Source: Fimbriimonadales bacterium
Lineage (GTDB): Bacteria; Armatimonadota; Fimbriimonadia; Fimbriimonadales; GBS-DC
NCBI GenBank assembly: GCA_025998675.1
Contig: AP024673.1
Span: 124,001-188,000, forward strand
Length of the DNA stretch: 64,000 bases
Direction of reading: 5' to 3'
The position numbers were made by a program, and so were the translations under genes. Each line of letters starts with the position of its first letter. The first letter of the stretch is position 1. Below, piece by piece: positions 1 through 64,000 of this stretch. The notes under the pieces were generated by a model. The model saw only the letters and a list, made by a program, of their open reading frames with translations, did not search any database and was not told where the DNA came from.

Positions 1-238
1 CGCATATGCAGGCGGCGCGAACGGCGCGTTCAGCGCTGTGATACCCGTCTCGCTCTCCGTGCCTGCCAACGATGTGACCGTGTACGAAACCTTCCAGCTC
101 GGCGGGATTATCACCAACACCTCGTCTGCCGCGCTGATGCTGGTGGAGCAGGACTGGACCGTCGTGCCGGAACCGGCGAGCATGATGGCGCTGGCGACCG
201 GGCTGGGCGGCATCCTGCTGCGCCGTCGCCGACGCTGA
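1..238 (+). CDS. PEP-CTERM sorted protein, C-terminal fragment
   Basis: The frame is open to the left edge of the window, so only the last 78 or so residues are visible. The end shows the classic PEP-CTERM signal: VPEP, then a hydrophobic stretch (MMALATGLGGILL), then a run of arginines at the stop. In known systems this tail directs export and processing by an exosortase, usually for surface or matrix proteins. The visible upstream part is beta-rich and has no recognisable domain. A strong terminator follows directly. Confidence 0.8.
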   Translation, partial: AYAGGANGAFSAVIPVSLSVPANDVTVYETFQLGGIITNTSSAALMLVEQDWTVVPEPASMMALATGLGGILLRRRRR

Positions 239-271
239 GTCTCCATCCTCCTTTCGCAGCGAATCACACGC

Positions 272-298
272 GGGCGGTCGCTGACCGCCCTTTTTTTT
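272..298 (+). terminator. Rho-independent terminator
   Basis: A perfect 8-bp stem (GGGCGGTC / GACCGCCC) with a 3-nt loop is followed by eight T. It lies just after the PEP-CTERM gene and should end that transcript. Confidence 0.9.
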
Positions 299-340
299 GT
301 TGGCAGGAGAAACCGACTCGCATGCGAATCGTCTTTGTGT

Positions 341-1702
341 ATGAGGATGCAACGACGCATGTGGGGAGGCTTCTGTGCGCTGCTGCTTGCTGGTATACTG
401 GCAGGCTGCGGCGGCGAAAATCGGGTCGGCGTGGTGTCGGGAACCATCACGGATATTGAGGGCGATCCCGTCGCCGACGCGGAAGTGTTCGCCGCCAACT
501 CCGTCAACAGTCGCACCCGTTCGCTGCAAAACGGCACCTACTACCTGACGAATGTGCCCGACCGATTCACGATTATCCGCGCCCGCGCCGTGATTAACGG
601 GGTGGAATACACGGGGCAGAATGTGGCGCAGGTGTTCGAAAACGAGCAATCCAAAAGCGTGAACATCATGATTGCGCCCGCGAATCAGCAGGGTACCGTG
701 GAGGGGTTCGTGCGCGATGCGCTGGGGCGGGGGATTGAGGGCGCGCGTGTGTTCGCGGGCGGCGCGCTCAGTAGCGCGTTCGCCGTCACGGACCAGCGCG
801 GGTTCTATCGCATTGCGGGGCTGCCCGCAGGCTACGAGTACCCCATCGTTGCCTCCGCGCCCGACTACGAAAACGACCGGCGCACCGTGCAGGTCGTCGC
901 GGGGCAGACTTCCGTCATCAGCTTCACGCTGAACGGTTCGGTCAACCGCCCTGTGCAGACGCCGCTGAACCTCTCGGCGACGGCGTGGACGCTGCCGCGC
1001 ACGCTGACCGCCACGCGCAGCGCGCGTGAACGCGACGCCTACGACGCGATCCGCGCCCTGTTCGACGACAAGCCGCGCCCCCGCCGCACGGTCGCCTCGC
1101 GCGCCACAGGCGATTACTGGATCGAGGTGAGTCTCAGCTGGGACTACGAGGAGCAGACCAGCCTGCTGGGGTACGGCATCTATCGCGGACGCACCCTCGA
1201 GGAACTCGACCGCAATGCGATTGCCTTCCTGCGCGACCCGCTGGCGGACTTTTTCGCCGATTTGGACCCTGCGCTGCAGCCGAATGTGACCTATTTCTAC
1301 GAAATCGTCGCGCTGAACACCGACTACCTCAACGAGCTGCCCGGTACGGTTTCGGGGCGGAGCAACCGCGTGAGCGCGCGCCCGTTCACGCCCATTGCCC
1401 TCACGCGCCCGTTCCCCAACGAGATGGTGGACGGACTTATCCTGCAGTGGACGCCCGTGCCCAACGCCGACTACTACCTCGTGCTGATTTATGACCGCTT
1501 CCCCGACTATCAGGTCGCGCCGTACTACCCGACGGACCTGAACAATCCGGGCGCGGCGAAGGTGTTCGCTCCCGCGACCTCGCTGGTCTACACGGGACCG
1601 ACGCTGGTGAGCGGGCGCACCTACTATGCGGTGGTGCTGGCGTTCACCAACGACCGCAGCACGCGCGCCATCAGCCAGATTGTGCCGTTTCAGGCGCGTT
1701 AG
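341..1702 (+). CDS. Secreted lipoprotein with carboxypeptidase-regulatory-like and fibronectin-like domains
   Basis: About 453 residues. The N-terminus is a lipoprotein signal peptide ending in the lipobox LAGC, so the mature protein should be anchored by a lipidated Cys. Two carboxypeptidase-regulatory-like beta-sandwich repeats follow (roughly residues 32-105 and 110-190; motifs GTITDIEGDPVADAEV and GFVRDALGRGIEGARV), then a region resembling fibronectin type III domains. I chose ATG 341; an in-frame TTG at 335 and ATGs at 347 and 359 are alternatives. Probably a surface or periplasmic binding or structural protein; the ligand is unknown. trpS follows after 18 bp but has its own -10 box. 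Confidence 0.75.
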   Translation: MRMQRRMWGGFCALLLAGILAGCGGENRVGVVSGTITDIEGDPVADAEVFAANSVNSRTRSLQNGTYYLTNVPDRFTIIRARAVINGVEYTGQNVAQVFENEQSKSVNIMIAPANQQGTVEGFVRDALGRGIEGARVFAGGALSSAFAVTDQRGFYRIAGLPAGYEYPIVASAPDYENDRRTVQVVAGQTSVISFTLNGSVNRPVQTPLNLSATAWTLPRTLTATRSARERDAYDAIRALFDDKPRPRRTVASRATGDYWIEVSLSWDYEEQTSLLGYGIYRGRTLEELDRNAIAFLRDPLADFFADLDPALQPNVTYFYEIVALNTDYLNELPGTVSGRSNRVSARPFTPIALTRPFPNEMVDGLILQWTPVPNADYYLVLIYDRFPDYQVAPYYPTDLNNPGAAKVFAPATSLVYTGPTLVSGRTYYAVVLAFTNDRSTRAISQIVPFQAR

Positions 1703-1720
1703 GGGTATACTCTCTCGCCG

Positions 1721-2788
1721 ATGAGCGAGCGCAAACGGGTGCTAACAGGCGATCGCCCCACGGGCAAACTGCATCTGGGGCACTATGTGGGGTCGCTGCA
1801 GAATCGCGTGCAGCTGCAGGACGAGTACGAATGCTACTTCCTCATCGCCGACCTGCATATGCTGACCACGCGCCCGACGCACGCCGACATCGAAGAGATG
1901 CGCACGAATATCCGCGAGATGGTGCTGGACTACCTCGCGGTGGGGATTGACCCGCACAAATCCACGATTTACCTGCAGTCGGCGGTACATGCCGTGTACG
2001 AGATGAACCTGATTTTTGAGATGCTGGTCTCGCTGCCGCGCCTGACGCGCCTGCCGAGCCTCAAAGACATGGCGCGCGCCGCCAACATCGATGATGAAGC
2101 CATCCCCTTCGGACTGGTGGGCTACCCCGTGTTGCAGGCGGCGGATATCCTGATGCCCCGCGCGCACCTCGTGCCCGTTGGCAAGGACAACGAAGCGCAT
2201 GTCGAAATCACGCGCGAGATTGCCCGCCGCTTCAATAACCTCTACGGCGAGGTGTTCCCCATCCCCGAAGTGATGCTCAGTGAAGTACCCACCCTCGTCG
2301 GCACGGACGGGCAGGCGAAGATGAGCAAGAGCTTGAACAACGCGATTTTCCTCTCGGACGACCCCAAAACCGTCGAGAAGAAGGTGCGCGGGATGTATAC
2401 CGACCCCAAACGCATCCGCGCCGACATTCCGGGCACGGTGGAGGGCAACCCCGTGTTCATCTACCATGATATTTTCAACCCCGACCGCGACGAGGTTGAC
2501 GACCTTAAGGCGCGCTATCGGCAGGGGCGCGTGGGGGATGTGGAGGTCAAGGAGAAGCTCGCGCGCGCCCTGAACGCCTTCTTAGACCCCATCCGCGAAC
2601 GCCGCGAGCAGTTCGCTAAAGAGCGCGGGCTGGTGGAGGAGATTATCTACACGGGCACGCTCAGGGTGCGCCAGATTGCCGATGAGACGCTGGAGGCGAT
2701 GAAGCAGGCGATGGGACTGCGCGGTATCTGGCGCAATATTGAGCGCAAGGCGCGCGAGCGTATGAAGGAATCGTCGCCAACCTCTTGA
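1721..2788 (+). CDS. trpS: Tryptophan-tRNA ligase
   Basis: 355 residues, normal length for bacterial TrpRS. It charges tRNA-Trp with tryptophan using ATP. The class I signatures are both present: the HIGH-type motif ([12 protein letters not shown], about residues 16-27) and KMSKS near residue 203, with typical family blocks between them. A TATACT box at 1706-1711 lies 9 nt before the ATG and no Shine-Dalgarno sequence is visible, suggesting a very short or absent leader. The stop codon overlaps the -35 element of the glnA promoter. Confidence 0.97.
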
Positions 2789-2813
2789 CACACCCTGCAG
2801 GCTGGGGTATAAT
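2785..2813 (+). promoter_or_regulatory. Consensus sigma-70 promoter of glnA
   Basis: TTGACA (2785-2790), exactly 17 bp, then TATAAT (2808-2813): a perfect consensus promoter. It overlaps the trpS stop codon. Transcription should start near 2820, giving a glnA leader of about 165 nt. Confidence 0.9.
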
Positions 2814-2819
2814 ACCACC

Positions 2820-2984
2820 GAATCGTGCAGTCGCCCACACTGCATCGCGATGAGGCATGCAGACCTCCTATGCGCTGCCCGATTGCCCGCACCTGTCGGC
2901 AATGACGCCGCCTCGATAGGCGCGCATCTGCGCGCGCTCGCTGGCAACCCTGCCAGACACTATACACAATCAGAGGAGGTTCGT
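2820..2984 (+). promoter_or_regulatory. Structured glnA 5' leader with a possible anti-Shine-Dalgarno element
   Basis: The leader has a hairpin at 2826-2844 (TGCAGT / ACTGCA) and a second one near 2941-2956 (CTGGCA / TGCCAG). ACCTCCT at 2863-2869 is the perfect complement of AGGAGGT at 2974-2980, which is the glnA ribosome binding site. Pairing of these would hide the site. Whether a ligand or protein controls such a switch cannot be told from sequence; I do not recognise a known riboswitch class here. Confidence 0.45.
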
Positions 2985-4400
2985 ATGAGTCCACGCGAAG
3001 CAATCCAGTTCGCGCGTGAACATAACGCGCGTGTCGTTGATGTCAAGTTCACCGACCTGTTCGGCATGTGGCATCACTTCTCGATGCCGATTGAATCGTT
3101 CACAGAGGAGATGTTCGAAGAGGGCATCGGGTTCGATGGCTCCTCCATCCGCGGCTTCCAGTCCATCAATGTCTCCGACATGCTGCTGCTGCCCGACCCG
3201 ACGACGGTGTTTATGGACCCGTTCCCCGAAGTACCGACCGTGAGCGTGATTTGTAATGTGGTGGATCCCATCACGCGCGAGCGGTACACGCGCGACCCGC
3301 GCTATGTGGCGCAGAAAGCAGAGACCTACCTGCGCTCGACGGGCATCGCCGACACCGCCTATTTTGGTCCCGAAGTGGAGTTCTATGTGTTCAACGATGT
3401 GCGCTATGCACAGGGGGCGCACTTCGGCTACTACTACATCGACTCGGACGAGGGCGAATGGAACACGGGACGCGAAGAGTCGCCGAATCTGGGCTACAAG
3501 ATGCGCCTCAAGGGCGGCTACTTCCCGTGCCCGCCCGCCGACACGCAGCAAGACCTGCGCACGGAGATGATGCTCACCCTGCAGGAGGTCGGCATCGAGG
3601 TGGAGCTGCAACATCATGAGGTGGGCGCGGCAGGCCAGGCGGAGATTGACATCAGGTTCGATACGCTCGTGCGCATCGCCGACAAGGTGCAGCTGTATAA
3701 GTATGTGATTCGGAATGTCGCGGCGCGCAACGGCTACACCGTGACCTTCATGCCCAAGCCTGTGTTTCAGGACAACGGGTCAGGCATGCACACGCACCAG
3801 AGCCTGTGGAAAGACGGCGTGAACCTGTTCTATGACGAGCGGGGCTACGCGATGCTGTCGGACACGGCGCGCTACTACATCGGCGGGCTGCTCAAGCACG
3901 CGCCCGCGATTCTGGCGTTCGCCGCGCCGACGACTAACTCCTACCGCCGTCTGGTGCCGGGCTACGAAGCGCCTATTAATCTGGTCTACAGCCAGCGCAA
4001 CCGCAGCGCGTGTATCCGCATCCCGACCTACTCCAGCAGCCCGAAGGCGCGGCGCATCGAGTTCCGCGCGCCCGACCCGACGGCGAACCCGTATCTGGCG
4101 TTCGCGGCGATGGTGATGGCGGGCATCGACGGCATCCAGAACCGCATCGAGCCGCCCGACCCCATCGACAAAGACCTTTACGAGCTGCCGCCCGACGAGC
4201 GCCGGGGCATCCTGACCACGCCGCCCACGCTCGCCGACGCGCTGAACGCGCTGGAGCAGGACCACGAGTTCCTGATGCGCGGCGGCGTTTTCACACCCGA
4301 CCTGCTGGAGACCTATCTGGAGTATAAGCGCGTCAAGGAGGTGGACGCTATCCTGTTGCGTCCGCATCCTTACGAGTTCGCGCTCTACTACGACGCCTGA
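2985..4400 (+). CDS. glnA: Glutamine synthetase, type I
   Basis: 471 residues, the standard length of GSI. It makes glutamine from glutamate, ammonia and ATP and is the main ammonium-assimilating enzyme. Typical blocks are visible: the N-terminal beta-grasp (VKFTDLFGMWHH), GFDGSSIRGF, the metal/ATP region (NGSGMHTHQS) and the late NPYLAFAAMVMAG block. Tyr399 lies in DLYELPP, which matches the adenylylation loop of GSI-beta enzymes, so covalent control is possible. ATG 2985 is set by the strong AGGAGGT upstream; the open frame continues to 2850 but that part is the leader. Confidence 0.97.
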   Translation: MSPREAIQFAREHNARVVDVKFTDLFGMWHHFSMPIESFTEEMFEEGIGFDGSSIRGFQSINVSDMLLLPDPTTVFMDPFPEVPTVSVICNVVDPITRERYTRDPRYVAQKAETYLRSTGIADTAYFGPEVEFYVFNDVRYAQGAHFGYYYIDSDEGEWNTGREESPNLGYKMRLKGGYFPCPPADTQQDLRTEMMLTLQEVGIEVELQHHEVGAAGQAEIDIRFDTLVRIADKVQLYKYVIRNVAARNGYTVTFMPKPVFQDNGSGMHTHQSLWKDGVNLFYDERGYAMLSDTARYYIGGLLKHAPAILAFAAPTTNSYRRLVPGYEAPINLVYSQRNRSACIRIPTYSSSPKARRIEFRAPDPTANPYLAFAAMVMAGIDGIQNRIEPPDPIDKDLYELPPDERRGILTTPPTLADALNALEQDHEFLMRGGVFTPDLLETYLEYKRVKEVDAILLRPHPYEFALYYDA

Positions 4401-4417
4401 GACTCCCCAAACGAGAA

Positions 4418-4448
4418 CGGTACGGGCGCAGCGACCGCGCCCGTACCG
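4418..4448. terminator. Hairpin between convergent glnA and clpB
   Basis: A perfect 12-bp inverted repeat (CGGTACGGGCGC and its complement, 7-nt loop) sits in the gap between the two convergent genes. It has no U-tract on either side, so it may act as a 3'-end stabiliser or a factor-assisted bidirectional terminator. Confidence 0.6.
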
Positions 4449-4485
4449 CGCCTCTATACAAGCCACCCCCGCTCTGAAGCGCGCC

Positions 4486-7098
4486 TTACGCCATCGCCTG
4501 CGCGACCTGCACGCGCTCGAACACAAACGCCCCGTCGCGATAGTCCACGCGCACCGTGTCGCCGTCCATGAACTCGCGGGCAAGCAGTCGCTGCGCCAGC
4601 GGGTTCAGAATCTCGCGCTCGATGGTGCGGCGCAACGGGCGCGCGCCCAGCTGCGGGTCGTAGCCCCGAATCGCCAGCTCCTGCTTCGCCTCCTCGGTCA
4701 ACTCCAGCGCAATCTTGCGCTCGTCCAGACGCTTCTGGATGTAGCGCAGCTGCAGGTCGACGATGCGCTTAATCTGCAGGATGTCGAGCGGGTTGAACAT
4801 GATAATCTCGTCGATGCGGTTCAGGAACTCCGGTCGGAAGTGCGCCCGCACCGCCTGCATGATTTGCTCGCGGATGTCGTCCTTGTTGAACTCGTTCATC
4901 TCCTGATACAGCACCGAGCCGATGTTGCTGGTCATAATCACCAGCGTATTGCGGAAGTCGACCGTGCGCCCCTGTCCGTCGGTGAGGCGTCCGTCGTCGA
5001 GCAGTTGCAGCAGCACATTGAAGACCTCCGGGTGCGCTTTTTCGATTTCGTCGAACAGGATGACGCTGTAGGGGCGTCGGCGGATGGCTTCGGTGAGTTG
5101 TCCGCCCTCCTCGTAGCCGACATAGCCCGGCGGCGCGCCAATCAGCCGCGCGACAGAGTGCCGCTCCATATATTCGCTCATGTCGATACGCACGAGGTTG
5201 CGCTCATCGTCGAACAGGAACTCGGCGAGCGCTTTCGCCAGCTCGGTCTTGCCCACGCCCGTCGGTCCCAGGAAGATGAACGAGCCGATGGGGCGGTTGG
5301 GGTCGGACAGCCCCGCGCGCGAGCGGCGGATGGCGTTGGCGACGGCGACGATTGCCTCGTCCTGCCCCACCACGCGCTGGTGCAGCCGCGCCTCGATGTG
5401 CAGCAGCTTCTCACTCTCGGTCTCCTTGAGTCGCTGCACGGGTACGCCCGTCCATTTGGCGACCACTTCGGCGATGTCGTCGGCGTCCACCTCTTCCTTG
5501 AGCAGTTGCATCTCGGTTTGCACTTCGGCAAGCTGCTCCTGCAGGCTCTGGAGCTGTTTCTGGAGTTCGAGCAGCACGCCGTAGCGCAGCTCGGCGGCGC
5601 GTGCGAAGTCGCCCGCGCGCTCCGCCTGTTGCTCCTCAAAGCGAGTCTGCTCGATGCGCTCTTTGGTCTCGCGGATGCGCGTAATCAGCTCCTTCTCGCG
5701 CTGCCAGTGGGCGACCAGTCGGCTCTTTTCCTCGTTGAGCGCCGCCAGCTCGCGCTCCAGCCGCGCGATTTGCTCTTTGGCTTGCGGGTTCTCCTCTTCG
5801 CGGCGCAGCGCCTCGCGCTCGATCTCCAGCTGGCGGATTTTGCGGTCGATCTCGTCGATTTCGGTGGGCATGGAGTCGATTTCCATGCGCAGTTTCGCCG
5901 CCGCCTCGTCGATGAGGTCAATCGCCTTATCGGGCAGGAATCGGTCGGTGATGTAGCGGCTGGAGAGTTTGGCGGCGGCGACGATGGCGCTGTCGCTGAT
6001 GCGCACGCCGTGATGCACTTCGTAGCGTTCCTTCAGCCCGCGCAGGATGGCGATGGCGTCCTCGATGCTCGGCTCGCCGACATAGACGGGCTGGAAGCGT
6101 CGCTCCAGCGCGGGGTCTTTCTCGATGTGCTTGCGGTACTCGTCGAGGGTGGTTGCGCCGATGGTGCGCAGCTCACCGCGCGCGAGCAGGGGCTTGAGCA
6201 TGTTGGCGGCGTCCATCGCGCCCTCCGCTGCGCCCGCGCCGACCAGCGTGTGAATCTCGTCGATGAACAGGATAATCTGCCCTTCGGCGCTGGAGACCTC
6301 CTTCAGCACGGCTTTGAGCCGCTCTTCGAACTCGCCGCGATACTTCGCGCCGGCAATCAGCGCGCCGAGGTCCAGCTGCACGACGCGCTTATCCTTGAGC
6401 GTGTCGGGCACATCGCCGGTGGCAATGCGCTGCGCCAGTCCCTCGACGATGGCGGTCTTGCCGACGCCGGGCTCGCCAATCAGCACGGGGTTGTTTTTGG
6501 TGCGTCGCGACAGCACATGAATCACGCGCCGAATCTCCTCGTCGCGTCCGATCACGGGGTCGAGTTTGCCCTGTCGCGCCAGCAGGGTGAGGTCACGCCC
6601 GTACTTTTCGAGCGCCTGATACTTCTCTTCGGGGTTTTGGTCGGTGATGCGCTGTCCGCCGCGGATGTCCTGCAGGGCGCGCAGGATGGCGTCGCGCGTG
6701 ACGCCCTGCATGCGCAGCGCGCGTCCCGCTTCGCCTGCCGTGTCCGCCGCCAGCCCCAGCAGCAGGTGTTCCGTGCTGACATACTCGTCCTTGAGGCGGA
6801 GCGCCTCGTCGAAGGCGGTATCGAGCGCGGTCTTCAGTCGCTGGGTAATCTGTGCGCCGACGGTGGACGCGCCCGATACCTGCGGGCGTCGCCCCAGATC
6901 CTGCTCGATTGCAGACTCGATTGTGCGGGGCAGCGCGCCCAGCTTCTGCAGCAGCGACGGCACAACGCCTCCCTCCTGCCGCAGCAGCGTTAGTAGCAGA
7001 TGTTCGCAGTCTATTGCAGGGTGGCGGTACTGCTCCGTGAGCTGTTGCGCCTCCTGCAGGGCTTCCTGCGCCTTGATGGTCAGTTTGTCAAATCGCAT
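4486..7098 (-). CDS. clpB: ClpB disaggregase (AAA+ chaperone)
   Basis: 870 residues, full length for ClpB. It threads aggregated proteins through a hexameric ring and works with DnaK. Domain order: two Clp N-repeats (1-145), first AAA module with Walker A GEPGVGKT near 205-212, the long middle coiled coil (about 410-525) that separates ClpB from ClpA/ClpC, second AAA module with GPTGVGKT near 605, and a C-terminal D2-small domain. A GGAGGAACG ribosome site precedes the ATG. An HspR-type operator lies just upstream. Confidence 0.97.
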
Positions 7099-7112
7099 CG
7101 TCGTTCCTCCAA

Positions 7113-7157
7113 GTTGAGTGTGCTGTTATCAAGTTGCTTGATACGCACTGTATAATA
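7113..7157 (-). promoter_or_regulatory. clpB promoter with HAIR-like (HspR) operator
   Basis: Read on the minus strand, 7133-7113 is CTTGATA-N7-ACTCAAC, close to the HAIR consensus CTTGAGT-N7-ACTCAAG bound by the heat-shock repressor HspR, a known controller of clpB in several phyla. A further TATCAAG half-site makes a 7-bp inverted repeat (7127-7143) with the first arm. A -10 candidate TATTAT is at 7157-7152. The operator lies between -10 and the ribosome site, a good place to block transcription. No hspR gene is in the window. Confidence 0.6.
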
Positions 7158-7353
7158 CCTGATGAGGGTGGAAAAAGTTCCCCGAGTTTGGCGGATAGAG
7201 GTTCGCTGCGCAGATATTCAATATACTCCGAGAACAGACGAGCCTTATTTCGAAGAGACCGTAATACGATGCATCCACGCAAAAATTTGGCTTAGGCATC
7301 GTAGCAACCGATACCAAACCACCTATTTCTTTGAACCAGTACAGTAAAGAGCA

Positions 7354-8856
7354 TTACAACTGTTGACTTGCTCCCTCTAGACACAGTAGGATGTCCCGGC
7401 AAAAAATCCTGCCCTTTTCTGCCTCTTCTTGGGATATGGGTCTAGAATGCGCTAGAGAATTGCGTATACGAACCAGTACTTCCAGTCTTTCTTCAAACCT
7501 TAACTTTGCCTTTTCTTTGTCTTTTCCTAATATTTTATATTTGTATTTTTCTGAAAATAATGGATAAAACAATTTCCAAAAGCGAAATATAACCTTGAAA
7601 GGAAAATCGAAATCAGTATACCAAAGAATTTCGTTCAACGAGCAATCTTCATACCTCGAGTTTTCTTTTTTATACCTTCTATTAGCTTCCTCGATTTCTG
7701 ATTTGAAAATTTTAGGTAGTTCGTGAATCCTTTCCATCTGTACCAGCTTGCTGGTGACGAACCGCCTAATTTCATCTTCTAACTGGCTGAGTAACTCTCG
7801 CAACGTGGCTGTCGGACTCGACACATATCTATCATAAAAAACTGTTTCTTCTGGAACGTCGTTTTGGCATATCCACTCTTGACATGTAGTTCCTGAAATT
7901 TTGTATTTGTTTTGTTCTTTATGGGCAAGTCCCACATAACAAAGAACACGTAGAGCATCTCTAACCTTTCCCATTCCTATTTTCGTTCGCATGTTTATTT
8001 CCTCGGCAGATAGGAGGGTATTATCTTCCATGCTACGGTACACTCTGCGTTCATCTTCGCCTAAATGATCAAACCACCATTGTCTGAATATAACATCATG
8101 TTCGTCCCATAATTTTTGTTCTGCCAACTCTATGGCTCTAGTCCACTCGTCCGTTGAAGAACACACTTGGTACATAAGATATTGAATAAGAAAAGGATGA
8201 CCTCCTGTCTTCTCCCATACTATACTGCACAATTCTTTTGGAAACCTGTTTTGCGTAGGCTCACTGACTAAGAGATAGCTGTCTTCTTCATCCAGTAACA
8301 TAAGGTATTTCCATGACAAAACATTTGCTAGTGGAGAACCTGGGCTCTCCCGCAGTACCTGCATTGTTCTTGAGCCTGCGGCTACAATAGTTAGATAACC
8401 CGAAGTTTCTTGAGTGTTGTGTAGTAGAGATCTTAGATTGTTGAAAAACACAGGATGCCATCCGAATTCTCGAATGCTATCGAACTCATCCAGCAACCAG
8501 ACTACCTTTGCGTACCCATGCTTTTTCTTTGCCTGAATCGTGCGTATTACGATCTCTATACCGCTTGCTGATAGTCCGATAGAGTCCTCCCCAGTAAGCC
8601 ATGCGAGTGCTTGTGAGGCATCTGAGCAAGACGGCATCGTTTGGATGTCTATGTATGACACACTTAGATGATTTATACGCTGGAGCTCTTCATTCAGTCG
8701 CCTTAGAAAAGTCGTTTTGCCCATCCTCCGCCCGCCTACTAATGCGTAAGACTCGCCTCGCAGCAGTCCCTTAGATACCTCGTGGATTAGGTTCAAGCGG
8801 TGCTTCCCATAGAAAAGCGATGGGTTGATTCGCAGCCAATCAAATGGGTTCTCCAT
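7354..8856 (-). CDS. STAND/AAA-type NTPase with C-terminal HEPN RNase domain
   Basis: 500 residues. Residues 1-240 form a P-loop NTPase: Walker A GGRRMGKT (41-48), Walker B VVWLLDEFD (118-126) and the GGHPFL motif (218-223) typical of the archaeal/STAND ATPase group. A winged-helix-like part follows (about 265-325). The C-terminal 140 residues are helical and end with R465-N-S-L-A-H470, the RNxxxH signature of HEPN ribonucleases, most like the Swt1 type. Its start overlaps the stop of the preceding gene (TAATG, one shared base), so the two are translated together. Base composition is clearly lower in GC than the surroundings. Inferred role: the RNase effector of a two-gene defence module. The HEPN call rests on motif and helical context only. 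Confidence 0.7.
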   Translation of the reverse strand: MENPFDWLRINPSLFYGKHRLNLIHEVSKGLLRGESYALVGGRRMGKTTFLRRLNEELQRINHLSVSYIDIQTMPSCSDASQALAWLTGEDSIGLSASGIEIVIRTIQAKKKHGYAKVVWLLDEFDSIREFGWHPVFFNNLRSLLHNTQETSGYLTIVAAGSRTMQVLRESPGSPLANVLSWKYLMLLDEEDSYLLVSEPTQNRFPKELCSIVWEKTGGHPFLIQYLMYQVCSSTDEWTRAIELAEQKLWDEHDVIFRQWWFDHLGEDERRVYRSMEDNTLLSAEEINMRTKIGMGKVRDALRVLCYVGLAHKEQNKYKISGTTCQEWICQNDVPEETVFYDRYVSSPTATLRELLSQLEDEIRRFVTSKLVQMERIHELPKIFKSEIEEANRRYKKENSRYEDCSLNEILWYTDFDFPFKVIFRFWKLFYPLFSEKYKYKILGKDKEKAKLRFEERLEVLVRIRNSLAHSRPISQEEAEKGRIFCRDILLCLEGASQQL

Positions 8857-11156
8857 TACTCAACACCCCCGCATCGAAGCCACCTCTCGAATAGCTTCAT
8901 TTGGAAAGTGACTCCACCGCCACTCCTAGAAATTAGTTGGTATCCTTCCAAGTGGCGGACGGCGATGGGCCAGTTTGGTATAAGCTGCTTCACTTCGTCA
9001 ATCGAGAAACCAGAGACCAGCGCTTCCAGCAGATCCCACTCCTGAGGGTAGTCACGCTTTAACCGCTCCTTGATCTCGAGAAATACCTCATGAGATCCAA
9101 TAAGGAATTCGTCTTCAAGGGATTTTAGTATGTCCACACTCACCTGTAAAGGCCGCTGTGGGTATCTGTTTGCAAGGACGCTACATAAACGACGTGTAAG
9201 AAACGGATGCCCACCAGAAAGTTCATGAATGAAATCTAACGCCTGCTCGTCGTAATATACCCCCATGCCTTTCCCAAGAGATACTATCATTTCCTTACAT
9301 TCTGTCTCTGCAAGTAAGGGCAAAAACATTTCCTCAAAAAACTGAAAGACAGGATTGTCTTGCTGATGCCACTGTGGGCGTTCACAGATAGCAGGATTTG
9401 CTCCACATATGAAAACAACAAGTCTACCGTTAGATTCTTGCACCAAGCCTCTTAAAATCCTGAAAAGGTCTATAGCTCCTTCCCATGGTTCTCCCATTGG
9501 GGGAACGACTTTCTCAATCTCATCGATGAGGATGACACATTTGCTATCATAAGAGTTTTGTGATAATAAGTTTCTTGCATCTGAAACAAAATCTTTAGAT
9601 ACCTCTGCGAAATTCGGCAAATCCCGTTCCGAATGGTACCGAGCAAGAAAGAAATTCCCTTTCGAGTGTTTTCCCCAATCCTGAACGACTCGCCAGCAAA
9701 TCCATGTTGCGGTCGTTGCGGCGGAAGCCTCTGGGTCAATATATGTCACGATGTCTCCTTTTCTGATAGATTTTAGCTGTAAAAGAAGAGAAGTTTTCCC
9801 GGATTTTCTCAAACCGAAGATGCCAATGCATCTGCCTTCTTCAACACTTTGATTCAACAAACCTATTTCACGCTCACGTCCAAAAAAGCGTCTACCTGAG
9901 ACAGGATGATTACCCTTGTAGAGATCTCGCCTATGAACCCACTTGGTTAGTAACTGATCAAAATAAGTATGAAGCACCTCATTTTCCTGTAAAAGCGCAC
10001 TCTCGACGGAAGGTTGATCAAGCGGAACGACAGTTGGATGGCTTTCGGGGTCTTCCAGAAGCATTCTCAGATAGTTTTCCAGCTGTTCCGAGTCAGTCAC
10101 TATGAAGAAGAGGTCGTGCTTGATACTCGCGTCTTCTGCGCATAGCTGTTTGTGAAGTACCTCAGCAGCCCTCACCTGTGATTGTGTGACTTGTGCATGA
10201 TATGGACAGTTTACGAATAACTTTCCGTCGAGCGAGAATGCTTCGGAGTTCCTGTAGTTCTTGGCGCTGACTAAAAACCAAGCATACGATGGAGCTGGAA
10301 TTTTCTCTGAGGTGAATTCGATGCGCCACTTGATAATTTCGAATCCTGCCTCACGTAGAAGGTACCAGACTGCACGACTGCGATTCTGATGAAGTATCCA
10401 CATTTTGTTGTATGAAGATCTCTCTCTAATATCTCCCTTGGAGTGTAGACTGTATGCTTCAGTGAAGTGATTACGCGCCTCCTCGAGGAGCAAAAAGTTT
10501 TTAGATTCTTCGGCTAAACTCACGAGGAGCTCTGCTAAGTGGAGGTGTAGTGTTACTCGGTTTGGCTGTTGCTGAATCGCCTCTCTTAGCAATTTAATTG
10601 CCTCTATTAAGAATCTCGTGCATATATTAGAATCTTTTGTTCTTTCCTTTGTTACCTCAGCCCTCTTTTTCTTCGCCATAGCAAGCATTTCAAGGATCCC
10701 CACGTCGCCTGGGAAATTTTCCCTTGCTTGATTGTAGATTGTTTCTACACGCTCCCAATTACCCAAATTCCTCTCCATCGCCGCATACGCCTCAAAAAAG
10801 TTTCGTTCGGGAGTTAGCGATATAGCTTTCTCGAACAGTTGGCGAGCCTCTCCGTAACGCTTTTCATTGCGGGCAATAATCGCTTCGCTAAACACTTTTC
10901 GTGCCTCTCTCGCTCGCACTTCGGGAACATCTTCCCACATCGACAAAGTAGCCCCAGTTATTGCCCTTCTGACACGAGCCGCTCTTGGACGATCTAGAGG
11001 ATCGAATTCAAGAGCGAATTCAACCACATCGCCTTGGCGAATTGGGCGGAAGGAAATCTGTGACAGATGTACGAATATATCTGGCGAGTTCCCCTCAGTG
11101 ACAATGAATCCAAAGCCTCTGCTCTCGAGCCACACCTTCACCTTACCTACTGGCAT
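8856..11156 (-). CDS. Cold-shock-domain / TPR / STAND-type NTPase protein
   Basis: 766 residues with unusual architecture. Residues 1-66 are a cold-shock (OB-fold) domain with RNP1 RGFGFI (13-18) and RNP2 DIFVH (26-30), which normally bind single-stranded RNA or DNA. TPR-like helical repeats follow (about 85-260), then an unassigned alpha/beta segment (265-390). The last half is a P-loop NTPase: Walker A GLRKSGKTS (448-456), Walker B VILIDE (541-546), GGHPFL (648-653) and a C-terminal winged helix. A GGAGGTG ribosome site precedes ATG 11156. Inferred role: sensor and switch for the coupled NTPase-HEPN gene. No single known family that I recognise covers the whole protein. Confidence 0.7.
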   Translation of the reverse strand: MPVGKVKVWLESRGFGFIVTEGNSPDIFVHLSQISFRPIRQGDVVEFALEFDPLDRPRAARVRRAITGATLSMWEDVPEVRAREARKVFSEAIIARNEKRYGEARQLFEKAISLTPERNFFEAYAAMERNLGNWERVETIYNQARENFPGDVGILEMLAMAKKKRAEVTKERTKDSNICTRFLIEAIKLLREAIQQQPNRVTLHLHLAELLVSLAEESKNFLLLEEARNHFTEAYSLHSKGDIRERSSYNKMWILHQNRSRAVWYLLREAGFEIIKWRIEFTSEKIPAPSYAWFLVSAKNYRNSEAFSLDGKLFVNCPYHAQVTQSQVRAAEVLHKQLCAEDASIKHDLFFIVTDSEQLENYLRMLLEDPESHPTVVPLDQPSVESALLQENEVLHTYFDQLLTKWVHRRDLYKGNHPVSGRRFFGREREIGLLNQSVEEGRCIGIFGLRKSGKTSLLLQLKSIRKGDIVTYIDPEASAATTATWICWRVVQDWGKHSKGNFFLARYHSERDLPNFAEVSKDFVSDARNLLSQNSYDSKCVILIDEIEKVVPPMGEPWEGAIDLFRILRGLVQESNGRLVVFICGANPAICERPQWHQQDNPVFQFFEEMFLPLLAETECKEMIVSLGKGMGVYYDEQALDFIHELSGGHPFLTRRLCSVLANRYPQRPLQVSVDILKSLEDEFLIGSHEVFLEIKERLKRDYPQEWDLLEALVSGFSIDEVKQLIPNWPIAVRHLEGYQLISRSGGGVTFQMKLFERWLRCGGVE

Positions 11157-11688
11157 GGCTTACACCTCCGTGCGTGTTCTCTACCCATACTACACCCCAA
11201 CGAACAGCGAAATTCCATACTGGGAGCAAAACCATAATAATCCACAGTTGCCGAAAAATAGGACCCGCGGAATGATGGAGATCTCCATCCCGCATTAGGC
11301 AGTCAAACGAAATCCCGGCAGGCGGGTTATTTTTGCGTCGGGCGTCCTGATGCCGAAAGTCCCGCACCGGCTCCGCAGCGTCCTGTTTCTTCCTCCCGCG
11401 TGGCATAGCAAGTTGATTCGACGAGTGTTGCTATTTTCCTGCCAGTGTATGGGTAGAAACAGCGAAATCCACCACAATGTGTCTTTGCGACAAGACTGCA
11501 ACAGAGCGTCTTCTCTCCCGCTTGCGAGAGAGGAGCTGGGGGTGAGGGCTAAGCATACGCTTGTATGCGGACCGAGCAACCCTGTACCGTGTCAGCCCCC
11601 CAACCCCCCGTAAACGGGGGGCATAGTGCAAAAGCACTAAGAATCGGTAGCGCCCGCAACTGCCTTGCAGGGTACAATTTGCATATCA
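11157..11688. other. Intergenic region with a short repeat
   Basis: No convincing gene in 530 bp. It should hold the minus-strand promoter of the cold-shock/NTPase gene and the plus-strand promoter of the next gene, but no clear boxes stand out. At 11511-11551 there is a short member of the CCCTCACC/GGGTGAGGG hairpin family (stem CTCTC..GAGAG followed by GCTGGGGGTGAGGGC). Confidence 0.6.
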
Positions 11689-12504
11689 ATGCCCATTATC
11701 GAGACTGTCGAGCAGTTGGCTGATTTTCTGGAGCGGAACGAGGAATGGCGGCGCAAGTTGTTCGCTATTCTCGTGCCGCGCGAGCTGGCGCGCCTGCCCG
11801 AAGAGTTCGACGCATTCCGCCAGGAAGTGCGCCGCGACATCCAGCAAATCCATGCGCGGCTCGACCGCATCGAGCGTGCGATGGATGAGCGATTCGCCCG
11901 CGTGGATCGCGAGTTTGAGGCGGTGCGGCAGGAGATGCGCGAGGGGTTCGCCCGCGTGGATCGCGAGTTTGAGGCGGTGCGGCAGGAGATGCGCGAGGGG
12001 TTCGAGCAACTGCGCGCCGAAATGCGCGAGGGCGATGCGCGACTGGAACGGAAAATCCAGCGCAACACCGACGACATCGCCGAGCTGAAGGGCATCTCGC
12101 TGGAGCGCGCCTACCGCGACAAGGCGCGGAGCCTGTTCGGCAGGTACTTCCGCGATGTCAGGGTTATCGACTGGGTCGATGTAGAAGAGCAGCTGGAAGC
12201 GATTGCGCTGCTGAGCGCACAGGAGCGTGCGGAGTTGAGCGTGGTCGATATCCTCGCGCGCGGCAGGCGCAGGAGCGACGGGCGCGAAGCGATTCTGGTG
12301 ATTGAGGTTTCGTGGGGGATTGCGCCCAGCGATGTGGCGCGCGCCGTACAGCGGGCGGCGATACTCACCCGACGCGGCGTGCTCGCGGTTCCGATTGCCG
12401 CAGGGCGCGAGCTGAGCGACGAGGCGCGGCAGGCTGCCTCCGAGCAGGACTGCGTGGTCGTGCTGGATGGACGCTTTGAGGTCGAACAACCCCTGCGCGA
12501 GTAG
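11689..12504 (+). CDS. Coiled-coil protein with PD-(D/E)XK-nuclease-like C-terminus
   Basis: About 271 residues from ATG 11689; an earlier in-frame TTG at 11665 lacks support. Residues 25-135 are a long charged coiled coil. The C-terminal half (RYFRDV...WVDVEEQ...VVDILARG...AILVIEVSW) resembles the DUF3782-type restriction-endonuclease-like fold, where V-D and E-V would fit the D...ExK core, but the lysine is not obvious, so activity is uncertain. The coiled coil holds an exact tandem duplication. The SIS gene starts 3 bp downstream. Function unknown; such proteins are common in cyanobacteria and Armatimonadota. Confidence 0.65.
   Translation: MPIIETVEQLADFLERNEEWRRKLFAILVPRELARLPEEFDAFRQEVRRDIQQIHARLDRIERAMDERFARVDREFEAVRQEMREGFARVDREFEAVRQEMREGFEQLRAEMREGDARLERKIQRNTDDIAELKGISLERAYRDKARSLFGRYFRDVRVIDWVDVEEQLEAIALLSAQERAELSVVDILARGRRRSDGREAILVIEVSWGIAPSDVARAVQRAAILTRRGVLAVPIAAGRELSDEARQAASEQDCVVVLDGRFEVEQPLRE
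11893..12000 (+). repeat. Exact 54-bp tandem duplication in the coiled coil
   Basis: Two identical 54-bp units (11893-11946 and 11947-12000), each coding the 18 residues FARVDREFEAVRQEMREG. The unit stays in frame and keeps the heptad pattern roughly, so it changes only the length of the coiled coil. Confidence 0.95.
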
Positions 12505-12507
12505 CCC

Positions 12508-13242
12508 ATGCGAACCGATTACATCTCGCAGGTATTGCGCCTGCTTCAGGAGACCTACACGCGCCAGCAGGAGACGCTGCAGACGGCGGCGACCTGGATT
12601 GCCGACGCGCTGGCGAGCGACGGCGTGCTGTATGTGTTCGGCGCGTCGCACGCAGGCATCATCACCGAGGAGCTGACCTACCGCGCGGGCGGGTTGGTTC
12701 CCGTCAGCCCGATATTTGTGCCCGGCTTGACCTGTGAGGTGCGCCCGCTGCCGCTCACTTCCGCGCTGGAGCGACTGGACGGCTACGCGCTGGCGGCGGT
12801 GCGGCACATTCCCATCAGCCCCAGTGATGTCGTGCTGGTGCATTCGGTGTCGGGGCGCAACGCCGCGCCTGTGGAGGTCGCGCTGTACGCCCGGCAGCAG
12901 GGCGCGAAGGTGATTGCGCTCACCTCGCTGGCGTACTCGCAGTCGGTGTCGCCGCGCTCCAGCACGGGCTACCGCCTGTTCGAGGTCGCCGATCTGGTGA
13001 TCGATAACGGCGCGCCCGCAGGCGACGCGATTGTGCAACTGGAAGGCTTTCCGCAGCCGATTGCGCCCGTCTCCACTGTGCTGGGCGCGGCGCTGGTGAA
13101 CGCTGTCGTCGCCGAAGCGTGCGCGATTCTGCTGGAACGCGGCATGACGCCGCCCGTGTTTATGTCCGCCAACCTCGACGGCGGCGACGCGCACAACGCG
13201 CAACTGATGGAACGCTATCGGGGGCGGGTGTTGTACCTGTAG
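12508..13242 (+). CDS. SIS-domain phosphosugar-binding protein (UPF0309 type)
   Basis: 244 residues. A single sugar-isomerase (SIS) domain spans most of the protein: VLYVFGASHAG early, then SVSGRNAAPVEVALYARQQGAKVIALTS, the phosphosugar-binding core. It resembles the UPF0309 group, thought to act on amino-sugar phosphates. It is likely expressed with the upstream gene (3 bp gap). Its stop abuts the stop of the convergent mazF-like gene. A BadF-type sugar kinase and a PIG-L deacetylase nearby would fit amino-sugar metabolism, but that link is inference. Confidence 0.85.
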   Translation: MRTDYISQVLRLLQETYTRQQETLQTAATWIADALASDGVLYVFGASHAGIITEELTYRAGGLVPVSPIFVPGLTCEVRPLPLTSALERLDGYALAAVRHIPISPSDVVLVHSVSGRNAAPVEVALYARQQGAKVIALTSLAYSQSVSPRSSTGYRLFEVADLVIDNGAPAGDAIVQLEGFPQPIAPVSTVLGAALVNAVVAEACAILLERGMTPPVFMSANLDGGDAHNAQLMERYRGRVLYL

Positions 13243-13578
13243 TTAAAACCCGAAAACCCTGCGCAGGTGCGCCTGCACCGCTGCTAAATCTGCCTCGCTG
13301 AGACGACCAATATACTCAATCAGCTCTATTTGTTTGAATGTCGCAGGGTTGCATTTTACATAAGACGGTTTGCGTAATCCTGCTTCGCGCCAGTCGTGCA
13401 GGACGCAATCGGTCTGGCAACGCGCACGATCGACTTTGCTGCTGATGGGTAGAACGACAACATCGCCGCGACAGCGGAAATAGTCGGTTGTGTTGACAAC
13501 GACAGCAGGGCGATTTTTCTGTTCACCGCTGGAAGTGTCAGGTATTAGCCAGACTTCCCCCAGCTCAGGCGTCTTCAT
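13243..13578 (-). CDS. MazF/PemK-family toxin (endoribonuclease)
   Basis: About 111 residues. The N-terminus GEVWLIPD...QKNRPAVVVN and the later DVVVLPISS match the PemK/MazF fold, whose members cleave mRNA and stop growth unless bound by an antitoxin. ATG 13578 lies inside the 3' end of the upstream gene (14-bp overlap), the usual coupling of antitoxin and toxin. The longer open frame to 13797 is overlap with the antitoxin and is not used. Confidence 0.88.
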   Translation of the reverse strand: MKTPELGEVWLIPDTSSGEQKNRPAVVVNTTDYFRCRGDVVVLPISSKVDRARCQTDCVLHDWREAGLRKPSYVKCNPATFKQIELIEYIGRLSEADLAAVQAHLRRVFGF

Positions 13579-13840
13579 CGTCGTCCCACATGCGCCTTCG
13601 CCCCATTCGGCTCCATGCGAGGTCTTCCGCCAGCTCCTCAATATCTTCGGCGGCGAAATACAGGTCAGGAGCGGGACGCGCCACGAAGGTAAGCAGCTGC
13701 ATTTCGCGTGCAGGGCGAGTCGGTGTGCGGGTCGCTTCCGACCGATACACAGGCAAGAACCCCTGCTGCGCCCACTGCACGAGCGCCTGCTCCTCAAGCC
13801 CCAGCTTCTGCGCCGCTTGCTTCAGTGTGATGTATCGCAT
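13565..13840 (-). CDS. Putative antitoxin with helix-turn-helix, partner of MazF
   Basis: 91 residues from ATG 13840. The start region (YITLKQAAQKLGLEEQALVQWAQQG) is an excisionase/MerR-like helix-turn-helix; the acidic C-terminus (MWDDDEDA) could wrap the toxin. An upstream ATG at 13882 is only one base after a TATACT -10 box (TTGCCG, 18 bp, TATACT on the minus strand), so it would precede the transcription start; I prefer 13840. Position before mazF and the overlap support the antitoxin role. It is not an AbrB or RHH type, the usual MazF partners. Confidence 0.65.
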   Translation of the reverse strand: MRYITLKQAAQKLGLEEQALVQWAQQGFLPVYRSEATRTPTRPAREMQLLTFVARPAPDLYFAAEDIEELAEDLAWSRMGRRRMWDDDEDA

Positions 13841-13953
13841 AGCCAGACACGCCCTCGAATCATCTGGGCGCTCCCTCGCCATAAGTATACCACATCTCCG
13901 CGTGATTCGGCAACTACCTGCTTCAGCCTTCAGGCGCGGGTATCCTCATGGCT

Positions 13954-14367
13954 ATGGACGGCGAACTGGTCTGGAAAGGCAATATGCTGTTTGAGGGCGT
14001 ATGCGACATCACGGGGCACAAGGTGCTGTTCGACGCGCATCCCCATTCTGGCGGCAACGATGTCGCCGCTACCCCGATGGAACATATGCTGCTGGCGGTC
14101 GCAGCGTGTACGGCAATGGATGTGGTGGCAATCCTGCGCAAGATGAAGCAGGAGCTGACGGGCTATCGAATCGAGATTCACGCCGAGCGCCATCCCGAAC
14201 ATCCCCGCCGATTCACGGAAGTTGCCATCACACACTACCTGCAGGGCAACAATCTGGACCCGAAAGCGGTGGAGAAGGCGGTCAAGCTGTCCGACGAGAA
14301 ATACTGCTCGGCGTCGGCGACGCTGCGCCTGCCGACCGAAGTGCATACGGAGTTCGTAATCGAGTGA
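13954..14367 (+). CDS. OsmC family protein
   Basis: 137 residues. OsmC/Ohr-type proteins are thiol peroxidases or hydroperoxide-handling proteins using two cysteines; both positions are present (AACTAMD in the middle, KYCSAS near the end). Length and fold pattern fit the YhfA-like OsmC branch. TATCCT at 13941-13946 lies 7 nt before ATG 13954, so I prefer this start over ATG 13948, which is only 1 nt from the box; the mRNA would be leaderless. The next gene begins inside its stop (GTGA). Confidence 0.85.
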   Translation: MDGELVWKGNMLFEGVCDITGHKVLFDAHPHSGGNDVAATPMEHMLLAVAACTAMDVVAILRKMKQELTGYRIEIHAERHPEHPRRFTEVAITHYLQGNNLDPKAVEKAVKLSDEKYCSASATLRLPTEVHTEFVIE

Positions 14368-15077
14368 AGATGGTGCGCTCAGACGACTGGCTGTACCGCG
14401 TGGGCTGGGCGCTGGTGCGGGGCTTTGCGCGACTGGTATGGCGGCTGGAGGTGCATGGAGCATCGAATGTGCCGCTGGAGGGCGCGACGATTATCGCCCC
14501 GAACCATCTGAGCCTGCTCGACCCGCCGCTGATTGGATGCGCCTGCCCGCGTGAATTGCGCTTCATCGCCAAAGCGGAGCTGTTTCGCTACGGACTGTTC
14601 TCCAAACTGATTCGTCGGCTGGGCGCGTTCCCTGTGGAGCGCGGCGCGGCGGATGTGGGCGCGATCAAGACCGCGCTGAAGTTCCTGAACGAGGGGCGCG
14701 CGGTGATTATCTTTATCGAGGGCACGCGCGGCATGGGCGACCATCTGTTGCCGCCGACGCCCGGCGTGACGCTGCTGGCGCGTCAATCGGGCGCGCCTGT
14801 CGTCCCGACGGCGATTGTCGGCAGCGAGCAGGCGTGGCAGAAAGGCGCGAAACTTCCCCGCCGCGCCCGAATCAAGGTCGCGTTTGGCGAACCCGTGCGC
14901 TATTCGGAAGTGTTTGGGACGCGCACGGACCGCGAAGCGCGCGACGCCTTCAGCGCGCTGGTGATGGAGCGGATTGAGGCGCTGACGCATCAGCTGGGAC
15001 GCCCGATTCCCCGCCTGCCGCAGGAAGCGGTATCGGCAGCCAGCCCGACCGATCCAGCTCCGCCCCATACACGGTAG
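14364..15077 (+). CDS. plsC: 1-acyl-sn-glycerol-3-phosphate acyltransferase
   Basis: About 237 residues. PlsC transfers an acyl chain to lysophosphatidic acid to make phosphatidic acid at the membrane. The catalytic NHLSLLD (HX4D) block, the substrate block FPVERGAADVGA and the FIEGTRG block are all visible in the right order. GTG 14364 overlaps the osmC stop by 4 bp; ATG 14370 is the alternative. Its last 128 bp overlap the convergent PIG-L gene, so one C-terminus may be shorter than drawn. Confidence 0.93.
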   Translation: MKMVRSDDWLYRVGWALVRGFARLVWRLEVHGASNVPLEGATIIAPNHLSLLDPPLIGCACPRELRFIAKAELFRYGLFSKLIRRLGAFPVERGAADVGAIKTALKFLNEGRAVIIFIEGTRGMGDHLLPPTPGVTLLARQSGAPVVPTAIVGSEQAWQKGAKLPRRARIKVAFGEPVRYSEVFGTRTDREARDAFSALVMERIEALTHQLGRPIPRLPQEAVSAASPTDPAPPHTR

Positions 15078-16341
15078 TCCGCGCCATCAGGTAGGCGCGT
15101 TCGGCGTCCGCGAGCGGGCGGTGCGGCAGCCACAGGTGCAAGAGATTGCCCTCCTTCCGCGCCGACAGGCGGCGGTTGGGGTAGCGCCAGCGCGTGTCGC
15201 TCCAGTTGCCCGCCGCATCGACGCTGAGCAGCGTCAGTTCCAGCTGGTAGGGCGCGCGCAGGGGCTGGCGCGTCTCGATACTCACCCGCACGCCTTCGCG
15301 CCCTGTTTGAGTCTGCACGCTCGCGAGGTCGGCATGCGGCTGGAGGTGAATCGTCGGGTTATCGTCTGCAGGGAGGGTGTAGTTGGGATGTATAGGCGGC
15401 GCGGGCGCGAACAGCTCGCTGCGCCGCACAAAACTGCTCAAAAAGCGCGCCATGATGGCGTATTGCGACTCGTGGGCGTGTATTGCCGCGCGTTTGCGTG
15501 CGCGCGCCGCGTCGCCCAGCCAGAACACCTGCCATCGCTCATGCGCCAGTCCCAGCGGCGGCGCGAGGGGGCGGTCGGGATGCATCCCCTGCGGCAGAGG
15601 CCAGTCGCCATAGTGGACGAGGTAGTAATACAGGGCGGGCGCGCGCAGCTCGCCCGATTGCACCGCCTGCGCAATTGCCTCACGGGTCAGCATCGCGGCG
15701 GCGGCGTGGTCTTCGTGGTCGTCCAGCGGGTGCGTGGTGAATACGCGCGTCGGCTGAAATTCAGCAATCGCGCGGCGCAGGTCGGCAACCAGCGCAGGCG
15801 CGAGGTACGGCGCGTTCGGCGATTGCGCGTCGGGGTAGGGCACGCGCTGCGCGCCTGTCGCGGCGGATCGGTACACGCGATTGGGGCGCGTCGCCATCGG
15901 CAACAGCCCCCGATCGGGATAGCCCAGAAAGACCGCGTCAGGGGCGGAGAGTCCCAGCGTTTCCAAGCCCCGTCGCGCCTCCTGTGCCCGCTGCTCGCCC
16001 AGCTGCAAACACTCGGCAGGGTCGGGAGTGGAACGGGCGGTGAGCGCGGCGGCGACGGTGAAGCCATCGCCCGAAGTCAGGTACACCACGCGCACGGGGA
16101 TGCCCTGCGCCGCGGCGGTCGCAATCAGCCCACCGCAGCCCAGCGCCTCATCGTCAGGATGCGGCGCGATAATCAACAGGCGGTCGTCGGGGCGAAGCGC
16201 AGGCAGGGCAGGGTGCAGGTGCGCCTCCTGCGAGAGGCTGGCGCGGTGCATCGCCGCAACAAACAGCAGCGCGCTCAGCCCGACATAGGAGCCAAGCCCG
16301 CCCAGCAGCGCCAGCGCAATCCGAACCGTCCAGCGTCTCAC
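14950..16341 (-). CDS. PIG-L/LmbE family deacetylase, membrane anchored
   Basis: 463 residues from GTG 16341, preceded by AGGGGAG. An N-terminal hydrophobic segment (residues 5-25) suggests a membrane anchor or signal. The LmbE zinc motif PHPDDE (about 61-66) opens the N-acetylglucosaminyl deacetylase domain, with the later THPLDDHEDH zinc/active-site block. The C-terminal 150 residues look like a beta-sandwich. Family members deacetylate GlcNAc-type sugars in lipids or thiols. The longer reading frame upstream runs into the tRNA gene and is rejected. Convergent 128-bp overlap with plsC. Confidence 0.88.
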   Translation of the reverse strand: MRRWTVRIALALLGGLGSYVGLSALLFVAAMHRASLSQEAHLHPALPALRPDDRLLIIAPHPDDEALGCGGLIATAAAQGIPVRVVYLTSGDGFTVAAALTARSTPDPAECLQLGEQRAQEARRGLETLGLSAPDAVFLGYPDRGLLPMATRPNRVYRSAATGAQRVPYPDAQSPNAPYLAPALVADLRRAIAEFQPTRVFTTHPLDDHEDHAAAAMLTREAIAQAVQSGELRAPALYYYLVHYGDWPLPQGMHPDRPLAPPLGLAHERWQVFWLGDAARARKRAAIHAHESQYAIMARFLSSFVRRSELFAPAPPIHPNYTLPADDNPTIHLQPHADLASVQTQTGREGVRVSIETRQPLRAPYQLELTLLSVDAAGNWSDTRWRYPNRRLSARKEGNLLHLWLPHRPLADAERAYLMARTTVYGAELDRSGWLPIPLPAAGGESGVPADASAPQSAPSPAR

Positions 16342-16360
16342 ACGCAACTCCCCTGAGGCA

Positions 16361-16451
16361 TGGCGGAGGGGGAGGGATTCGAACCCCCGTCCCACGCGAG
16401 GTGGGATGCGGTTTTCAAGACCGCCGCCTTCAGCCACTCGGCCACCCCTCC
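16361..16451 (-). tRNA. tRNA-Ser (anticodon UGA)
   Basis: Read on the minus strand: acceptor GGAGGGG pairs with CCCCTCC; the anticodon loop CTTGAAA holds TGA; a long variable arm (CCCAC..GTGGG) marks a class II serine tRNA; the T-loop GGTTCGAATCC is intact and CCA is encoded. The 5' end lies 12 nt after a TATAAT box on the same strand. Confidence 0.97.
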
Positions 16452-16461
16452 GCGCGGCAGG

Positions 16462-16500
16462 CTATTATACCTCGACGCGCGACGGCGCACAGTATAATAG
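16462..16500. promoter_or_regulatory. Face-to-face -10 boxes of tRNA-Ser and the sugar kinase
   Basis: CTATTATAC (16462-16470) and GTATAATAG (16492-16500) are a perfect 9-bp inverted repeat 21 nt apart. Each contains TATAAT, one pointing at the tRNA and the other at the kinase gene. The -35 area of each promoter overlaps the other's -10, so RNA polymerase probably cannot use both at once. The plus-strand box ends 7 nt before ATG 16506. Confidence 0.75.
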
Positions 16501-16505
16501 TGCCG

Positions 16506-17405
16506 ATGGGCGTTATCGTGGGTCTGGAGGGCGGCGGCACGAAAACGGGATGCGCCGTGCTGAGCGAACAGGGCGAGCGACTGACCTACGCCGAGGGCGG
16601 TCCCGCGAACCTGAACTTTGTGGGCGAGGCGACCCAGCGCGAGTCGTTCGAGACCGCGCTGAACGGCGCGCTGCAGGGCATCGACGCGCCTGTGCTGGCG
16701 CTGGGCTACTGTGTGGCGGGCACGCGCGGCAACTGGGATTGGGTGCTGCAGCGATTGGGCAATCCGCCCGCCTACCCGATTGAGGAGTCGCGTATCGCGA
16801 TGCTCAGCACAGGCGTCGAGCGGGCGCACGGCGTGGCGGTGATTGCAGGCACGGGCGCGCTGATTGGCGGGTTTGTGAACGACGCGCTGGCGCGCCAGAT
16901 GAGCGGCTGGGGCGCGCTGCTCGGCGACGAGGGCAGCGCGTATGATGTCGGCATGCGCGCCATCCGAGCCGCTGTGCGCGCATGGGACGGGCGCGACCGC
17001 GAGACCGCACTGATTGAGGCGGTACAGCGCTACTTCGGCGTGCAGGATTTGCGGGAACTCGTGCCGCTGTTTTACGAGCGGGGCGTGCCGCGCCATGTGG
17101 TCGCCGCCTTCGCCCAGCATGTGGTGGACACAGCGCGTGCGGGCGATACGCGGGCGAAAATCATCCTGCGGCAGGCGGGCGATGACCTGGCGCGCGACGC
17201 GCTCGCCTGCGCCGCGTATCTGTTCGAACGCGACGACGAGTTCACCGTTGCAACAACAGGCGGGATGTTCAAAAGCCGCATCTTCCGCATGGCGTTCCAG
17301 CACGCCTTCGAGTTGCTGTTTCCGCATGCGGTGTTTCGGGAGCCAGTGATGCCGCCTGCGGAGGCGGCGGCGCGGGCGGTCTGGCGTCGGCTACGCGCGG
17401 GGTAG
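16506..17405 (+). CDS. BadF/BadG/BcrA-type ATPase, N-acetylglucosamine-kinase-like
   Basis: 299 residues. An actin-fold sugar kinase: phosphate-1 loop GLEGGGTKTGCAV at the N-terminus, GTGALIGG in the middle and the GDEGSAYDVG block typical of GlcNAc kinases. It most likely phosphorylates an amino sugar. It is transcribed divergently from tRNA-Ser with a TATAAT 7 nt upstream and no Shine-Dalgarno, so a leaderless mRNA is likely. It overlaps the convergent ChaN-like gene by 15 bp. Confidence 0.88.
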   Translation: MGVIVGLEGGGTKTGCAVLSEQGERLTYAEGGPANLNFVGEATQRESFETALNGALQGIDAPVLALGYCVAGTRGNWDWVLQRLGNPPAYPIEESRIAMLSTGVERAHGVAVIAGTGALIGGFVNDALARQMSGWGALLGDEGSAYDVGMRAIRAAVRAWDGRDRETALIEAVQRYFGVQDLRELVPLFYERGVPRHVVAAFAQHVVDTARAGDTRAKIILRQAGDDLARDALACAAYLFERDDEFTVATTGGMFKSRIFRMAFQHAFELLFPHAVFREPVMPPAEAAARAVWRRLRAG

Positions 17406-18254
17406 CCACACGAAATCGCCCAGCGCGGCGCGTACTTGCACAGGGCGGTCGCTGGGCGGCAGGGGCACAATCACGCGCGTCGCCAGCGGTGTGCGCATGC
17501 GCAGGCGCAGCGAGATGCCCACATCGTACATCACATGCCCGTTCCCCGCAAGAATCACAAACGCCAGGCGCGGCGAGGGCACGGTGCGCTCCAGATAGCG
17601 CAGCGCGCTGTCCGCCATCGCCGTGTCCCACACCACCTGCGCGGCGTAGAAGTTGTCGTTCGCCTGCTGCCCTGTAGGGTGTCCCCCGCCGAGCAGCGCG
17701 TAGAAGAGCGTGCGGTGCGCCTCCACGCTGAGGTCGGGGTCAGGCACGCCCATGCGCTCTGCTTCGGGGATGCTTTGCCAGCCGTTGCGCGCCGTTTGAC
17801 GCACCAGCGCGCGCGGCACATTTAGCCCCACCAGCCGCAGCCGATGGCGAGCAACTACCTCGAAAATCGGGCGGTAGAGCGCGAAGTCGAAGCCCCACTG
17901 TGTGCGCCACTCGCTCTGCTCGATAAACTCCGTCTCGCTAAGCCGATTCAGCGTCCACAGGTTGAGCGCGTGCTGCTTCGTGCGGTCGAACATCTCCATC
18001 CCGACGATGACGCTGCGCCCTGCCTGCGCCAGCGCGTCGATGACCTGCGCCTGAAACAGGTGATGCTGGGCGTTGTCGTGCTGCTCGCCAATCAGGATGA
18101 AGGTCGCCGGCTCGAGCAGGCGCGCCATCTCCCGCAGACTCACGGCGCGGCGACGGTGTGTGTCCACAATCTCGTCGGGGCGCATGGTCAGCAGGTACTG
18201 ACGGCGCGGGTCGCCAATCGGCAGGGTGTAGACGGTCTCCTGTGCGGTGCGCAT
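17391..18254 (-). CDS. ChaN-like (haem-binding uptake, Tiki) domain protein
   Basis: About 287 residues from ATG 18254. The block FILIGEQHDNAQHH and later GMEMFDR, then LAGNGHVMYDVG near the end, match the ChaN/Haem_bdp-uptake family, related to TraB/Tiki proteases with Glu and His as key residues. Family members bind haem or act as metallopeptidases. No clear signal peptide or lipobox from this start, and a longer frame runs opposite the next gene and is not trusted. Substrate unknown. Confidence 0.78.
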   Translation of the reverse strand: MRTAQETVYTLPIGDPRRQYLLTMRPDEIVDTHRRRAVSLREMARLLEPATFILIGEQHDNAQHHLFQAQVIDALAQAGRSVIVGMEMFDRTKQHALNLWTLNRLSETEFIEQSEWRTQWGFDFALYRPIFEVVARHRLRLVGLNVPRALVRQTARNGWQSIPEAERMGVPDPDLSVEAHRTLFYALLGGGHPTGQQANDNFYAAQVVWDTAMADSALRYLERTVPSPRLAFVILAGNGHVMYDVGISLRLRMRTPLATRVIVPLPPSDRPVQVRAALGDFVWLPRA

Positions 18255-18351
18255 CACCCACGATTTCGTGAACTTATCGCCGATTCCTGCAGGAGTTATG
18301 CTATCAGGCGCGAAATGGCTATCAGGTACAATACACTTCGGAGGCAAACGA

Positions 18352-18678
18352 ATGCAGAAGGGTGTGGATCCGATCGGGATCGGCGTGATTGCGCTCGGCG
18401 TGGTGATGTTGATTGTGCTGGTAATCATCAGCAACAACCAGATGCCGCAGCCGTTGCCCGCGCCGCAGGTACCCGACTTGAACGGTTTAGCGCGCAAGAT
18501 TGAAGACCCGCTGTCGGCGGCGGTGGGCGCAGCAGGCATGGGCGGCGCGCCGATGATGGGCGGACCCACAGGCGGATTCGGCAGTGCAGCGCCGCCCAGT
18601 GCGCCGATGGGCGGACCTGCCGCGCCTCCCAGCGCGCCCCGCGGCGGTGGACGCGGCGAAATGCCCGAAGATTACTGA
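18352..18678 (+). CDS. Small single-pass membrane protein, Pro/Gly/Ala-rich tail
   Basis: 108 residues. One transmembrane helix (IGVIALGVVMLIVLVII, about residues 10-28) is followed by a low-complexity tail rich in Pro, Gly, Ala and Met (repeats of APPSAPMGG). A TACAAT box lies 20 nt upstream and a GGAGG ribosome site precedes the ATG; a strong terminator follows, so it is a single-gene unit. I do not recognise the family. Confidence 0.75.
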   Translation: MQKGVDPIGIGVIALGVVMLIVLVIISNNQMPQPLPAPQVPDLNGLARKIEDPLSAAVGAAGMGGAPMMGGPTGGFGSAAPPSAPMGGPAAPPSAPRGGGRGEMPEDY

Positions 18679-18767
18679 GAATTCTCGGAACGCTGGCAGG
18701 GATGCTCCGTCTATACACGCTGCAAGGGTCGTCCTGCTCTCAAGACACACCAGAGAGCATCTCTGCC

Positions 18768-18797
18768 AGAGGCTCGCACACCGAGCCTCTTTTTTTT
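18768..18797 (+). terminator. Rho-independent terminator
   Basis: A 9-bp stem (AGAGGCTCG / CGAGCCTCT), 5-nt loop and eight T, placed about 90 bp after the small membrane protein gene. Confidence 0.92.
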
Positions 18798-18919
18798 CGG
18801 TGGGGCAGAGGATAGATATGAAGTTGTATCAATCCCTGGTTTTTGCCGCTGGGTGTAGACACATCTATGCTTGTTCTGGCAGCGCACAAAGAGGCGCGTT
18901 CCCTAACCATACTCCTCTA

Positions 18920-19094
18920 ATACAAATCTGCTGGTCATAGTTCGCAAAACGGCAACTTATGGAGTGCGGAAGCGGAGCTTCCGCGTTCGCTGAAGCTCTC
19001 GCTTCAGCACTCCATAGTCGCGGGGCGCGGGCAACAGCACGCCGCTGCAGGCGCGTGCAAGCCAATTAACGAACTCTAACCGCGTAGTTGGTAT
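18920..19094. mobile_element. MITE-like element, family B copy 1 (ATACCAA ends)
   Basis: Non-coding 175 bp with terminal inverted repeats: left ATACAAATCTGCTGGTCATA and right (complement) ATACCAACTACGCGGTTAGA, both followed by GTTCG. The inside holds the GGAGTGC double hairpin (18961-19013). Read in reverse, it aligns end to end with the copy at 32960-33132, including CCCCGCGACTATGGAGTGC. No transposase is present. Confidence 0.8.
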
Positions 19095-19165
19095 AAGCCT
19101 GTGGGCTCTAGGAGTCGCCGAACAGGGTAGGGGCAAGGCATGCCTCGCCCCTACCGATGGCGCCG

Positions 19166-21409
19166 TCATGGCTTACCCCTCTCGTTCGGCGCGGGTTGGG
19201 GGTCGGGACGATAGAAAATCCCGCGCTCTTCGGGTTGCCCGTACAGCTCCGGGTGCAGGTACTTGCCCTGATAGTGTTCGGGCTTCTCCTGCTCGGCCTG
19301 GTAGCCGTAGCGTTGCACCCAGCGGTCGTTGCGGATGGCTTTCACCTCCCACGACACGCGCTTGCCGGGCGCGCCTCCCGCGATTTTGAAGCGGTTGTTC
19401 TGGATTTCCACGGCGATGTGCAGGTTCGGCATCGCCGCGCCGATGGCAGTCAGCGTGTAGCGCGGGTCGCGGTTGATGGCTTCGAAGTAGTCGGGCAGTT
19501 GCACCCACGCCTCGCCGCGCGCGTCCAGCACCACCACGCCGTTATAGATATTCTGCGGTTCGGGCGCTTCCGTGCAGAAGTGGTTCAGGAAGTGCGTTTC
19601 GGGGTTAAGGGGATGGTCAATCTGGAACGATTTCGTGCCCGAGGCGGCGAATTGTCCGCTTGAGTAGACGCCGTAGCCGTTGGGGCTGGCGCTGCGCCCG
19701 TGCACGCCGTAGGTCACACCGTTGGAGGCTCTTGCCCAGCCGTACACGCCCCAGCCTGAGGTGCTGCGACTTTCCCCGTACACGCCGTAGGTCTGGTCGC
19801 TCGTCGAGGTTGCCAGCCCGTAGACGCCCGTGCCCGCGTTGGTTCTGCCGTGAACGCCCCAGCCCGCGCCTGTGTGTTCCCCATAGACGCCGATGCTGTC
19901 AAAAGCTGTGCCCCGATTGACGCCCTTGACGCCTGCAGAGAGGCTCCCAGGACTGGATGCGCTCACTTCGCCATAGACGCCCACACCTGCAGGGCTGCGA
20001 CTCTGCCCATAGACACCGTAGGTCGCGCCTGTGGTGGCGGTTGCCAGCCCGTAGACGCCCGTGCCCGCGTTGGTTCTGCCGTGAACGCCCCAGCCCGCGC
20101 CTGTGTGTTCTCCATAGACGCCGATGCTGTCAAAAGCCGTGCCCCGATTGACGCCCTTGACGCCTGCCGAGAGGCTTCCAGGATTGGAGGCGTTCACCTC
20201 GCCGAAAACGCCTGTGCCTGCGGAGCTGTCGCTTCGCCCATACACACCGTAGGTCGCGCCGCTGCTTGCGCGCGCCCAGCCGTACACGCCCCTGCCCTCG
20301 GGGCTTTCGCTTCGCCCATATACGCCGAGGGATGAGCCGCTGGTGGCGGTTGCCCAGCCGTACACGCCCGCGCCCTCGGGGCTGTCGCTTCGCCCATACA
20401 CGCCGAGGGATGAGCCGCTGGTGGCGGTTGCCCAGCCGAACACGCCTCTGCCCTCGGGGCTGCGACTTTGTCCGAACACGCCGTAGGTGAAGCCGCTGGT
20501 GGCGGTTGTCCAGCCGAACACGCCCCTGCCCTCGGGGCTGTCGCTTCGCCCATATACGCCGAGGGATGAGCCGCTGGTGGTGGTTGCCCAGCCGTACACG
20601 CCCGCGCCAGAGGGGCTGGCGCTTAGCCCATACACGCCGTAGGTCGCGCCTGTGGTGGCGGTTGCCCCCCCGAATACACCCGTGCCATTGGGGCTATCGC
20701 TTAGCCCATACACGCCGTAGGTGAAGCCGCTGGTGGCGGTATGATGCCCGTAGACGACGCGATTGCTCGCACTCGTCTCCACATGCAGAAGATAAAGAGG
20801 ATTGCTGATGCCAATCCCCACGTTCCCCGCGGTGTAGAAAATGTTGCTCCCTGACGCCTGCCAGAAGGCGTCGCGCAGGTCGTCGCTGGGCGCCCACGCG
20901 CTGCCGTTCCACTTCAGCACCTGCCCGCTGCTCGGCGCCGCCGACGACACCGCGCGCCCCTGCAACCGCGCCACCGTCGGGTTCGGGTAGCTCCCGCTCA
21001 AATCGCCCCCCGCCGCGCCAATCGGGTTCGCCGTGCCCGCCGTCGCCGCGCGAATCGCATACGGCGTCGGATTAATCTTCACACGCGGCGAAAGCTCCTG
21101 ATAACTGCCCGTGCTGCTGCCCGGACGCACCGCTATCTCCAGATACCGATCCGCGCCTGTCCACGCCGACGCGCCAAAGTCGATCGTCGTCGTGAACAAG
21201 CCGTTCTGCACATTCAAGTCGTTCGCAAACTGGTCAGTTCCGACCTGTGTTCCGCCTGAGGGGGCGTCGTACAGTCGGAAGCGAAAGTCGTAAGTCCCGT
21301 TCGCGGGGTTGCCGCTCACGCGCAGGAACCCCTGATAGGTGAATGGCTGGGCGCTGCCCAGCGTCAGAGTCGTTATCACGCTCGCCAGTGTCAGCCATCG
21401 TTTGAGCAT
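19166..21409 (-). CDS. Secreted repeat protein, tail-fibre-like beta structure
   Basis: 747 residues with a signal peptide (first 20 residues, ending GSA-QP). Residues 20-125 form an N-terminal domain with FTYQGFLRVSG and RVKINPTPYAIRA blocks that recur in bacterial surface proteins. Residues 195-590 are about 25 degenerate repeats of the type GVYGxSxSPxGxGVxGWA, likely a beta-helix or fibre shaft. The last 150 residues (from KSFQIDHPLNPE) are a conserved C-terminal cap. A GCGGAGG ribosome site precedes the ATG. Probably a surface fibre; no phage genes surround it. Confidence 0.75.
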   Translation of the reverse strand: MLKRWLTLASVITTLTLGSAQPFTYQGFLRVSGNPANGTYDFRFRLYDAPSGGTQVGTDQFANDLNVQNGLFTTTIDFGASAWTGADRYLEIAVRPGSSTGSYQELSPRVKINPTPYAIRAATAGTANPIGAAGGDLSGSYPNPTVARLQGRAVSSAAPSSGQVLKWNGSAWAPSDDLRDAFWQASGSNIFYTAGNVGIGISNPLYLLHVETSASNRVVYGHHTATSGFTYGVYGLSDSPNGTGVFGGATATTGATYGVYGLSASPSGAGVYGWATTTSGSSLGVYGRSDSPEGRGVFGWTTATSGFTYGVFGQSRSPEGRGVFGWATATSGSSLGVYGRSDSPEGAGVYGWATATSGSSLGVYGRSESPEGRGVYGWARASSGATYGVYGRSDSSAGTGVFGEVNASNPGSLSAGVKGVNRGTAFDSIGVYGEHTGAGWGVHGRTNAGTGVYGLATATTGATYGVYGQSRSPAGVGVYGEVSASSPGSLSAGVKGVNRGTAFDSIGVYGEHTGAGWGVHGRTNAGTGVYGLATSTSDQTYGVYGESRSTSGWGVYGWARASNGVTYGVHGRSASPNGYGVYSSGQFAASGTKSFQIDHPLNPETHFLNHFCTEAPEPQNIYNGVVVLDARGEAWVQLPDYFEAINRDPRYTLTAIGAAMPNLHIAVEIQNNRFKIAGGAPGKRVSWEVKAIRNDRWVQRYGYQAEQEKPEHYQGKYLHPELYGQPEERGIFYRPDPQPAPNERGKP
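19810..20183 (-). repeat. 143-bp near-exact duplication within the repeat protein gene
   Basis: Segments 19810-19952 and 20041-20183 are almost identical (a few silent changes), 231 bp (77 codons) apart. Both encode the stretch around NRGTAFDSIGVYGEHTGAG. This suggests recent unequal recombination within the shaft region. Confidence 0.85.
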
Positions 21410-21537
21410 GGTAGTCCTCCGCTTGTATTATGCATGGGGGGTCTTACAAAAGTCTTAACAAATCGGGGTTTTTGCGGGTGCAGGCGTAAATCTGGTAATT
21501 TTGCGTGGGAGACAGGGAAACAGCGGATGGGGTACAT

Positions 21538-21638
21538 TAAGTACCTGTGCGCGAGAAATGCGACATGCGTGCGCAGCGCCGTCTTTATGGAGTGCGGAAG
21601 CGGAGCTTCCGCATGCTGAAGCTGCGCTTCAGCACTCC
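21538..21638. mobile_element. Truncated MITE-like element, family A copy
   Basis: The left part (TAAGTACCTGTGCGCGAGAAA.. CGACATGC..CTTTATGGAGTGC) matches the copy at 40812 and includes the GGAGTGC double hairpin at 21589-21638. The right end with CAAAGACACTTA is missing. Confidence 0.7.
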
Positions 21639-21710
21639 AAAAAAACTTTGTACGCCGCATAAGCTCTACCGACAGTGCGTGGTTGAACATACAACGCAAT
21701 CAAACCTGTG

Positions 21711-22331
21711 ATGGAACCGAGTCGCCCAATTCTGATGCTGGTGCTGCCCTACACGCCGCAGACCGACCCGGCGCGGGCGCTGTGGGTCGCCGAGCGCGCG
21801 CTGGAGGGCGGGGTGAACTGGGTGATGCTGCGCGTGCGGGGGCTGCCCGCCCGACTCGCGATAGACGGCGCGCTGGAGTTGCGCCGCCTCACGCATGCAC
21901 ACGGGGCGCGGCTGAGCGTCAATCCTTACCCCGCGCTGGCGGAGTGGGTGAACGCCGACGCGCTGCACCTGCCCGAAGACGCGCCGCCCTACACGCCCCC
22001 CGCGCCCATGCAACTGGGCAGGTCGGTTCACAGTGTGGACGCCGCCCGACGCGCCGAAGCCGAAGGCTGCCGCTACTTGCTGGTCGGTACGATGTTCCCC
22101 ACCCAGAGCCATCCCGACAAGCCGCCTGAAGGAATCGAGCTGCTGCGTCAGGTGCGCGCGGCGGTTTCGATTCCGCTGATTGCGATTGGGGGGATTACGC
22201 CCGAACGAGTCGCCGCGTGCATAGAGGCGGGCGCACAGGGCGTCGCCGTGCTGTCGGGCATCGTCGACGCGCCCGACCCCGCCGACGCCGCTACACACTA
22301 CTGGGCGGCTTTGTGCGCGTGTGCAACTTGA
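21711..22331 (+). CDS. thiE: Thiamine-phosphate synthase (ThiE/TenI family)
   Basis: 206 residues. A TIM barrel of the ThiE/TenI type: phosphate-binding LLVGTMFPTQSHPD and AIGGITPERV are the family blocks. ThiE joins the pyrimidine and thiazole halves of thiamine phosphate; TenI is the related aromatase, so the exact role is not certain. ATG 21711 follows an in-frame GTG at 21708. No thi genes lie beside it and I see no TPP riboswitch. Its end overlaps the convergent terC by 41 bp. Confidence 0.8.
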   Translation: MEPSRPILMLVLPYTPQTDPARALWVAERALEGGVNWVMLRVRGLPARLAIDGALELRRLTHAHGARLSVNPYPALAEWVNADALHLPEDAPPYTPPAPMQLGRSVHSVDAARRAEAEGCRYLLVGTMFPTQSHPDKPPEGIELLRQVRAAVSIPLIAIGGITPERVAACIEAGAQGVAVLSGIVDAPDPADAATHYWAALCACAT

Positions 22332-22995
22332 TGTTCAGAATCTCCACCGCCAGCGAGAACGCCATCGCGAAGTAGGTGTAGCCTTTGGGAATCTTGTAGC
22401 CGAAGCCCTCGCCCATCAGGTTGAACCCAATCAGCACCAGGAACGCCAGCGCCAGCACCTTCAGCGACGGGTGCGCGTCAATCACGCGGCTCACGCTGCC
22501 TGCGAACGCCATCATAAACGCAACCGCAATCAACACGGCGGCAATCATCACCCACAAATCGCGCGCCAGCCCCACCGCCGTGATTACCGAATCGATGGAG
22601 AACACCAGATCCACCAGCACAATCTGCAGAATGGCGAGACCGAAGGTGAGCCGTTTGGGTACTTTGACCTCGCCCTGCGCACTCTCGATCTTGTGGTGAA
22701 TCTCATAGGTCGCCTTGCCCATCAGGAACAGCCCGCCCGCTATCAGTATCAAATCGCGTCCCGAAAACTCGTTGCCCAGCACGGCAAACAGGGGCGACTC
22801 CAGCCGCATAATCCATGTGATCGAGAGCAGGAACAGCACGCGCATCAGGAACGCGAGGCTCAGCCCCACGAAACGCGCCTTCGCGCGCTGTTCGGGCGGC
22901 AGCTTATCCGTCAGAATCGAGATAAAAACAATATTGTCGATGCCCAGCACAATCTCGAGCGCCGTGAGCGTCAGTAGCGCGACCAGTGCTTCCAT
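22291..22995 (-). CDS. TerC family integral membrane protein
   Basis: About 234 residues, seven or so hydrophobic helices. The hallmark TALEIVLGIDNIVFISIL at the N-terminus and DLVFSIDSVITAVG in the middle are the two conserved acidic motifs of TerC, linked to tellurite resistance and, in studied bacteria, to manganese export. TACACT lies 10 nt before ATG 22995. The longer open frame to 23211 is not used because this start matches the family exactly. Confidence 0.93.
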   Translation of the reverse strand: MEALVALLTLTALEIVLGIDNIVFISILTDKLPPEQRAKARFVGLSLAFLMRVLFLLSITWIMRLESPLFAVLGNEFSGRDLILIAGGLFLMGKATYEIHHKIESAQGEVKVPKRLTFGLAILQIVLVDLVFSIDSVITAVGLARDLWVMIAAVLIAVAFMMAFAGSVSRVIDAHPSLKVLALAFLVLIGFNLMGEGFGYKIPKGYTYFAMAFSLAVEILNIKLHTRTKPPSSV

Positions 22996-23033
22996 GCTGG
23001 GCGATAGTGTACCATGTGAGGTATGCTTATGAT

Positions 23034-23294
23034 ATGCGCTGGCGGATTCTGGGCGCGGAGGAGCGTTCTCGCATCGGGCAGTTTGTGGCGGTCGCCGTCG
23101 CTGGGGACGATATGACCGCGACGCTCGTGCGCGATTACTTACGCACGCACGGCGTCGCGGCGAACTTCCCGCCCGTGACCTACATTTTTCGCGTGATTCC
23201 TGAAGGCACACACATCTGGGTGCATTACGACGACGAGGCGGATGCGCTGGGGCTATTGCGCCAGCTGGAGATGGAGTGGTACACGGAGTCGTAG
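23034..23294 (+). CDS. Small hypothetical protein (DUF2007-like)
   Basis: 86 residues. The pattern FVAVAVAGDDMTATLVRDYLRTHGV followed by a short beta-rich end resembles DUF2007-type signal-like proteins, but the match is weak. TATGCT at 23022-23027 is 6 nt from ATG 23034, arguing for a leaderless start. gpsA begins directly at its stop (TAG then ATG), so the two form an operon. Confidence 0.65.
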   Translation: MRWRILGAEERSRIGQFVAVAVAGDDMTATLVRDYLRTHGVAANFPPVTYIFRVIPEGTHIWVHYDDEADALGLLRQLEMEWYTES

Positions 23295-24308
23295 ATGAGA
23301 GTCGCGGTTGTTGGGGCGGGTTCGTGGGGCACGGCGCTGGCGTGGCTGCTGGGGCAGAAGGGCTTGCCCGTGTATCTGTGGGGGCGCGACGCCGTCCAGA
23401 TTGCCGCTCTCGCCGCCGAGCGGGTCAACCGCCGCTATCTGCCCGAAGCGCCGCTGCCCGACACGGTGATCCCTACCTGCGATCCTGAGCCGCTGCAGGC
23501 GTGCGCGGTGTGGGTGCTGGCGGTTCCGTCGGGCGCGCTGCGCGAGGCGTTGCGCCTGTGCCCCCCGCCCGAGGCGACGCTGATTATCGCCGCGAAGGGG
23601 CTGGAGCCAGCGACGGGCAAACTGCTGACGCAGGTGGTGTGCGAGGCGCTGGGCAATCGCGAGGCGCGCACCGCCGTGCTGTCGGGACCGAACCTCGCCG
23701 TCGAGCTGGTGCGCGGCGCGCCGACCGCGAGCGTCGCCGCCTCCAGCAGCCTGCTGTGCGCCGAGCAGGTGCAGGAGCTGCTGATGACCCCGCCGATTTT
23801 GCGCGTCTACACCTGCGACGATGTGGTGGGCGTGGAGCTGGGCGGCGCGCTCAAAAATGTGTATGCGATTGGCGCGGGCGTCAGCGACGGGCTGGGCTTC
23901 GGCGACAACACCAAAGCGACGCTGCTCACGCGCGGGTTGGCGGAGATGATGCGCTTCGGCGCGGCGATGGGCGCGCGCCCCGAAACCTTCATGGGGCTGA
24001 CGGGCGTGGGCGATTTGTTCGCGACCGCCGTGAGCCGACTCAGCCGCAACTACCGATTCGGGCGCGCGATTGCGGAGGGCAAGACCGTCGACGAGGCGCG
24101 CGCCGCGCTCGGACAGGTCGCCGAGGGCTACCCGACCGCGCTGGCGGCGCAGTCGCTCGCGGCGCAGCTGGGCGTCGAGATGCCCCTGCTGAACGCCATC
24201 GCCGACATCCTCACGGGCAAACGCGCGATTGCCGACGCGCTGCAGAGCCTGATGGCCCGCCCGCCCCGTGGCGAGCGGGAGTTTCGCTTCACGGCGTTGC
24301 AGGGGTGA
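23295..24308 (+). CDS. gpsA: Glycerol-3-phosphate dehydrogenase [NAD(P)+]
   Basis: 337 residues, the normal length. It makes sn-glycerol 3-phosphate from dihydroxyacetone phosphate for phospholipid synthesis. The Rossmann motif GAGSWGTALAW starts at residue 7; the catalytic Lys lies in GALKNVYAIGAG, and GLTGVGDLFAT and RNYRFGRAI complete the family signature. It follows the small upstream gene with no gap. Its last 20 bp overlap the convergent M14 peptidase gene. Confidence 0.97.
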   Translation: MRVAVVGAGSWGTALAWLLGQKGLPVYLWGRDAVQIAALAAERVNRRYLPEAPLPDTVIPTCDPEPLQACAVWVLAVPSGALREALRLCPPPEATLIIAAKGLEPATGKLLTQVVCEALGNREARTAVLSGPNLAVELVRGAPTASVAASSSLLCAEQVQELLMTPPILRVYTCDDVVGVELGGALKNVYAIGAGVSDGLGFGDNTKATLLTRGLAEMMRFGAAMGARPETFMGLTGVGDLFATAVSRLSRNYRFGRAIAEGKTVDEARAALGQVAEGYPTALAAQSLAAQLGVEMPLLNAIADILTGKRAIADALQSLMARPPRGEREFRFTALQG

Positions 24309-25989
24309 GCGCGCACTCCGCCCGCGCCACGCCCGCCCGCTCGTGGCGGGCAATCAGGCGCACGGTACCGCCCTGCGGCGCGTGCACCACCCACTCCACC
24401 TTCGCGCGGTCGTCGGTCGGGTCGGCGTTCCACACGCTGGCGGCGGAGGGCTTGTAGGCGCGCCCCTCCAGCTGACCCAGCTCCTCGCGCGGTTTGCCCG
24501 TGCGCAGGGTCGCGCCTTCGGGCAGCTCGATCTCCGCAATCACGCCGCGCACGACCTTCTTCTCCGTCGCCTTTTTGGTGATGTAGGTCGGCAGCCAGCC
24601 CGTGTTCTGCACCACCAGCCGCACTTTGTAGAGCGCGTCGCCCAGCGGCTCCGCCGTCGCCTCGTATATCTCCAGCTTCGGCGAAATCAGCAGGTGCCAC
24701 ACCAGCCAGTCGGGGAAGCGCGCAATCTCTTTCTCCAGCAGCTCGGGCGGCGGGTTGCGCCACGCATACAGCATGTCCCAACCGCCCAGCTCCACTTTGC
24801 CCAGCTGGGGATGCTCGAACTCATACCAGTCCACATAGCCCCTGCCGCCCAGCGCCTCGTCGCTCCACTTCAGCAGCTTGAGGTCGTCCGCGACGGGATG
24901 CTCGCGGTACCAGTCAATAAACTTGTAGTCGGTGATGCCCGCCTGCTGCTGCGGACTCCAGATTTCCACTGTCCACGCGAACACGCCGAGGTGGTCGTAC
25001 ATCCAGTCGTCAAACACGCCTGTGATGTATTCCTTCGGGTGGTACTTGAAGTCGTGGTAGACGGAGATGTTCGGGTAGCCTGTGATTTCGGTACCCTTCG
25101 CGCCGATTTTCTGGTAGGTCCAGAGGTCTTCGGCGGGGAAGGCGTCGTCGGGCTGATGGCTGTAGGGGCGCAGCAGCACGCCGCTCCATGTGTGGAAAGT
25201 GATACCGCCCGTGATGTTGGGGTGTTTCGCAATGAAGTCCACAATTGCGCGCACTTCGGGTTCGGAGGTGGGGTAGGGACCCGCGCCATGCTGTTCGTAT
25301 TCCTGCCGCCAGTTGCTGGGGAAGTTGCGGTTCAGGTCCAGCCCCTCTTTTTTCGGCTGGATGGTGAGGATGGCGGGGTCAAACGGCTCTTCGAACCTGC
25401 CTTCGGGCAGGATTCGATAATACTCGCCGCCCACCTCGTCGGGGTCGCGGCGCGCCATCAGGCGCGGCTCGTCGGGATGCTTTTTCCAGTTGCCGTTCGG
25501 GTCGGGAATGCGCATCATCAGCATGCGCCCGTCGCCGTCGATGTCTTCCTGCACCAGCCCGCCGATGGGGTCTTCGTCGTAGGGGTAGGGGCGCGTGCTG
25601 GAGCGGATGATTTTGGGCTTCTCGGCGAGCGCCCATTCCGCGCCGTCGGGGTTCACGCGCGGGCAAATATAGAACGCGCGCGTGTCCAGACAGCGCGTGA
25701 TTTTCTCGTGCGCGCCATATTCGTTGACAAGGCGGTGAATCAGATACAGGCACGCCGCAGAGGGCGAGACCTCGCTCGCGTGGATGTTGCCGTCCACCCA
25801 CAGCGCGGGCTTCTCCTCGGCGGGACCCGTGGCGAAGTTCGTGACGGTCAGCAGCCAGATGTCGCGCCCTTCGTAGCTCTTGCCAATGCTCTCGATACGC
25901 GCCAGCTGCGGATACTCCTCCGCGAAGGCGTGTAGAATGCGCGTCAGTTCCTCGTACCGATAGTAAGTATCAAAACGCACCTGTGGCAT
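24289..25989 (-). CDS. M14 family zinc carboxypeptidase
   Basis: 566 residues. Zinc ligands H70-x-x-E73 (GNIHASEVSP) and a later His in ITFHTWSG, with catalytic Glu in FAWTVEIWSP, give a complete M14 active site; NPDG and RNFPSNW are substrate-binding blocks. The C-terminal 150 residues form a beta-rich domain (VRLVVQNTGWLPTYITKKA). No signal peptide is visible, so it may act in the cytoplasm or be exported another way. An AGAGGAG ribosome site precedes ATG 25989. Confidence 0.92.
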   Translation of the reverse strand: MPQVRFDTYYRYEELTRILHAFAEEYPQLARIESIGKSYEGRDIWLLTVTNFATGPAEEKPALWVDGNIHASEVSPSAACLYLIHRLVNEYGAHEKITRCLDTRAFYICPRVNPDGAEWALAEKPKIIRSSTRPYPYDEDPIGGLVQEDIDGDGRMLMMRIPDPNGNWKKHPDEPRLMARRDPDEVGGEYYRILPEGRFEEPFDPAILTIQPKKEGLDLNRNFPSNWRQEYEQHGAGPYPTSEPEVRAIVDFIAKHPNITGGITFHTWSGVLLRPYSHQPDDAFPAEDLWTYQKIGAKGTEITGYPNISVYHDFKYHPKEYITGVFDDWMYDHLGVFAWTVEIWSPQQQAGITDYKFIDWYREHPVADDLKLLKWSDEALGGRGYVDWYEFEHPQLGKVELGGWDMLYAWRNPPPELLEKEIARFPDWLVWHLLISPKLEIYEATAEPLGDALYKVRLVVQNTGWLPTYITKKATEKKVVRGVIAEIELPEGATLRTGKPREELGQLEGRAYKPSAASVWNADPTDDRAKVEWVVHAPQGGTVRLIARHERAGVARAECALTPATP

Positions 25990-26130
25990 AGGGTATCTCC
26001 TCTGGGGGAGAGTTCGTCGCGGCGGGGCGCGCTCCTGCCGCTCCGTTCGTGCGCTGTTCGTGACGGCGCGCGGACGCAGCGAGCGTTGTCGGTCTGTTTC
26101 GATTTAAGAAGCCGTATGGGAATTGCGTGC

Positions 26131-26277
26131 CTAAGTGTCTTTGCAGTGAGTTTCAGCGACTCCCCTGTCCGCGCATGCGCGTAATTTGGAGTGCTGAAGC
26201 GGGAGCTTCAGCCTCGCGGAAGCTCCGCTTCCGCATGCTGCACGCGCGTGTCACAATCCTCGTGCAAAGACACTTAG
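26131..26277. mobile_element. MITE-like element, family A copy 1 (TAAGTGTCTTTGC ends)
   Basis: 147 bp bounded by CTAAGTGTCTTTGC and its complement GCAAAGACACTTAG. The interior holds the GGAGTGC double hairpin (26188-26237) in the opposite orientation to the copy at 40812-40971, with which it shares the ACTCCCCTGTCCGCGCATGC flank. No coding capacity. Confidence 0.85.
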
Positions 26278-26359
26278 TATTACAGCCACCGCAGGCAGGC
26301 TTCGTTTCGGTAGGAACGGCTTTAGTCGACTGGCATATCACGCGCCGTCTCAATCCCCA

Positions 26360-28889
26360 GTTTCAATTAGCACCCACCCTTGGGGGTGAATGCTACATGT
26401 GGACTTAACCCAAGTCGGGCAAATTTTGACCTGTCGCACATGGTTTCAATTAGCACCCACCCTTGGGGGTGAATGCTACTTAAAGAAAATCTTATAAAAA
26501 TGGGACAGAGATTCTTAGGTTTCAATTAGCACCCACCCTTGGGGGTGAATGCTACAACGGGCACGAAGCCCGCACACGCGCCCGCCTTCGGAGAGAGTTT
26601 CAATTAGCACCCACCCTTGGGGGTGAATGCTACGAGATGCCCTACCTTCCCGCCGAGGTCGAGGCGCGCCTCGGTTTCAATTAGCACCCACCCTTGGGGG
26701 TGAATGCTACAGGAGGATAAGCCTTATGAGCGTCTCCGAGAGAAGGCATGTTTCAATTAGCACCCACCCTTGGGGGTGAATGCTACAATCGTGATACCCA
26801 ACGCTTGGCGCATACGGCGGTTTACGTTTCAATTAGCACCCACCCTTGGGGGTGAATGCTACCCGCGAGGCAGCGGACTGCTGGTAAATCCCTGTTCTCC
26901 CACCGTTTCAATTAGCACCCACCCTTGGGGGTGAATGCTACTTTACCTGTACGAGCAGAAGGTCGTAGAGGATCTGCACAGGAGTTTCAATTAGCACCCA
27001 CCCTTGGGGGTGAATGCTACCAACGCCACCTTGCAGGAGTTGAAACCGTTCAGTCTGGAGTACGTTTCAATTAGCACCCACCCTTGGGGGTGAATGCTAC
27101 GTACCGTTGCACTTGCTCGATGCGTCTGCGAAGCATGGTCGCCGTTTCAACTAGCACCCACCCTTGGGGGTGAATGCTACGGCGTTGTGTCCAGCACGCA
27201 CTTGACCGTCTTCACGCTCATCTGTTTCAATTAGCACCCACCCTTGGGGGTGAATGCTACAAAGGCAACCTGGTTGTGCACGAACAAGGCGAGCGGTGTT
27301 TCAATTAGCACCCACCCTTGGGGGTGAATGCTACGATGTTTTGGATGTAATTTCAAAATCCATATCTTTTAAGTATGCGTTTCAATTAGCACCCACCCTT
27401 GGGGGTGAATGCTACTTATCCGCCTAAAGGCGGAGGAGTGCGTCAAAAACTTGTTTCAATTAGCACCCACCCTTGGGGGTGAATGCTACTTCAAGGCGGT
27501 GGGTGCCCGGCAGGATGCCTCCACCCTCCAGTTTCAATTAGCACCCACCCTTGGGGGTGAATGCTACGCTTAAAAAGGTGTACGGCGTCAATTGCTACCG
27601 TCTTGCCGTGTTTCAATTAGCACCCACCCTTGGGGGTGAATGCTACTGAAAGTTATAAGACAATTATGCCAAGCTTGTCAGGTTCGTTTCAATTAGCACC
27701 CACCCTTGGGGGTGAATGCTACAAAAAAAAAATAAATACGAGTCGGCTATACAGTATAAGTTTCAATTAGCACCCACCCTTGGGGGTGAATGCTACCCGG
27801 GGCCAGACCTACTTTAACTAGGAGGATGAATATGGCTCGTTTCAATTAGCACCCACCCTTGGGGGTGAATGCTACAATTATGTTGCCGCGCTTGCCCTCT
27901 TTGAGTGTTTGTACTGTTTCAATTAGCACCCACCCTTGGGGGTGAATGCTACGTCGGGGTATTCGTCGCTGCCGTGTTCAACTACGGCGGCGTTTCAATT
28001 AGCACCCACCCTTGGGGGTGAATGCTACGAGTTCACTTGCAGTAGCTGGACGTGCCTCCACGAGGTATGTTTCAATTAGCACCCACCCTTGGGGGTGAAT
28101 GCTACCTCGGAGGGGTTACTTACTGACCTGAAGCAGGCCAGTAAGGTCGTTTCAATTAGCACCCACCCTTGGGGGTGAATGCTACCTGGTCATTCTGTGC
28201 TTGTAACGGATCATCATCCTCTTAAGTTTCAATTAGCACCCACCCTTGGGGGTGAATGCTACTACACCTCTACGTAGCGCTCGCAAGTCGAGCACGGGGA
28301 GATTAGTTTCAATTAGCACCCACCCTTGGGGGTGAATGCTACATCCCCACTAAACTCACGATAATCACGAAAATCCCTACAAGTTTCAATTAGCACCCAC
28401 CCTTGGGGGTGAATGCTACCTGAGACAAGAGATTCCGATTCTGCGGCTGCGCGGAATCGGTTTCAATTAGCACCCACCCTTGGGGGTGAATGCTACAGCT
28501 TTCGTACAGGGGTGCGCGAGTCGATGATATGCAAGTACGAGCTGTTTCAATTAGCACCCACCCTTGGGGGTGAATGCTACACTTCACAGCTGCCGCGTTC
28601 CTGCACCAGTGCATACACTGGGTTTCAATTAGCACCCACCCTTGGGGGTGAATGCTACAACCGATTGGCACGCTGCCCCCGATTGGCGAGTCAAAATGTT
28701 TCAATTAGCACCCACCCTTGGGGGTGAATGCTACGCCCGACTACCCACCCAGTTATAAGACCTTCGAGATTCGTTTCAATTAGCACCCACCCTTGGGGGT
28801 GAATGCTACTAGCCACTTGGGACGAACGATTTCTCCATTCCGAGGATCACCTGTTTCAATTAGCACCCACCCTTGGGGGTGAATGCTAC
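26360..28889 (-). CRISPR. CRISPR array, 33 repeats and 32 spacers
   Basis: 37-bp repeats that begin GTTTCAATTAGC and end GGTGAATGCTAC on the plus strand, with spacers of 37-47 bp. All repeats I read are identical except the one at 27144, where base 8 is C. Read on the minus strand the repeat ends in ATTGAAAC, the classic 8-nt crRNA 5' handle of type I and III systems processed by Cas6, so transcription should run right to left with the leader at 28890 and beyond. The centre has a short stem (CACCC / GGGTG). No cas genes lie within the window, so the array is either an orphan or far from its cas operon. Confidence 0.98.
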
Positions 28890-29394
28890 GGTATAGTCTA
28901 CCTCATCACACCCCCCCTTTGTCAAGTCCTGCGCGCGCTTCTTAACAATTGACCCCCCGATTTGAACTCAACGCTTTGCGCGAACCTCGACTCGATTTGA
29001 ACTCAAGTGCGAATTTGGGGGAGGTTCGCGCAAAAAGTATCGTTGGGCGGCGGTTGGTGTGGGGGTGTGTTTTTGGGGTGTTTTTGAGTTCAGATTTAAG
29101 GGGTTGGTGTGGTGTTATTTGGGGGGTGAATTGGGTTCAGGTTCAACTATTTAGCGTGGCTAAGTGTTGCGCGAAGGTCAGTAGACGTTTGATTCAAGTT
29201 CAAGTGGTGTGGAGGTTCGCGCAGAGTTTAGCGTAGCTAAGGAGTTGAGGTGGATTGAGTTCAGGGTTTTGGGGTATGAAGTTGAAGTGATGCTTGAGGT
29301 TTGGGTTTGTGGGGTGTGGATTGGCGGGGGGTTCGCGCAAAGTTTAGCGTGGCTAAGGATTCGCCGGTGGGTTGCCTGCGTTTTGGGGCGCCGT
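28890..29394 (-). promoter_or_regulatory. Probable CRISPR leader, G/T-rich with iterated motifs
   Basis: About 500 bp, very rich in G and T on the plus strand, with no credible gene. Iterated elements: GGTTCGCGCAAAG (copies at 29023, 29214, 29330 and inverted at 28975-28987); TTTAGCGTGGCTAAG with a TTAGC/GCTAA mini-palindrome (29149, 29228, 29344); and many TTGAACTCAA/TTGAGTTCA-like words. A minus-strand TTGACA (28925-28920) and TAGACT (28900-28895) 19 bp apart point into the array. Leader identity is inferred from position and from repeat orientation. Confidence 0.55.
29214..29359 (+). repeat. Two direct 30-bp repeats in the leader region
   Basis: 29214-29243 and 29330-29359 both read GGTTCGCGCARAG followed by TTTAGCGTRGCTAAGGA, 116 bp apart. 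Partial copies lie at 29023-29037 and 29149-29165. Confidence 0.9.
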
Positions 29395-30609
29395 TTAGCA
29401 GCCGTCGCCGAAGTTGAACAGCACCATCAGCAGGTCGGCGTCGTCCACCGTGCGGTCGCAGTTCACATCCACGCGCCCCAGCCCCTCGCCCGACTGCCCG
29501 AAGGCGAACAACACCGCCAGCAGGTCGGAATCGTCCACGCAGCCGTTCTGGTCGATGTCGCCGTTATGGGCGGCGCAGGTCGTCGTGTCGAGCAGGAACG
29601 CTTCGGTGCGCTGGGCGGCGGCGTTGTAGCCCTGCCCCACGATGTAGCGTCCGTTCGCCGAGATTGCGTTCGCCGTGTAAAGCTGCGAGCCGTCGGCGAG
29701 CAGGCTGGCGTAGACGGTATTCAGGTTTTCCATGCCGCGCGTTTCCGTCCAGCGGTAGGCGCGTCCGTCGGAGTTGCCCACCACTATCGCGCCGTCGCCC
29801 GACACGCCATAGGCGATGCTGCCGTCGGCGCCCTCCAGCGGGAGCCAGCCGAGATTCTGTACCTGCCCGTTCACCCAGTGGATGCTGGTCGAGGGTCCGT
29901 TGTCGCCGTTGGCGAGAGCGTAGCCCACGATGACCGAGCCGTCGTGCGAGGCGGCGAACGCCCAGCTGCGGCGGTAGCCGTCCAGTGCGCCGAGGAGCTG
30001 AATTGCGTTGCCTTGCCAGCGTGCGGCGCGCGCTTCGGGCAGCCCAAAGCTGGGGTAGAACGCCGCGCCGACGACTACCTGCCCGTCGCCTGACACGCCC
30101 CACCCGCGCGTCGCGATGGCGCCTGACGGCGCATTCAGTCCCACGACCGTGTTGACCTGCCAGCGCGCCACGCGGAAGTTAGACCCCCACCACGAATGCC
30201 CCGACACAACCGCGCCGTCCGCCGAGACGCCATACGCCTCGCTCCAGCGCACGCTGCTCAGGTGGCTCAACGCCTCCATCTGTCCGTTGCGCCAGCGGAA
30301 GGCGACCAGAGAGCCGTTGCTGTCGCTGCTGTAGCCGACGATGGTACTCCCATCGGCGGAGATTGCTGTCCCGCGCGAGAGTACGCCGCCCAGCGTACCC
30401 AAATCCTGCATGCCGCTCGTTTCTGTCCAGCGAAACGCGCGTGGGAAGCTGTCCGTGTTCGTCGCTGTGCCCGTCACGACCGCGTCGTTCGAGACGCCCA
30501 GCGCCTCGCTGCCAGAGCCGCCAGGTAAGTTGCCCAGCCAGACCAAGCGTTGCGCGCCGCAAACGCTTATCACACCCAGCGCCGCTACCCAGAAGAGAAC
30601 CCTGCGCAT
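29395..30609 (-). CDS. Secreted HAF-repeat protein with dockerin-like tail
   Basis: 404 residues from ATG 30609 with a signal peptide ending CGA-QR. The body is a series of HAF-type repeats (LGVSNDAVVTGTA...AFRWTETSGMQDLGTLGG), which probably form a beta-propeller. The C-terminus has two dockerin-like EF-hand loops (DQNGCVDDSDLLAVLFAFG and a second with DADLLMVLFNFG). A TATAAT box lies 9 nt before the start. Similar proteins lie at 39591 and, with another body, at 37831 and 51601. Function unknown; extracellular by its signal peptide. Confidence 0.85.
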   Translation of the reverse strand: MRRVLFWVAALGVISVCGAQRLVWLGNLPGGSGSEALGVSNDAVVTGTATNTDSFPRAFRWTETSGMQDLGTLGGVLSRGTAISADGSTIVGYSSDSNGSLVAFRWRNGQMEALSHLSSVRWSEAYGVSADGAVVSGHSWWGSNFRVARWQVNTVVGLNAPSGAIATRGWGVSGDGQVVVGAAFYPSFGLPEARAARWQGNAIQLLGALDGYRRSWAFAASHDGSVIVGYALANGDNGPSTSIHWVNGQVQNLGWLPLEGADGSIAYGVSGDGAIVVGNSDGRAYRWTETRGMENLNTVYASLLADGSQLYTANAISANGRYIVGQGYNAAAQRTEAFLLDTTTCAAHNGDIDQNGCVDDSDLLAVLFAFGQSGEGLGRVDVNCDRTVDDADLLMVLFNFGDGC

Positions 30610-30673
30610 CGTGATGCTATTATAGCTCATCTCAGACGCGAATGGGCTGTTTACGCTGGGGTAGAATTCGTGC

Positions 30674-31549
30674 ATGGCTTGGGATGGAGTCGCGGTAGAA
30701 GTGCTGGGGCGGCTGGAGCGGTATCGGTTCCAGCCGAAGAAAGCGCACGCGGCGGCGATTCGGGGGGAGCGACTGTCGACGCGCAAGGGCATTTCGATTG
30801 AGTTTGCCGACTACCGCCACTACACGCCGGGCGACGACCTGCGCCATCTGGACTGGAACATCCTCGCGCGCTTGGATCGCGCCTACCTGCGCACCTATCA
30901 GGACGAGCAGGAGTTGCCCGTGCATCTGCTGCTGGACTGTTCGGCGTCGATGGCGTTTGGCGAGCCGACGAAGTTCGACGCGGCGCGTTCGCTGGCGGCG
31001 TGTCTGGGCTATATCGGGCTGGTTTCAGGCGACGCGGTGTACCCGACGGCGCTGCATCACCAGCCTGCGGAGACTCGCGCCTTGCGGGGCAGGGTCGCCT
31101 ACACGCGCCTGCTGGAGTGGCTGCGCACGCGCCAGCCTGACGGGCGACACCTCGCCGCCGCCGTGCAGCGATTTGCGCACGCGAACCTGCCCAGCGGTCT
31201 CGTGCTGCTGATTACCGACGGGCTGGACGAGGCGTTCCCCGACGCGCTGCGCGCGCTGGGCAGCCGCCGCCACGAGGTCGTGCTGCTGCAGGTGTTGTCG
31301 GAGGTGGAGTTAGACCCCGATCTGGAGGGCGACCTCAAGCTCATCGACGCCGAGACGGGCGACGCCATCGACATCACGGCGACCAGCGGCGTGTTGCAGG
31401 AGTACCAGCGCCGTCTGAAGGCGCACCTCGAGGCGATTCAGACCGCCTGCCGACGGATTGGCGCAACCTATATTCAGGTGCGCAACGACCGCGCGCCGCA
31501 GGATGTCCTCGTGCGCGAGCTGTACGCGCGGGGCGTTCTGGGCGTGTAA
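30674..31549 (+). CDS. DUF58 domain protein (vWA-like)
   Basis: 291 residues. The GISIEFADYRHYTPGDDLRHLDW block is the DUF58 signature, followed by a von Willebrand A-like fold with the MIDAS-like LLDCSASM. DUF58 proteins usually work with MoxR AAA ATPases in a chaperone-like system, but no moxR gene is adjacent here. TAGAAT at 30662-30667 is 6 nt from ATG 30674, with no Shine-Dalgarno. Confidence 0.92.
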   Translation: MAWDGVAVEVLGRLERYRFQPKKAHAAAIRGERLSTRKGISIEFADYRHYTPGDDLRHLDWNILARLDRAYLRTYQDEQELPVHLLLDCSASMAFGEPTKFDAARSLAACLGYIGLVSGDAVYPTALHHQPAETRALRGRVAYTRLLEWLRTRQPDGRHLAAAVQRFAHANLPSGLVLLITDGLDEAFPDALRALGSRRHEVVLLQVLSEVELDPDLEGDLKLIDAETGDAIDITATSGVLQEYQRRLKAHLEAIQTACRRIGATYIQVRNDRAPQDVLVRELYARGVLGV

Positions 31550-31630
31550 TCCTTATTGGCGCGGCAGCGTCCTTGATCGCCTCGCGCACATATCAACACG
31601 GCGTGCAGTTGCCTGTGCCTCGCTTCTTAT

Positions 31631-31655
31631 GGAGTGCTGAAGCGTAGCTTCAGTA
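31631..31655. repeat. Half copy of the GGAGTGC palindrome
   Basis: GGAGTGCTGAAGCGTAGCTTCAG: only the first hairpin of the double-hairpin repeat is present, in a 174-bp intergenic gap. Confidence 0.7.
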
Positions 31656-31723
31656 TGCGCAGAAGTTCTCCCTCCACATCGCCGCTTTATGAACGATGGT
31701 CGCTCGGTTGGTACAATCTCGTC

Positions 31724-31951
31724 TCAGCGCTCCTTACGGGCATAGCGCTTGCGGACACAGCGATTGATGTACCCGTTCAAGCCCTCGCCCTTACACGCCA
31801 GCGCCTTCATCGTCTCAATATGTTCGCGCCCGGCGCTCTCATAGGTGTAGAGGTAAACAGAGCCATCTTTGAACTGGACACGAATGTAATCATCCCCTAT
31901 CTCGTAGGCAGCCACGCCTGATTGCCCACTCAGGTCTGCATAGCGTTCCAT
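31724..31951 (-). CDS. Small KTSC-like domain protein
   Basis: 75 residues from ATG 31951, set by a GGAGGAGG ribosome site. The pattern IRVQFKDGSVYLYTYES...GLNGYINRCVRKRYA follows the KTSC domain (small proteins, often next to RNA- or phage-related genes), though the KTSC core is partly changed. Function unknown. Confidence 0.7.
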   Translation of the reverse strand: MERYADLSGQSGVAAYEIGDDYIRVQFKDGSVYLYTYESAGREHIETMKALACKGEGLNGYINRCVRKRYARKER

Positions 31952-32089
31952 AACCCCCTCCTCCGAGTCTATGCTACGGAGATTATACCGCAAGCCGATA
32001 GAGATGTGCCAGGAGCAATACAAGAGCCTTCCGAGAACTTCGGAAGGGCGCGCTCGTGAATAGGGTATGCAGCGAAAGCCACGCGCCTT

Positions 32090-32212
32090 GTTGCCCTCAC
32101 CCCCAGCCCCTCTCCCGTCGTGCGGGAGAGGGGAGCCGTGCGAGCGTCGCGCAAGACGCTATCCCCCTCTCGCAATCCGTTGAGAGAGGGGGATATAAGG
32201 GGTGAGGGCAAC
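32090..32212. repeat. CCCTCACCCC hairpin repeat, full copy
   Basis: 123 bp bounded by GTTGCCCTCACCCC and its complement. Inside are two hairpins: CCCCTCTCCCG..CGGGAGAGGGG and CCCCCTCTC..GAGAGAGGGGG. Related copies: 11511, 43763-43880 and the 58793-59130 array. Confidence 0.85.
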
Positions 32213-32251
32213 AGGTATTGCCGCTTTCCGACGATGGCCGCTCGGCTGATA

Positions 32252-32470
32252 TTACGCCGCTGCAGGCTCCGCCGCCTCGCCCACCGCGCGGATACTCACC
32301 ACCCGATCGAGGCGAATCTCCATGTAGTCGGTAATCAGGCAGATGCCGTACAGCGGCACAAACGAGACATCCGAAATGAACAGGTTCCGCTCTTGCACAT
32401 CCCCGCGCCGATCGCGCCAGGCGACCTGGCATTCCATCCCAATATACTGCTGTGCGTCCTTGAACGACAT
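32252..32470 (-). CDS. Small hypothetical protein
   Basis: 72 residues from ATG 32470 (GGGGAGG upstream). Beta-rich (VAWRDRRGDVQERNLFISDVSF...ITDYMEIRLDRVVSI), suggesting a small barrel; no family recognised. Codon use and the ribosome site support it as real. Confidence 0.6.
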   Translation of the reverse strand: MSFKDAQQYIGMECQVAWRDRRGDVQERNLFISDVSFVPLYGICLITDYMEIRLDRVVSIRAVGEAAEPAAA

Positions 32471-32555
32471 AGCGCAGCCTCCCCAAATGTGGTTTCTATG
32501 GGAGATTCTGCCCTGATTGCGCAGGCTCCACACTGGACGGAATACGGGATTCGGG

Positions 32556-32894
32556 TTACTCGCTCTCGTCGACGCCGCGAAACAGGGGATCCAGCACCTC
32601 AGAATACTGGTGTTCAATCGCTGCGAAGGTCAGATCCAGCGCGAGTGTCCAGAGCAGCATCACGGCGCGCTCGGCGGGCAAATCCAGCACATCCATGAAA
32701 AATTCTTTCATGACCTCCTCATAAGTGCGGGCGTTTTCGACGGGCATTTCGTAGCGTTCGCTCTGGCGGCGTTGGTTGTCCCACGCCTCCTGCTGGAGTT
32801 TGTCCAGAAACTCGCGCACATTGGCGGGTGTGGCGTTCTGCAGGTTCGGTCCGAACTCGGCTTCCACTCGCTGCTTGAATTCACTTAATCGCAC
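32556..32894 (-). CDS. Hypothetical helical protein
   Basis: 112 residues from GTG 32894; an AGGTG site lies just upstream and TACAAT 18 nt further. Predominantly helical and acidic, with no transmembrane segment. It is the last gene before a MITE-like element. Not recognised. Confidence 0.6.
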   Translation of the reverse strand: MRLSEFKQRVEAEFGPNLQNATPANVREFLDKLQQEAWDNQRRQSERYEMPVENARTYEEVMKEFFMDVLDLPAERAVMLLWTLALDLTFAAIEHQYSEVLDPLFRGVDESE

Positions 32895-32959
32895 AGGCGC
32901 ACCTCGCCTCAATTGTACCCTGATTTCGGTTTACACCGACTGCGCCGTCAGAGTTCGTT

Positions 32960-33132
32960 ATACCAACCTGCTGGTCAGACTTCGTATTTACCTCGCGCAC
33001 ATCTGCACAGACGTGCTGTTGAACGCACCCCGCGACTATGGAGTGCTGAAGCGGGAGCTTCAGCCTCGCGGAAGCTCCGCTTCCGCACTCCATAAGTCGC
33101 CGTTTTGCGAACTCTGACCCGCAGATTGGTAT
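32960..33132. mobile_element. MITE-like element, family B copy 2
   Basis: 173 bp with terminal inverted repeats ATACCAACCTGCTGGTCAGA and (right end, complement) ATACCAATCTGCGGGTCAGA. Contains the GGAGTGC double hairpin (33040-33091). Its right end supplies the first base of the stop codon of the esterase gene. Reverse orientation relative to 18920-19094. Confidence 0.88.
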
Positions 33133-34628
33133 TATTCGGGGGCAGGAGTCAGCCGTTGCAGGGTGGTCGCGCCTCCGATTCGGTCATAACAGGGCAGGTC
33201 TAACGGCGCAGGCTCCGTCAGGCTCGGCGCATCGAGGGGAATCTGCGCAAGCGCGCAGGCAATCCCACACAGGGTCGCCCATTCGCCCTGCGCGGCGACG
33301 ACCATGCGGGTTGCACGCGACCGGAGGCGTAGCAATACGCTCAGCACGGAGCGGGCGCGCTGTGTGTCGGGCGTAAGGTTGTAGGTGGTCAGGTAGGCGT
33401 AGTCGGTTCTGGGGGTAGGGCGGGGCAGTTCAGGCAGGCGCAGCACGGCGTAGCCCGCGCGTTGCCAGCGGCGCAGACTCGCCTCGCCCAGCGCAATCGC
33501 CAGTCGGGCGTAGCGGCGCTCAGGCAACACGCCCTGCCATGCGTCGGGCAGTGAGTCGCGCCGCGCGTCTTCAAGGCGATCTAGACCCAGCATGCTCATC
33601 AGCGATGCGCGCGCTTCCGATTCGAAGCGGCGCGTCCGTTGCCAGCGGGCAATCGCCTCGCGCGCCAGACGCTGGTACAGGCGCATCACTTCGTCGCCTG
33701 CGGGCGCATCGGCGGGCTTGGGCAGCGATTCGCCCCACACACGCAGCGCAGGGATCAGCGTCTCCCAGCGCAGGTCGGGCTCCTGCGGGACGCGCGGCAA
33801 TCGCCAGTGTCGGGCAATCCACTCATAATACGCGCGGCGCGGCGCACTGCCCCACTGGTGCCCCTCGCCGTAGTGCGCGTGCGTGAACAGCGACTCGGCA
33901 TGGAACAGCCCGTACACGCGCTTCAGAGCGGGCGCGACCGTGTCGGGATTGTCGCGCGTCCAGTCGCCTGAGTCCGAAATGAGCAGCATGGGGCGCGGCG
34001 CGGTCAGCGCGGCAATCTCCGGGTTGCCCGCAAACAGGCGCAGCAGGGGCGCGTTCTCGCACACGCAGCCGCCCTGCATCAGGCTGGAGACCATCTTCAC
34101 GGGCGCGGCGCAGCTCAGGCGCGTCTCCAGCGCGCTCAGCAGGAAGGTCTGCGTGCCGCCGCCCGAAATCCCGCTGGCGCCGATGCGCTCGGGGTCAATC
34201 GCCCGTTGCTGGCGCAGCCACGCAAACGCGCACAGGCTGTTCCATGTCTGCAGTCCCGCGCGGCTGAAGCCCCAGCGACGCCACTCCAGCGGCTCCGCGC
34301 CCCAGTGCGGCAGCTGGAACTGGTCGTTGTAGCCGACCATGTCGTAGCTCAGCACATAGACGCCCGCCTGCGCCAGCGCGACGGCGCGCAACACATCCGA
34401 CTCGTTGCGCCTGCCCTGTTCGAAGTGCCCGTGCGGTTGCAGCATCGCGGGGGCGCGCGCGTCGGCGGGCGTTTCGGGCACGAACAGGCTCCCCGTCAGG
34501 TAGAAGTCGGGCAGCGTCTCCAGCGCGAACCGCTCGATTCGGAACCCGTCGCCGCGATAGGCTTCCGCATGGAGGGCGCGCAGGGGCGCGTCGGGCAGGC
34601 TCGGCGTCAGCCCCAGCGACAGGCGCAA
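33132..34628 (-). CDS. Alpha/beta-hydrolase, acetyl-xylan-esterase-like
   Basis: At least 498 residues. The nucleophile elbow GASGISGGG (Ser) lies in the middle, with a later THAHYGEGHQWG block that may hold the catalytic His, and PMLLISDSGDWT for the Asp region. Family members remove acyl groups from sugars or act on peptides. The start is a problem: the first start-like codon is TTG 34628, yet coding-like sequence in the same frame (DTPYPPREERLQSRARWD) runs back to the gcvT stop with no ATG, GTG or TTG. Either a non-standard start, a frameshift or an error is present. Confidence 0.75.
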   Translation of the reverse strand: MRLSLGLTPSLPDAPLRALHAEAYRGDGFRIERFALETLPDFYLTGSLFVPETPADARAPAMLQPHGHFEQGRRNESDVLRAVALAQAGVYVLSYDMVGYNDQFQLPHWGAEPLEWRRWGFSRAGLQTWNSLCAFAWLRQQRAIDPERIGASGISGGGTQTFLLSALETRLSCAAPVKMVSSLMQGGCVCENAPLLRLFAGNPEIAALTAPRPMLLISDSGDWTRDNPDTVAPALKRVYGLFHAESLFTHAHYGEGHQWGSAPRRAYYEWIARHWRLPRVPQEPDLRWETLIPALRVWGESLPKPADAPAGDEVMRLYQRLAREAIARWQRTRRFESEARASLMSMLGLDRLEDARRDSLPDAWQGVLPERRYARLAIALGEASLRRWQRAGYAVLRLPELPRPTPRTDYAYLTTYNLTPDTQRARSVLSVLLRLRSRATRMVVAAQGEWATLCGIACALAQIPLDAPSLTEPAPLDLPCYDRIGGATTLQRLTPAPE

Positions 34629-34736
34629 ATGCTCGCGCAGCCGCCGCGCGAAGGCGTCCCAACGCGCGCGGCTCTGCAGCCGCTCCTCACGCGGCGGATA
34701 GGGCGTGTCATGCGTGCGGTCGAACGCCTGCGTCCG

Positions 34737-35813
34737 TCATCCCCCCTTCAGGAAACGGCGCGTGCTGACAACAGCAGGCACGGGCTTGCCCCGTATCTCC
34801 ACGGCGCAGGGCGTCCCCGCTTTCGCATATGCGCTGGGCAGGTACGCCATGCCAATCCCCTGCTCCAGCGTTGGGGAGTAGACGCCGCTGGTCAGCGTCG
34901 CGACGGGCGCGCCGTCGATCAGCACGGGGTAGCCCTCGCGGGGCACGCCGCGCTCCTGCAGGCGCACGCCCATCAGTTTGCGGGCGACGCCCTGCTGTTT
35001 CGCCTGCAGGATTGGCGCTGCGCCGATATAGTCCGTGCGCTCGCTCACCAGCCAGCCCAGCCCCGCCTCGATGGGGTTCGTGTCGTCGGTCAGCTCGTGC
35101 CCGTACAGGTGCAGTCCCGCCTCCACACGCAGCACATCGCGCGCGCCCAGCCCGCACGGGGTCGCCCCCGCCGTCAGCAGCGCGTCCCACAGCGCCACGC
35201 CCACCTCTGCAGGGGCAATCAGCTCGAAGCCGTCCTCGCCCGTGTAGCCCGTGCGCGCGGCGAACAGACGCACGCCACGCCACTCCACAACGGTCGCCCC
35301 GAAGCGCGGCGTCTCGCCCAGCGGCGCGCCCAGCAGCGGTTCCAGTCGCGCGGTCGCCTCTGGTCCCTGAACCGCCAGCATCACTGTCTGCTCGGTCTGG
35401 TCGTCGATGTGCACATGCAGCCCCCACGCGCCCAGCCGGCGATGGAACCAGTCAAGGTCTTTCTGGCGGTTGGCGGCGTTGAACACCACCAGATACTCGT
35501 CGGGCGTGCGTTCGTAGAAGATAATATCGTCCACCACGCCGCCGCGCTCGTTGGTCAGCACGGTGTATTGTCCCGTCATGGGCGCGACTTTGCCCATGTC
35601 GGAGGGTACCAGTCGGCTGAGGAACGCGCGGGCGTCTGCGCCCCGAAAGTAGGCGCGCGCCATATGGCTCACATCGAACATGCCCCAGCGCTGGCGCACC
35701 GCCTGCACCTCCTGCAGGATGCCCGCGTACTGGACGGGCATCTCCCAGCCTGCGAAGGGAACCATGCGCCCGCCTGCCTTCAGGTGCGCCTCATAGAGTG
35801 CCGTGCGTTGCAT
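34737..35813 (-). CDS. gcvT: Glycine cleavage system T protein (aminomethyltransferase)
   Basis: 358 residues. GcvT takes the aminomethyl group from the lipoyl H protein and gives methylene-tetrahydrofolate and ammonia. Signature blocks are clear: GGRMVPFAGWEMPVQY near the start, FDVSHMA, TGYTGEDGFELI and GLGARDVLRVEAGLHLYGHEL. The H and P proteins are not in the window. ATG 35813 fits the family; the gap to the divergent deacylase is only 69 bp. A same-frame reading continues past its TGA into the esterase. Confidence 0.96.
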   Translation of the reverse strand: MQRTALYEAHLKAGGRMVPFAGWEMPVQYAGILQEVQAVRQRWGMFDVSHMARAYFRGADARAFLSRLVPSDMGKVAPMTGQYTVLTNERGGVVDDIIFYERTPDEYLVVFNAANRQKDLDWFHRRLGAWGLHVHIDDQTEQTVMLAVQGPEATARLEPLLGAPLGETPRFGATVVEWRGVRLFAARTGYTGEDGFELIAPAEVGVALWDALLTAGATPCGLGARDVLRVEAGLHLYGHELTDDTNPIEAGLGWLVSERTDYIGAAPILQAKQQGVARKLMGVRLQERGVPREGYPVLIDGAPVATLTSGVYSPTLEQGIGMAYLPSAYAKAGTPCAVEIRGKPVPAVVSTRRFLKGG

Positions 35814-35882
35814 AGCATCACGATTCGCGTGCGCAGGCGCGTTTCCTGCCTGAACCCGACGGGATGGGGTATCCTTATCGCC

Positions 35883-37466
35883 ATGCCAGAGGAACAGCGC
35901 TGCGATATCCTGTTGCGCGGCGGGACAGTCTTTGACGGGCTGGGCAATCCGGGCTTCTGCGCGGATGTCGCCATCACGGATGAGCGGATTGTCGCGCTCG
36001 GCGAGCTGGAGGGTTGGCAAGCGGGGATCGAGGTTGACGCACAGGGCTTGTGCGTCGCGCCGGGCTTTATCGACATCCACACGCACGCTGACTTCTCGCT
36101 GAACCACCACCCGGAGCAGCTCAGCGTGCTGTTTCAGGGCGTCACGACGCAGGTGGGCGGCAACTGCGGCTTCGCCGTCGGGCAAATCGACGATACGCCT
36201 CTGTTCCGTCAGGAGCAGCGCTGGCTCAAGCCCTACGGGGTCGCGATTAACTGGCGCTCGTTCGACGAGTACCTGCGCCTGCTGGACGAGCTGGGGCTGG
36301 GCGCGAACTACATCCCCCAGTGCGGGCACGGCACGGCGCGGAAAAAGGTGATGGGCTACGAGAAGCGCCCGCCCACGCCCGCTGAGCTGGACGCGATGCG
36401 CCACGAGATTGCCCTCTGCTTCGATGCGGGCGCGGTCGCCTTCACCACAGGACTGGAGTATCCCCCCAACAGCTTCGCCGAGACGGAGGAGATTATCGAG
36501 CTGGCGAAAATCGCCGCGCACTACGGCGGGTTCTATGCGACGCACCTGCGCAACGAGGGCGACCAGCTGGTTGAGAGCGTGCAGGAGGCGATACGAATTG
36601 CCCACGAAGCGGGGCTGCCCCTCCAGCTGGCGCACCACAAGGCGGAGGGCAGGCACAACTGGGGCAAGGTGCATCAGACGCTGCAGATGGTCAGCGAAGC
36701 GGTTGCGCAGGGGCTGGACATCACGCTCGATGTCTATCCCTACACGGCGTATCAGACCTCGCTGGCGGTGGCGTCGCTGCCCGGCTGGGCGCTGGACGGC
36801 GACCCGGACGCGCTGATGGCGCGCCTGCGCGACCCGCACGAGCGCGAGCGGCTCATCCACGCGATGCGCGACGCCCAACCCGATTGGCACAGCACGGTGA
36901 TTGGCAACACGCCGCACAACCGCGACTATCAGGGGTTGACAATCGCCGACGCGGCGCGACTGGCGGGCAAAGACCCCGAATCCTTCGTACTGGATTTGCT
37001 GCTGGACGCGGGCGGGCATGTGGGCGTGGCGTGGTTCAACATGGCGGATGATGACCTGCGCACGGTGCTGCGCTACCCGCTCACGATGGTCGCCTCCGAC
37101 GGGGTGGGCACAGAGCCGAGCAAGTACGCCGCGGAGCGACCGCACCCGCGCAGCTACGGCACTTTCCCGCGCGTGCTGGCAAAGTATGTGCGTGAGGAGG
37201 GCGTCCTCAGCCTCGAGGAAGCCATCTTCAAGATGACGGGGTTGCCCGCTGCGCGACTGAAGCTCACTGACCGCGGCGTGCTGCAGGAGGGCGCGTATGC
37301 CGACATCGTTGTGTTCGACTTCGGAAAAGTGCAGGACCTGGCGGACTTTCAAAACCCGCACCGTCTGGCGCAGGGCGTGGCGCATCTGCTGGTGAACGGG
37401 CGGTTCGCCATCCGCGACGGGGCGTACACGGGCGCGCGTGCGGGGCGCGTGTTAAGGCGGAGTTAG
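35883..37466 (+). CDS. N-acyl-D-amino-acid deacylase family amidohydrolase
   Basis: 527 residues. Amidohydrolase fold with metal site DIHTHAD near residue 62, QGVTTQVGGNCG and the later FATHLRNEGD and QLAHHKAEG blocks; typical of D-aminoacylase/dihydroorotase-like enzymes that deacylate N-acyl-D-amino acids or related amides. TATCCT (35870-35875) lies 7 nt before ATG 35883. Much longer open frame upstream is an artefact opposite gcvT and the esterase. Confidence 0.88.
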   Translation: MPEEQRCDILLRGGTVFDGLGNPGFCADVAITDERIVALGELEGWQAGIEVDAQGLCVAPGFIDIHTHADFSLNHHPEQLSVLFQGVTTQVGGNCGFAVGQIDDTPLFRQEQRWLKPYGVAINWRSFDEYLRLLDELGLGANYIPQCGHGTARKKVMGYEKRPPTPAELDAMRHEIALCFDAGAVAFTTGLEYPPNSFAETEEIIELAKIAAHYGGFYATHLRNEGDQLVESVQEAIRIAHEAGLPLQLAHHKAEGRHNWGKVHQTLQMVSEAVAQGLDITLDVYPYTAYQTSLAVASLPGWALDGDPDALMARLRDPHERERLIHAMRDAQPDWHSTVIGNTPHNRDYQGLTIADAARLAGKDPESFVLDLLLDAGGHVGVAWFNMADDDLRTVLRYPLTMVASDGVGTEPSKYAAERPHPRSYGTFPRVLAKYVREEGVLSLEEAIFKMTGLPAARLKLTDRGVLQEGAYADIVVFDFGKVQDLADFQNPHRLAQGVAHLLVNGRFAIRDGAYTGARAGRVLRRS

Positions 37467-37468
37467 GT

Positions 37469-37834
37469 CTACCTATTGAGGTCAAACGCGTTCCGATAGA
37501 GGCGTATCTGCGCGGGGCGTTGCGTGTAGTCCACCACCACGACATCGAAGCGACACTGGCGGAACACGAGGTCGGGGCGCGCGGCGAGGAACCGCTCGGC
37601 GAGCATTCCGAGCCGCTGCTGCTTGCGGGCGTCGACGCTCTCCTCGCCCGCGCCGCAGGCGTGCGAGCGGCGCGTTTTGACCTCCACGAACGCGAGCGTG
37701 TCGCCCTCCTGCGCGACGATGTCCAGCTCGCCCTCGCGAATGCGCCAGTTGCGGGCGAGAATCGTGTAGCCCTGCGCCTGCAGAAAGCGCGCCGCCTGCG
37801 ACTCGCCCGCGCGCCCCAACCCCGTGCGACTCAT
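37469..37834 (-). CDS. yraN: UPF0102 (YraN) nuclease-like protein
   Basis: 121 residues, standard length. The family core GELDIVAQEGDTLAFVEVKTR forms a PD-(D/E)XK-like site (D, E-x-K). Members resemble Holliday-junction resolvases. ATG 37834 overlaps the stop of the subtilisin gene by 4 bp (ATGA), so the two are co-translated on the minus strand, an odd pairing. Confidence 0.93.
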   Translation of the reverse strand: MSRTGLGRAGESQAARFLQAQGYTILARNWRIREGELDIVAQEGDTLAFVEVKTRRSHACGAGEESVDARKQQRLGMLAERFLAARPDLVFRQCRFDVVVVDYTQRPAQIRLYRNAFDLNR

Positions 37835-39471
37835 TCGCCCTGTTGCCCGAAGTTGAACAATATCAGCAGCAGGTCGGCGTCGTCTATCACATTATCGCCG
37901 TTCAGGTCTACCGACGGGTTGTTCGCGCCGAAGTTGAACAGCACCTGCAGCAGGTCGGCGTCGTCGATCACATTATCGCCGTTCACATCGCCCGGGATCA
38001 GCGTCAGGTTCAAACCGCTCACGCCCGGATAGCGCATGCGGGCGTTGGGCGCGCGCTTGAGCAGCGTCCCCTGCGCGCGCACGGCGAGGTCGTAGTAGCC
38101 AAGATAGTTGAAGAAGCTCAGATCAAAGTCGCCTGTGCTATTCAGAACGCCGTTCGCCGTCGCCAGTGCGCTGCCGCCGCCCAGCGGACGCAACACCACC
38201 TCCACCGTGCGCCCGTTGTAGCTGCCCGCGTAGCCCTGAATCTGCACGCGCCCGCGCACAGGCACGGTGAGCGCCTTCTCCACCGACGCATGCAGGTTAA
38301 TCAGCCCGTGCGCCACATAGTTGCCCGGTACGGGCGTCGCCGTCGACTCGATGAGTTCGCGCACCGCCTGCGCGCGCGCCTGCGAGCGGTCGGTCGGTCC
38401 GTCGGCGACGAGGCTATACAAGAGCGTCGCCTGCGCCGTCACAAACGGCGCGGCGTAGGAAGTGAACCCCTGCATGTTGCGCCCATAGGAGTTTGTGTTG
38501 CTATATGTGGTGGAGTAGACATCCCCGCTGGGCGCGGCGACATCCACCCAGCTGCCGAAGGTAGAGACGCTCGAACGCGTGCCATCCAGATTGCACGCCG
38601 CGACCGCGATGCACACCGGGTACCACGCGGGGTAGAACGGGTTCGTGTTGTTTCCGTTGCCCGCCGCGGCGACAATCACCACGCCCGCGTTCCGTGCGTT
38701 GTTGAGCGTCGTCTCGAAGGTTCCCATCGGGCTGGTACTGCCCAGACTGAGGTTGATGGCGTGCGCGCCCTGCGCTACGGCGTAGTTCACGCCGTCTATC
38801 AGGTCGTACAGGTAGCCACGTCCCTCGTCCGTAAACACCTTCACGGGCAGAATTTTGCCGTTGGGCGCGACGGCGGCGACCCCGCGCGCGTTGTTCGTCG
38901 CCGCACCCGCGATGCCCGTCACGAAAGTGCCGTGCCCGAACGGGTCGCTGGGGTCGTTGTCGTCGTTGCCGAAGTCGTAGCCGGGCAGCAGGCGCGGCTG
39001 CAAGTCCTGATGGTCTAATCGCGCGCCCGTGTCCAGGATCGCCGCAATAAAGTTATTATCCCCGCGCCAGAGTCCCCACGCCTGCGGCGCGCCAATCACG
39101 GGCAGCGCGGGCTGCTGTGGATAGAGCGTATCGTTCGGCGTCCACGGGTCGGCAAGCTCGATCCGCCAGTTCGGGTCTACCGCCTTGAACCAACCCGAGC
39201 GCATCAGCTGCGCCGCTATCTGGCGCATATCGGCGTAGGGGCTGAACTGCCAGAGTTCGTAATCGGCGTACCTGCCGCGCTTCGCCAGCTGCGCGCCTGC
39301 AACCTGCCGCAGCCACGCCCGCTGCACTGGCGAGACGCCCTCCCGAAACATCACGATTATCTGACCCGGCGCGTACTCCGCCTGCGGCGTTTCCAATCGC
39401 GTGCGCAAGCCCAGTTGCGCAACAGCCTGCCCTATGCTCAAGCACACCAAAAGCAACGCAAGCCTTCTCAT
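37831..39471 (-). CDS. Subtilisin-family (S8) secreted protease with dockerin-like tail
   Basis: 546 residues from ATG 39471. Signal peptide (to AVAQ), then a fervidolysin-type propeptide, then the S8 catalytic domain: Asp in AAILDTGARLDH, His in GHGTFVTGIAGA, Ser in TSYAAPFV. Two dockerin-like motifs (GDVNGDNVIDDADLLQVLF and a second copy) form the C-terminus. TATAAT lies 7 nt before the ATG. It should act outside the cell; the tail may bind calcium and anchor or tether the enzyme. Confidence 0.93.
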   Translation of the reverse strand: MRRLALLLVCLSIGQAVAQLGLRTRLETPQAEYAPGQIIVMFREGVSPVQRAWLRQVAGAQLAKRGRYADYELWQFSPYADMRQIAAQLMRSGWFKAVDPNWRIELADPWTPNDTLYPQQPALPVIGAPQAWGLWRGDNNFIAAILDTGARLDHQDLQPRLLPGYDFGNDDNDPSDPFGHGTFVTGIAGAATNNARGVAAVAPNGKILPVKVFTDEGRGYLYDLIDGVNYAVAQGAHAINLSLGSTSPMGTFETTLNNARNAGVVIVAAAGNGNNTNPFYPAWYPVCIAVAACNLDGTRSSVSTFGSWVDVAAPSGDVYSTTYSNTNSYGRNMQGFTSYAAPFVTAQATLLYSLVADGPTDRSQARAQAVRELIESTATPVPGNYVAHGLINLHASVEKALTVPVRGRVQIQGYAGSYNGRTVEVVLRPLGGGSALATANGVLNSTGDFDLSFFNYLGYYDLAVRAQGTLLKRAPNARMRYPGVSGLNLTLIPGDVNGDNVIDDADLLQVLFNFGANNPSVDLNGDNVIDDADLLLILFNFGQQGE

Positions 39472-39590
39472 AACTCCTATTATACATCGACAGGGGAGTT
39501 TTCGCACATTTGTCACTCAGAGCGCCCTCGAAGTGGGGTATAATAACACTGTTGAGAGGAGGGTTGTCTGCTTTATGCGGGGTAATTCAC

Positions 39591-40814
39591 ATGAGAACGC
39601 TAACAGCAGTGGGGTGTATCGCGTTATCCTGCGCGTGTCTCGTTTCGTCTATTGATGCACAGAGCCTAACCTGGCTGGGCAGGTTGGGCGGGACATCGAG
39701 CAGCGCGAGCGGGGTTTCCGACGACGGCTCAGTGGTTGTGGGCACAACAGGCTCGCCGAACGGCATTCGCGCGTTTCGGTGGACGCCCAGCACGGGCATG
39801 CAGTCGCTCGGCGTGCTGGCGAGCGGCGAGAGTTTCGGGGGCGCCCTCTCCAGCGACGGCGCCGTGATTGTCGGGACCTCCGATGCGCCGAACTGGCGAC
39901 GCATCGCGTTCCGATGGACAGCCGTCAGCGGCATGCAGCCCGTGTTCAACAACAATCCCTACAATAGCGCTGCGGTAGATGTCTCGGCGAACGGCGACAG
40001 CATCGTGGTGAACCTGCGGTATTTCGACGGCAGCTCGTTTGTGGACTTCGCGATTTTCACAACGCCCGGCGGCGACTACACACTGAACCCGCCCGTCGGG
40101 AATGCGCTCTCCGCCGAACAGTGTTCCGCGGACGGTACAACGATCGTTGGCTCGATGACCATCTACCCCGCGCCGAGTGTCACGCGGCGCGCGTTTCGAT
40201 GGACGGCACAGGGCGGTATCCAGAATCTGGGCGCGCTGACGAACGCCGCTTTGGCCAATAGCCAAGCCTACTGCGTGTCGGCGGACGGTTCAATCATCTA
40301 CGGCTCGTCGGAACAGGGCAGCGGCGGCAATCGCGTGATGTTCCGCTGGACGCCAACCGAGGGGATGACCTCCACAGGCGCCGCGATGACGCCTGCGGAC
40401 ACAACAGCGGACGGCTCCATCGTTGTTGGTACGGATGCGGACGCGACGCGCGCAGTGCGCTGGACGCAGGCAGGCGGGATGGAAGATTTGAACACGACCT
40501 ACGCCGCGCTGATTCGCGCCGGGTGGCGATTGACCGATGCAACGGCAATCTCGTCCGACGGACGCTACATCGTGGGCGTCGGTCAAAACACAAGCGGCAC
40601 GCAAGCGGAAGCGTTCCTGCTGGACACGGGTTGCGGTGTGCATAACGGCGATGTGAACCTCGACGGCTGCGTGGACGACGCCGACCTGCTTGCGGTGCTG
40701 TTCGCGTTTGGCAATAGTGGCTCCAATCTGGGGCGCGTCGATGTCAACTGCGACGGCGCGGTGGACGACGCCGACCTGCTTGTGGTGCTGTTCAACTTCG
40801 GGCAGGGGTGTTAA
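39591..40814 (+). CDS. Secreted HAF-repeat protein with dockerin-like tail
   Basis: 407 residues from ATG 39591, signal peptide ending SSIDA-QS. The body has HAF-type repeats (ASGVSDDGSVVVGTTGS...AFRWTPSTGMQSLG), as in the gene at 29395. The C-terminus carries two DADLLxVLFxFG motifs and ends in Cys. TATAAT at 39539-39544. A strong GAGAGGAGGG ribosome site is better placed for a 26-codon overlapping frame at 39575. The stop codon TAA is the first three bases of a MITE-like element. Confidence 0.85.
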   Translation: MRTLTAVGCIALSCACLVSSIDAQSLTWLGRLGGTSSSASGVSDDGSVVVGTTGSPNGIRAFRWTPSTGMQSLGVLASGESFGGALSSDGAVIVGTSDAPNWRRIAFRWTAVSGMQPVFNNNPYNSAAVDVSANGDSIVVNLRYFDGSSFVDFAIFTTPGGDYTLNPPVGNALSAEQCSADGTTIVGSMTIYPAPSVTRRAFRWTAQGGIQNLGALTNAALANSQAYCVSADGSIIYGSSEQGSGGNRVMFRWTPTEGMTSTGAAMTPADTTADGSIVVGTDADATRAVRWTQAGGMEDLNTTYAALIRAGWRLTDATAISSDGRYIVGVGQNTSGTQAEAFLLDTGCGVHNGDVNLDGCVDDADLLAVLFAFGNSGSNLGRVDVNCDGAVDDADLLVVLFNFGQGC

Positions 40815-40971
40815 GTGCCTTTGCGCGAGAATTGCGACATGCATATGCAGCACCATCTTTATGGAGTGCGGAAGTGGAGCTTCCGCGAGGCTGAAGCCCC
40901 CGCTTCAGCACTCCAAATTACGCGCATGCGCGGACAGGGGAGTCGCTGAAAATTCGCTGCAAAGACACTTA
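40812..40971. mobile_element. MITE-like element, family A copy 2
   Basis: 160 bp from TAAGTGCCTTTGC to GCAAAGACACTTA (terminal inverted repeats). It carries the GGAGTGC double hairpin at 40863-40914. The element begins exactly at the TAA stop of the HAF gene, so it either brought the stop or landed on it. Confidence 0.85.
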
Positions 40972-40994
40972 GCGCCCAGCGGTATACTTGGGGC

Positions 40995-42041
40995 GTGCGC
41001 TACATTCTGGGCATCGAGACCAGCTGCGACGAGACCGCTGCGGCGGTGCTGGAGGGGCGCAGGGTGTGCGCCAGCATCGTCGCCTCGCAGGTGGATTTGC
41101 ACGCGCAGTGGGGCGGGGTCGTGCCCGAAGCCGCCGCGCGCCAGCATGTGGAACGGCTGAACCCCATCCTGCAGCAGGCGCTGGACGAGGCGGGCGTCGG
41201 CTGGACGGACATCGATGGGATTGCCGTCACGAACCGCCCGGGACTGGTCGGCGCGCTGGTGGTGGGGCTGGCGGCGGCGAAAGCGCTGGCGTTTGCGCTC
41301 AACCGCCCCTATGTGGGCGTGCATCATCTGGAGGGACACCTCTACTCGGCGTTTCTGGAGACGCCCGACGCGCCGATTCCCTTCCCGCACCTCGCGCTGA
41401 TTGTGTCGGGCGGGCACACGGAACTCGTGCTGGCGCGCGGGCACGGCGACTACCTGCTGCTGGGGCAGACGCTGGACGACGCGGTGGGCGAGGCGTTCGA
41501 CAAAACCGCGCGCCTGCTACGGCTGGGCTATCCGGGCGGTCCGCAGATTGACCAGCGGGCGCGGCTCGGCGACCCGACGGCGTTCCGCTTCCCGCGTGCG
41601 AAGGTGGAAGGCTGGAACTTCAGCTACAGTGGGCTGAAAACCGCCGTGCGCCGCGAGGTGGAACGGCTTGAGGCGGACGATGCGCTCGACGAGGCGACGG
41701 TGAACCACCTGTGCGCGGCGTTCCAGCAAGCGGCGCTGGAGCCGCTGATCCACCACGCGCTGGACGCGGCGCACGCGCTGGGGGTGGACACCCTCACGGT
41801 GGTCGGCGGGGTGGCGGCGAACTCCGCCTTGCAGGCGCAGATGCGCGCCGCCTGCCAGCAGGCGGGACTGACCCTGTTCATCCCCCCGCCGCGCTACTGC
41901 ACGGACAACGCGGCGATGATTGCGCTTGCGGGCTACTTCCGCCTGCGCGCGGGGCAATGCGACGATTATGACTTAGACGCCTACGCGAACGCGCCGCTGG
42001 CTCACCGCCAGAGCGACACATCTACCGCCCCGAACGCCTGA
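40995..42041 (+). CDS. tsaD: tRNA threonylcarbamoyladenosine synthase subunit TsaD
   Basis: 348 residues. TsaD transfers the threonylcarbamoyl group to A37 of ANN-decoding tRNAs, with TsaB and TsaE. ILGIETSCDETAAAVL starts the protein, the metal ligands HHLEGH are near residue 114, and LIVSGGHTELVL and VVGGVAANSALQ follow. TATACT (40983-40988) is 6 nt from GTG 40995: a clear leaderless layout. Convergent 40-bp overlap with the GH57 gene. Confidence 0.97.
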   Translation: MRYILGIETSCDETAAAVLEGRRVCASIVASQVDLHAQWGGVVPEAAARQHVERLNPILQQALDEAGVGWTDIDGIAVTNRPGLVGALVVGLAAAKALAFALNRPYVGVHHLEGHLYSAFLETPDAPIPFPHLALIVSGGHTELVLARGHGDYLLLGQTLDDAVGEAFDKTARLLRLGYPGGPQIDQRARLGDPTAFRFPRAKVEGWNFSYSGLKTAVRREVERLEADDALDEATVNHLCAAFQQAALEPLIHHALDAAHALGVDTLTVVGGVAANSALQAQMRAACQQAGLTLFIPPPRYCTDNAAMIALAGYFRLRAGQCDDYDLDAYANAPLAHRQSDTSTAPNA

Positions 42042-43690
42042 TCGCGCACGCAACTCTCCTCGTAGACCTGCAGCAGGGCAGGGTCGGGCGACGCGCCGTC
42101 CGCCAGCTGCTGAATCAGCCGCGTGATGCTCTCGAACCGCCGCGCATGGTCGCGCAGGCGCACCTCCGCATAGTCGCGGGCGGAGCCAGTCGTGATGAGG
42201 AAAGTCCAGTCGGAGGACTCCAGCAGCAGCAACTCGCGCGCCGCCTGCTGCAGGTAGGGCGTCAGCTCGGCGCGGTCGCGCACACACGGCAGCAGGCGCA
42301 CGAACTCCATCTCGGCGCGGTAGATTAGCTCCCACGCCCACGCGGTCTGCTCGTTCAGCCAGATGTAGTGCGACCCGCCCTCGCCCCACGAACCTTCGGG
42401 CAGGAAGAGCGACTCCTCCGGCGGGAACCGCTCCAGATACTCCGAAGCGGTCAGCATCTCTATATCGGGGTCTGCCGCCAGCCGACGGATGACCGCATAG
42501 AGCCATTCGGGTCCCTCGCGCCACCAGTGCCCGAACAGCTCGGTGTCGTACATCGAGACCATCACGCCCGGTCGCCCGTGCGCCTGATAGTGCGCCCAGA
42601 GCGTCTGCTTGAGCAGGCTCACGAAGTGGTCGGCGTGCGCCTGCACCGCCTCGAACGCCTCGTAGGGCGCGTAGGGTGACTTCGCGCCCAAATCCGCCTT
42701 GTTCTCGCTCACGCGCCAGTAGCGCAGGCGGCTGGGATAGTGCATCTTGTGGAACTCCAGATAGCGGGCGTCGCCGGGATAGCCATGCTCGCCGCTCCAG
42801 ACCTGCAGCGTGGTGGCGGGGTCGCGGGCGAACACAGCCAGCGGCTCAGGCGCGGGCACGGCGTAGGCGCGATACGGCGTGCGCTCCGCCTGCTCTGCGC
42901 GGTAGTGCGCGGCGAACTGCTCGTACAGGCGTCGTAGCGCGGGGAACCGATCCCAGTAAGCGCCCAGCGGCGCGCCGCCGCGCAGCATGTGCGTATCCAC
43001 AAAGAAGTAGCGCACGCCCGACTCGGCAAGGAACTGCTCGACGCCTGCGCGGTCGGCGGCGGGCAGAACCTCCTGCGCGACGGGGGGCAGCCAGTGATAG
43101 GCGGGTCGGTAGGCGCATTCGGGCAACCAGAACCCGCGCGGCGCACGCCCGAAGTGTTTGCGGTAGGTCTGCACGCCCAGCGCGACCTGCGCCCGCACGC
43201 ATTCGTCGCGCCCCAGCAGGGGCAGGTAGCCGTGCGTCGCCGCGCTGGTCGCAATCTCGATGCATGCCTCATCCTGCAGGCGTGCGAACGCGCCCAGCAC
43301 ATCGCCCCCCAGCGACTGGTAGCGTTCCAACGCCGTCTCGTAGGCGCGCTGCCAAAGGTACGCCAGCCCCGCCTTCCAGCGGTCGCCCTGCGCCTGAAAG
43401 TAGCGCTGGTCGTCGCGGGCGTGCGCCACCTCCTGCTGCAGATAGCCCGTCGCTTCGGCGCGGAAGTCGGGATGCGCCAGCTGCTCCTGCAGAATCGGCG
43501 TGAAGCTCACGGTGTAGCGGGCGGGGACGCCCTGCGCGGCAAGGCGGTGCGTCAGCGCGTACAGCGGCAGATAGCACTCCGCAAGGCTCTCACACAGCCA
43601 GTCGGTTCCGTGCGGCGACTTGCCATGTGTCAGCACATACGGGATGTGCGTGTGCAACACCAGTGCCCAGTAGCCAAACGGTCGCGCCAT
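42002..43690 (-). CDS. GH57 family glycoside hydrolase / alpha-1,4-glucan branching enzyme (DUF1957)
   Basis: 562 residues from ATG 43690. The start YWALVLHTHIPYVLTHGKSPHG and GFWLPECAYRP (catalytic Glu in that region) match GH57 branching enzymes; the second Asp probably lies in VSMYDTELFGHWW. The C-terminal helical DUF1957 part ends with QAFGAVDVSLWR. The enzyme would form alpha-1,6 branches in glycogen. TATACT is 7 nt upstream. Longer upstream frame runs through repeats and is rejected. Confidence 0.92.
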   Translation of the reverse strand: MARPFGYWALVLHTHIPYVLTHGKSPHGTDWLCESLAECYLPLYALTHRLAAQGVPARYTVSFTPILQEQLAHPDFRAEATGYLQQEVAHARDDQRYFQAQGDRWKAGLAYLWQRAYETALERYQSLGGDVLGAFARLQDEACIEIATSAATHGYLPLLGRDECVRAQVALGVQTYRKHFGRAPRGFWLPECAYRPAYHWLPPVAQEVLPAADRAGVEQFLAESGVRYFFVDTHMLRGGAPLGAYWDRFPALRRLYEQFAAHYRAEQAERTPYRAYAVPAPEPLAVFARDPATTLQVWSGEHGYPGDARYLEFHKMHYPSRLRYWRVSENKADLGAKSPYAPYEAFEAVQAHADHFVSLLKQTLWAHYQAHGRPGVMVSMYDTELFGHWWREGPEWLYAVIRRLAADPDIEMLTASEYLERFPPEESLFLPEGSWGEGGSHYIWLNEQTAWAWELIYRAEMEFVRLLPCVRDRAELTPYLQQAARELLLLESSDWTFLITTGSARDYAEVRLRDHARRFESITRLIQQLADGASPDPALLQVYEESCVRDQAFGAVDVSLWR

Positions 43691-43718
43691 CGCGGGCAGT
43701 ATACCTTGTTCGCGTATA

Positions 43719-43943
43719 ATACCAACTGTGCGGTCAGAGTTCGTAAAGCGTCGACGCCTGTAGCCCTCACCCCCTTTGTCCCCCTCTCCCAAAGGGTTGG
43801 GAGAGGGGGAGAGCGCGTCGCGCGCCGCACGCACGGCTCCCCTCTCCCGCCGTGCGGGAGAGGGGCTGGGGGTGAGGGCAAAACGCGCGTGGCTCCGGCT
43901 GTAGACGCACGGCAATTACGAAGTTTGACGCGCGGATTGGTAT
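43719..43943. mobile_element. MITE-like element, family B copy 3, with different cargo
   Basis: 225 bp with ends ATACCAACTGTGCGGTCAGA and (right, complement) ATACCAATCCGCGCGTCAAA. Instead of the GGAGTGC palindrome, the interior holds a CCCTCACCCC hairpin repeat (43763-43880). Its left end lies where the -35 of the GH57 gene should be (TTGGTA, 16 bp from TATACT). Confidence 0.85.
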
Positions 43944-43984
43944 AAGTCCCCGGCGTTCGCGTAGAGTTATACAGCGTTCGCAGT

Positions 43985-44150
43985 GCCCGACGGCTGAAGC
44001 CGTTCCTATCACACGAAGCCGACCTGCGTCGGCTCAAGTCGCACGCGCATCCTGCGCGTGAACTTGGGCAGGATGCTCAAGCTACGGAAGCCAGCGCAGG
44101 CTGGCTTTGTGTTGTAGGAACGGGTTCACCCGTCTGGACTCAAGCGAAAA
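43985..44150. repeat. GAAGCC-type hairpin cluster
   Basis: Short hairpins in a row: CGGCTGAAGCCG, GCCGACCTGCGTCGGC, GCGCATCCTGCGCGT and GCCAGCGCAGGCTGGC, followed by TGTAGGAACGGGTTCACCCG. A related fragment (GGCAGGCTTCG..GTAGGAACGGCTTTAG) lies at 26290-26330. Non-coding; no gene in 43944-44198. Confidence 0.65.
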
Positions 44151-44198
44151 ACCCAGACAGTCTCTGAATGCGCCGTCGTCAGGTACACTCTTACCGCC

Positions 44199-45635
44199 GT
44201 GTGGAACGACGATGCGCCGCGTGAGGCGTGCGGGCTGTTCGGCGTCTTCGCGCCAGGGGAGGATGTCGCCCGACTGACCTACTTCGGGCTATTCGCGCTG
44301 CAACATCGCGGGCAGGAGAGCGCGGGCATCGCCGTCTCCGACGGGACCCGCATCCGCGCCTACAAAGACCTGGGGCTGGTCACGCGCGTCTTTTCGGAGC
44401 CGATTCTGCAGAGCCTGCGGGGCGACATCGCCGTCGGGCATACCCGCTACTCCACCACAGGGTCGTCCACCCTGCGCAATGTGCAGCCGATTACCTGTTC
44501 CACCGAGCAGGGCAACATCGCCGTCGCGCACAACGGCAATCTGGTGAACGCGCACCGCCTGCGGGCGCAGCTGGAGGCGGACGGCGAGCAGTTCGAGTCG
44601 ACCAACGATTCGGAGGTCATCGTGCGCCTGATTGCCCGCGCGCTGGAGCAGGGGGCGGATATTGTGGAGGCGATACGCGCGATGATGCGTCAGGTGCGCG
44701 GCGCGTACTCACTGGCGATTCTGACCCCCACGCAGCTGATAGGCGTGCGCGACCCGTATGGCGTGCGTCCGCTGGCGCTGGGCAGGCTGGGCGACTCGTG
44801 GGTGCTGGCGTCGGAGACCTGCGCCTTCCCGCCGATTGGCGCGGAGTATGTGCGTGAGTTGGCGCCGGGCGAGATTGTCGTGATTGACGCCGACGGGCTG
44901 CACGCCCACGAGGGGCTGCCCCCGACGCGCCATGCGCTGTGCATGTTCGAGCTGATTTACTTCGCGCGTCCCGACAGCCACCTGTACGGCAGGCTGCTGT
45001 ATGAAGTGCGCCGTCGGATGGGGCGCATTCTGGCGCGGGAGCATCCTGCGGAGGCGGATCTGGTCATCCCCGTGCCCGATTCGGGCGCGCCGGCGGCGGT
45101 GGGCTACGCGGCGGAGTCGGGCATTCCCTACGGCGACGGGCTGATTAAGAACCGCTACGCGCCGCGCACCTTCATTCAGCCTGAACAGCGCCTGCGCGAG
45201 CAGAGCGTGCGCCTCAAACTCACGCCCCTGCGCGAGGTGATTGCGGGCAAGCGGCTGGTGGTGGTGGACGATTCTATCGTGCGCGGCACGACCACGCGCC
45301 AGATTGTGCGCCTGCTGTTCGAGGCGGGCGCGCGCGAGGTGCATCTACGCATCACCGCGCCGCCCATCCGATTCCCCTGCCACTACGGAATCGATATGGC
45401 GACTCAGCGCGAGCTGGTCGCCGCGCACCACACGGTGGAAGATGTGCGACGGCAGGTGGGCGCGACCACCTTAGGCTATCTGAGCATTGAGGGGCTGCTG
45501 GAGGCGGCGGGGCACGCACGCGAGCGGTTCTGCCTTGCCTGCTTCAACGGCGACTACCCCATCCCCATCCCCGACGATGTGGCGCTGGTGAAGGAACTCT
45601 TTGAAACCCCCACACCCGCAGGCGCAGAACACTGA
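44199..45635 (+). CDS. purF: Amidophosphoribosyltransferase
   Basis: 478 residues. First step of purine synthesis: glutamine and PRPP give phosphoribosylamine. After a 10-residue propeptide, Cys11 (CGLFGVF) is the glutaminase nucleophile once cleaved. The PRPP motif is VVVDDSIVRGTT. Cys residues in HALCMFE, RFPCHYG and FCLACFNG match the [4Fe-4S] ligands of the Bacillus-type enzyme. TACACT is 9 nt before GTG 44199. Confidence 0.97.
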   Translation: MWNDDAPREACGLFGVFAPGEDVARLTYFGLFALQHRGQESAGIAVSDGTRIRAYKDLGLVTRVFSEPILQSLRGDIAVGHTRYSTTGSSTLRNVQPITCSTEQGNIAVAHNGNLVNAHRLRAQLEADGEQFESTNDSEVIVRLIARALEQGADIVEAIRAMMRQVRGAYSLAILTPTQLIGVRDPYGVRPLALGRLGDSWVLASETCAFPPIGAEYVRELAPGEIVVIDADGLHAHEGLPPTRHALCMFELIYFARPDSHLYGRLLYEVRRRMGRILAREHPAEADLVIPVPDSGAPAAVGYAAESGIPYGDGLIKNRYAPRTFIQPEQRLREQSVRLKLTPLREVIAGKRLVVVDDSIVRGTTTRQIVRLLFEAGAREVHLRITAPPIRFPCHYGIDMATQRELVAAHHTVEDVRRQVGATTLGYLSIEGLLEAAGHARERFCLACFNGDYPIPIPDDVALVKELFETPTPAGAEH

Positions 45636-45683
45636 CAGGAATTTTATCGAAAGTGTGCTATAATTCGCCCGTGGAGGCGAGCG

Positions 45684-47135
45684 ATGACGCCGAAGTCGCC
45701 GAATCGAGACGAGCTGCTGCAAATGACGCGCCGCTACTTTTTCAAAGTGTGCGGCTATGGGGTGGGCGCGCTGGCGTTGAATGCGCTGATGCAGCCCAAA
45801 CTACTCGCCGCGACGAATAACAACCCCCTCGCGCCGAAGCCGCCGCATTTCAAGCCCCGCGCGAAACGAATAATCTTCCTGTTTATGGCGGGCGCGCCCT
45901 CACAGATTGACCTGTTCGACCCCAAGCCCATCCTGCAGCAGTATCACGGGCAGCCGTGCCCGGAGAGCCTGCTGAAGGGTGAGCGGTTCGCCTTCATCAA
46001 AGGCACGCCGACGCTGCTGGGGTCGCCCTACAAGTTCCAGAAGCACGGGCAGTCGGGCATCGAGGTCTCCGAGCTGCTGCCCCATACCGCGAAGGTGGTG
46101 GACGATTTGTGCATCATCCGCTCGATGCAGACCGACCAGTTCAACCACGCGCCCGCGCAGATTTTCATGAACACGGGGCATCAGCTGCCCGGACGCCCCA
46201 GCATGGGCAGCTGGCTGACCTACGGGCTGGGCACGGAAAACCAGGACCTGCCGGGCTTCGTGGTGCTACTGTCGGGCGCGAACCGTCCCGACGGCGGGCA
46301 CGCCTGCTGGAGCAGCGGGTTCCTGCCGACGGCGTATCAGGGCGTGGAGTTCCGCAAGCAGGGCGACCCCGTGCTGTACCTCTCGAATCCCGACGGTATC
46401 GATCCCGAATCGCGCCGCGCGGTGATCGACGCTGTGAACGATCTCAACCGCATGAAACTGGAGCAGACGGGCGACCCCGAAATCGAGACGCGCATCAGCA
46501 ACTACGAGCTGGCGTACCGCATGCAGACCAGCGTGCCCGAACTGATGGACATCAGCAAGGAGCCTGAGTATATCCACCAGCTGTACGGCGCGACGCCGGG
46601 CAAGCCCTCGTTTGCGAACAACTGCCTGCTGGCGCGCCGGCTGGTGGAGCGCGGAGTGCGCTTCGTGCAACTGTACCATCGCGGCTGGGACCATCATGGC
46701 ACGGGCGAGGGCGATAGCATCTCCAGCGCACTGCCGCGCCTCTGTCGCGAGGTGGATCAGGCAAGCGCCGCGCTGATTATTGACCTCAAGCAGCGGGGAC
46801 TGCTGGACGATACGCTGGTCATCTGGGGCGGCGAGTTCGGACGCACGCCGATGAACGAGGGGCGCGGCGGCTCGACCTATCTGGGACGCGACCACCACCC
46901 GCGCGCGTTCACCCTCTGGCTGGCGGGCGGCGGCGTCAAGCCCGGAATCGTCTACGGCGCGACCGACGAACTCGGCTACTCCGTGACCGAGAACCCCGTG
47001 CATGTGCATGACCTGCACGCCACCCTCCTGCACCTGATGGGCATCGACCACACGCGCTTGACCTACTGGTATCAGGGGCGCAACTTCCGCCTGACCGATG
47101 TCTTCGGGCGCGTGGTGGACGGGATTCTCGGCTGA
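45684..47135 (+). CDS. DUF1501 family protein with Tat-like signal
   Basis: 483 residues. The N-terminus has [20 protein letters not shown], a twin-arginine-like export signal. The body ([66 protein letters not shown]) is a DUF1501 sulfatase-like fold common in Planctomycetes and relatives. TATAAT at 45659-45664 and GGAGGCGA before the ATG. DUF1501 genes often pair with DUF1549/DUF1553 cytochrome-like genes; none is adjacent here. Substrate unknown. Confidence 0.9.
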
Positions 47136-47147
47136 GGGCTGACCGTA

Positions 47148-49610
47148 TCACCCCATCCGCTTCAACAGCGCGATAGAGCCGTTCGGCAGGGCGATGCGGT
47201 CGGCGCTTTGATTCAGCTCCTGCGCCAGTGCGCCGCGCAAGCCCCGACACCAGGCGTTCTGCGGGAGGTCGGTCAGCGCCACCACCAGATAGTCGCGCGC
47301 CCGCGTGAGCGCGACATAGAGCTTGCGCAGGAGTTCGTCTTCCTCGCGTTGCTGGGCGTGTGTGTGCAGCACGCGCAACGGTACCGGCTCATAGGGCGTC
47401 GGGAGGTCGGGACGCGCCACCTGCAGCGCGACAATCCCGCGCTCGGCGTCTACCTCGATCTGCATATCGCGCCTGCGCGGGTAAAACGCGGTGTCCACCA
47501 CGAACACCACGGGGAACTCCAGCCCTTTCGCGGCGTGTACCGTGTAGAAGCGCACGACATTCGCGCTCTCTTCGTAGGTCGGGGCGTTGCCCTCGCGCTG
47601 CTCGAGACGGCTGGTGAGTTCCAGTTGCTCGGCGAAGGCGCGCGGGGCGACTGTCGGCTGCTCCAGCGCCATCGCCAGCAGTTTGCGCACATTCGCGACC
47701 GCCTGCCTGCCCCGTTCGCCCTGCGCGAGCAGCTTCGATTCGTACTGGCTGGCTTCCAGCGCGCGCGCCAGCAACGCGCCGACGCTCCATTCGCCCACAT
47801 GATGCGTCAGCGGCTCAAACCACGCCCAGAACGCATCCAGTCGTTCACGGTCCAGCGGGTCTAACTCGAGGTCTGCCTCCAGACACAGGCGCAGGGGCAG
47901 TTCGGCGTGTTCGGCGTGGAGCGTCAGCGCCATCAGCCCGTCGAGGCTCAGCCCCACCAGCGGCGAGCGCAACACAGCCGCCAGCGCGAGGGCGTCTTCG
48001 GGATCGCTCAGCGCGCGCAGCAGGTTCGTCAAGTCGCGCACCTCGTACTGCGTCCAGTAGCCGCGCCCGCCGCCGACCACATAGTACGGCGCGCCCACCG
48101 CGCGGAACGCCGCCTCGAACGCCTCCACCTTCGTGAACTGATGGAACAGCAACGCGAAGTCGCCGTACTGCGCGGGGCGCTCCTCGCCTGTTTCGGGGTC
48201 ATGCACGATCAGTCGCTGCGTTTCGACCCAGTGCTGAATCTGGCTGGCGACGAGACTCGCCTCGCGCGCCGAGTCGCGCTCCCTCATCAGCCAGACCTGC
48301 ACGCGCGGCTCTTCGGGCGAGGGCGCGGCGGGACGCATCGGCTGCAGGGTCAAAAACCGCTTGCCCCACAGATGCCCGAATACCTTCTCCACGAACGCCA
48401 GAATATCGGGGTGCGAGCGGAAGTTCGCCTGCAGGGGCACGAGTCGTCCATCATTCTGCTGCGCCTGATGCTGCCAGCTTTCGAACACGCGCGGGTCAGC
48501 GTAGCGAAAGCCGTAGATGGACTGCTGCGCGTCGCCCACCACCATCAGGCTGCCGCCCCCTGCAAGGATGTCGATAATCTGCGCCTGCAAGCCGTCGATG
48601 TCCTGCGTCTCGTCGACCAGCGTGTAGCGGAACATGCGCTGATAGCGGCGGCGCACGGTCGCCGACTCGCGCAGCAGTTGCAGGGCGCGGATTTGCATGT
48701 CGTCGAAGTCGAGCGCGCCGCGCGCCTGCTTGAGGGCTTCGTAAGCGTGCAGGTACTCGACGGTCAGCTCCAGCAGGGCGCATGCAATCTCGCGGGCGCG
48801 CGCCTCCAGATTCGCGTCGAAGTTAGCAAGCAGGCTCGCCATATAGTGAGCCGCCTCCTGCTGCTCAGTCGGCAGGTTCGCGAGGAGGACGCGCAGGTCG
48901 TCCAGCGTCGCGAGGTCGATGACGGTCGCCTCTGCAGGCGCGGCGGGCGTTTGCGTGCGGTGGGGGGCGTGCGCGTGCAACGCTTCACGCCCATAGTAGA
49001 GCGCCAGCGCGTCTGCGCTGGGGTAGGTCTGTCGCCACTGCTTCAGGTCGTGCGCGGTGTAGCCCTGATGGCGGGCGGCGTTCGCCACGCGCTGCACCAG
49101 CTCGTACAACGCCTGCAGGGGGTCGCCGCGCACGCTGTTGAGGTTCAGGTAGTCGGCGATAAGGTCAATCAGCGGGTCGGCTTCGAAGTCGCGCTCCTGA
49201 TGCAGCAGGTTCGCCAGCGCGCGATGGAACGCCTCGCGTCGGAGCTGATTCGCCGCGGGCGCGGGCAAAACGCCCGGCTCCGGGTCGATGCCTGCCTCGA
49301 AGGGGTTCTCCTGCAGGATGCGGCGACAGAGAGCGTGGACAGTGTGGATGTAGGCGTTTTCGATACGGGTGCGTGCGTCGCGCAGCCCGCGCTGTTCCAG
49401 CTTGCGGATGATGCGCGTTTTCATCTCGGCGGTGGCGGCGCGGGTGAAGGTAATCGTCAGGATGCTTTCGGGCGCGACGCCGCGCTCGCCGACCAGATGC
49501 ACAAACCGCTCGGTCAGCACGCCCGTTTTGCCCGACCCTGCGCCTGCGACGACTGCCAGTAGCCCGTCGCCATGCTCGATAGCCGCGCGTTGCGAATCGG
49601 TCCAGCGCAT
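47148..49610 (-). CDS. UvrD/Rep-family DNA helicase
   Basis: 820 residues from ATG 49610. Superfamily 1A motifs in order: Walker A AGAGSGKT (22-29), LTITFTRAATAEMK (Ia), VDETQDID (II), GDAQQSIYGFR (III), AAKGLEFPVVFVVD (V) and VALTRARDYLVVAL (VI). It unwinds DNA 3' to 5' in repair or recombination. It overlaps the mutL stop by one base (TGATG), so it may act with MutL in mismatch repair, as UvrD does in enterics. It lacks an evident C-terminal nuclease. Confidence 0.93.
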   Translation of the reverse strand: MRWTDSQRAAIEHGDGLLAVVAGAGSGKTGVLTERFVHLVGERGVAPESILTITFTRAATAEMKTRIIRKLEQRGLRDARTRIENAYIHTVHALCRRILQENPFEAGIDPEPGVLPAPAANQLRREAFHRALANLLHQERDFEADPLIDLIADYLNLNSVRGDPLQALYELVQRVANAARHQGYTAHDLKQWRQTYPSADALALYYGREALHAHAPHRTQTPAAPAEATVIDLATLDDLRVLLANLPTEQQEAAHYMASLLANFDANLEARAREIACALLELTVEYLHAYEALKQARGALDFDDMQIRALQLLRESATVRRRYQRMFRYTLVDETQDIDGLQAQIIDILAGGGSLMVVGDAQQSIYGFRYADPRVFESWQHQAQQNDGRLVPLQANFRSHPDILAFVEKVFGHLWGKRFLTLQPMRPAAPSPEEPRVQVWLMRERDSAREASLVASQIQHWVETQRLIVHDPETGEERPAQYGDFALLFHQFTKVEAFEAAFRAVGAPYYVVGGGRGYWTQYEVRDLTNLLRALSDPEDALALAAVLRSPLVGLSLDGLMALTLHAEHAELPLRLCLEADLELDPLDRERLDAFWAWFEPLTHHVGEWSVGALLARALEASQYESKLLAQGERGRQAVANVRKLLAMALEQPTVAPRAFAEQLELTSRLEQREGNAPTYEESANVVRFYTVHAAKGLEFPVVFVVDTAFYPRRRDMQIEVDAERGIVALQVARPDLPTPYEPVPLRVLHTHAQQREEDELLRKLYVALTRARDYLVVALTDLPQNAWCRGLRGALAQELNQSADRIALPNGSIALLKRMG

Positions 49611-51526
49611 CAGCTTCGCTTGAATCGGCGTTCGATCTCCTGCCAGGTCAGCAGCAGCGTGATGGGACGCCCATGCGGGCACAGGTACGGGTTCTCGGTG
49701 CGGGCGAGGTCTTCGATGAGCTTGCGCATTTCGGGCATGCTCAGCGGGTCGCCTGCCTTGACCGCCAGCTTGCACGAGGTCGTTATCCAGATTTGCTCGC
49801 GCGCGATGGGCAGCCGTTTGCTCACGGAGAGTTCCGCCAGTTCGTCGACAATGTCGCGCAGCGTCTGCACGGGGTCGCCTTTCAGCGCGGCGGGCACGGC
49901 GCGCACCAGGTAGGCGTCCGCGCCAAACGGCTCCAGTTCAAACCCAATCGCCTCCAGTTCGGGCAGTTTCTCCTGCAGCAGCAGCGCGTCGCGCCGACTG
50001 AGCTGCAGCGTTTCTGGGGTCAGCAGATGCTGTTTCGGGATGGGCAGCGCGCCGCGCCTGTAGCACAGTTGCTCGTACAGCACGCGCTCGTGGGCGACAT
50101 GCTGATCGATAATCACCAGCCCCTGCCGTGTGGAGGCGACGATGTAGGTGTTCTGCGTCTGCCCCAGAATGAACAGGTCTTCCAGCAGGTAGGCGAAGGG
50201 CAGGTGCGTCGTCTGCAGCGGTTCGGTTTCTATCAGCGGGGGCGTCTCTTCGGCGGGCGCGGGCGATGGCGCAGGCGCCGCGAGGCGCGCTGCACGCTCG
50301 AAGGGGTCTTCACTCGCTGTGGGGACGGCGGTCGCCTCAGACGGCGGTTCGGCGGCGGGCGGCTCGGGCGGCGTGGGCGATGCGTCCGTTTCAGGAGGCG
50401 CGGACGCCAGCCCGGCGCGCTGCAGCAGCATCTGGTGAATGACCGCTGCGTCGGGCGGGCGGGCAGGGGTGATGGCTGCGCCGCGCGAGGCGCTGGGCGG
50501 CAGCGCGCTGGGAATCATCCCGTGCTGCAAAAGCGCGGCGCGCAGCGCGTTCACCACCGCCTCGAACACCGCCTGCTCGCGCTGGAAGCGCACCTCGATT
50601 TTCGCGGGATGCACATTCACATCCACCTGGCGCGGGTCTATGCCCACCAGCAGCACGCAGGCAGGGTAGCGCTTTTCGGGCGTGAGGCTCTTGTACGCCT
50701 CATCCAGCGCGGCGGTCAGCGTCTTATTGCGCACGGGGCGCAGGTTCACATAAAAATACTGGTGCTGGCGCGTCGGGCGCGTCTGATGGGGCGGGGCAAT
50801 CAGCCCCCACACGCGCACGCCGTCGCGCTCATAGTCCACCTCCACCATGCCCTGCACCATCTCGCGCCCCCAGAGCGCGGCGACCGCCGTCAGCAAGTCG
50901 CCGTTGCCCGGCGTGAAGATAAGTTCCTGCCGTTCGTGAACCAGCCGAAACGACACATCGGGGTAGGCGAAGGCGTAGCGCGTCACGGTCTCCACGATGT
51001 GCCCCAGCTCGGTCGGCACGGTCTTGAGGAACTTCAGTCGGGCGGGCACATTATAAAACAGGTCGCGCACGGTAATCGTCGTGCCGATGGGCGCGCCCAC
51101 CTCCTCGACGCTTTTGAGTTCGCCGCCTTCCACCACGAGCCGCGTGCCCGTGTCTTCCTCAAACGCGCGGGTGAGGATTTCCATGCGGCTCACGCTGGCG
51201 ATGCTGGGCAGCGCCTCGCCTCGAAAGCCCAGCGTCGCGATGCGCATCAGGTCCGCGTCGGAGGCGATTTTGGAGGTAGCGTGCCGCTGCAGGGCGTTCA
51301 GCGCGTCCTCGCGGGTCATGCCGATGCCGTCGTCGCGCACGCGAATCAGTTTGCGCCCGCCCATCTCCGCCTCGACCTCGATTCGCGCCGCGCCCGCGTC
51401 GAGCGCGTTCTCGATGAGTTCCTTGAGCGCGGCGGCGGGACGCTCGACCACCTCCCCAGCGGCGATACGGTTCACCAGCTGCTCGTCCAGCGCGCGAATG
51501 GGACGGCGTTCAGGGCGTGTGCGCAT
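49610..51526 (-). CDS. mutL: DNA mismatch repair protein MutL
   Basis: 638 residues from ATG 51526. The GHKL ATPase is intact: LIENALDAGA (N-box), RVRDDGIGM, and GFRGEALPSIASV. The linker (about 350-450) is Pro/Ala rich. The C-terminal dimer domain has QHVAHERVLYEQL, where a DQHAxxE endonuclease motif would be DQHVAHE; so nicking activity is plausible. TACAAT is 10 nt from the ATG. mutS is not in the window. A longer open frame to 51787 is opposite other sequence and is rejected. Confidence 0.96.
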   Translation of the reverse strand: MRTRPERRPIRALDEQLVNRIAAGEVVERPAAALKELIENALDAGAARIEVEAEMGGRKLIRVRDDGIGMTREDALNALQRHATSKIASDADLMRIATLGFRGEALPSIASVSRMEILTRAFEEDTGTRLVVEGGELKSVEEVGAPIGTTITVRDLFYNVPARLKFLKTVPTELGHIVETVTRYAFAYPDVSFRLVHERQELIFTPGNGDLLTAVAALWGREMVQGMVEVDYERDGVRVWGLIAPPHQTRPTRQHQYFYVNLRPVRNKTLTAALDEAYKSLTPEKRYPACVLLVGIDPRQVDVNVHPAKIEVRFQREQAVFEAVVNALRAALLQHGMIPSALPPSASRGAAITPARPPDAAVIHQMLLQRAGLASAPPETDASPTPPEPPAAEPPSEATAVPTASEDPFERAARLAAPAPSPAPAEETPPLIETEPLQTTHLPFAYLLEDLFILGQTQNTYIVASTRQGLVIIDQHVAHERVLYEQLCYRRGALPIPKQHLLTPETLQLSRRDALLLQEKLPELEAIGFELEPFGADAYLVRAVPAALKGDPVQTLRDIVDELAELSVSKRLPIAREQIWITTSCKLAVKAGDPLSMPEMRKLIEDLARTENPYLCPHGRPITLLLTWQEIERRFKRS

Positions 51527-51600
51527 AAACAAGCAGATTGTACCTGAATCGAGACGGGACGAATATGGGGGTAAAATTCGGAATACTGGAGGTGTGTTTG

Positions 51601-54078
51601 ATGAGAGCCTCAGTGTTGATAGGGTTTTGGGTGTGTGTGAGCCTCGCAAGTAGTCAGCCGCTCGTGGAGGCGTGGCGTTTATTCCTGGACAGCGGCGCGG
51701 TACGCTGCACGCCCGTTCTAATGGGCGCTTTGCCCGACACCGACGGAAGTACGTATGTAATCGCCTCGCTCGACTCTCCCAACTCAAGCAGTTCAGTAGC
51801 CTATGCCGTGATGAAAATCGGCGCGTCGGGGGGTATAGAGTGGATGGCGCAGTTGCCTGAGACGCCCTATCGAATCGCGTATGACCCCGGCGGGAACCTG
51901 CAGGTGCGCACGGGGAGCGCTATCCATCATCTCACCCGATCAGGGGCGCGTCTGCGACGCGAAGCCCTGCCGACAATGCCCGGAAACTTTGCCTCTGCCA
52001 GACCTTTTGTGATAGACGCGCTTGGCAATCGGTATGTTGGGGGCAACTCCACGGTGGTACGACTTTCGCCGAATGGAACCATCGTGTGGCAGCGCTCCTT
52101 CGCCAACCTCGTGATTTTTGACCTCTACTGTGGCTCTCAGGGCGACCTGTTCGTGCTGATGGGCGAAGCCACAAGCTACCCGTCCTGCTACGCGCCGCGC
52201 CTGTTCCGACTGAATGCAGACGGCGACATCCTCTGGACCTGGCAGATCAACACGGGGTGCAGCAGTCGGTGGCAGATTCTGGGGGAGACCGCTTCGGGGC
52301 GTCTGTGCCTGTCGCCGGGGGGCGTATCCTATTTCCTCAACCCCGACGGCACACTGGCGTACCGAACCAATCTGCAGCCGCCCGGCGGCGCCTACACAGG
52401 CTTTGGCTCTGGCGACGCGGCGCTCCTCGCGGACGGGAGCGCCGCGCACATGGTACGGTATGTGAACTTCACAACCGATCAGTATGCCGACTCTGTGGGC
52501 TTCAATGCACCGACGGGCAACTTCCTGCGCCATCAGCTGGCGCTCAACGTGTACGACAGGCGCAACTCCTTCGGAATGATCTGGCCGCGCCTGGTGAGCA
52601 ATCGTGTGGACAGCTACTGGTACGCGGGCGCGAGTCGTGTGGGCACATCGCTCTCGGTTTCCGTGTACCGCTTCGATTCTTCAGGGAACATCCTCTGGCA
52701 GGATCAGCGGTCGTTGACCGATATGGCAAGCAGTCTGGGGGTTGCCATCCATCCCGACGACGCAAGCACCGTGCTCTGCGGTCAATCGCAGCAACTGCGT
52801 GTGTTGCGCTACACTCAGGCGGGAACACGGCTGGTGGACGCCAGTCTACCGACAAGCGCGAACACGCAGGATTCCGTGCGTGTTGCGCCTGACGGAGCCG
52901 GCGGCTGGTATGTATGGCTGGGTTCCAATCAGGAAGCGCGTCTTCAGCGATACGATCGGGCAGGGACGCTGTTGTGGGCGCGCGAGGCGCCGCGCTACGC
53001 CTCCCTGTTCAGCCATGCGGGAGAGGCGCGACTGCTTTACGCAGAGTCAGGGATAGTTTCACTCCAGCGGATAGATGCGGATGGCGCGCTCGTGTCCACA
53101 CGCCAGTACCCCCAGATTCAGTCGTTCTGGTCGGCTCAAGGCGACTCGACGGGCAATCTCTACATTCTGGATGGTAGTCGGGCGATTGCCCGGATTAACG
53201 CCGACGACCTGCTGACCTGGCGTATCGCCTTCACCGATAATATCCGAATAGCGGTGTTCGACGGGGGCGTCTATGTGGTGTTGGAAAGCGCCAGTGGCAA
53301 TCAGATACTGGCGCGATATGACGCATCCGGCAATCGTCTGTGGGAGCAGCCGCTGGGTTCAGCGTGGGTACAGAGGATCGCAGCAGACCCCAGTGGGGAT
53401 GTGTACCTCCTGCAGCGCTTGAGCAGTTCCCGTTCGCGCATCACAGCGTATACGTCTTCCGGGATATTGCGCTGGCAGATGGAGATTCCTGACGCGCTTC
53501 TGGAGCTTGCAGCGGGGCGTGCGGGGCTGCTCTACGCCATCGGCAACCGCGCCAGCCTCCACTTTCTGCAAGCGTATGGTGCGCAGGGGCAACTCCTCTG
53601 GGAGCAACCACTGCCCATGCTGGAGACGGGAGATGCGTCGCAGCCGCAGATACGGGTCGATTCGCTGAATCGCGCCTATATACAGGCAATCGGCTCCACT
53701 ACGCCGGGCGCATTGAATCAGCTGCATCTGGTGAGTTTCTCTGCGACCGGACAACCGCTGGGTCAGGCGATTCTAGAACACCCCCAGACGGTGGAGCAGT
53801 TTGGCAGGCATGCATGCGTGCTGGACACCCAATCGCGGGCGCTTGCTGCGTATGGGCAGTTCACGAACCAATCCGACGGCGGTTGGGACGCTTTCGTGGG
53901 AGTCTTTCGCATCCTCACGCCTGATGTGAACGGCGATGGTTGCGTGGACGACGCTGATCTGTTGACGGCGCTGTTCACCTTCGGCAGTCAAGGCGGCGCG
54001 GCGGATGTGAATGGCGACGGCGCGGTCGATGATACCGACCTATTGATAGTGCTGTTTGGGTTCGGCGAAGGGTGCTGA
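51601..54078 (+). CDS. Large secreted beta-propeller-like protein with dockerin-like tail
   Basis: 825 residues from ATG 51601 (GGAGG site upstream), with a signal peptide ending SLASS-QP. The body is a long series of beta repeats with WxxxL/ILWTWQI-like words (GDILWTWQIN, GNILWQDQRS, GTLLWAREAP, GILRWQMEIP), reminiscent of PQQ or SBBP propellers. The C-terminus has two dockerin-like loops (DVNGDGCVDDADLLTALFTFG and a second) and ends in Cys. Probably extracellular; ligand unknown. Confidence 0.85.
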   Translation: MRASVLIGFWVCVSLASSQPLVEAWRLFLDSGAVRCTPVLMGALPDTDGSTYVIASLDSPNSSSSVAYAVMKIGASGGIEWMAQLPETPYRIAYDPGGNLQVRTGSAIHHLTRSGARLRREALPTMPGNFASARPFVIDALGNRYVGGNSTVVRLSPNGTIVWQRSFANLVIFDLYCGSQGDLFVLMGEATSYPSCYAPRLFRLNADGDILWTWQINTGCSSRWQILGETASGRLCLSPGGVSYFLNPDGTLAYRTNLQPPGGAYTGFGSGDAALLADGSAAHMVRYVNFTTDQYADSVGFNAPTGNFLRHQLALNVYDRRNSFGMIWPRLVSNRVDSYWYAGASRVGTSLSVSVYRFDSSGNILWQDQRSLTDMASSLGVAIHPDDASTVLCGQSQQLRVLRYTQAGTRLVDASLPTSANTQDSVRVAPDGAGGWYVWLGSNQEARLQRYDRAGTLLWAREAPRYASLFSHAGEARLLYAESGIVSLQRIDADGALVSTRQYPQIQSFWSAQGDSTGNLYILDGSRAIARINADDLLTWRIAFTDNIRIAVFDGGVYVVLESASGNQILARYDASGNRLWEQPLGSAWVQRIAADPSGDVYLLQRLSSSRSRITAYTSSGILRWQMEIPDALLELAAGRAGLLYAIGNRASLHFLQAYGAQGQLLWEQPLPMLETGDASQPQIRVDSLNRAYIQAIGSTTPGALNQLHLVSFSATGQPLGQAILEHPQTVEQFGRHACVLDTQSRALAAYGQFTNQSDGGWDAFVGVFRILTPDVNGDGCVDDADLLTALFTFGSQGGAADVNGDGAVDDTDLLIVLFGFGEGC

Positions 54079-54108
54079 AGCCCGCTCCGCCCCTGCCACG
54101 AACGCGCG

Positions 54109-54720
54109 TCAATAGTAGCGCTCAGGGGTGAAGGCGTCGGGGGGCGTCTCGGCGCGGATGCGGCGCACCGAGCCGCCCAGCGTGAGAATCAGCACCCAGC
54201 CGCGCGCGCCCGTGATGCGGTCGGTCTGCCATGTGGGGTTGAACTGCCGCGCCCAGTGCCAGTGGCACTCCGACAGGGGCGTCAGCTCGCCCCACTTGCC
54301 CTCGCCGTAGGGCGGACCCGCCTCCCACCAGCCCAGCAAACGCGCCACCGCCCAGTTCGGCACATAGGTATAGCTCACGCCGCTGGGCAGATAATAGTCG
54401 CCCTCCAGTCGCAGGGAGTCGCCGAGCGTGTCGCGCGCCTGATGCTTGCCCTCCAGCGGGTCCACAGGGCATACGAATACGCGCGGATCGCCAGTGTAGA
54501 GGCGAACTGCCGACAGGTACGGGGGCAGCTCCCGATAGTCGTCGCGGTACATCCGCGCCGCCAGCCCCACCTGGCGCAGGTTCGAGATACAGACCGTGCG
54601 CTGTGCACCCCGCCGCGCACTCAGCAACACGGGCATCAGAATCGCCGCCAGCAGCGCGAGAATCCCGACCACGACCAACAACTCCATCAGCGAAAAGCCG
54701 CCGCGCATCAATCGGCGCAT
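54109..54720 (-). CDS. Type II/IV pilin-like protein (prepilin cleavage motif)
   Basis: 203 residues. Short leader MRRLMRGG followed by FSLMELLVVVGILALLA: a type III prepilin peptidase site after GG and a long hydrophobic helix. The rest (CISNLRQVGLAARMYRDDY) resembles the DUF1559/H-X9-DG pseudopilins common in Armatimonadota and Planctomycetes. Probably assembled into a surface fibre or secretion pseudopilus. Confidence 0.88.
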   Translation of the reverse strand: MRRLMRGGFSLMELLVVVGILALLAAILMPVLLSARRGAQRTVCISNLRQVGLAARMYRDDYRELPPYLSAVRLYTGDPRVFVCPVDPLEGKHQARDTLGDSLRLEGDYYLPSGVSYTYVPNWAVARLLGWWEAGPPYGEGKWGELTPLSECHWHWARQFNPTWQTDRITGARGWVLILTLGGSVRRIRAETPPDAFTPERYY

Positions 54721-54821
54721 ACATTGGGTTAGACGACGGGGGAATTGCGAGGTTTCCTGGAGCGTGTCCGTTTTTGCGAGGAAATCGAGTCTTATAGGAT
54801 GGAGAGTACCTTCCTTCCTAT

Positions 54822-54857
54822 AAAAATCCCCCTGCTGATTAGGCAGGGGGATTTTTT
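54822..54857. terminator. Bidirectional Rho-independent terminator
   Basis: AAAAATCCCCCTGC and its complement, 14 bp with a 7-nt loop, flanked by A-run and T-run, so it works on both strands. It ends the outer-membrane protein transcript (minus strand). Confidence 0.93.
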
Positions 54858-54878
54858 CACAGGGTGACCGAACGGGGC

Positions 54879-55385
54879 TTAGAACTTGAACTGCAGTCCT
54901 ACCGTGAAGCCATTCACATCGTCGCGCTGGATGCCCGCGTAGCCGACGGTGAGGGCAAGCGGCGTCGTACCCGCGTTGATGTTGTAGCCCAGTTCGATGG
55001 CGTAGGAGAAGGCGGCGTCGCCATTCTTGGGGAAGCCCACCCCTGCGCCAAGGCGGTAGAAGAACTGCTCGTTCAGGTAGCCTGTGAAGGTCAGGTGAAC
55101 GGGGATGTAGTAGCTATCGCCCGCGCCCTTGTAGCCGACGGATGCGCCCAGATCGTAGTAGTAGCCCGCCTCGGTCGGCTCGCTGGTCTGGAAAGTGTAG
55201 CCCAGATTCACGCTGAACCAGATATCTTCCGAGGCGTTGCGCACATCCTCATCGCTGGGGTAGAAGATACCCACATCGATGGTGAACCCCTGCAGAGCCG
55301 AATCTTGCGCAGAGGCAGGCGCGATCCAAGCGAGCGACCCTGTCAGCGCCGCCGTCGCAATCCACAGCAGTCCCTTGTGCATCAT
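54879..55385 (-). CDS. Small outer-membrane beta-barrel protein
   Basis: 168 residues. Signal peptide ending APASA-QD, then alternating hydrophobic strands (FTIDVGIFYPS, WFSVNLGYTF, YYDLGASVGYKG, FYRLGAGVGFP, FTVGLQFKF) ending in Phe, the mark of an outer-membrane barrel of about eight strands. AAGGAGGGT precedes ATG 55385 (a second ATG follows at once). It has its own promoter with a 5'-terminal hairpin and its own terminator, suggesting high expression. Confidence 0.88.
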   Translation of the reverse strand: MMHKGLLWIATAALTGSLAWIAPASAQDSALQGFTIDVGIFYPSDEDVRNASEDIWFSVNLGYTFQTSEPTEAGYYYDLGASVGYKGAGDSYYIPVHLTFTGYLNEQFFYRLGAGVGFPKNGDAAFSYAIELGYNINAGTTPLALTVGYAGIQRDDVNGFTVGLQFKF

Positions 55386-55411
55386 ACAGAACCCTCCTTG
55401 TATGTGATGTC

Positions 55412-55445
55412 TGCCCACAGAATTACCTGTGGGCAACGAATTATA
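55412..55445 (-). promoter_or_regulatory. Promoter and 5'-terminal hairpin of the outer-membrane protein gene
   Basis: On the minus strand TATAAT (55445-55440) is followed after 4 nt by a perfect 9-bp hairpin, TGCCCACAG / CTGTGGGCA with a 6-nt loop (55435-55412). The transcript would begin at or within the first stem bases. Such 5' stem-loops protect mRNA from decay (as in ompA); an operator is the alternative. Confidence 0.65.
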
Positions 55446-55476
55446 CCTCATGCTACACAGTTTCGTTCGCAAAAGC

Positions 55477-56373
55477 CTACCAGCAGAGAGGCGTCGTGGT
55501 GGAGCCGCAGGTGCGCTCGCACACATTCACCACAGGCGTCTCCGGAATGCCGAAGAAGTCGCCAAAGCACTGCGCATGCGGGTTGACTGTGTTGAACTCG
55601 CCTTCGTTTTTGGGCGTACGGTTGTTCCAGCCCGGTGGGTAGTTGAAGAAGTAGTAGGTGGTCGTGTTGCGCTGGGGGCAGACTCCTGAGGCGGTTTGTC
55701 GCCATGCGGGCGGAATATCGCCGCCGCGCGGGATGCCCAGATGGTGCGACCACTTCACATGCCCGTCCAGATAAGCGATGTTGTTCCCCAGATGGTGGCG
55801 GGGCCAGACATCGATCTTGAACCAGTATTCGAACCAGTAGGTTCCCGCGTTGTAGTACCAGTAGCCGTCCACCAGCGCGATGGTGTCCGCGGGGCGCGGC
55901 ACGAACGCCTCACTGATTACCTTGCCCTCGTTGCGGTAGCCAATCGTCGAGATGCGGCAGGTGTTCAGGCTGAACACGCCGTAGTTGGGCACGACTGCAA
56001 AATAGCGAAAAGTGCCCACGCTCCGATTCGAGCTATTTCGATGGCGCAGGCGCGCGGGCCAGTCCATCCCGCCGTTCTCATTGGGATACGAGGGACAGGT
56101 CAGTATCTCCGCGCTCTTGCGATAGGGATGGAGCAGGTCAAACAGGTGAATAATCAGTGTGCCCTCGCCGCTGATGCCGCGCGGGTAGAGCGTATCGTAA
56201 TCGTTCGTGTACATCAGCACCGACTGAATGTTCTGGCGCATGTTGGACAAACACTGCGTCTGACGCGCCTTCTCTCTCGCCTGTGCAAACACAGGGAACA
56301 GAATCGCCGCCAGGATCGCGATAATCGCGATGACGACCAGTAACTCGATCAGGGTAAACCCTCGATAGCGCAT
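55477..56373 (-). CDS. DUF1559-type pseudopilin
   Basis: 298 residues from ATG 56373 (GGAGGT upstream). The N-terminus MRYRG then [18 protein letters not shown], followed by [19 protein letters not shown], is the typical Armatimonadota pseudopilin start. The C-terminal part has [11 protein letters not shown], the H-X9-DG-like motif. Several Cys near the C-terminus. A TATAAT at 56402-56397 drives it. Likely exported by a type II/IV pilus machine not in this window. Confidence 0.93.
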
Positions 56374-56480
56374 TTTAAGAAGTACCTCCACACGGTATTA
56401 TACACCATCTGGCAGGTTTTGCAAGGGGGTGAATCGTTTTGCGTCGCGACTGCCTCTAACGCTTCGGAGGTATCCGTACG

Positions 56481-57044
56481 ATGATAATGGAGCGCACAGA
56501 GGTTTCTACGCAGGCGGCGTGCGCGACGGAGACGCCGTCGCGCGGCGCATTGCCGCCCTGGCTTATCTGGGGCGGGATGATTGGGTTGGTGCAGGTGTTT
56601 GCTATCGCGACGGTGCAACCGCTCGGCGTCTCAACCGCCTACCCCCAGCTGGTGGGCTATCTGGTGGATCAGGTTGTGCCGGGCTTTGCCGAATCGCAAC
56701 CATATCTGCAGAAAATCGGCGCGAAGATTGGCTGGGAGGTTATGCTGGTGTTTGGGATGGCGCTGGGCGCGCTGCTCTCGCGCCTGCTGCCGGGCGGCGC
56801 GCGCACGGCAGCGTGTGAACTGCCCGCTCTGTTCCGGGCGTCGTGGGCGCGTGGGCTGGCGGCGTTCGTGGGCGGTTTTCTAATTTTGTTCGGCGCGCGT
56901 CTGGCAGGTGGCTGCACTTCGGGACATATGCTGAGCGGAATTGCTCAGCTGGCGCTGAGCGGGTTCCTGTTCGGCGCGGCGGCGTTCGCGACAGGTGTGC
57001 TGACGGCTTCGCTGCTGCTCAAGCGCGCGAATGGAGGTCGATAA
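56481..57044 (+). CDS. YeeE/YedE family transporter, first half
   Basis: 187 residues, about four or five membrane helices. The GARLAGGCTSGHMLSG block holds the conserved Cys of YeeE/YedE (sulphur transport, thiosulfate uptake in the studied family). GGAGG precedes ATG 56481; ATG 56487 is an alternative. The second half follows in a separate gene 2 bp later, so this is a split transporter. Confidence 0.9.
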   Translation: MIMERTEVSTQAACATETPSRGALPPWLIWGGMIGLVQVFAIATVQPLGVSTAYPQLVGYLVDQVVPGFAESQPYLQKIGAKIGWEVMLVFGMALGALLSRLLPGGARTAACELPALFRASWARGLAAFVGGFLILFGARLAGGCTSGHMLSGIAQLALSGFLFGAAAFATGVLTASLLLKRANGGR

Positions 57045-57046
57045 CG

Positions 57047-57604
57047 ATGGAAAACACGCAACTGCTGGGTCTGATTACGGGTGTGCTGTTCGGATTCGCG
57101 CTGCATCGCGCGGGGTTCAGCCGCTGTGGGCTGGTGATGCGCGGGCTGGCGTTCCGCGACTTCACGATGTTGAAGGTGATGCTCACGGCGATTGCCGTCG
57201 GGATGGTGGGCGCGGCGACGCTGGCGACCTTTGCGCCTGAAGCAGCGCATCTGAAAGTGAAATCGCTCTATGTGTGGGGCGTGCTGGTGGGCGGGCTTAT
57301 CTTTGGCGTCGGGATGGCGATTGCGGGCTACTGTCCGGGCACGGCGCTGGTCGGGCTGGGCGGCGGCGTGCGGGACGGGCTGCTCGCCGTGCTGGGCGCG
57401 CTGCTCGGCGCGTTCGCTTTCATCCTCGCGTATCCCGCGCTGGAACCCATCCTCATCCAGCCGCTGGATCTGGGCAAGTTGACGCTGCATGAGACGCTGA
57501 AGCTGCCCTATCTGCCGACTGCGCTGGCGATGGCGGTGATGCTCGGCGGGATTGTGTTCTGGCTGAATCGGCTGGAAACGAAGGCGCGCGCGGAGAGACG
57601 CTGA
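57047..57604 (+). CDS. YeeE/YedE family transporter, second half (DUF6691-like)
   Basis: 185 residues, membrane protein. GFALHRAGFSRCGLVMRGL and AIAGYCPGTALVGLGGGVRDG carry the conserved Cys residues. Together with the upstream gene it should make one transport unit for a sulphur compound. Start ATG 57047 follows GGAGG 57034-57038. A rhodanese or persulphide gene often sits nearby in other genomes but not here. Confidence 0.9.
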   Translation: MENTQLLGLITGVLFGFALHRAGFSRCGLVMRGLAFRDFTMLKVMLTAIAVGMVGAATLATFAPEAAHLKVKSLYVWGVLVGGLIFGVGMAIAGYCPGTALVGLGGGVRDGLLAVLGALLGAFAFILAYPALEPILIQPLDLGKLTLHETLKLPYLPTALAMAVMLGGIVFWLNRLETKARAERR

Positions 57605-57651
57605 ACATCAGAGCAATCGCGAGGGAGGGACAGTTAAATTGCCGCCCTCCC

Positions 57652-57828
57652 TCAGACCCGCACATCAAGGTTCTGACCCACCCCATCCAGTTGCTTGAGC
57701 AGGACCGCCGCCTGCTGCTTCTGCACATCCATCACCTTGCGCGCGAGGCTCACCTGCGCCTGGTTGGCGACCTGCTGCTGCGCGTGCGCAGGACTGAGCG
57801 CGACCGGGTTCAGGTTCGTGATTTGCAT
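57652..57828 (-). CDS. YjfB-like small protein
   Basis: 58 residues, ATG 57828 to TGA 57652. The pattern NPVALSPAHAQQQVANQAQVS then KVMDVQKQQAAVLLKQLD resembles the YjfB family of short putative motility proteins. It is helical and Gln-rich. A 9-bp inverted repeat (57621-57629 / 57645-57653) overlaps its end and may serve as a bidirectional terminator, though without a U-tract. Confidence 0.6.
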   Translation of the reverse strand: MQITNLNPVALSPAHAQQQVANQAQVSLARKVMDVQKQQAAVLLKQLDGVGQNLDVRV

Positions 57829-57925
57829 AGGAGCGATTGTCGGACATGGAGGACGATTGCTTCACCCAAACCTTAGCAGGTTAGCCCCTTTCCACGCACA
57901 TACCCTCGGAGGAGGTTATAGACCT

Positions 57926-57964
57926 ATGTTTCCAGGCGATTCGGCGAAGAAAATCGGAAACTAA
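57926..57964 (+). CDS. Possible 12-residue peptide upstream of the sigma factor
   Basis: ATG TTT ... TAA codes MFPGDSAKKIGN. It has a very strong GGAGGAGG site at 57908-57915, 10 nt before the ATG. It ends 63 nt before the sigma factor start. Could be a leader peptide; could also be chance. Confidence 0.3.
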   Translation: MFPGDSAKKIGN

Positions 57965-58027
57965 ACGCCACAATCAGCAGGAAAATTCGTAGGGCGGGAG
58001 AATCTTGCTTACACAAGGAGATTCGTG

Positions 58028-58576
58028 ATGTCCGACCGAAGCAAGTGGGTGAATTGGCTAGTAAGCCGATTTGAGATAGATCCAGATGCGGCAGAGGATC
58101 TTGTGCAAGAGAGCCTCGTCCATTTCACAGAGATCTACAGGCGAGATTATCCCAACGCTTCCGAAACCGATATAGAGGCACACCTTGAAAACCTGTCGGA
58201 TGCGCTTGTCTGTCACTCGCTTTGCTGGCGATTCCAGAATCAGTGTCGCAAGCGGAAACGGGAGGCTCATGCGTATGAACGCTGGATGACATGCTGTGTG
58301 TCGGAAGAAGACCCAGAGCAAATCGCCTTGGAACATCTGGAGTTCGAGGCATTACTGGCACAGATTCCCGACAACGCACGGGAAGTGGTGCAGTTATGGC
58401 TGGAGGGATACTCCTGGCAAGAGATTGCCGAACGCCTGAGTATTAATGTAGGCGCAGCAAAAATGCGTTTCCAGCGAGGGATTGAGCGAGTGTGCGAACA
58501 CCTAAGGTCGCAATGTGACGATCCAGTGGTCTGCGGTGTTAATTTAAGCGGAGAGTGCAGCGGTGCTTCACAATAG
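58028..58576 (+). CDS. Sigma-70-like RNA polymerase sigma factor
   Basis: 182 residues. Region 2-like helices (residues 15-90) with DAAEDLVQESLVHF, then region 4: LEFEALLAQIPDNAREVVQLWLEGYSWQEIAERLSINVGAAKMRFQRG, a clear helix-turn-helix. It belongs to the ECF-like or short sigma-70 group. AAGGAG precedes the ATG. No anti-sigma gene is adjacent. The last 22 bp overlap a truncated hepT frame, and the Cys-rich tail (CDDPVVCGVNLSGECSG) may be a product of that junction. Confidence 0.85.
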   Translation: MSDRSKWVNWLVSRFEIDPDAAEDLVQESLVHFTEIYRRDYPNASETDIEAHLENLSDALVCHSLCWRFQNQCRKRKREAHAYERWMTCCVSEEDPEQIALEHLEFEALLAQIPDNAREVVQLWLEGYSWQEIAERLSINVGAAKMRFQRGIERVCEHLRSQCDDPVVCGVNLSGECSGASQ

Positions 58577-58785
58577 AGATTATTGGCGAAGCCGCTTCAC
58601 GCATATCAGATGCCTTTCGGGAAGCGCACCCCGAACTGCCTTGGCGCGAAATCATCGGCATGCGACATCGACTGGTTCATGGATACTTCGAAATCGACAT
58701 CGACCTGGTATGGAAAACGGCACAAGAAGATTTGCCAAAACTAATTGAACTGATAGAAAAGTTAGTACCTCCTGAGGTGGAATAA
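58555..58785 (+). pseudogene. Truncated HepT-like (DUF86) HEPN toxin
   Basis: 76 residues visible. EIIGEAASRISDAF and RHRLVHGYFEIDIDLVW match the second half of HepT toxins (RX4HXY RNase motif present), but the first 40-45 residues are missing. It begins inside the sigma gene end, so a deletion likely joined the two. No MntA antitoxin gene is adjacent. Probably a remnant, though the HEPN motif itself is intact. Confidence 0.7.
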
Positions 58786-58792
58786 GGTCTTA

Positions 58793-59130
58793 CCCCCTCT
58801 CTGCGTGCGGAGAGGGGGCTGGGGGGTGAGGTTGAGATGCTTCGCGTTCGCTCAGCATGACGAATTGGGGGGCTGGGGGGTGAGGTTCAAACTCCCCCTC
58901 TCTGCGTGCGGAGAGGGGGCTGGGGGGTGAGGTTGAGATGCTTCGCCTTCGCTCAGCATGACGAATTGGGGGGCTGGGGGGTGAGGTTCAACCCCCCTCT
59001 CTGCGTGGGAAGAGGGGGCTGGGGGGTGAGGTTCAAACTCCCCCTCTCTGCGTGCGGAGAGGGGGCAAGGGGGGTGAGGTTCAACCCCCCTCTCTGCGTG
59101 GGAAGAGGGGGCTGGGGGGTGAGGTTCAAA
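58793..59130. repeat. Composite array of hairpin repeats
   Basis: Five copies of CCCCCTCTCTGCGTG..GAGAGGGGG followed by GGGGGGTGAGGTT, plus two copies of a word containing CTTCGCSTTCGCTCAGCATGA. The order alternates and looks like expansion by slippage. No gene. Confidence 0.9.
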
Positions 59131-59223
59131 CACCCCCAACCAGTGGCAACACTAATCAGCATACCATCAGGTACAATAGAGCCAGCTCTCACAGGTATAT
59201 TATAAAGTACAGGGAGGAGGTCT

Positions 59224-61170
59224 ATGGAACGGCAACTACAGAATCGGACGGATGGCGCAACCCCTAAGCATGAGCCACCAACTTCGCCCCATACCCCCGC
59301 ATGGGGACCCCACAACCCGCACCCGCTCTCCAAAATGAAGACCGAGCTGGTGTGGGAGGGCAAATACGACGAGTACGGCAACCGCCGCCCCGTCAAACTG
59401 CCCACCTCGCCCCTGCCCCTCCAACGCATCGAGACCATCGATGAACCCCGCGACCGACTGAAAGCGCAACAGCCCAGCCTGTTCGACGAAACCGCCTTCC
59501 ACCAGCAGGCACACCGCGACGACTTCCGCAACATGCTCATCTGGGGCGACAATAAACTCGTGATGGCAGCCCTGCTGGAACAGTTCCGCGGCAAGATCGA
59601 CCTGATTTACATCGACCCGCCGTTCGATGTGGGCGCCGACTTCACCATGCAGGTGCAACTGGGCGAGGATGCCGACCCCGTGCAGAAAGAGCAGTCCATT
59701 CTGGAAGCCGTCGCCTACCGCGACACATGGGGCAAAGGCACCGACTCCTACCTGCACATGATGTACGAACGGCTGACACTCATGCGAGAACTGCTCAGCG
59801 ATACGGGCAGTATCTATGTGCATTGTGATTGGAGGCTCACTGCATTACTGAGGCTGTGTTTGGACGACGTTTTTGGTGCAGAATCTTTCCAGAGAGAAAT
59901 AATCTGGCGGATCGGTTGGGTTTCTGGTTACAAGAGTGCAGCTTCCAACTGGATACGTAATCACGATACCATACTTTTCTATGTTAAGTCTCCCGATAGC
60001 TTTACGTTCAATAAGGAGTATATCCCCTATCCACCGGATTACCGTCGCCGAGGTGGTCAGGAAACAACAGGTAAGGGATACCCAATTGAAGACGTATGGA
60101 ATGCTAATCCTTTCGAATTTGCTTTGACGGGTGAAGATAGCTTAGACTCAATACAAATCAAGAGTTTTTCCACAGAGAAAACAGGTTTTGAAACTCAGAA
60201 GAACGAAAGCCTGTTGCGCCGCATTATCAAAGCCTCGTCCAACGAGGGCGACTTAGTGGCGGACTTCTTCTGCGGCTCGGGCACCACGCTCGCCGTAGCC
60301 GAGAAGCTGGGGCGACGCTGGATTGGCGCCGACCTCGGACGCTACGCCATCCACACCTCCCGCAAACGGCTCATCCAAGTCCAGCGCGAACTGCACGAGC
60401 AGAACAAGCCCTACCGCGCATTCGATGTCTACAATCTGGGGCGCTACGAACGCCAGTGGTGGCAGATAGACCGCCTGAAAGGTTATGACGAGGAGCATCG
60501 CCGGGTCGTCCTGCGCTTTTACAAAGCGGCACCGCTGGAGAACCCTCCCAGCCCGCTTCTGCATGGCAAGAAGGGCACCGCCTATGTGCATGTCGACCAG
60601 ATTGACACCCTCTTCACAGAGCAGGAGTTGCGCGCCGTTGCCCAAGCGGCTCACCAGGCGGGCGCACGCGAACTGCACTGCCTCGCCTGGGAGTTCGAGA
60701 TGGAGCTCGGGCGCAAGAAAGAGGCGGTGGAGGCAGAGACCGGGCTGACCATCCGCCTGAAATATATCCCCCGCGAGATTATGGAGCCGAACCGCAACGA
60801 GGTGCAGTTCTTCGAGGCGGGCTACCTCGAGGCGAAGGCGGTTCAGCACGACGGCAAGGTCGATGTCCAGCTGGTGAACTTTGTGCCTGCTTTGGCGGAG
60901 GCGCCCGAAAAGGAGATGGCGGCTCTGCGCGAGCGTGCCGTTAAATCGCCCTTCGATTTCATCGACTTCTGGGCGGTCGACTTCGAGTGGCGCGAGGGCA
61001 AGCCGTTCGAACACCACTGGCAGGACTTTCGCACCCGCAAAGACCGCTCGCTGAAGACCTGCACCGACATCGGCTGGCAGTATCAGATACCGGGTAAACA
61101 CCAGATTTGCGTCAAGGTGATCGATGTCTTCGGGGTCGACACCACCACCGTGATTGAAGTGGAGGGATAA
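59224..61170 (+). CDS. Type III restriction-modification DNA methyltransferase (Mod)
   Basis: 648 residues. Beta-class order: motif IV DPPF (131-134, in LIYIDPPFDVG), a target recognition region, then motif I FFCGSGTT (near 348). Predicted to methylate adenine at N6. The stretch 59829-60210 (residues about 202-329) is much richer in A and T and uses different codons than both flanks, as expected for a swapped recognition domain. GGAGG precedes the ATG. The res gene follows after 3 bp. Confidence 0.93.
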   Translation: MERQLQNRTDGATPKHEPPTSPHTPAWGPHNPHPLSKMKTELVWEGKYDEYGNRRPVKLPTSPLPLQRIETIDEPRDRLKAQQPSLFDETAFHQQAHRDDFRNMLIWGDNKLVMAALLEQFRGKIDLIYIDPPFDVGADFTMQVQLGEDADPVQKEQSILEAVAYRDTWGKGTDSYLHMMYERLTLMRELLSDTGSIYVHCDWRLTALLRLCLDDVFGAESFQREIIWRIGWVSGYKSAASNWIRNHDTILFYVKSPDSFTFNKEYIPYPPDYRRRGGQETTGKGYPIEDVWNANPFEFALTGEDSLDSIQIKSFSTEKTGFETQKNESLLRRIIKASSNEGDLVADFFCGSGTTLAVAEKLGRRWIGADLGRYAIHTSRKRLIQVQRELHEQNKPYRAFDVYNLGRYERQWWQIDRLKGYDEEHRRVVLRFYKAAPLENPPSPLLHGKKGTAYVHVDQIDTLFTEQELRAVAQAAHQAGARELHCLAWEFEMELGRKKEAVEAETGLTIRLKYIPREIMEPNRNEVQFFEAGYLEAKAVQHDGKVDVQLVNFVPALAEAPEKEMAALRERAVKSPFDFIDFWAVDFEWREGKPFEHHWQDFRTRKDRSLKTCTDIGWQYQIPGKHQICVKVIDVFGVDTTTVIEVEG

Positions 61171-61173
61171 GCG

Positions 61174-64000
61174 ATGGCGTTTCAGGTGACTCAGAAGAAT
61201 CTGTCTGCCCTCCAGCCGTTATTCCGCCCGTGGGAGGAGCCGAACAAGCACCGCGTGCCGAACGAGACACCGGGCGGTGCTGCGCAAACCAAGCCCGGAC
61301 GCCGTCCGAGCAAGGTGCCTCTGGTGCGTGCGATTCGGGCTGAGGTGGATGGGTGGCGTCTTGGGGGCTACGCTGGGGTCAGCGAGACCTCGCGCACCCT
61401 GCTCCAGTACTGGTTCCACACCGAGCATCAGGTGCGCGATGAGGAGGGCAACCTCATCCCCTTCCACTACCACTGGGCACAGCGCGAGGCGATTGAGACC
61501 ATCATCTATCTCTACGAACTGCGGGGCGTCCGAAATTTGGCGTCCCTGTTGACCGAGTTTGGCGAGGGCGAACTGCGCGACCTCGCACTGGGCATCTCAC
61601 CCCGCGAAGACCGTTGGTCTAAGTACTGCTGTAAGATTGCCACGGGCGGGGGCAAGACGAAGGTGATGTCGCTCGCCATCGTGTGGAGCTACTTCCATAG
61701 CCTCTACGAACCGAACTCTGACCTGGCGCGCCACTTCGTGGTCATCGCGCCGAACCTGACCGTCTTTGAGCGCCTACAAGACGATTTCGAGAACTGTCGG
61801 ATTTTCTACCAAGACCCGCTGATACCTGAGGAGTGGAAGAGCGATTTTCAGGTGCAGGTGGTCATGCAGGACGAGCCGGGCGGCGCCACCACCACGGGCG
61901 CGGTCTACCTAACGAATATTCACCGACTTTATCCCAGCCGAAACAATCGGAAGGGCGAGGACCCCGATGCGGTCAGTTCCATCTTCGGTCCGCCCGTGCG
62001 TCGTGAGAAGGCTCTGGACACGGGGGCGGCGCTCCGCGAGCGTATCACGACGCACCCGCGCCTGATGATACTCAACGACGAGGCGCACCACCTGCATGAC
62101 CCCGACCTGGCGTGGAACCGAGCGATTGAAGCCCTGCACGAGCAGAGCCTGGGTCGGGGCAACTCTGGCATCTGCTTGCAACTCGATTTCACTGCCACGC
62201 CGAAGCACACGAACGGGGAGCTCTTTCGCCACATCATCTGCGACTTCCCGTTGGGCGAAGCGGTGGACGCCGGCATCGTGAAGGTGCCTGTGCTGGGCGA
62301 ATCGGAGGAGCTGGTGGAGCGCGGGGATAAGAAGACGCCCGCCCACGAACGGTTCGCCATGCACCTGAAACTGGGCTACCAGGCATACGCGCGCACCTTT
62401 GAAGAGTGGAATAAGGTGCGCAAGCCCATCCTGTTTGTCATGACGGAGGACGCCGACGCCGCCAACGAGATTGCCCGCTACTTAGATAGCGACGAGTTTC
62501 CCCTGCTCAAAGGGCGGGTGCTCAACATACACACCCGCCTGAAAGGACGCATCAAGACCGTCCAGCGCGGGGGGCGTCAGGTGCAGGAGTTCGTGGAGAA
62601 CGAGAACGCGATGACCACCGAAGACCTGAAGATTCTGCGGGAGTGGTCGCGCGAGCTGGACAGCAAGGACAGCAAGTACCGCTGTGTGGTCTCGGTGATG
62701 ATGCTCCGTGAGGGGTGGGATGTGCGCAATGTGACGACCATCGTGCCGTTGCGCCCCTATTCGGCGAAGGCGGGCATCCTGCCGGAGCAGACGCTGGGGC
62801 GTGGGCTGAGGCGTATGATCCCACTCGGCGACATCCCCGAAACGGTGACCGTCGTTCATCACCCGGCGTTCCGCAAGCTCTATGAGCAGGAACTGGCACA
62901 AGAAGGGCTGGACATCGCTTTCCTACCCGTGCGGGAGGTGTTCAAGCAGACCGTGACCATCTTCGTGGACTATGACAACAAGCCGATTGACCAGCTGGAG
63001 TTAGAGATACCGCTGATTACGGACGCCATCACCACCACTTCGGAGCTGGACGGGCTGACCTTTGAGGAGGTGCGCGACTACTTCCGTAGCCGTTTCCAGC
63101 CACTCCCCATCGGTCAACCCCGCACGGGTCCAGTGCAGTACACCGAGCGCCATCTGTTCACCGACGAGGTGGTGGCACGCGCCCAGCTGGACGCGGGACT
63201 GCTGACGAATGCGTGGTCGGCGCCCAGCTACTTCGCGCAGATGCTGGGCAGAGCCTGCCGCCTGAGCAACGCCCACCCGGTGCTGGTGCCGCTTATTGAG
63301 CGGTTCATTAAAGAGGTGCTGTTCGAACGCCCCGTCGACCTCTATTCGGGCGAGGTAGACCATCGGATGCGCGATCAGGATGTGTTGGAGCATCTGCGCG
63401 CCACCTTTACCCCGCTCATCCTGCAGAAGACCGTGCGCAAAGAGGAGCGCAAGTGTGTCAGTCAGGGGCATCGGCTCTCCACTTGGAAGCCGTACCAAGC
63501 CACCAGCAACGACAAGCGTCCCGCGGTGCGCGCTGAGCGCACGATGTTCAACCTGGTGCCCTGCGACAACGATTTCGAGGTCGCCTTTGTCGACTTCCTC
63601 GATACCGCAGACGATGTGGTGGCGTTCGCGAAGAATGCGGGTCCGCAGAAGCTCCGAATCGACTACCTGCGTCTGGACGGGCACCGCGCTTTCTACGAAC
63701 CCGACTTCATCGTGCGCCTCAAGGATGGCAGCTACTATCTGGTGGAGCTCAAGGGCAGGGTGGATAATCTGGTGCCTCTCAAGGCGCGTGCGGCGGTCGA
63801 ATGGTGCAAGGCGGCTTCTAAGAGCGGGAGTCGGTGGGCGTATTTGTATGTGCCGCTCCACCTGTTTCAGGAGAATGCGACACTGAGCGTGCAGGTGCTG
63901 GCACGAGCCTGTGAGCCGTCGCTCCAAGACTTGCTGAAGGAAGCCAAAACGGGTCAAACGGCGCTACCGTTGGCGGAAGCCTCTGCACAAGCGGAGAGCG
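61174..64000 (+). CDS. Type III restriction enzyme, Res subunit (partial)
   Basis: 942 codons visible, open at the window edge. Helicase motifs: Walker A ATGGGKT (155-161), DEAH in NDEAHH (near 301), FTATP, and LREGWDVRN and EQTLGRGLRR for motifs V-VI. A PD-(D/E)XK site near 843-858 (PDFIVRLKDG...LVELKGR) is intact. With Mod it should form a Res/Mod complex that translocates on DNA and cuts away from paired unmethylated sites. No frameshift seen. Confidence 0.95.
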   Translation, partial: MAFQVTQKNLSALQPLFRPWEEPNKHRVPNETPGGAAQTKPGRRPSKVPLVRAIRAEVDGWRLGGYAGVSETSRTLLQYWFHTEHQVRDEEGNLIPFHYHWAQREAIETIIYLYELRGVRNLASLLTEFGEGELRDLALGISPREDRWSKYCCKIATGGGKTKVMSLAIVWSYFHSLYEPNSDLARHFVVIAPNLTVFERLQDDFENCRIFYQDPLIPEEWKSDFQVQVVMQDEPGGATTTGAVYLTNIHRLYPSRNNRKGEDPDAVSSIFGPPVRREKALDTGAALRERITTHPRLMILNDEAHHLHDPDLAWNRAIEALHEQSLGRGNSGICLQLDFTATPKHTNGELFRHIICDFPLGEAVDAGIVKVPVLGESEELVERGDKKTPAHERFAMHLKLGYQAYARTFEEWNKVRKPILFVMTEDADAANEIARYLDSDEFPLLKGRVLNIHTRLKGRIKTVQRGGRQVQEFVENENAMTTEDLKILREWSRELDSKDSKYRCVVSVMMLREGWDVRNVTTIVPLRPYSAKAGILPEQTLGRGLRRMIPLGDIPETVTVVHHPAFRKLYEQELAQEGLDIAFLPVREVFKQTVTIFVDYDNKPIDQLELEIPLITDAITTTSELDGLTFEEVRDYFRSRFQPLPIGQPRTGPVQYTERHLFTDEVVARAQLDAGLLTNAWSAPSYFAQMLGRACRLSNAHPVLVPLIERFIKEVLFERPVDLYSGEVDHRMRDQDVLEHLRATFTPLILQKTVRKEERKCVSQGHRLSTWKPYQATSNDKRPAVRAERTMFNLVPCDNDFEVAFVDFLDTADDVVAFAKNAGPQKLRIDYLRLDGHRAFYEPDFIVRLKDGSYYLVELKGRVDNLVPLKARAAVEWCKAASKSGSRWAYLYVPLHLFQENATLSVQVLARACEPSLQDLLKEAKTGQTALPLAEASAQAES

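What the first reader, a model, noticed from the sequence alone, without database searches (positions are those of the whole stretch)
26360..28889. Cas-less CRISPR array with 33 nearly identical repeats
Only one repeat (27144) differs, by one base, so the array is well kept, yet no cas gene lies within 26 kb on the left or 35 kb on the right. The minus-strand repeat ends in ATTGAAAC, the type I/III handle. It must rely on Cas proteins encoded elsewhere.
Basis: partly seen in the sequence, partly recalled or inferred. Interest (0 to 1): 0.55.

Follow-up and report, generated by a model that had tools for sequence, protein, structure and literature searches.

The report
Cas-less array served from afar
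The CRISPR memory array is real, and the genes that would write and use it lie elsewhere in the same bacterial genome; the arrangement is a known one, except that the usual RNA-cutting gene Cas6 could not be found.

Summary
Confirmed: 33 repeats of 37 nt at 26360-28889, 32 identical, 32 unique spacers of 37-47 nt. No cas gene was found in the window (58 ORFs).

It is one of six arrays in this 2.99-Mb genome that share the repeat and a 353-473-bp leader. One of them starts 486 bp after cas2, beside the genome's only detected cas1. Two type III effector loci are present: III-D, 44 kb left of the array, and III-B cmr1-6, 1.05 Mb away.

Best reading: a scattered type III immune system in which one Cas1-Cas2 writes all arrays, much as in Thermus and Pyrococcus.

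Unexplained: five searches found no Cas6, and none of the 6 congeneric genomes with this repeat, this one included, has one. Yet the repeat folds into a stem followed by the 8-nt tag AUUGAAAC. A divergent Cas6 or another nuclease must cut it. Cas5d and type I effectors were not searched for genome-wide. No protospacer was found. Novelty is low; the missing Cas6 is the lead.

The parts
26360..28889 (-). CRISPR array: 33 repeats of 37 nt and 32 unique spacers of 37-47 nt; guide strand minus, newest end at the right
   Evidence: orientation from degenerate terminal repeats of sister arrays and the shared leader
28890..29362 (-). Leader module of about 473 bp, 95% identical to the leader between cas2 and the array at 739742, 97-99% identical to those of two further arrays
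   Evidence: the simple promoter scan called nothing here
27144..27180 (-). The single variant repeat, one base different
27490..27530 (-). Spacer related to a spacer of the array at 2710897 (32 of 35 bases, same strand); all three differences fall on third codon positions of an open plus-strand frame
   Evidence: codon reading done by eye from the letters
27797..27838 (-). Spacer sharing 24 identical bases, same strand, with another spacer of the array at 2710897

Best explanation
The array is one of six dispersed memory banks of a single scattered type III CRISPR-Cas immune system. One Cas1-Cas2 pair, at 737879-739255 of the genome, adds spacers at the shared leader of the arrays (inferred from identical repeat and leader). 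The array is transcribed from its right-hand leader on the minus strand (inferred). The transcript is cut just 3' of the repeat hairpin to give guides starting AUUGAAAC (inferred from the fold; the cutting enzyme is not identified). The guides load into a type III-D complex (97707-105997) and/or a type III-B complex (1201532-1207867), which recognise complementary phage transcripts (established for type III systems, inferred here).
For: Identical repeat at six sites, 120 copies within 3 mismatches, all accounted for by the six sites. Shared leader, 86-99% identical to the window's, beginning 13 bp after the cas2 stop in the cas-adjacent copy. Only one Cas1 in the genome, in that place. Complete III-B set and III-D set with Cas10, Csx10, Csm2, Csm3-like, Csx19, Csx21. 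No second repeat type is needed. Repeat fold with 8-nt tag. Two spacers share targets with spacers of another array, with differences, so both arrays took up spacers independently. Published parallels: PMC7515739, passages.
Against: No Cas6 found. No protospacer found. No promoter called in the leader. In Thermus some arrays with the identical repeat took up no spacers, so a shared leader does not prove activity. The strand-bias test for antisense guides was weak here and not reproduced in congeners. The Cas1 scores best with a type I-C model, so a type I effector elsewhere is not excluded.
Confidence: 0.82

Rival explanations
1. The array is a silent relic: it was copied away from cas1-cas2 and is neither extended nor expressed any more.
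For: It lies 585 kb from cas1-cas2. In Thermus some type III arrays with the identical repeat took up no spacers (PMC7515739, passages). No protospacers were found. Two sister sites hold only 2 and 3 repeats.
Against: 32 of 33 repeats are identical even at the old end, the leader is 97-99% identical to two other arrays, and 32 unique spacers are held.
Confidence: 0.08
2. The array mainly serves a type I system elsewhere in the genome, for example I-C-like with Cas5d as the cutting enzyme; the type III loci only borrow its guides or not even that.
For: The Cas1 passes the curated cut-off of the type I-C Cas1 model (404.6 against 385 bits). Cas5d can cut pre-crRNA in type I-C (PMC11127173, passage).
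Against: No type I gene beside cas1-cas2; only one Cas1 in the genome; two type III effector loci are present.
Confidence: 0.1
3. crRNAs are cut by a nuclease that is not Cas6, a host RNase or an effector subunit that recognises the repeat hairpin. This concerns one step only and is compatible with the best explanation.
For: Five negative searches in this genome; 0 of 6 genomes of the genus with this repeat have a TIGR01877 hit, 3 of the other 7 do. The hairpin is kept in congeners with one double-sided change. RNase E does this job in a cyanobacterial III-Bv system (PMC10989914, passage).
Against: The 8-nt tag and stem position are those of Cas6 (PMC3575380 passages, where RNase E-type maturation left 13 nt). 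Cas6 sequences are very diverse, so a divergent one may be missed; two of the five searches had no positive control. Several of the six genomes are draft.
Confidence: 0.35

Closest known systems
Type III arrays of Thermus thermophilus HB27c (PMC7515739, passages read)
   Same: Several scattered arrays with identical repeats, shared by two type III subtypes, with cas1 away from most of them.
   Different: There III-A and III-B, in a strain that also has I-B and I-C systems; only two arrays took up spacers. Here III-D and III-B, no other repeat type looked for, and no Cas6 found.
Pyrococcus furiosus arrays (same paper, passage)
   Same: One adaptation locus and several arrays with identical repeats that feed more than one effector.
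   Different: There I-A, I-G and III-B share the guides, cut by a Cas6 (PMC11127173, passage); here no type I effector and no Cas6 is known.
Fimbriimonadales bacterium KatS3mg016 locus (L049)
   Same: Cas1 67% and Cas2 81% identical, leader 75% identical over 305 bp, repeat differs at 2 of 37 bases, cas1-cas2 directly before leader and array.
   Different: Spacers average 31 nt against 41 nt here; its effector loci were not looked for.
Synechocystis 6803 CRISPR3, III-Bv, cut by RNase E (PMC10989914 and PMC3575380, passages)
   Same: Type III guides made without Cas6.
   Different: 13-nt tag there; here the fold leaves 8 nt, the Cas6 spacing. The enzyme here is unknown.

Membership tests
CRISPR array | Identical short repeats separated by unique spacers of similar length | tested here: met
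   33 repeats, 32 unique spacers of 37-47 nt
CRISPR array | Leader at one end, shared among arrays written by the same Cas1-Cas2 | tested here: met
   About 473 bp shared with 4 of the 5 other arrays and 353 bp with the fifth
Array of a type III system served in trans | Same repeat beside cas1-cas2 in the same genome | tested here: met
   Array at 739742-741726, 486 bp after cas2
Array of a type III system served in trans | Type III effector (Cas10 with RAMP proteins) in the same genome | tested here: met
   III-D-like set and III-B set
Array of a type III system served in trans | Guides from this array found in the effector complexes | not testable with these tools
   Needs RNA data
Cas6-processed array | Stem followed by an 8-nt 3' tag | tested here: met
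   12-bp stem, 4-nt loop, 8 nt AUUGAAAC, -18.9 kcal/mol, z -4.24
Cas6-processed array | A cas6 gene in the genome | tested here: not met
   Three Cas6 models with positive controls, one blast and one profile, all 0; a very divergent Cas6 is not excluded
Type I-C system | Cas3, Cas5d, Cas8c and Cas7 with cas4-cas1-cas2 | tested here: inconclusive
   Only the Cas1 is I-C-like; no effector gene among the neighbours scanned; not searched genome-wide

The most novel reading that the evidence does not exclude
A branch of this genus runs a multi-array type III immune system without Cas6: another nuclease cuts the Cas6-shaped repeat hairpin and leaves the classical 8-nt tag. This would explain why all 6 genomes of the genus with this repeat lack a Cas6 while 3 of the 7 others carry one.
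Probability: 0.3. Interest if true: 0.55.

Novelty: new member of a known kind. Interest (0 to 1): 0.3.

Why it matters
Taken alone the array is ordinary: type III arrays away from their cas genes are documented. It is a clean case of one cas1-cas2 pair, six arrays and two effectors in a one-contig genome. It also poses a testable question: what cuts a Cas6-shaped repeat when no Cas6 is found. If it is a host nuclease, that would add to the few known cases of guide maturation without a Cas protein.

Tried and rejected
Spacer hairpins: I suspected that spacers are rich in hairpins, as reported for type III adaptation (PMC9048733, passages). First run: 19 of 115 spacers at p<0.05 against 18 of 300 random genome pieces (counts converted from the printed fractions). 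Repeat run: 17 of 117 against 48 of 600, p 0.033; in congeners 10 of 93, p 0.42. Too weak to claim.

Spacer strand bias: 73:42, then 71:46 with another training set; congeners 39:54; open-frame test 34:29. Inconclusive.

Protospacers: none in phages or plasmids for the window array (the other arrays were not searched there) and none for three of four patterns in viral contigs. The one hit (L076) was chance: 15-21 mismatches at best to four spacers.

The 589-aa ORF before cas1 is an ABC-exporter-like protein, not a cas gene. A second PF22335 hit at 1641763 (1237-aa frame, E 1e-5) was not resolved.

Papers on CRISPR in this group, listings only: 'Fimbriimonadales' + CRISPR gave 1 paper, 'Armatimonadetes' + CRISPR + type III gave 6; by title none describes this system. 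They were not read.

Full report
Observation. The window holds 33 copies of a 37-nt repeat at 26360-28889; 32 are identical and the one at 27144 differs by one base. The 32 spacers are 37-47 nt and all different. No cas family was found among 58 distinct ORFs of the window scanned against PADLOC (for one helicase only the best 25 of 37 families were shown). Genome-wide models for Cas1, the Cas10 palm, RAMPs and Cas6 gave no place inside the window.

The sister arrays. The genome is one contig of 2,987,958 bases, 98.85% complete; the window is 124001-188000. The same repeat occurs at five other places: 739742-741726 (26 repeats), 1874737-1874847 (2), 2117958-2118154 (3, the middle one with a small deletion), 2397160-2398765 (21) and 2710897-2713895 (39). 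The 120 copies within 3 mismatches that the genome search counted are all accounted for by these six sites. Three sister arrays end in a degenerate repeat at the end that is the left end here, so the guide strand of the window array is minus and its leader is at the right.

The leader and cas1-cas2. A leader of about 473 bp is shared: the window's is 95% identical to that of the cas-adjacent array, 97% and 99% to two others, 88% to the one at 2117958; the array at 1874737 keeps about 353 bp at 86%. In the array at 739742 this leader begins 13 bp after the cas2 stop. cas1 is at 737879-738946 and cas2 at 738959-739255. It is the only Cas1 found in the genome. Its best model is the type I-C Cas1, over the cut-off.

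Effectors. At 97707-105997, 44 kb left of the array and 18 kb outside the window, lies a type III-D-like set: Cas10, five RAMP proteins including Csx10/Cas5, Csm2/Cas11, Csx19 and Csx21. At 1201532-1207867 lies a III-B set: Cmr1, Cas10/Cmr2, Cmr3, Cmr4, Cmr5 and Cmr6. Both Cas10 sequences contain GGDD (read; its link to cyclic oligonucleotide synthesis is recalled). Neither locus carries the repeat.

Relatives. The nearest Cas1 proteins, 64-69% identical, come from Fimbriimonadales or other Armatimonadota metagenome genomes: 6 loci confirmed of 25 candidate stretches. In one, L049, cas1-cas2 are followed by a related leader and 42 repeats that differ at 2 bases. Of 41 genomes searched, this one included, 6 carry the repeat within 3 mismatches, all in one genus of 13 genomes.

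The missing Cas6. The repeat RNA folds into a 12-bp stem with a 4-nt loop followed by exactly 8 nt, AUUGAAAC. Among 5 repeat variants 91.7% of cells pair and one pair changes on both sides; this is thin support, since 44 of 500 shuffles do as well and the two outermost pairs are broken in some variants. The shape is the one that Cas6 usually cuts. Yet PF01881, PF10040, TIGR01877, a congener's Cas6 and an 8-row Cas6 profile find nothing in the genome; the last two had no positive control. With TIGR01877, 0 of the 6 repeat-bearing genomes of the genus have a hit and 3 of the other 7 do. PF10040 gave only a weak hit to one of these known Cas6 proteins, so it is insensitive here. Beside one of the three Cas6 genes a protein shows a weak Cas8b1 resemblance below the cut-off. 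A divergent Cas6 and a different nuclease both remain open. In print, most type III systems are said to borrow Cas6 from other loci (PMC12669027, passage), and RNase E replaces it in one cyanobacterial system (PMC10989914, passage).

Spacers. Two window spacers are related to two spacers of the array at 2710897, on the same strand: 32 of 35 and 24 of 24 bases. In the first pair all three differences fall on third codon positions of an open plus-strand frame, so that guide would be antisense to such a gene; this is one case, read by eye. No source element was found. Wider tests of strand bias and hairpin content were weak here and absent in congeners.

How it works, with status. Shown: the array, the shared repeat and leader, one cas1-cas2, two type III effector loci, no cas in the window. 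Inferred: Cas1-Cas2 writing the arrays in trans, transcription from the right-hand leader (no promoter was called), cutting after the stem, use by III-D and/or III-B. Not known: the cutting enzyme, and which effector uses the guides. Not searched genome-wide: Cas3, Cas5d, Cas8, Cas9 and other class 2 effectors.

Comparison. Thermus thermophilus HB27c has several scattered arrays with identical repeats shared by III-A and III-B, and Pyrococcus furiosus has one adaptation locus for several arrays (PMC7515739, passages). The window array is a new member of a known kind.

Noticed in passing
window 26132-26276 and 40812-40971; L023 7767-7926; L026 9009-9169; L025 12595-12700; L077 10190-10295: A small palindromic, MITE-like element (ends TAAGTGTCTTTGCA / TGCAAAGACACTTA): 20 merged hits in 316 kb of this genome, and 5 of the 6 arrays have one within 100 bp of their trailer end, one overlapping the last repeat; two of the five share a 106-bp variant and look like copies of each other.
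   Followed up: partly
L049, L078, L079, L063, L064 against the window array: Mean spacer length differs between close relatives with nearly the same repeat and leader: 41 nt here and in G001, 33-36 nt in G004 and G010, 31 nt in L049.
   Followed up: no
genome 1641763-1641993 (L031): A second Cas10 palm-domain hit (E 1e-5) in a 1237-aa frame with no RAMP hit near it; perhaps a GGDEF-type protein.
   Followed up: no
L027 10536-10697: Two neighbouring repeat-spacer units carry the same 44-nt spacer, a duplication within the array.
   Followed up: no
window 59224-61167 and 47151-49775: A type III restriction-type methyltransferase (E 1.9e-297) and a UvrD-like helicase that resembles GajB models.
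   Followed up: no
L051 11398-11424: The metagenome contig with cas1-cas2 ends inside leader-like sequence, as expected if the leader is multi-copy in that genome too.
   Followed up: no
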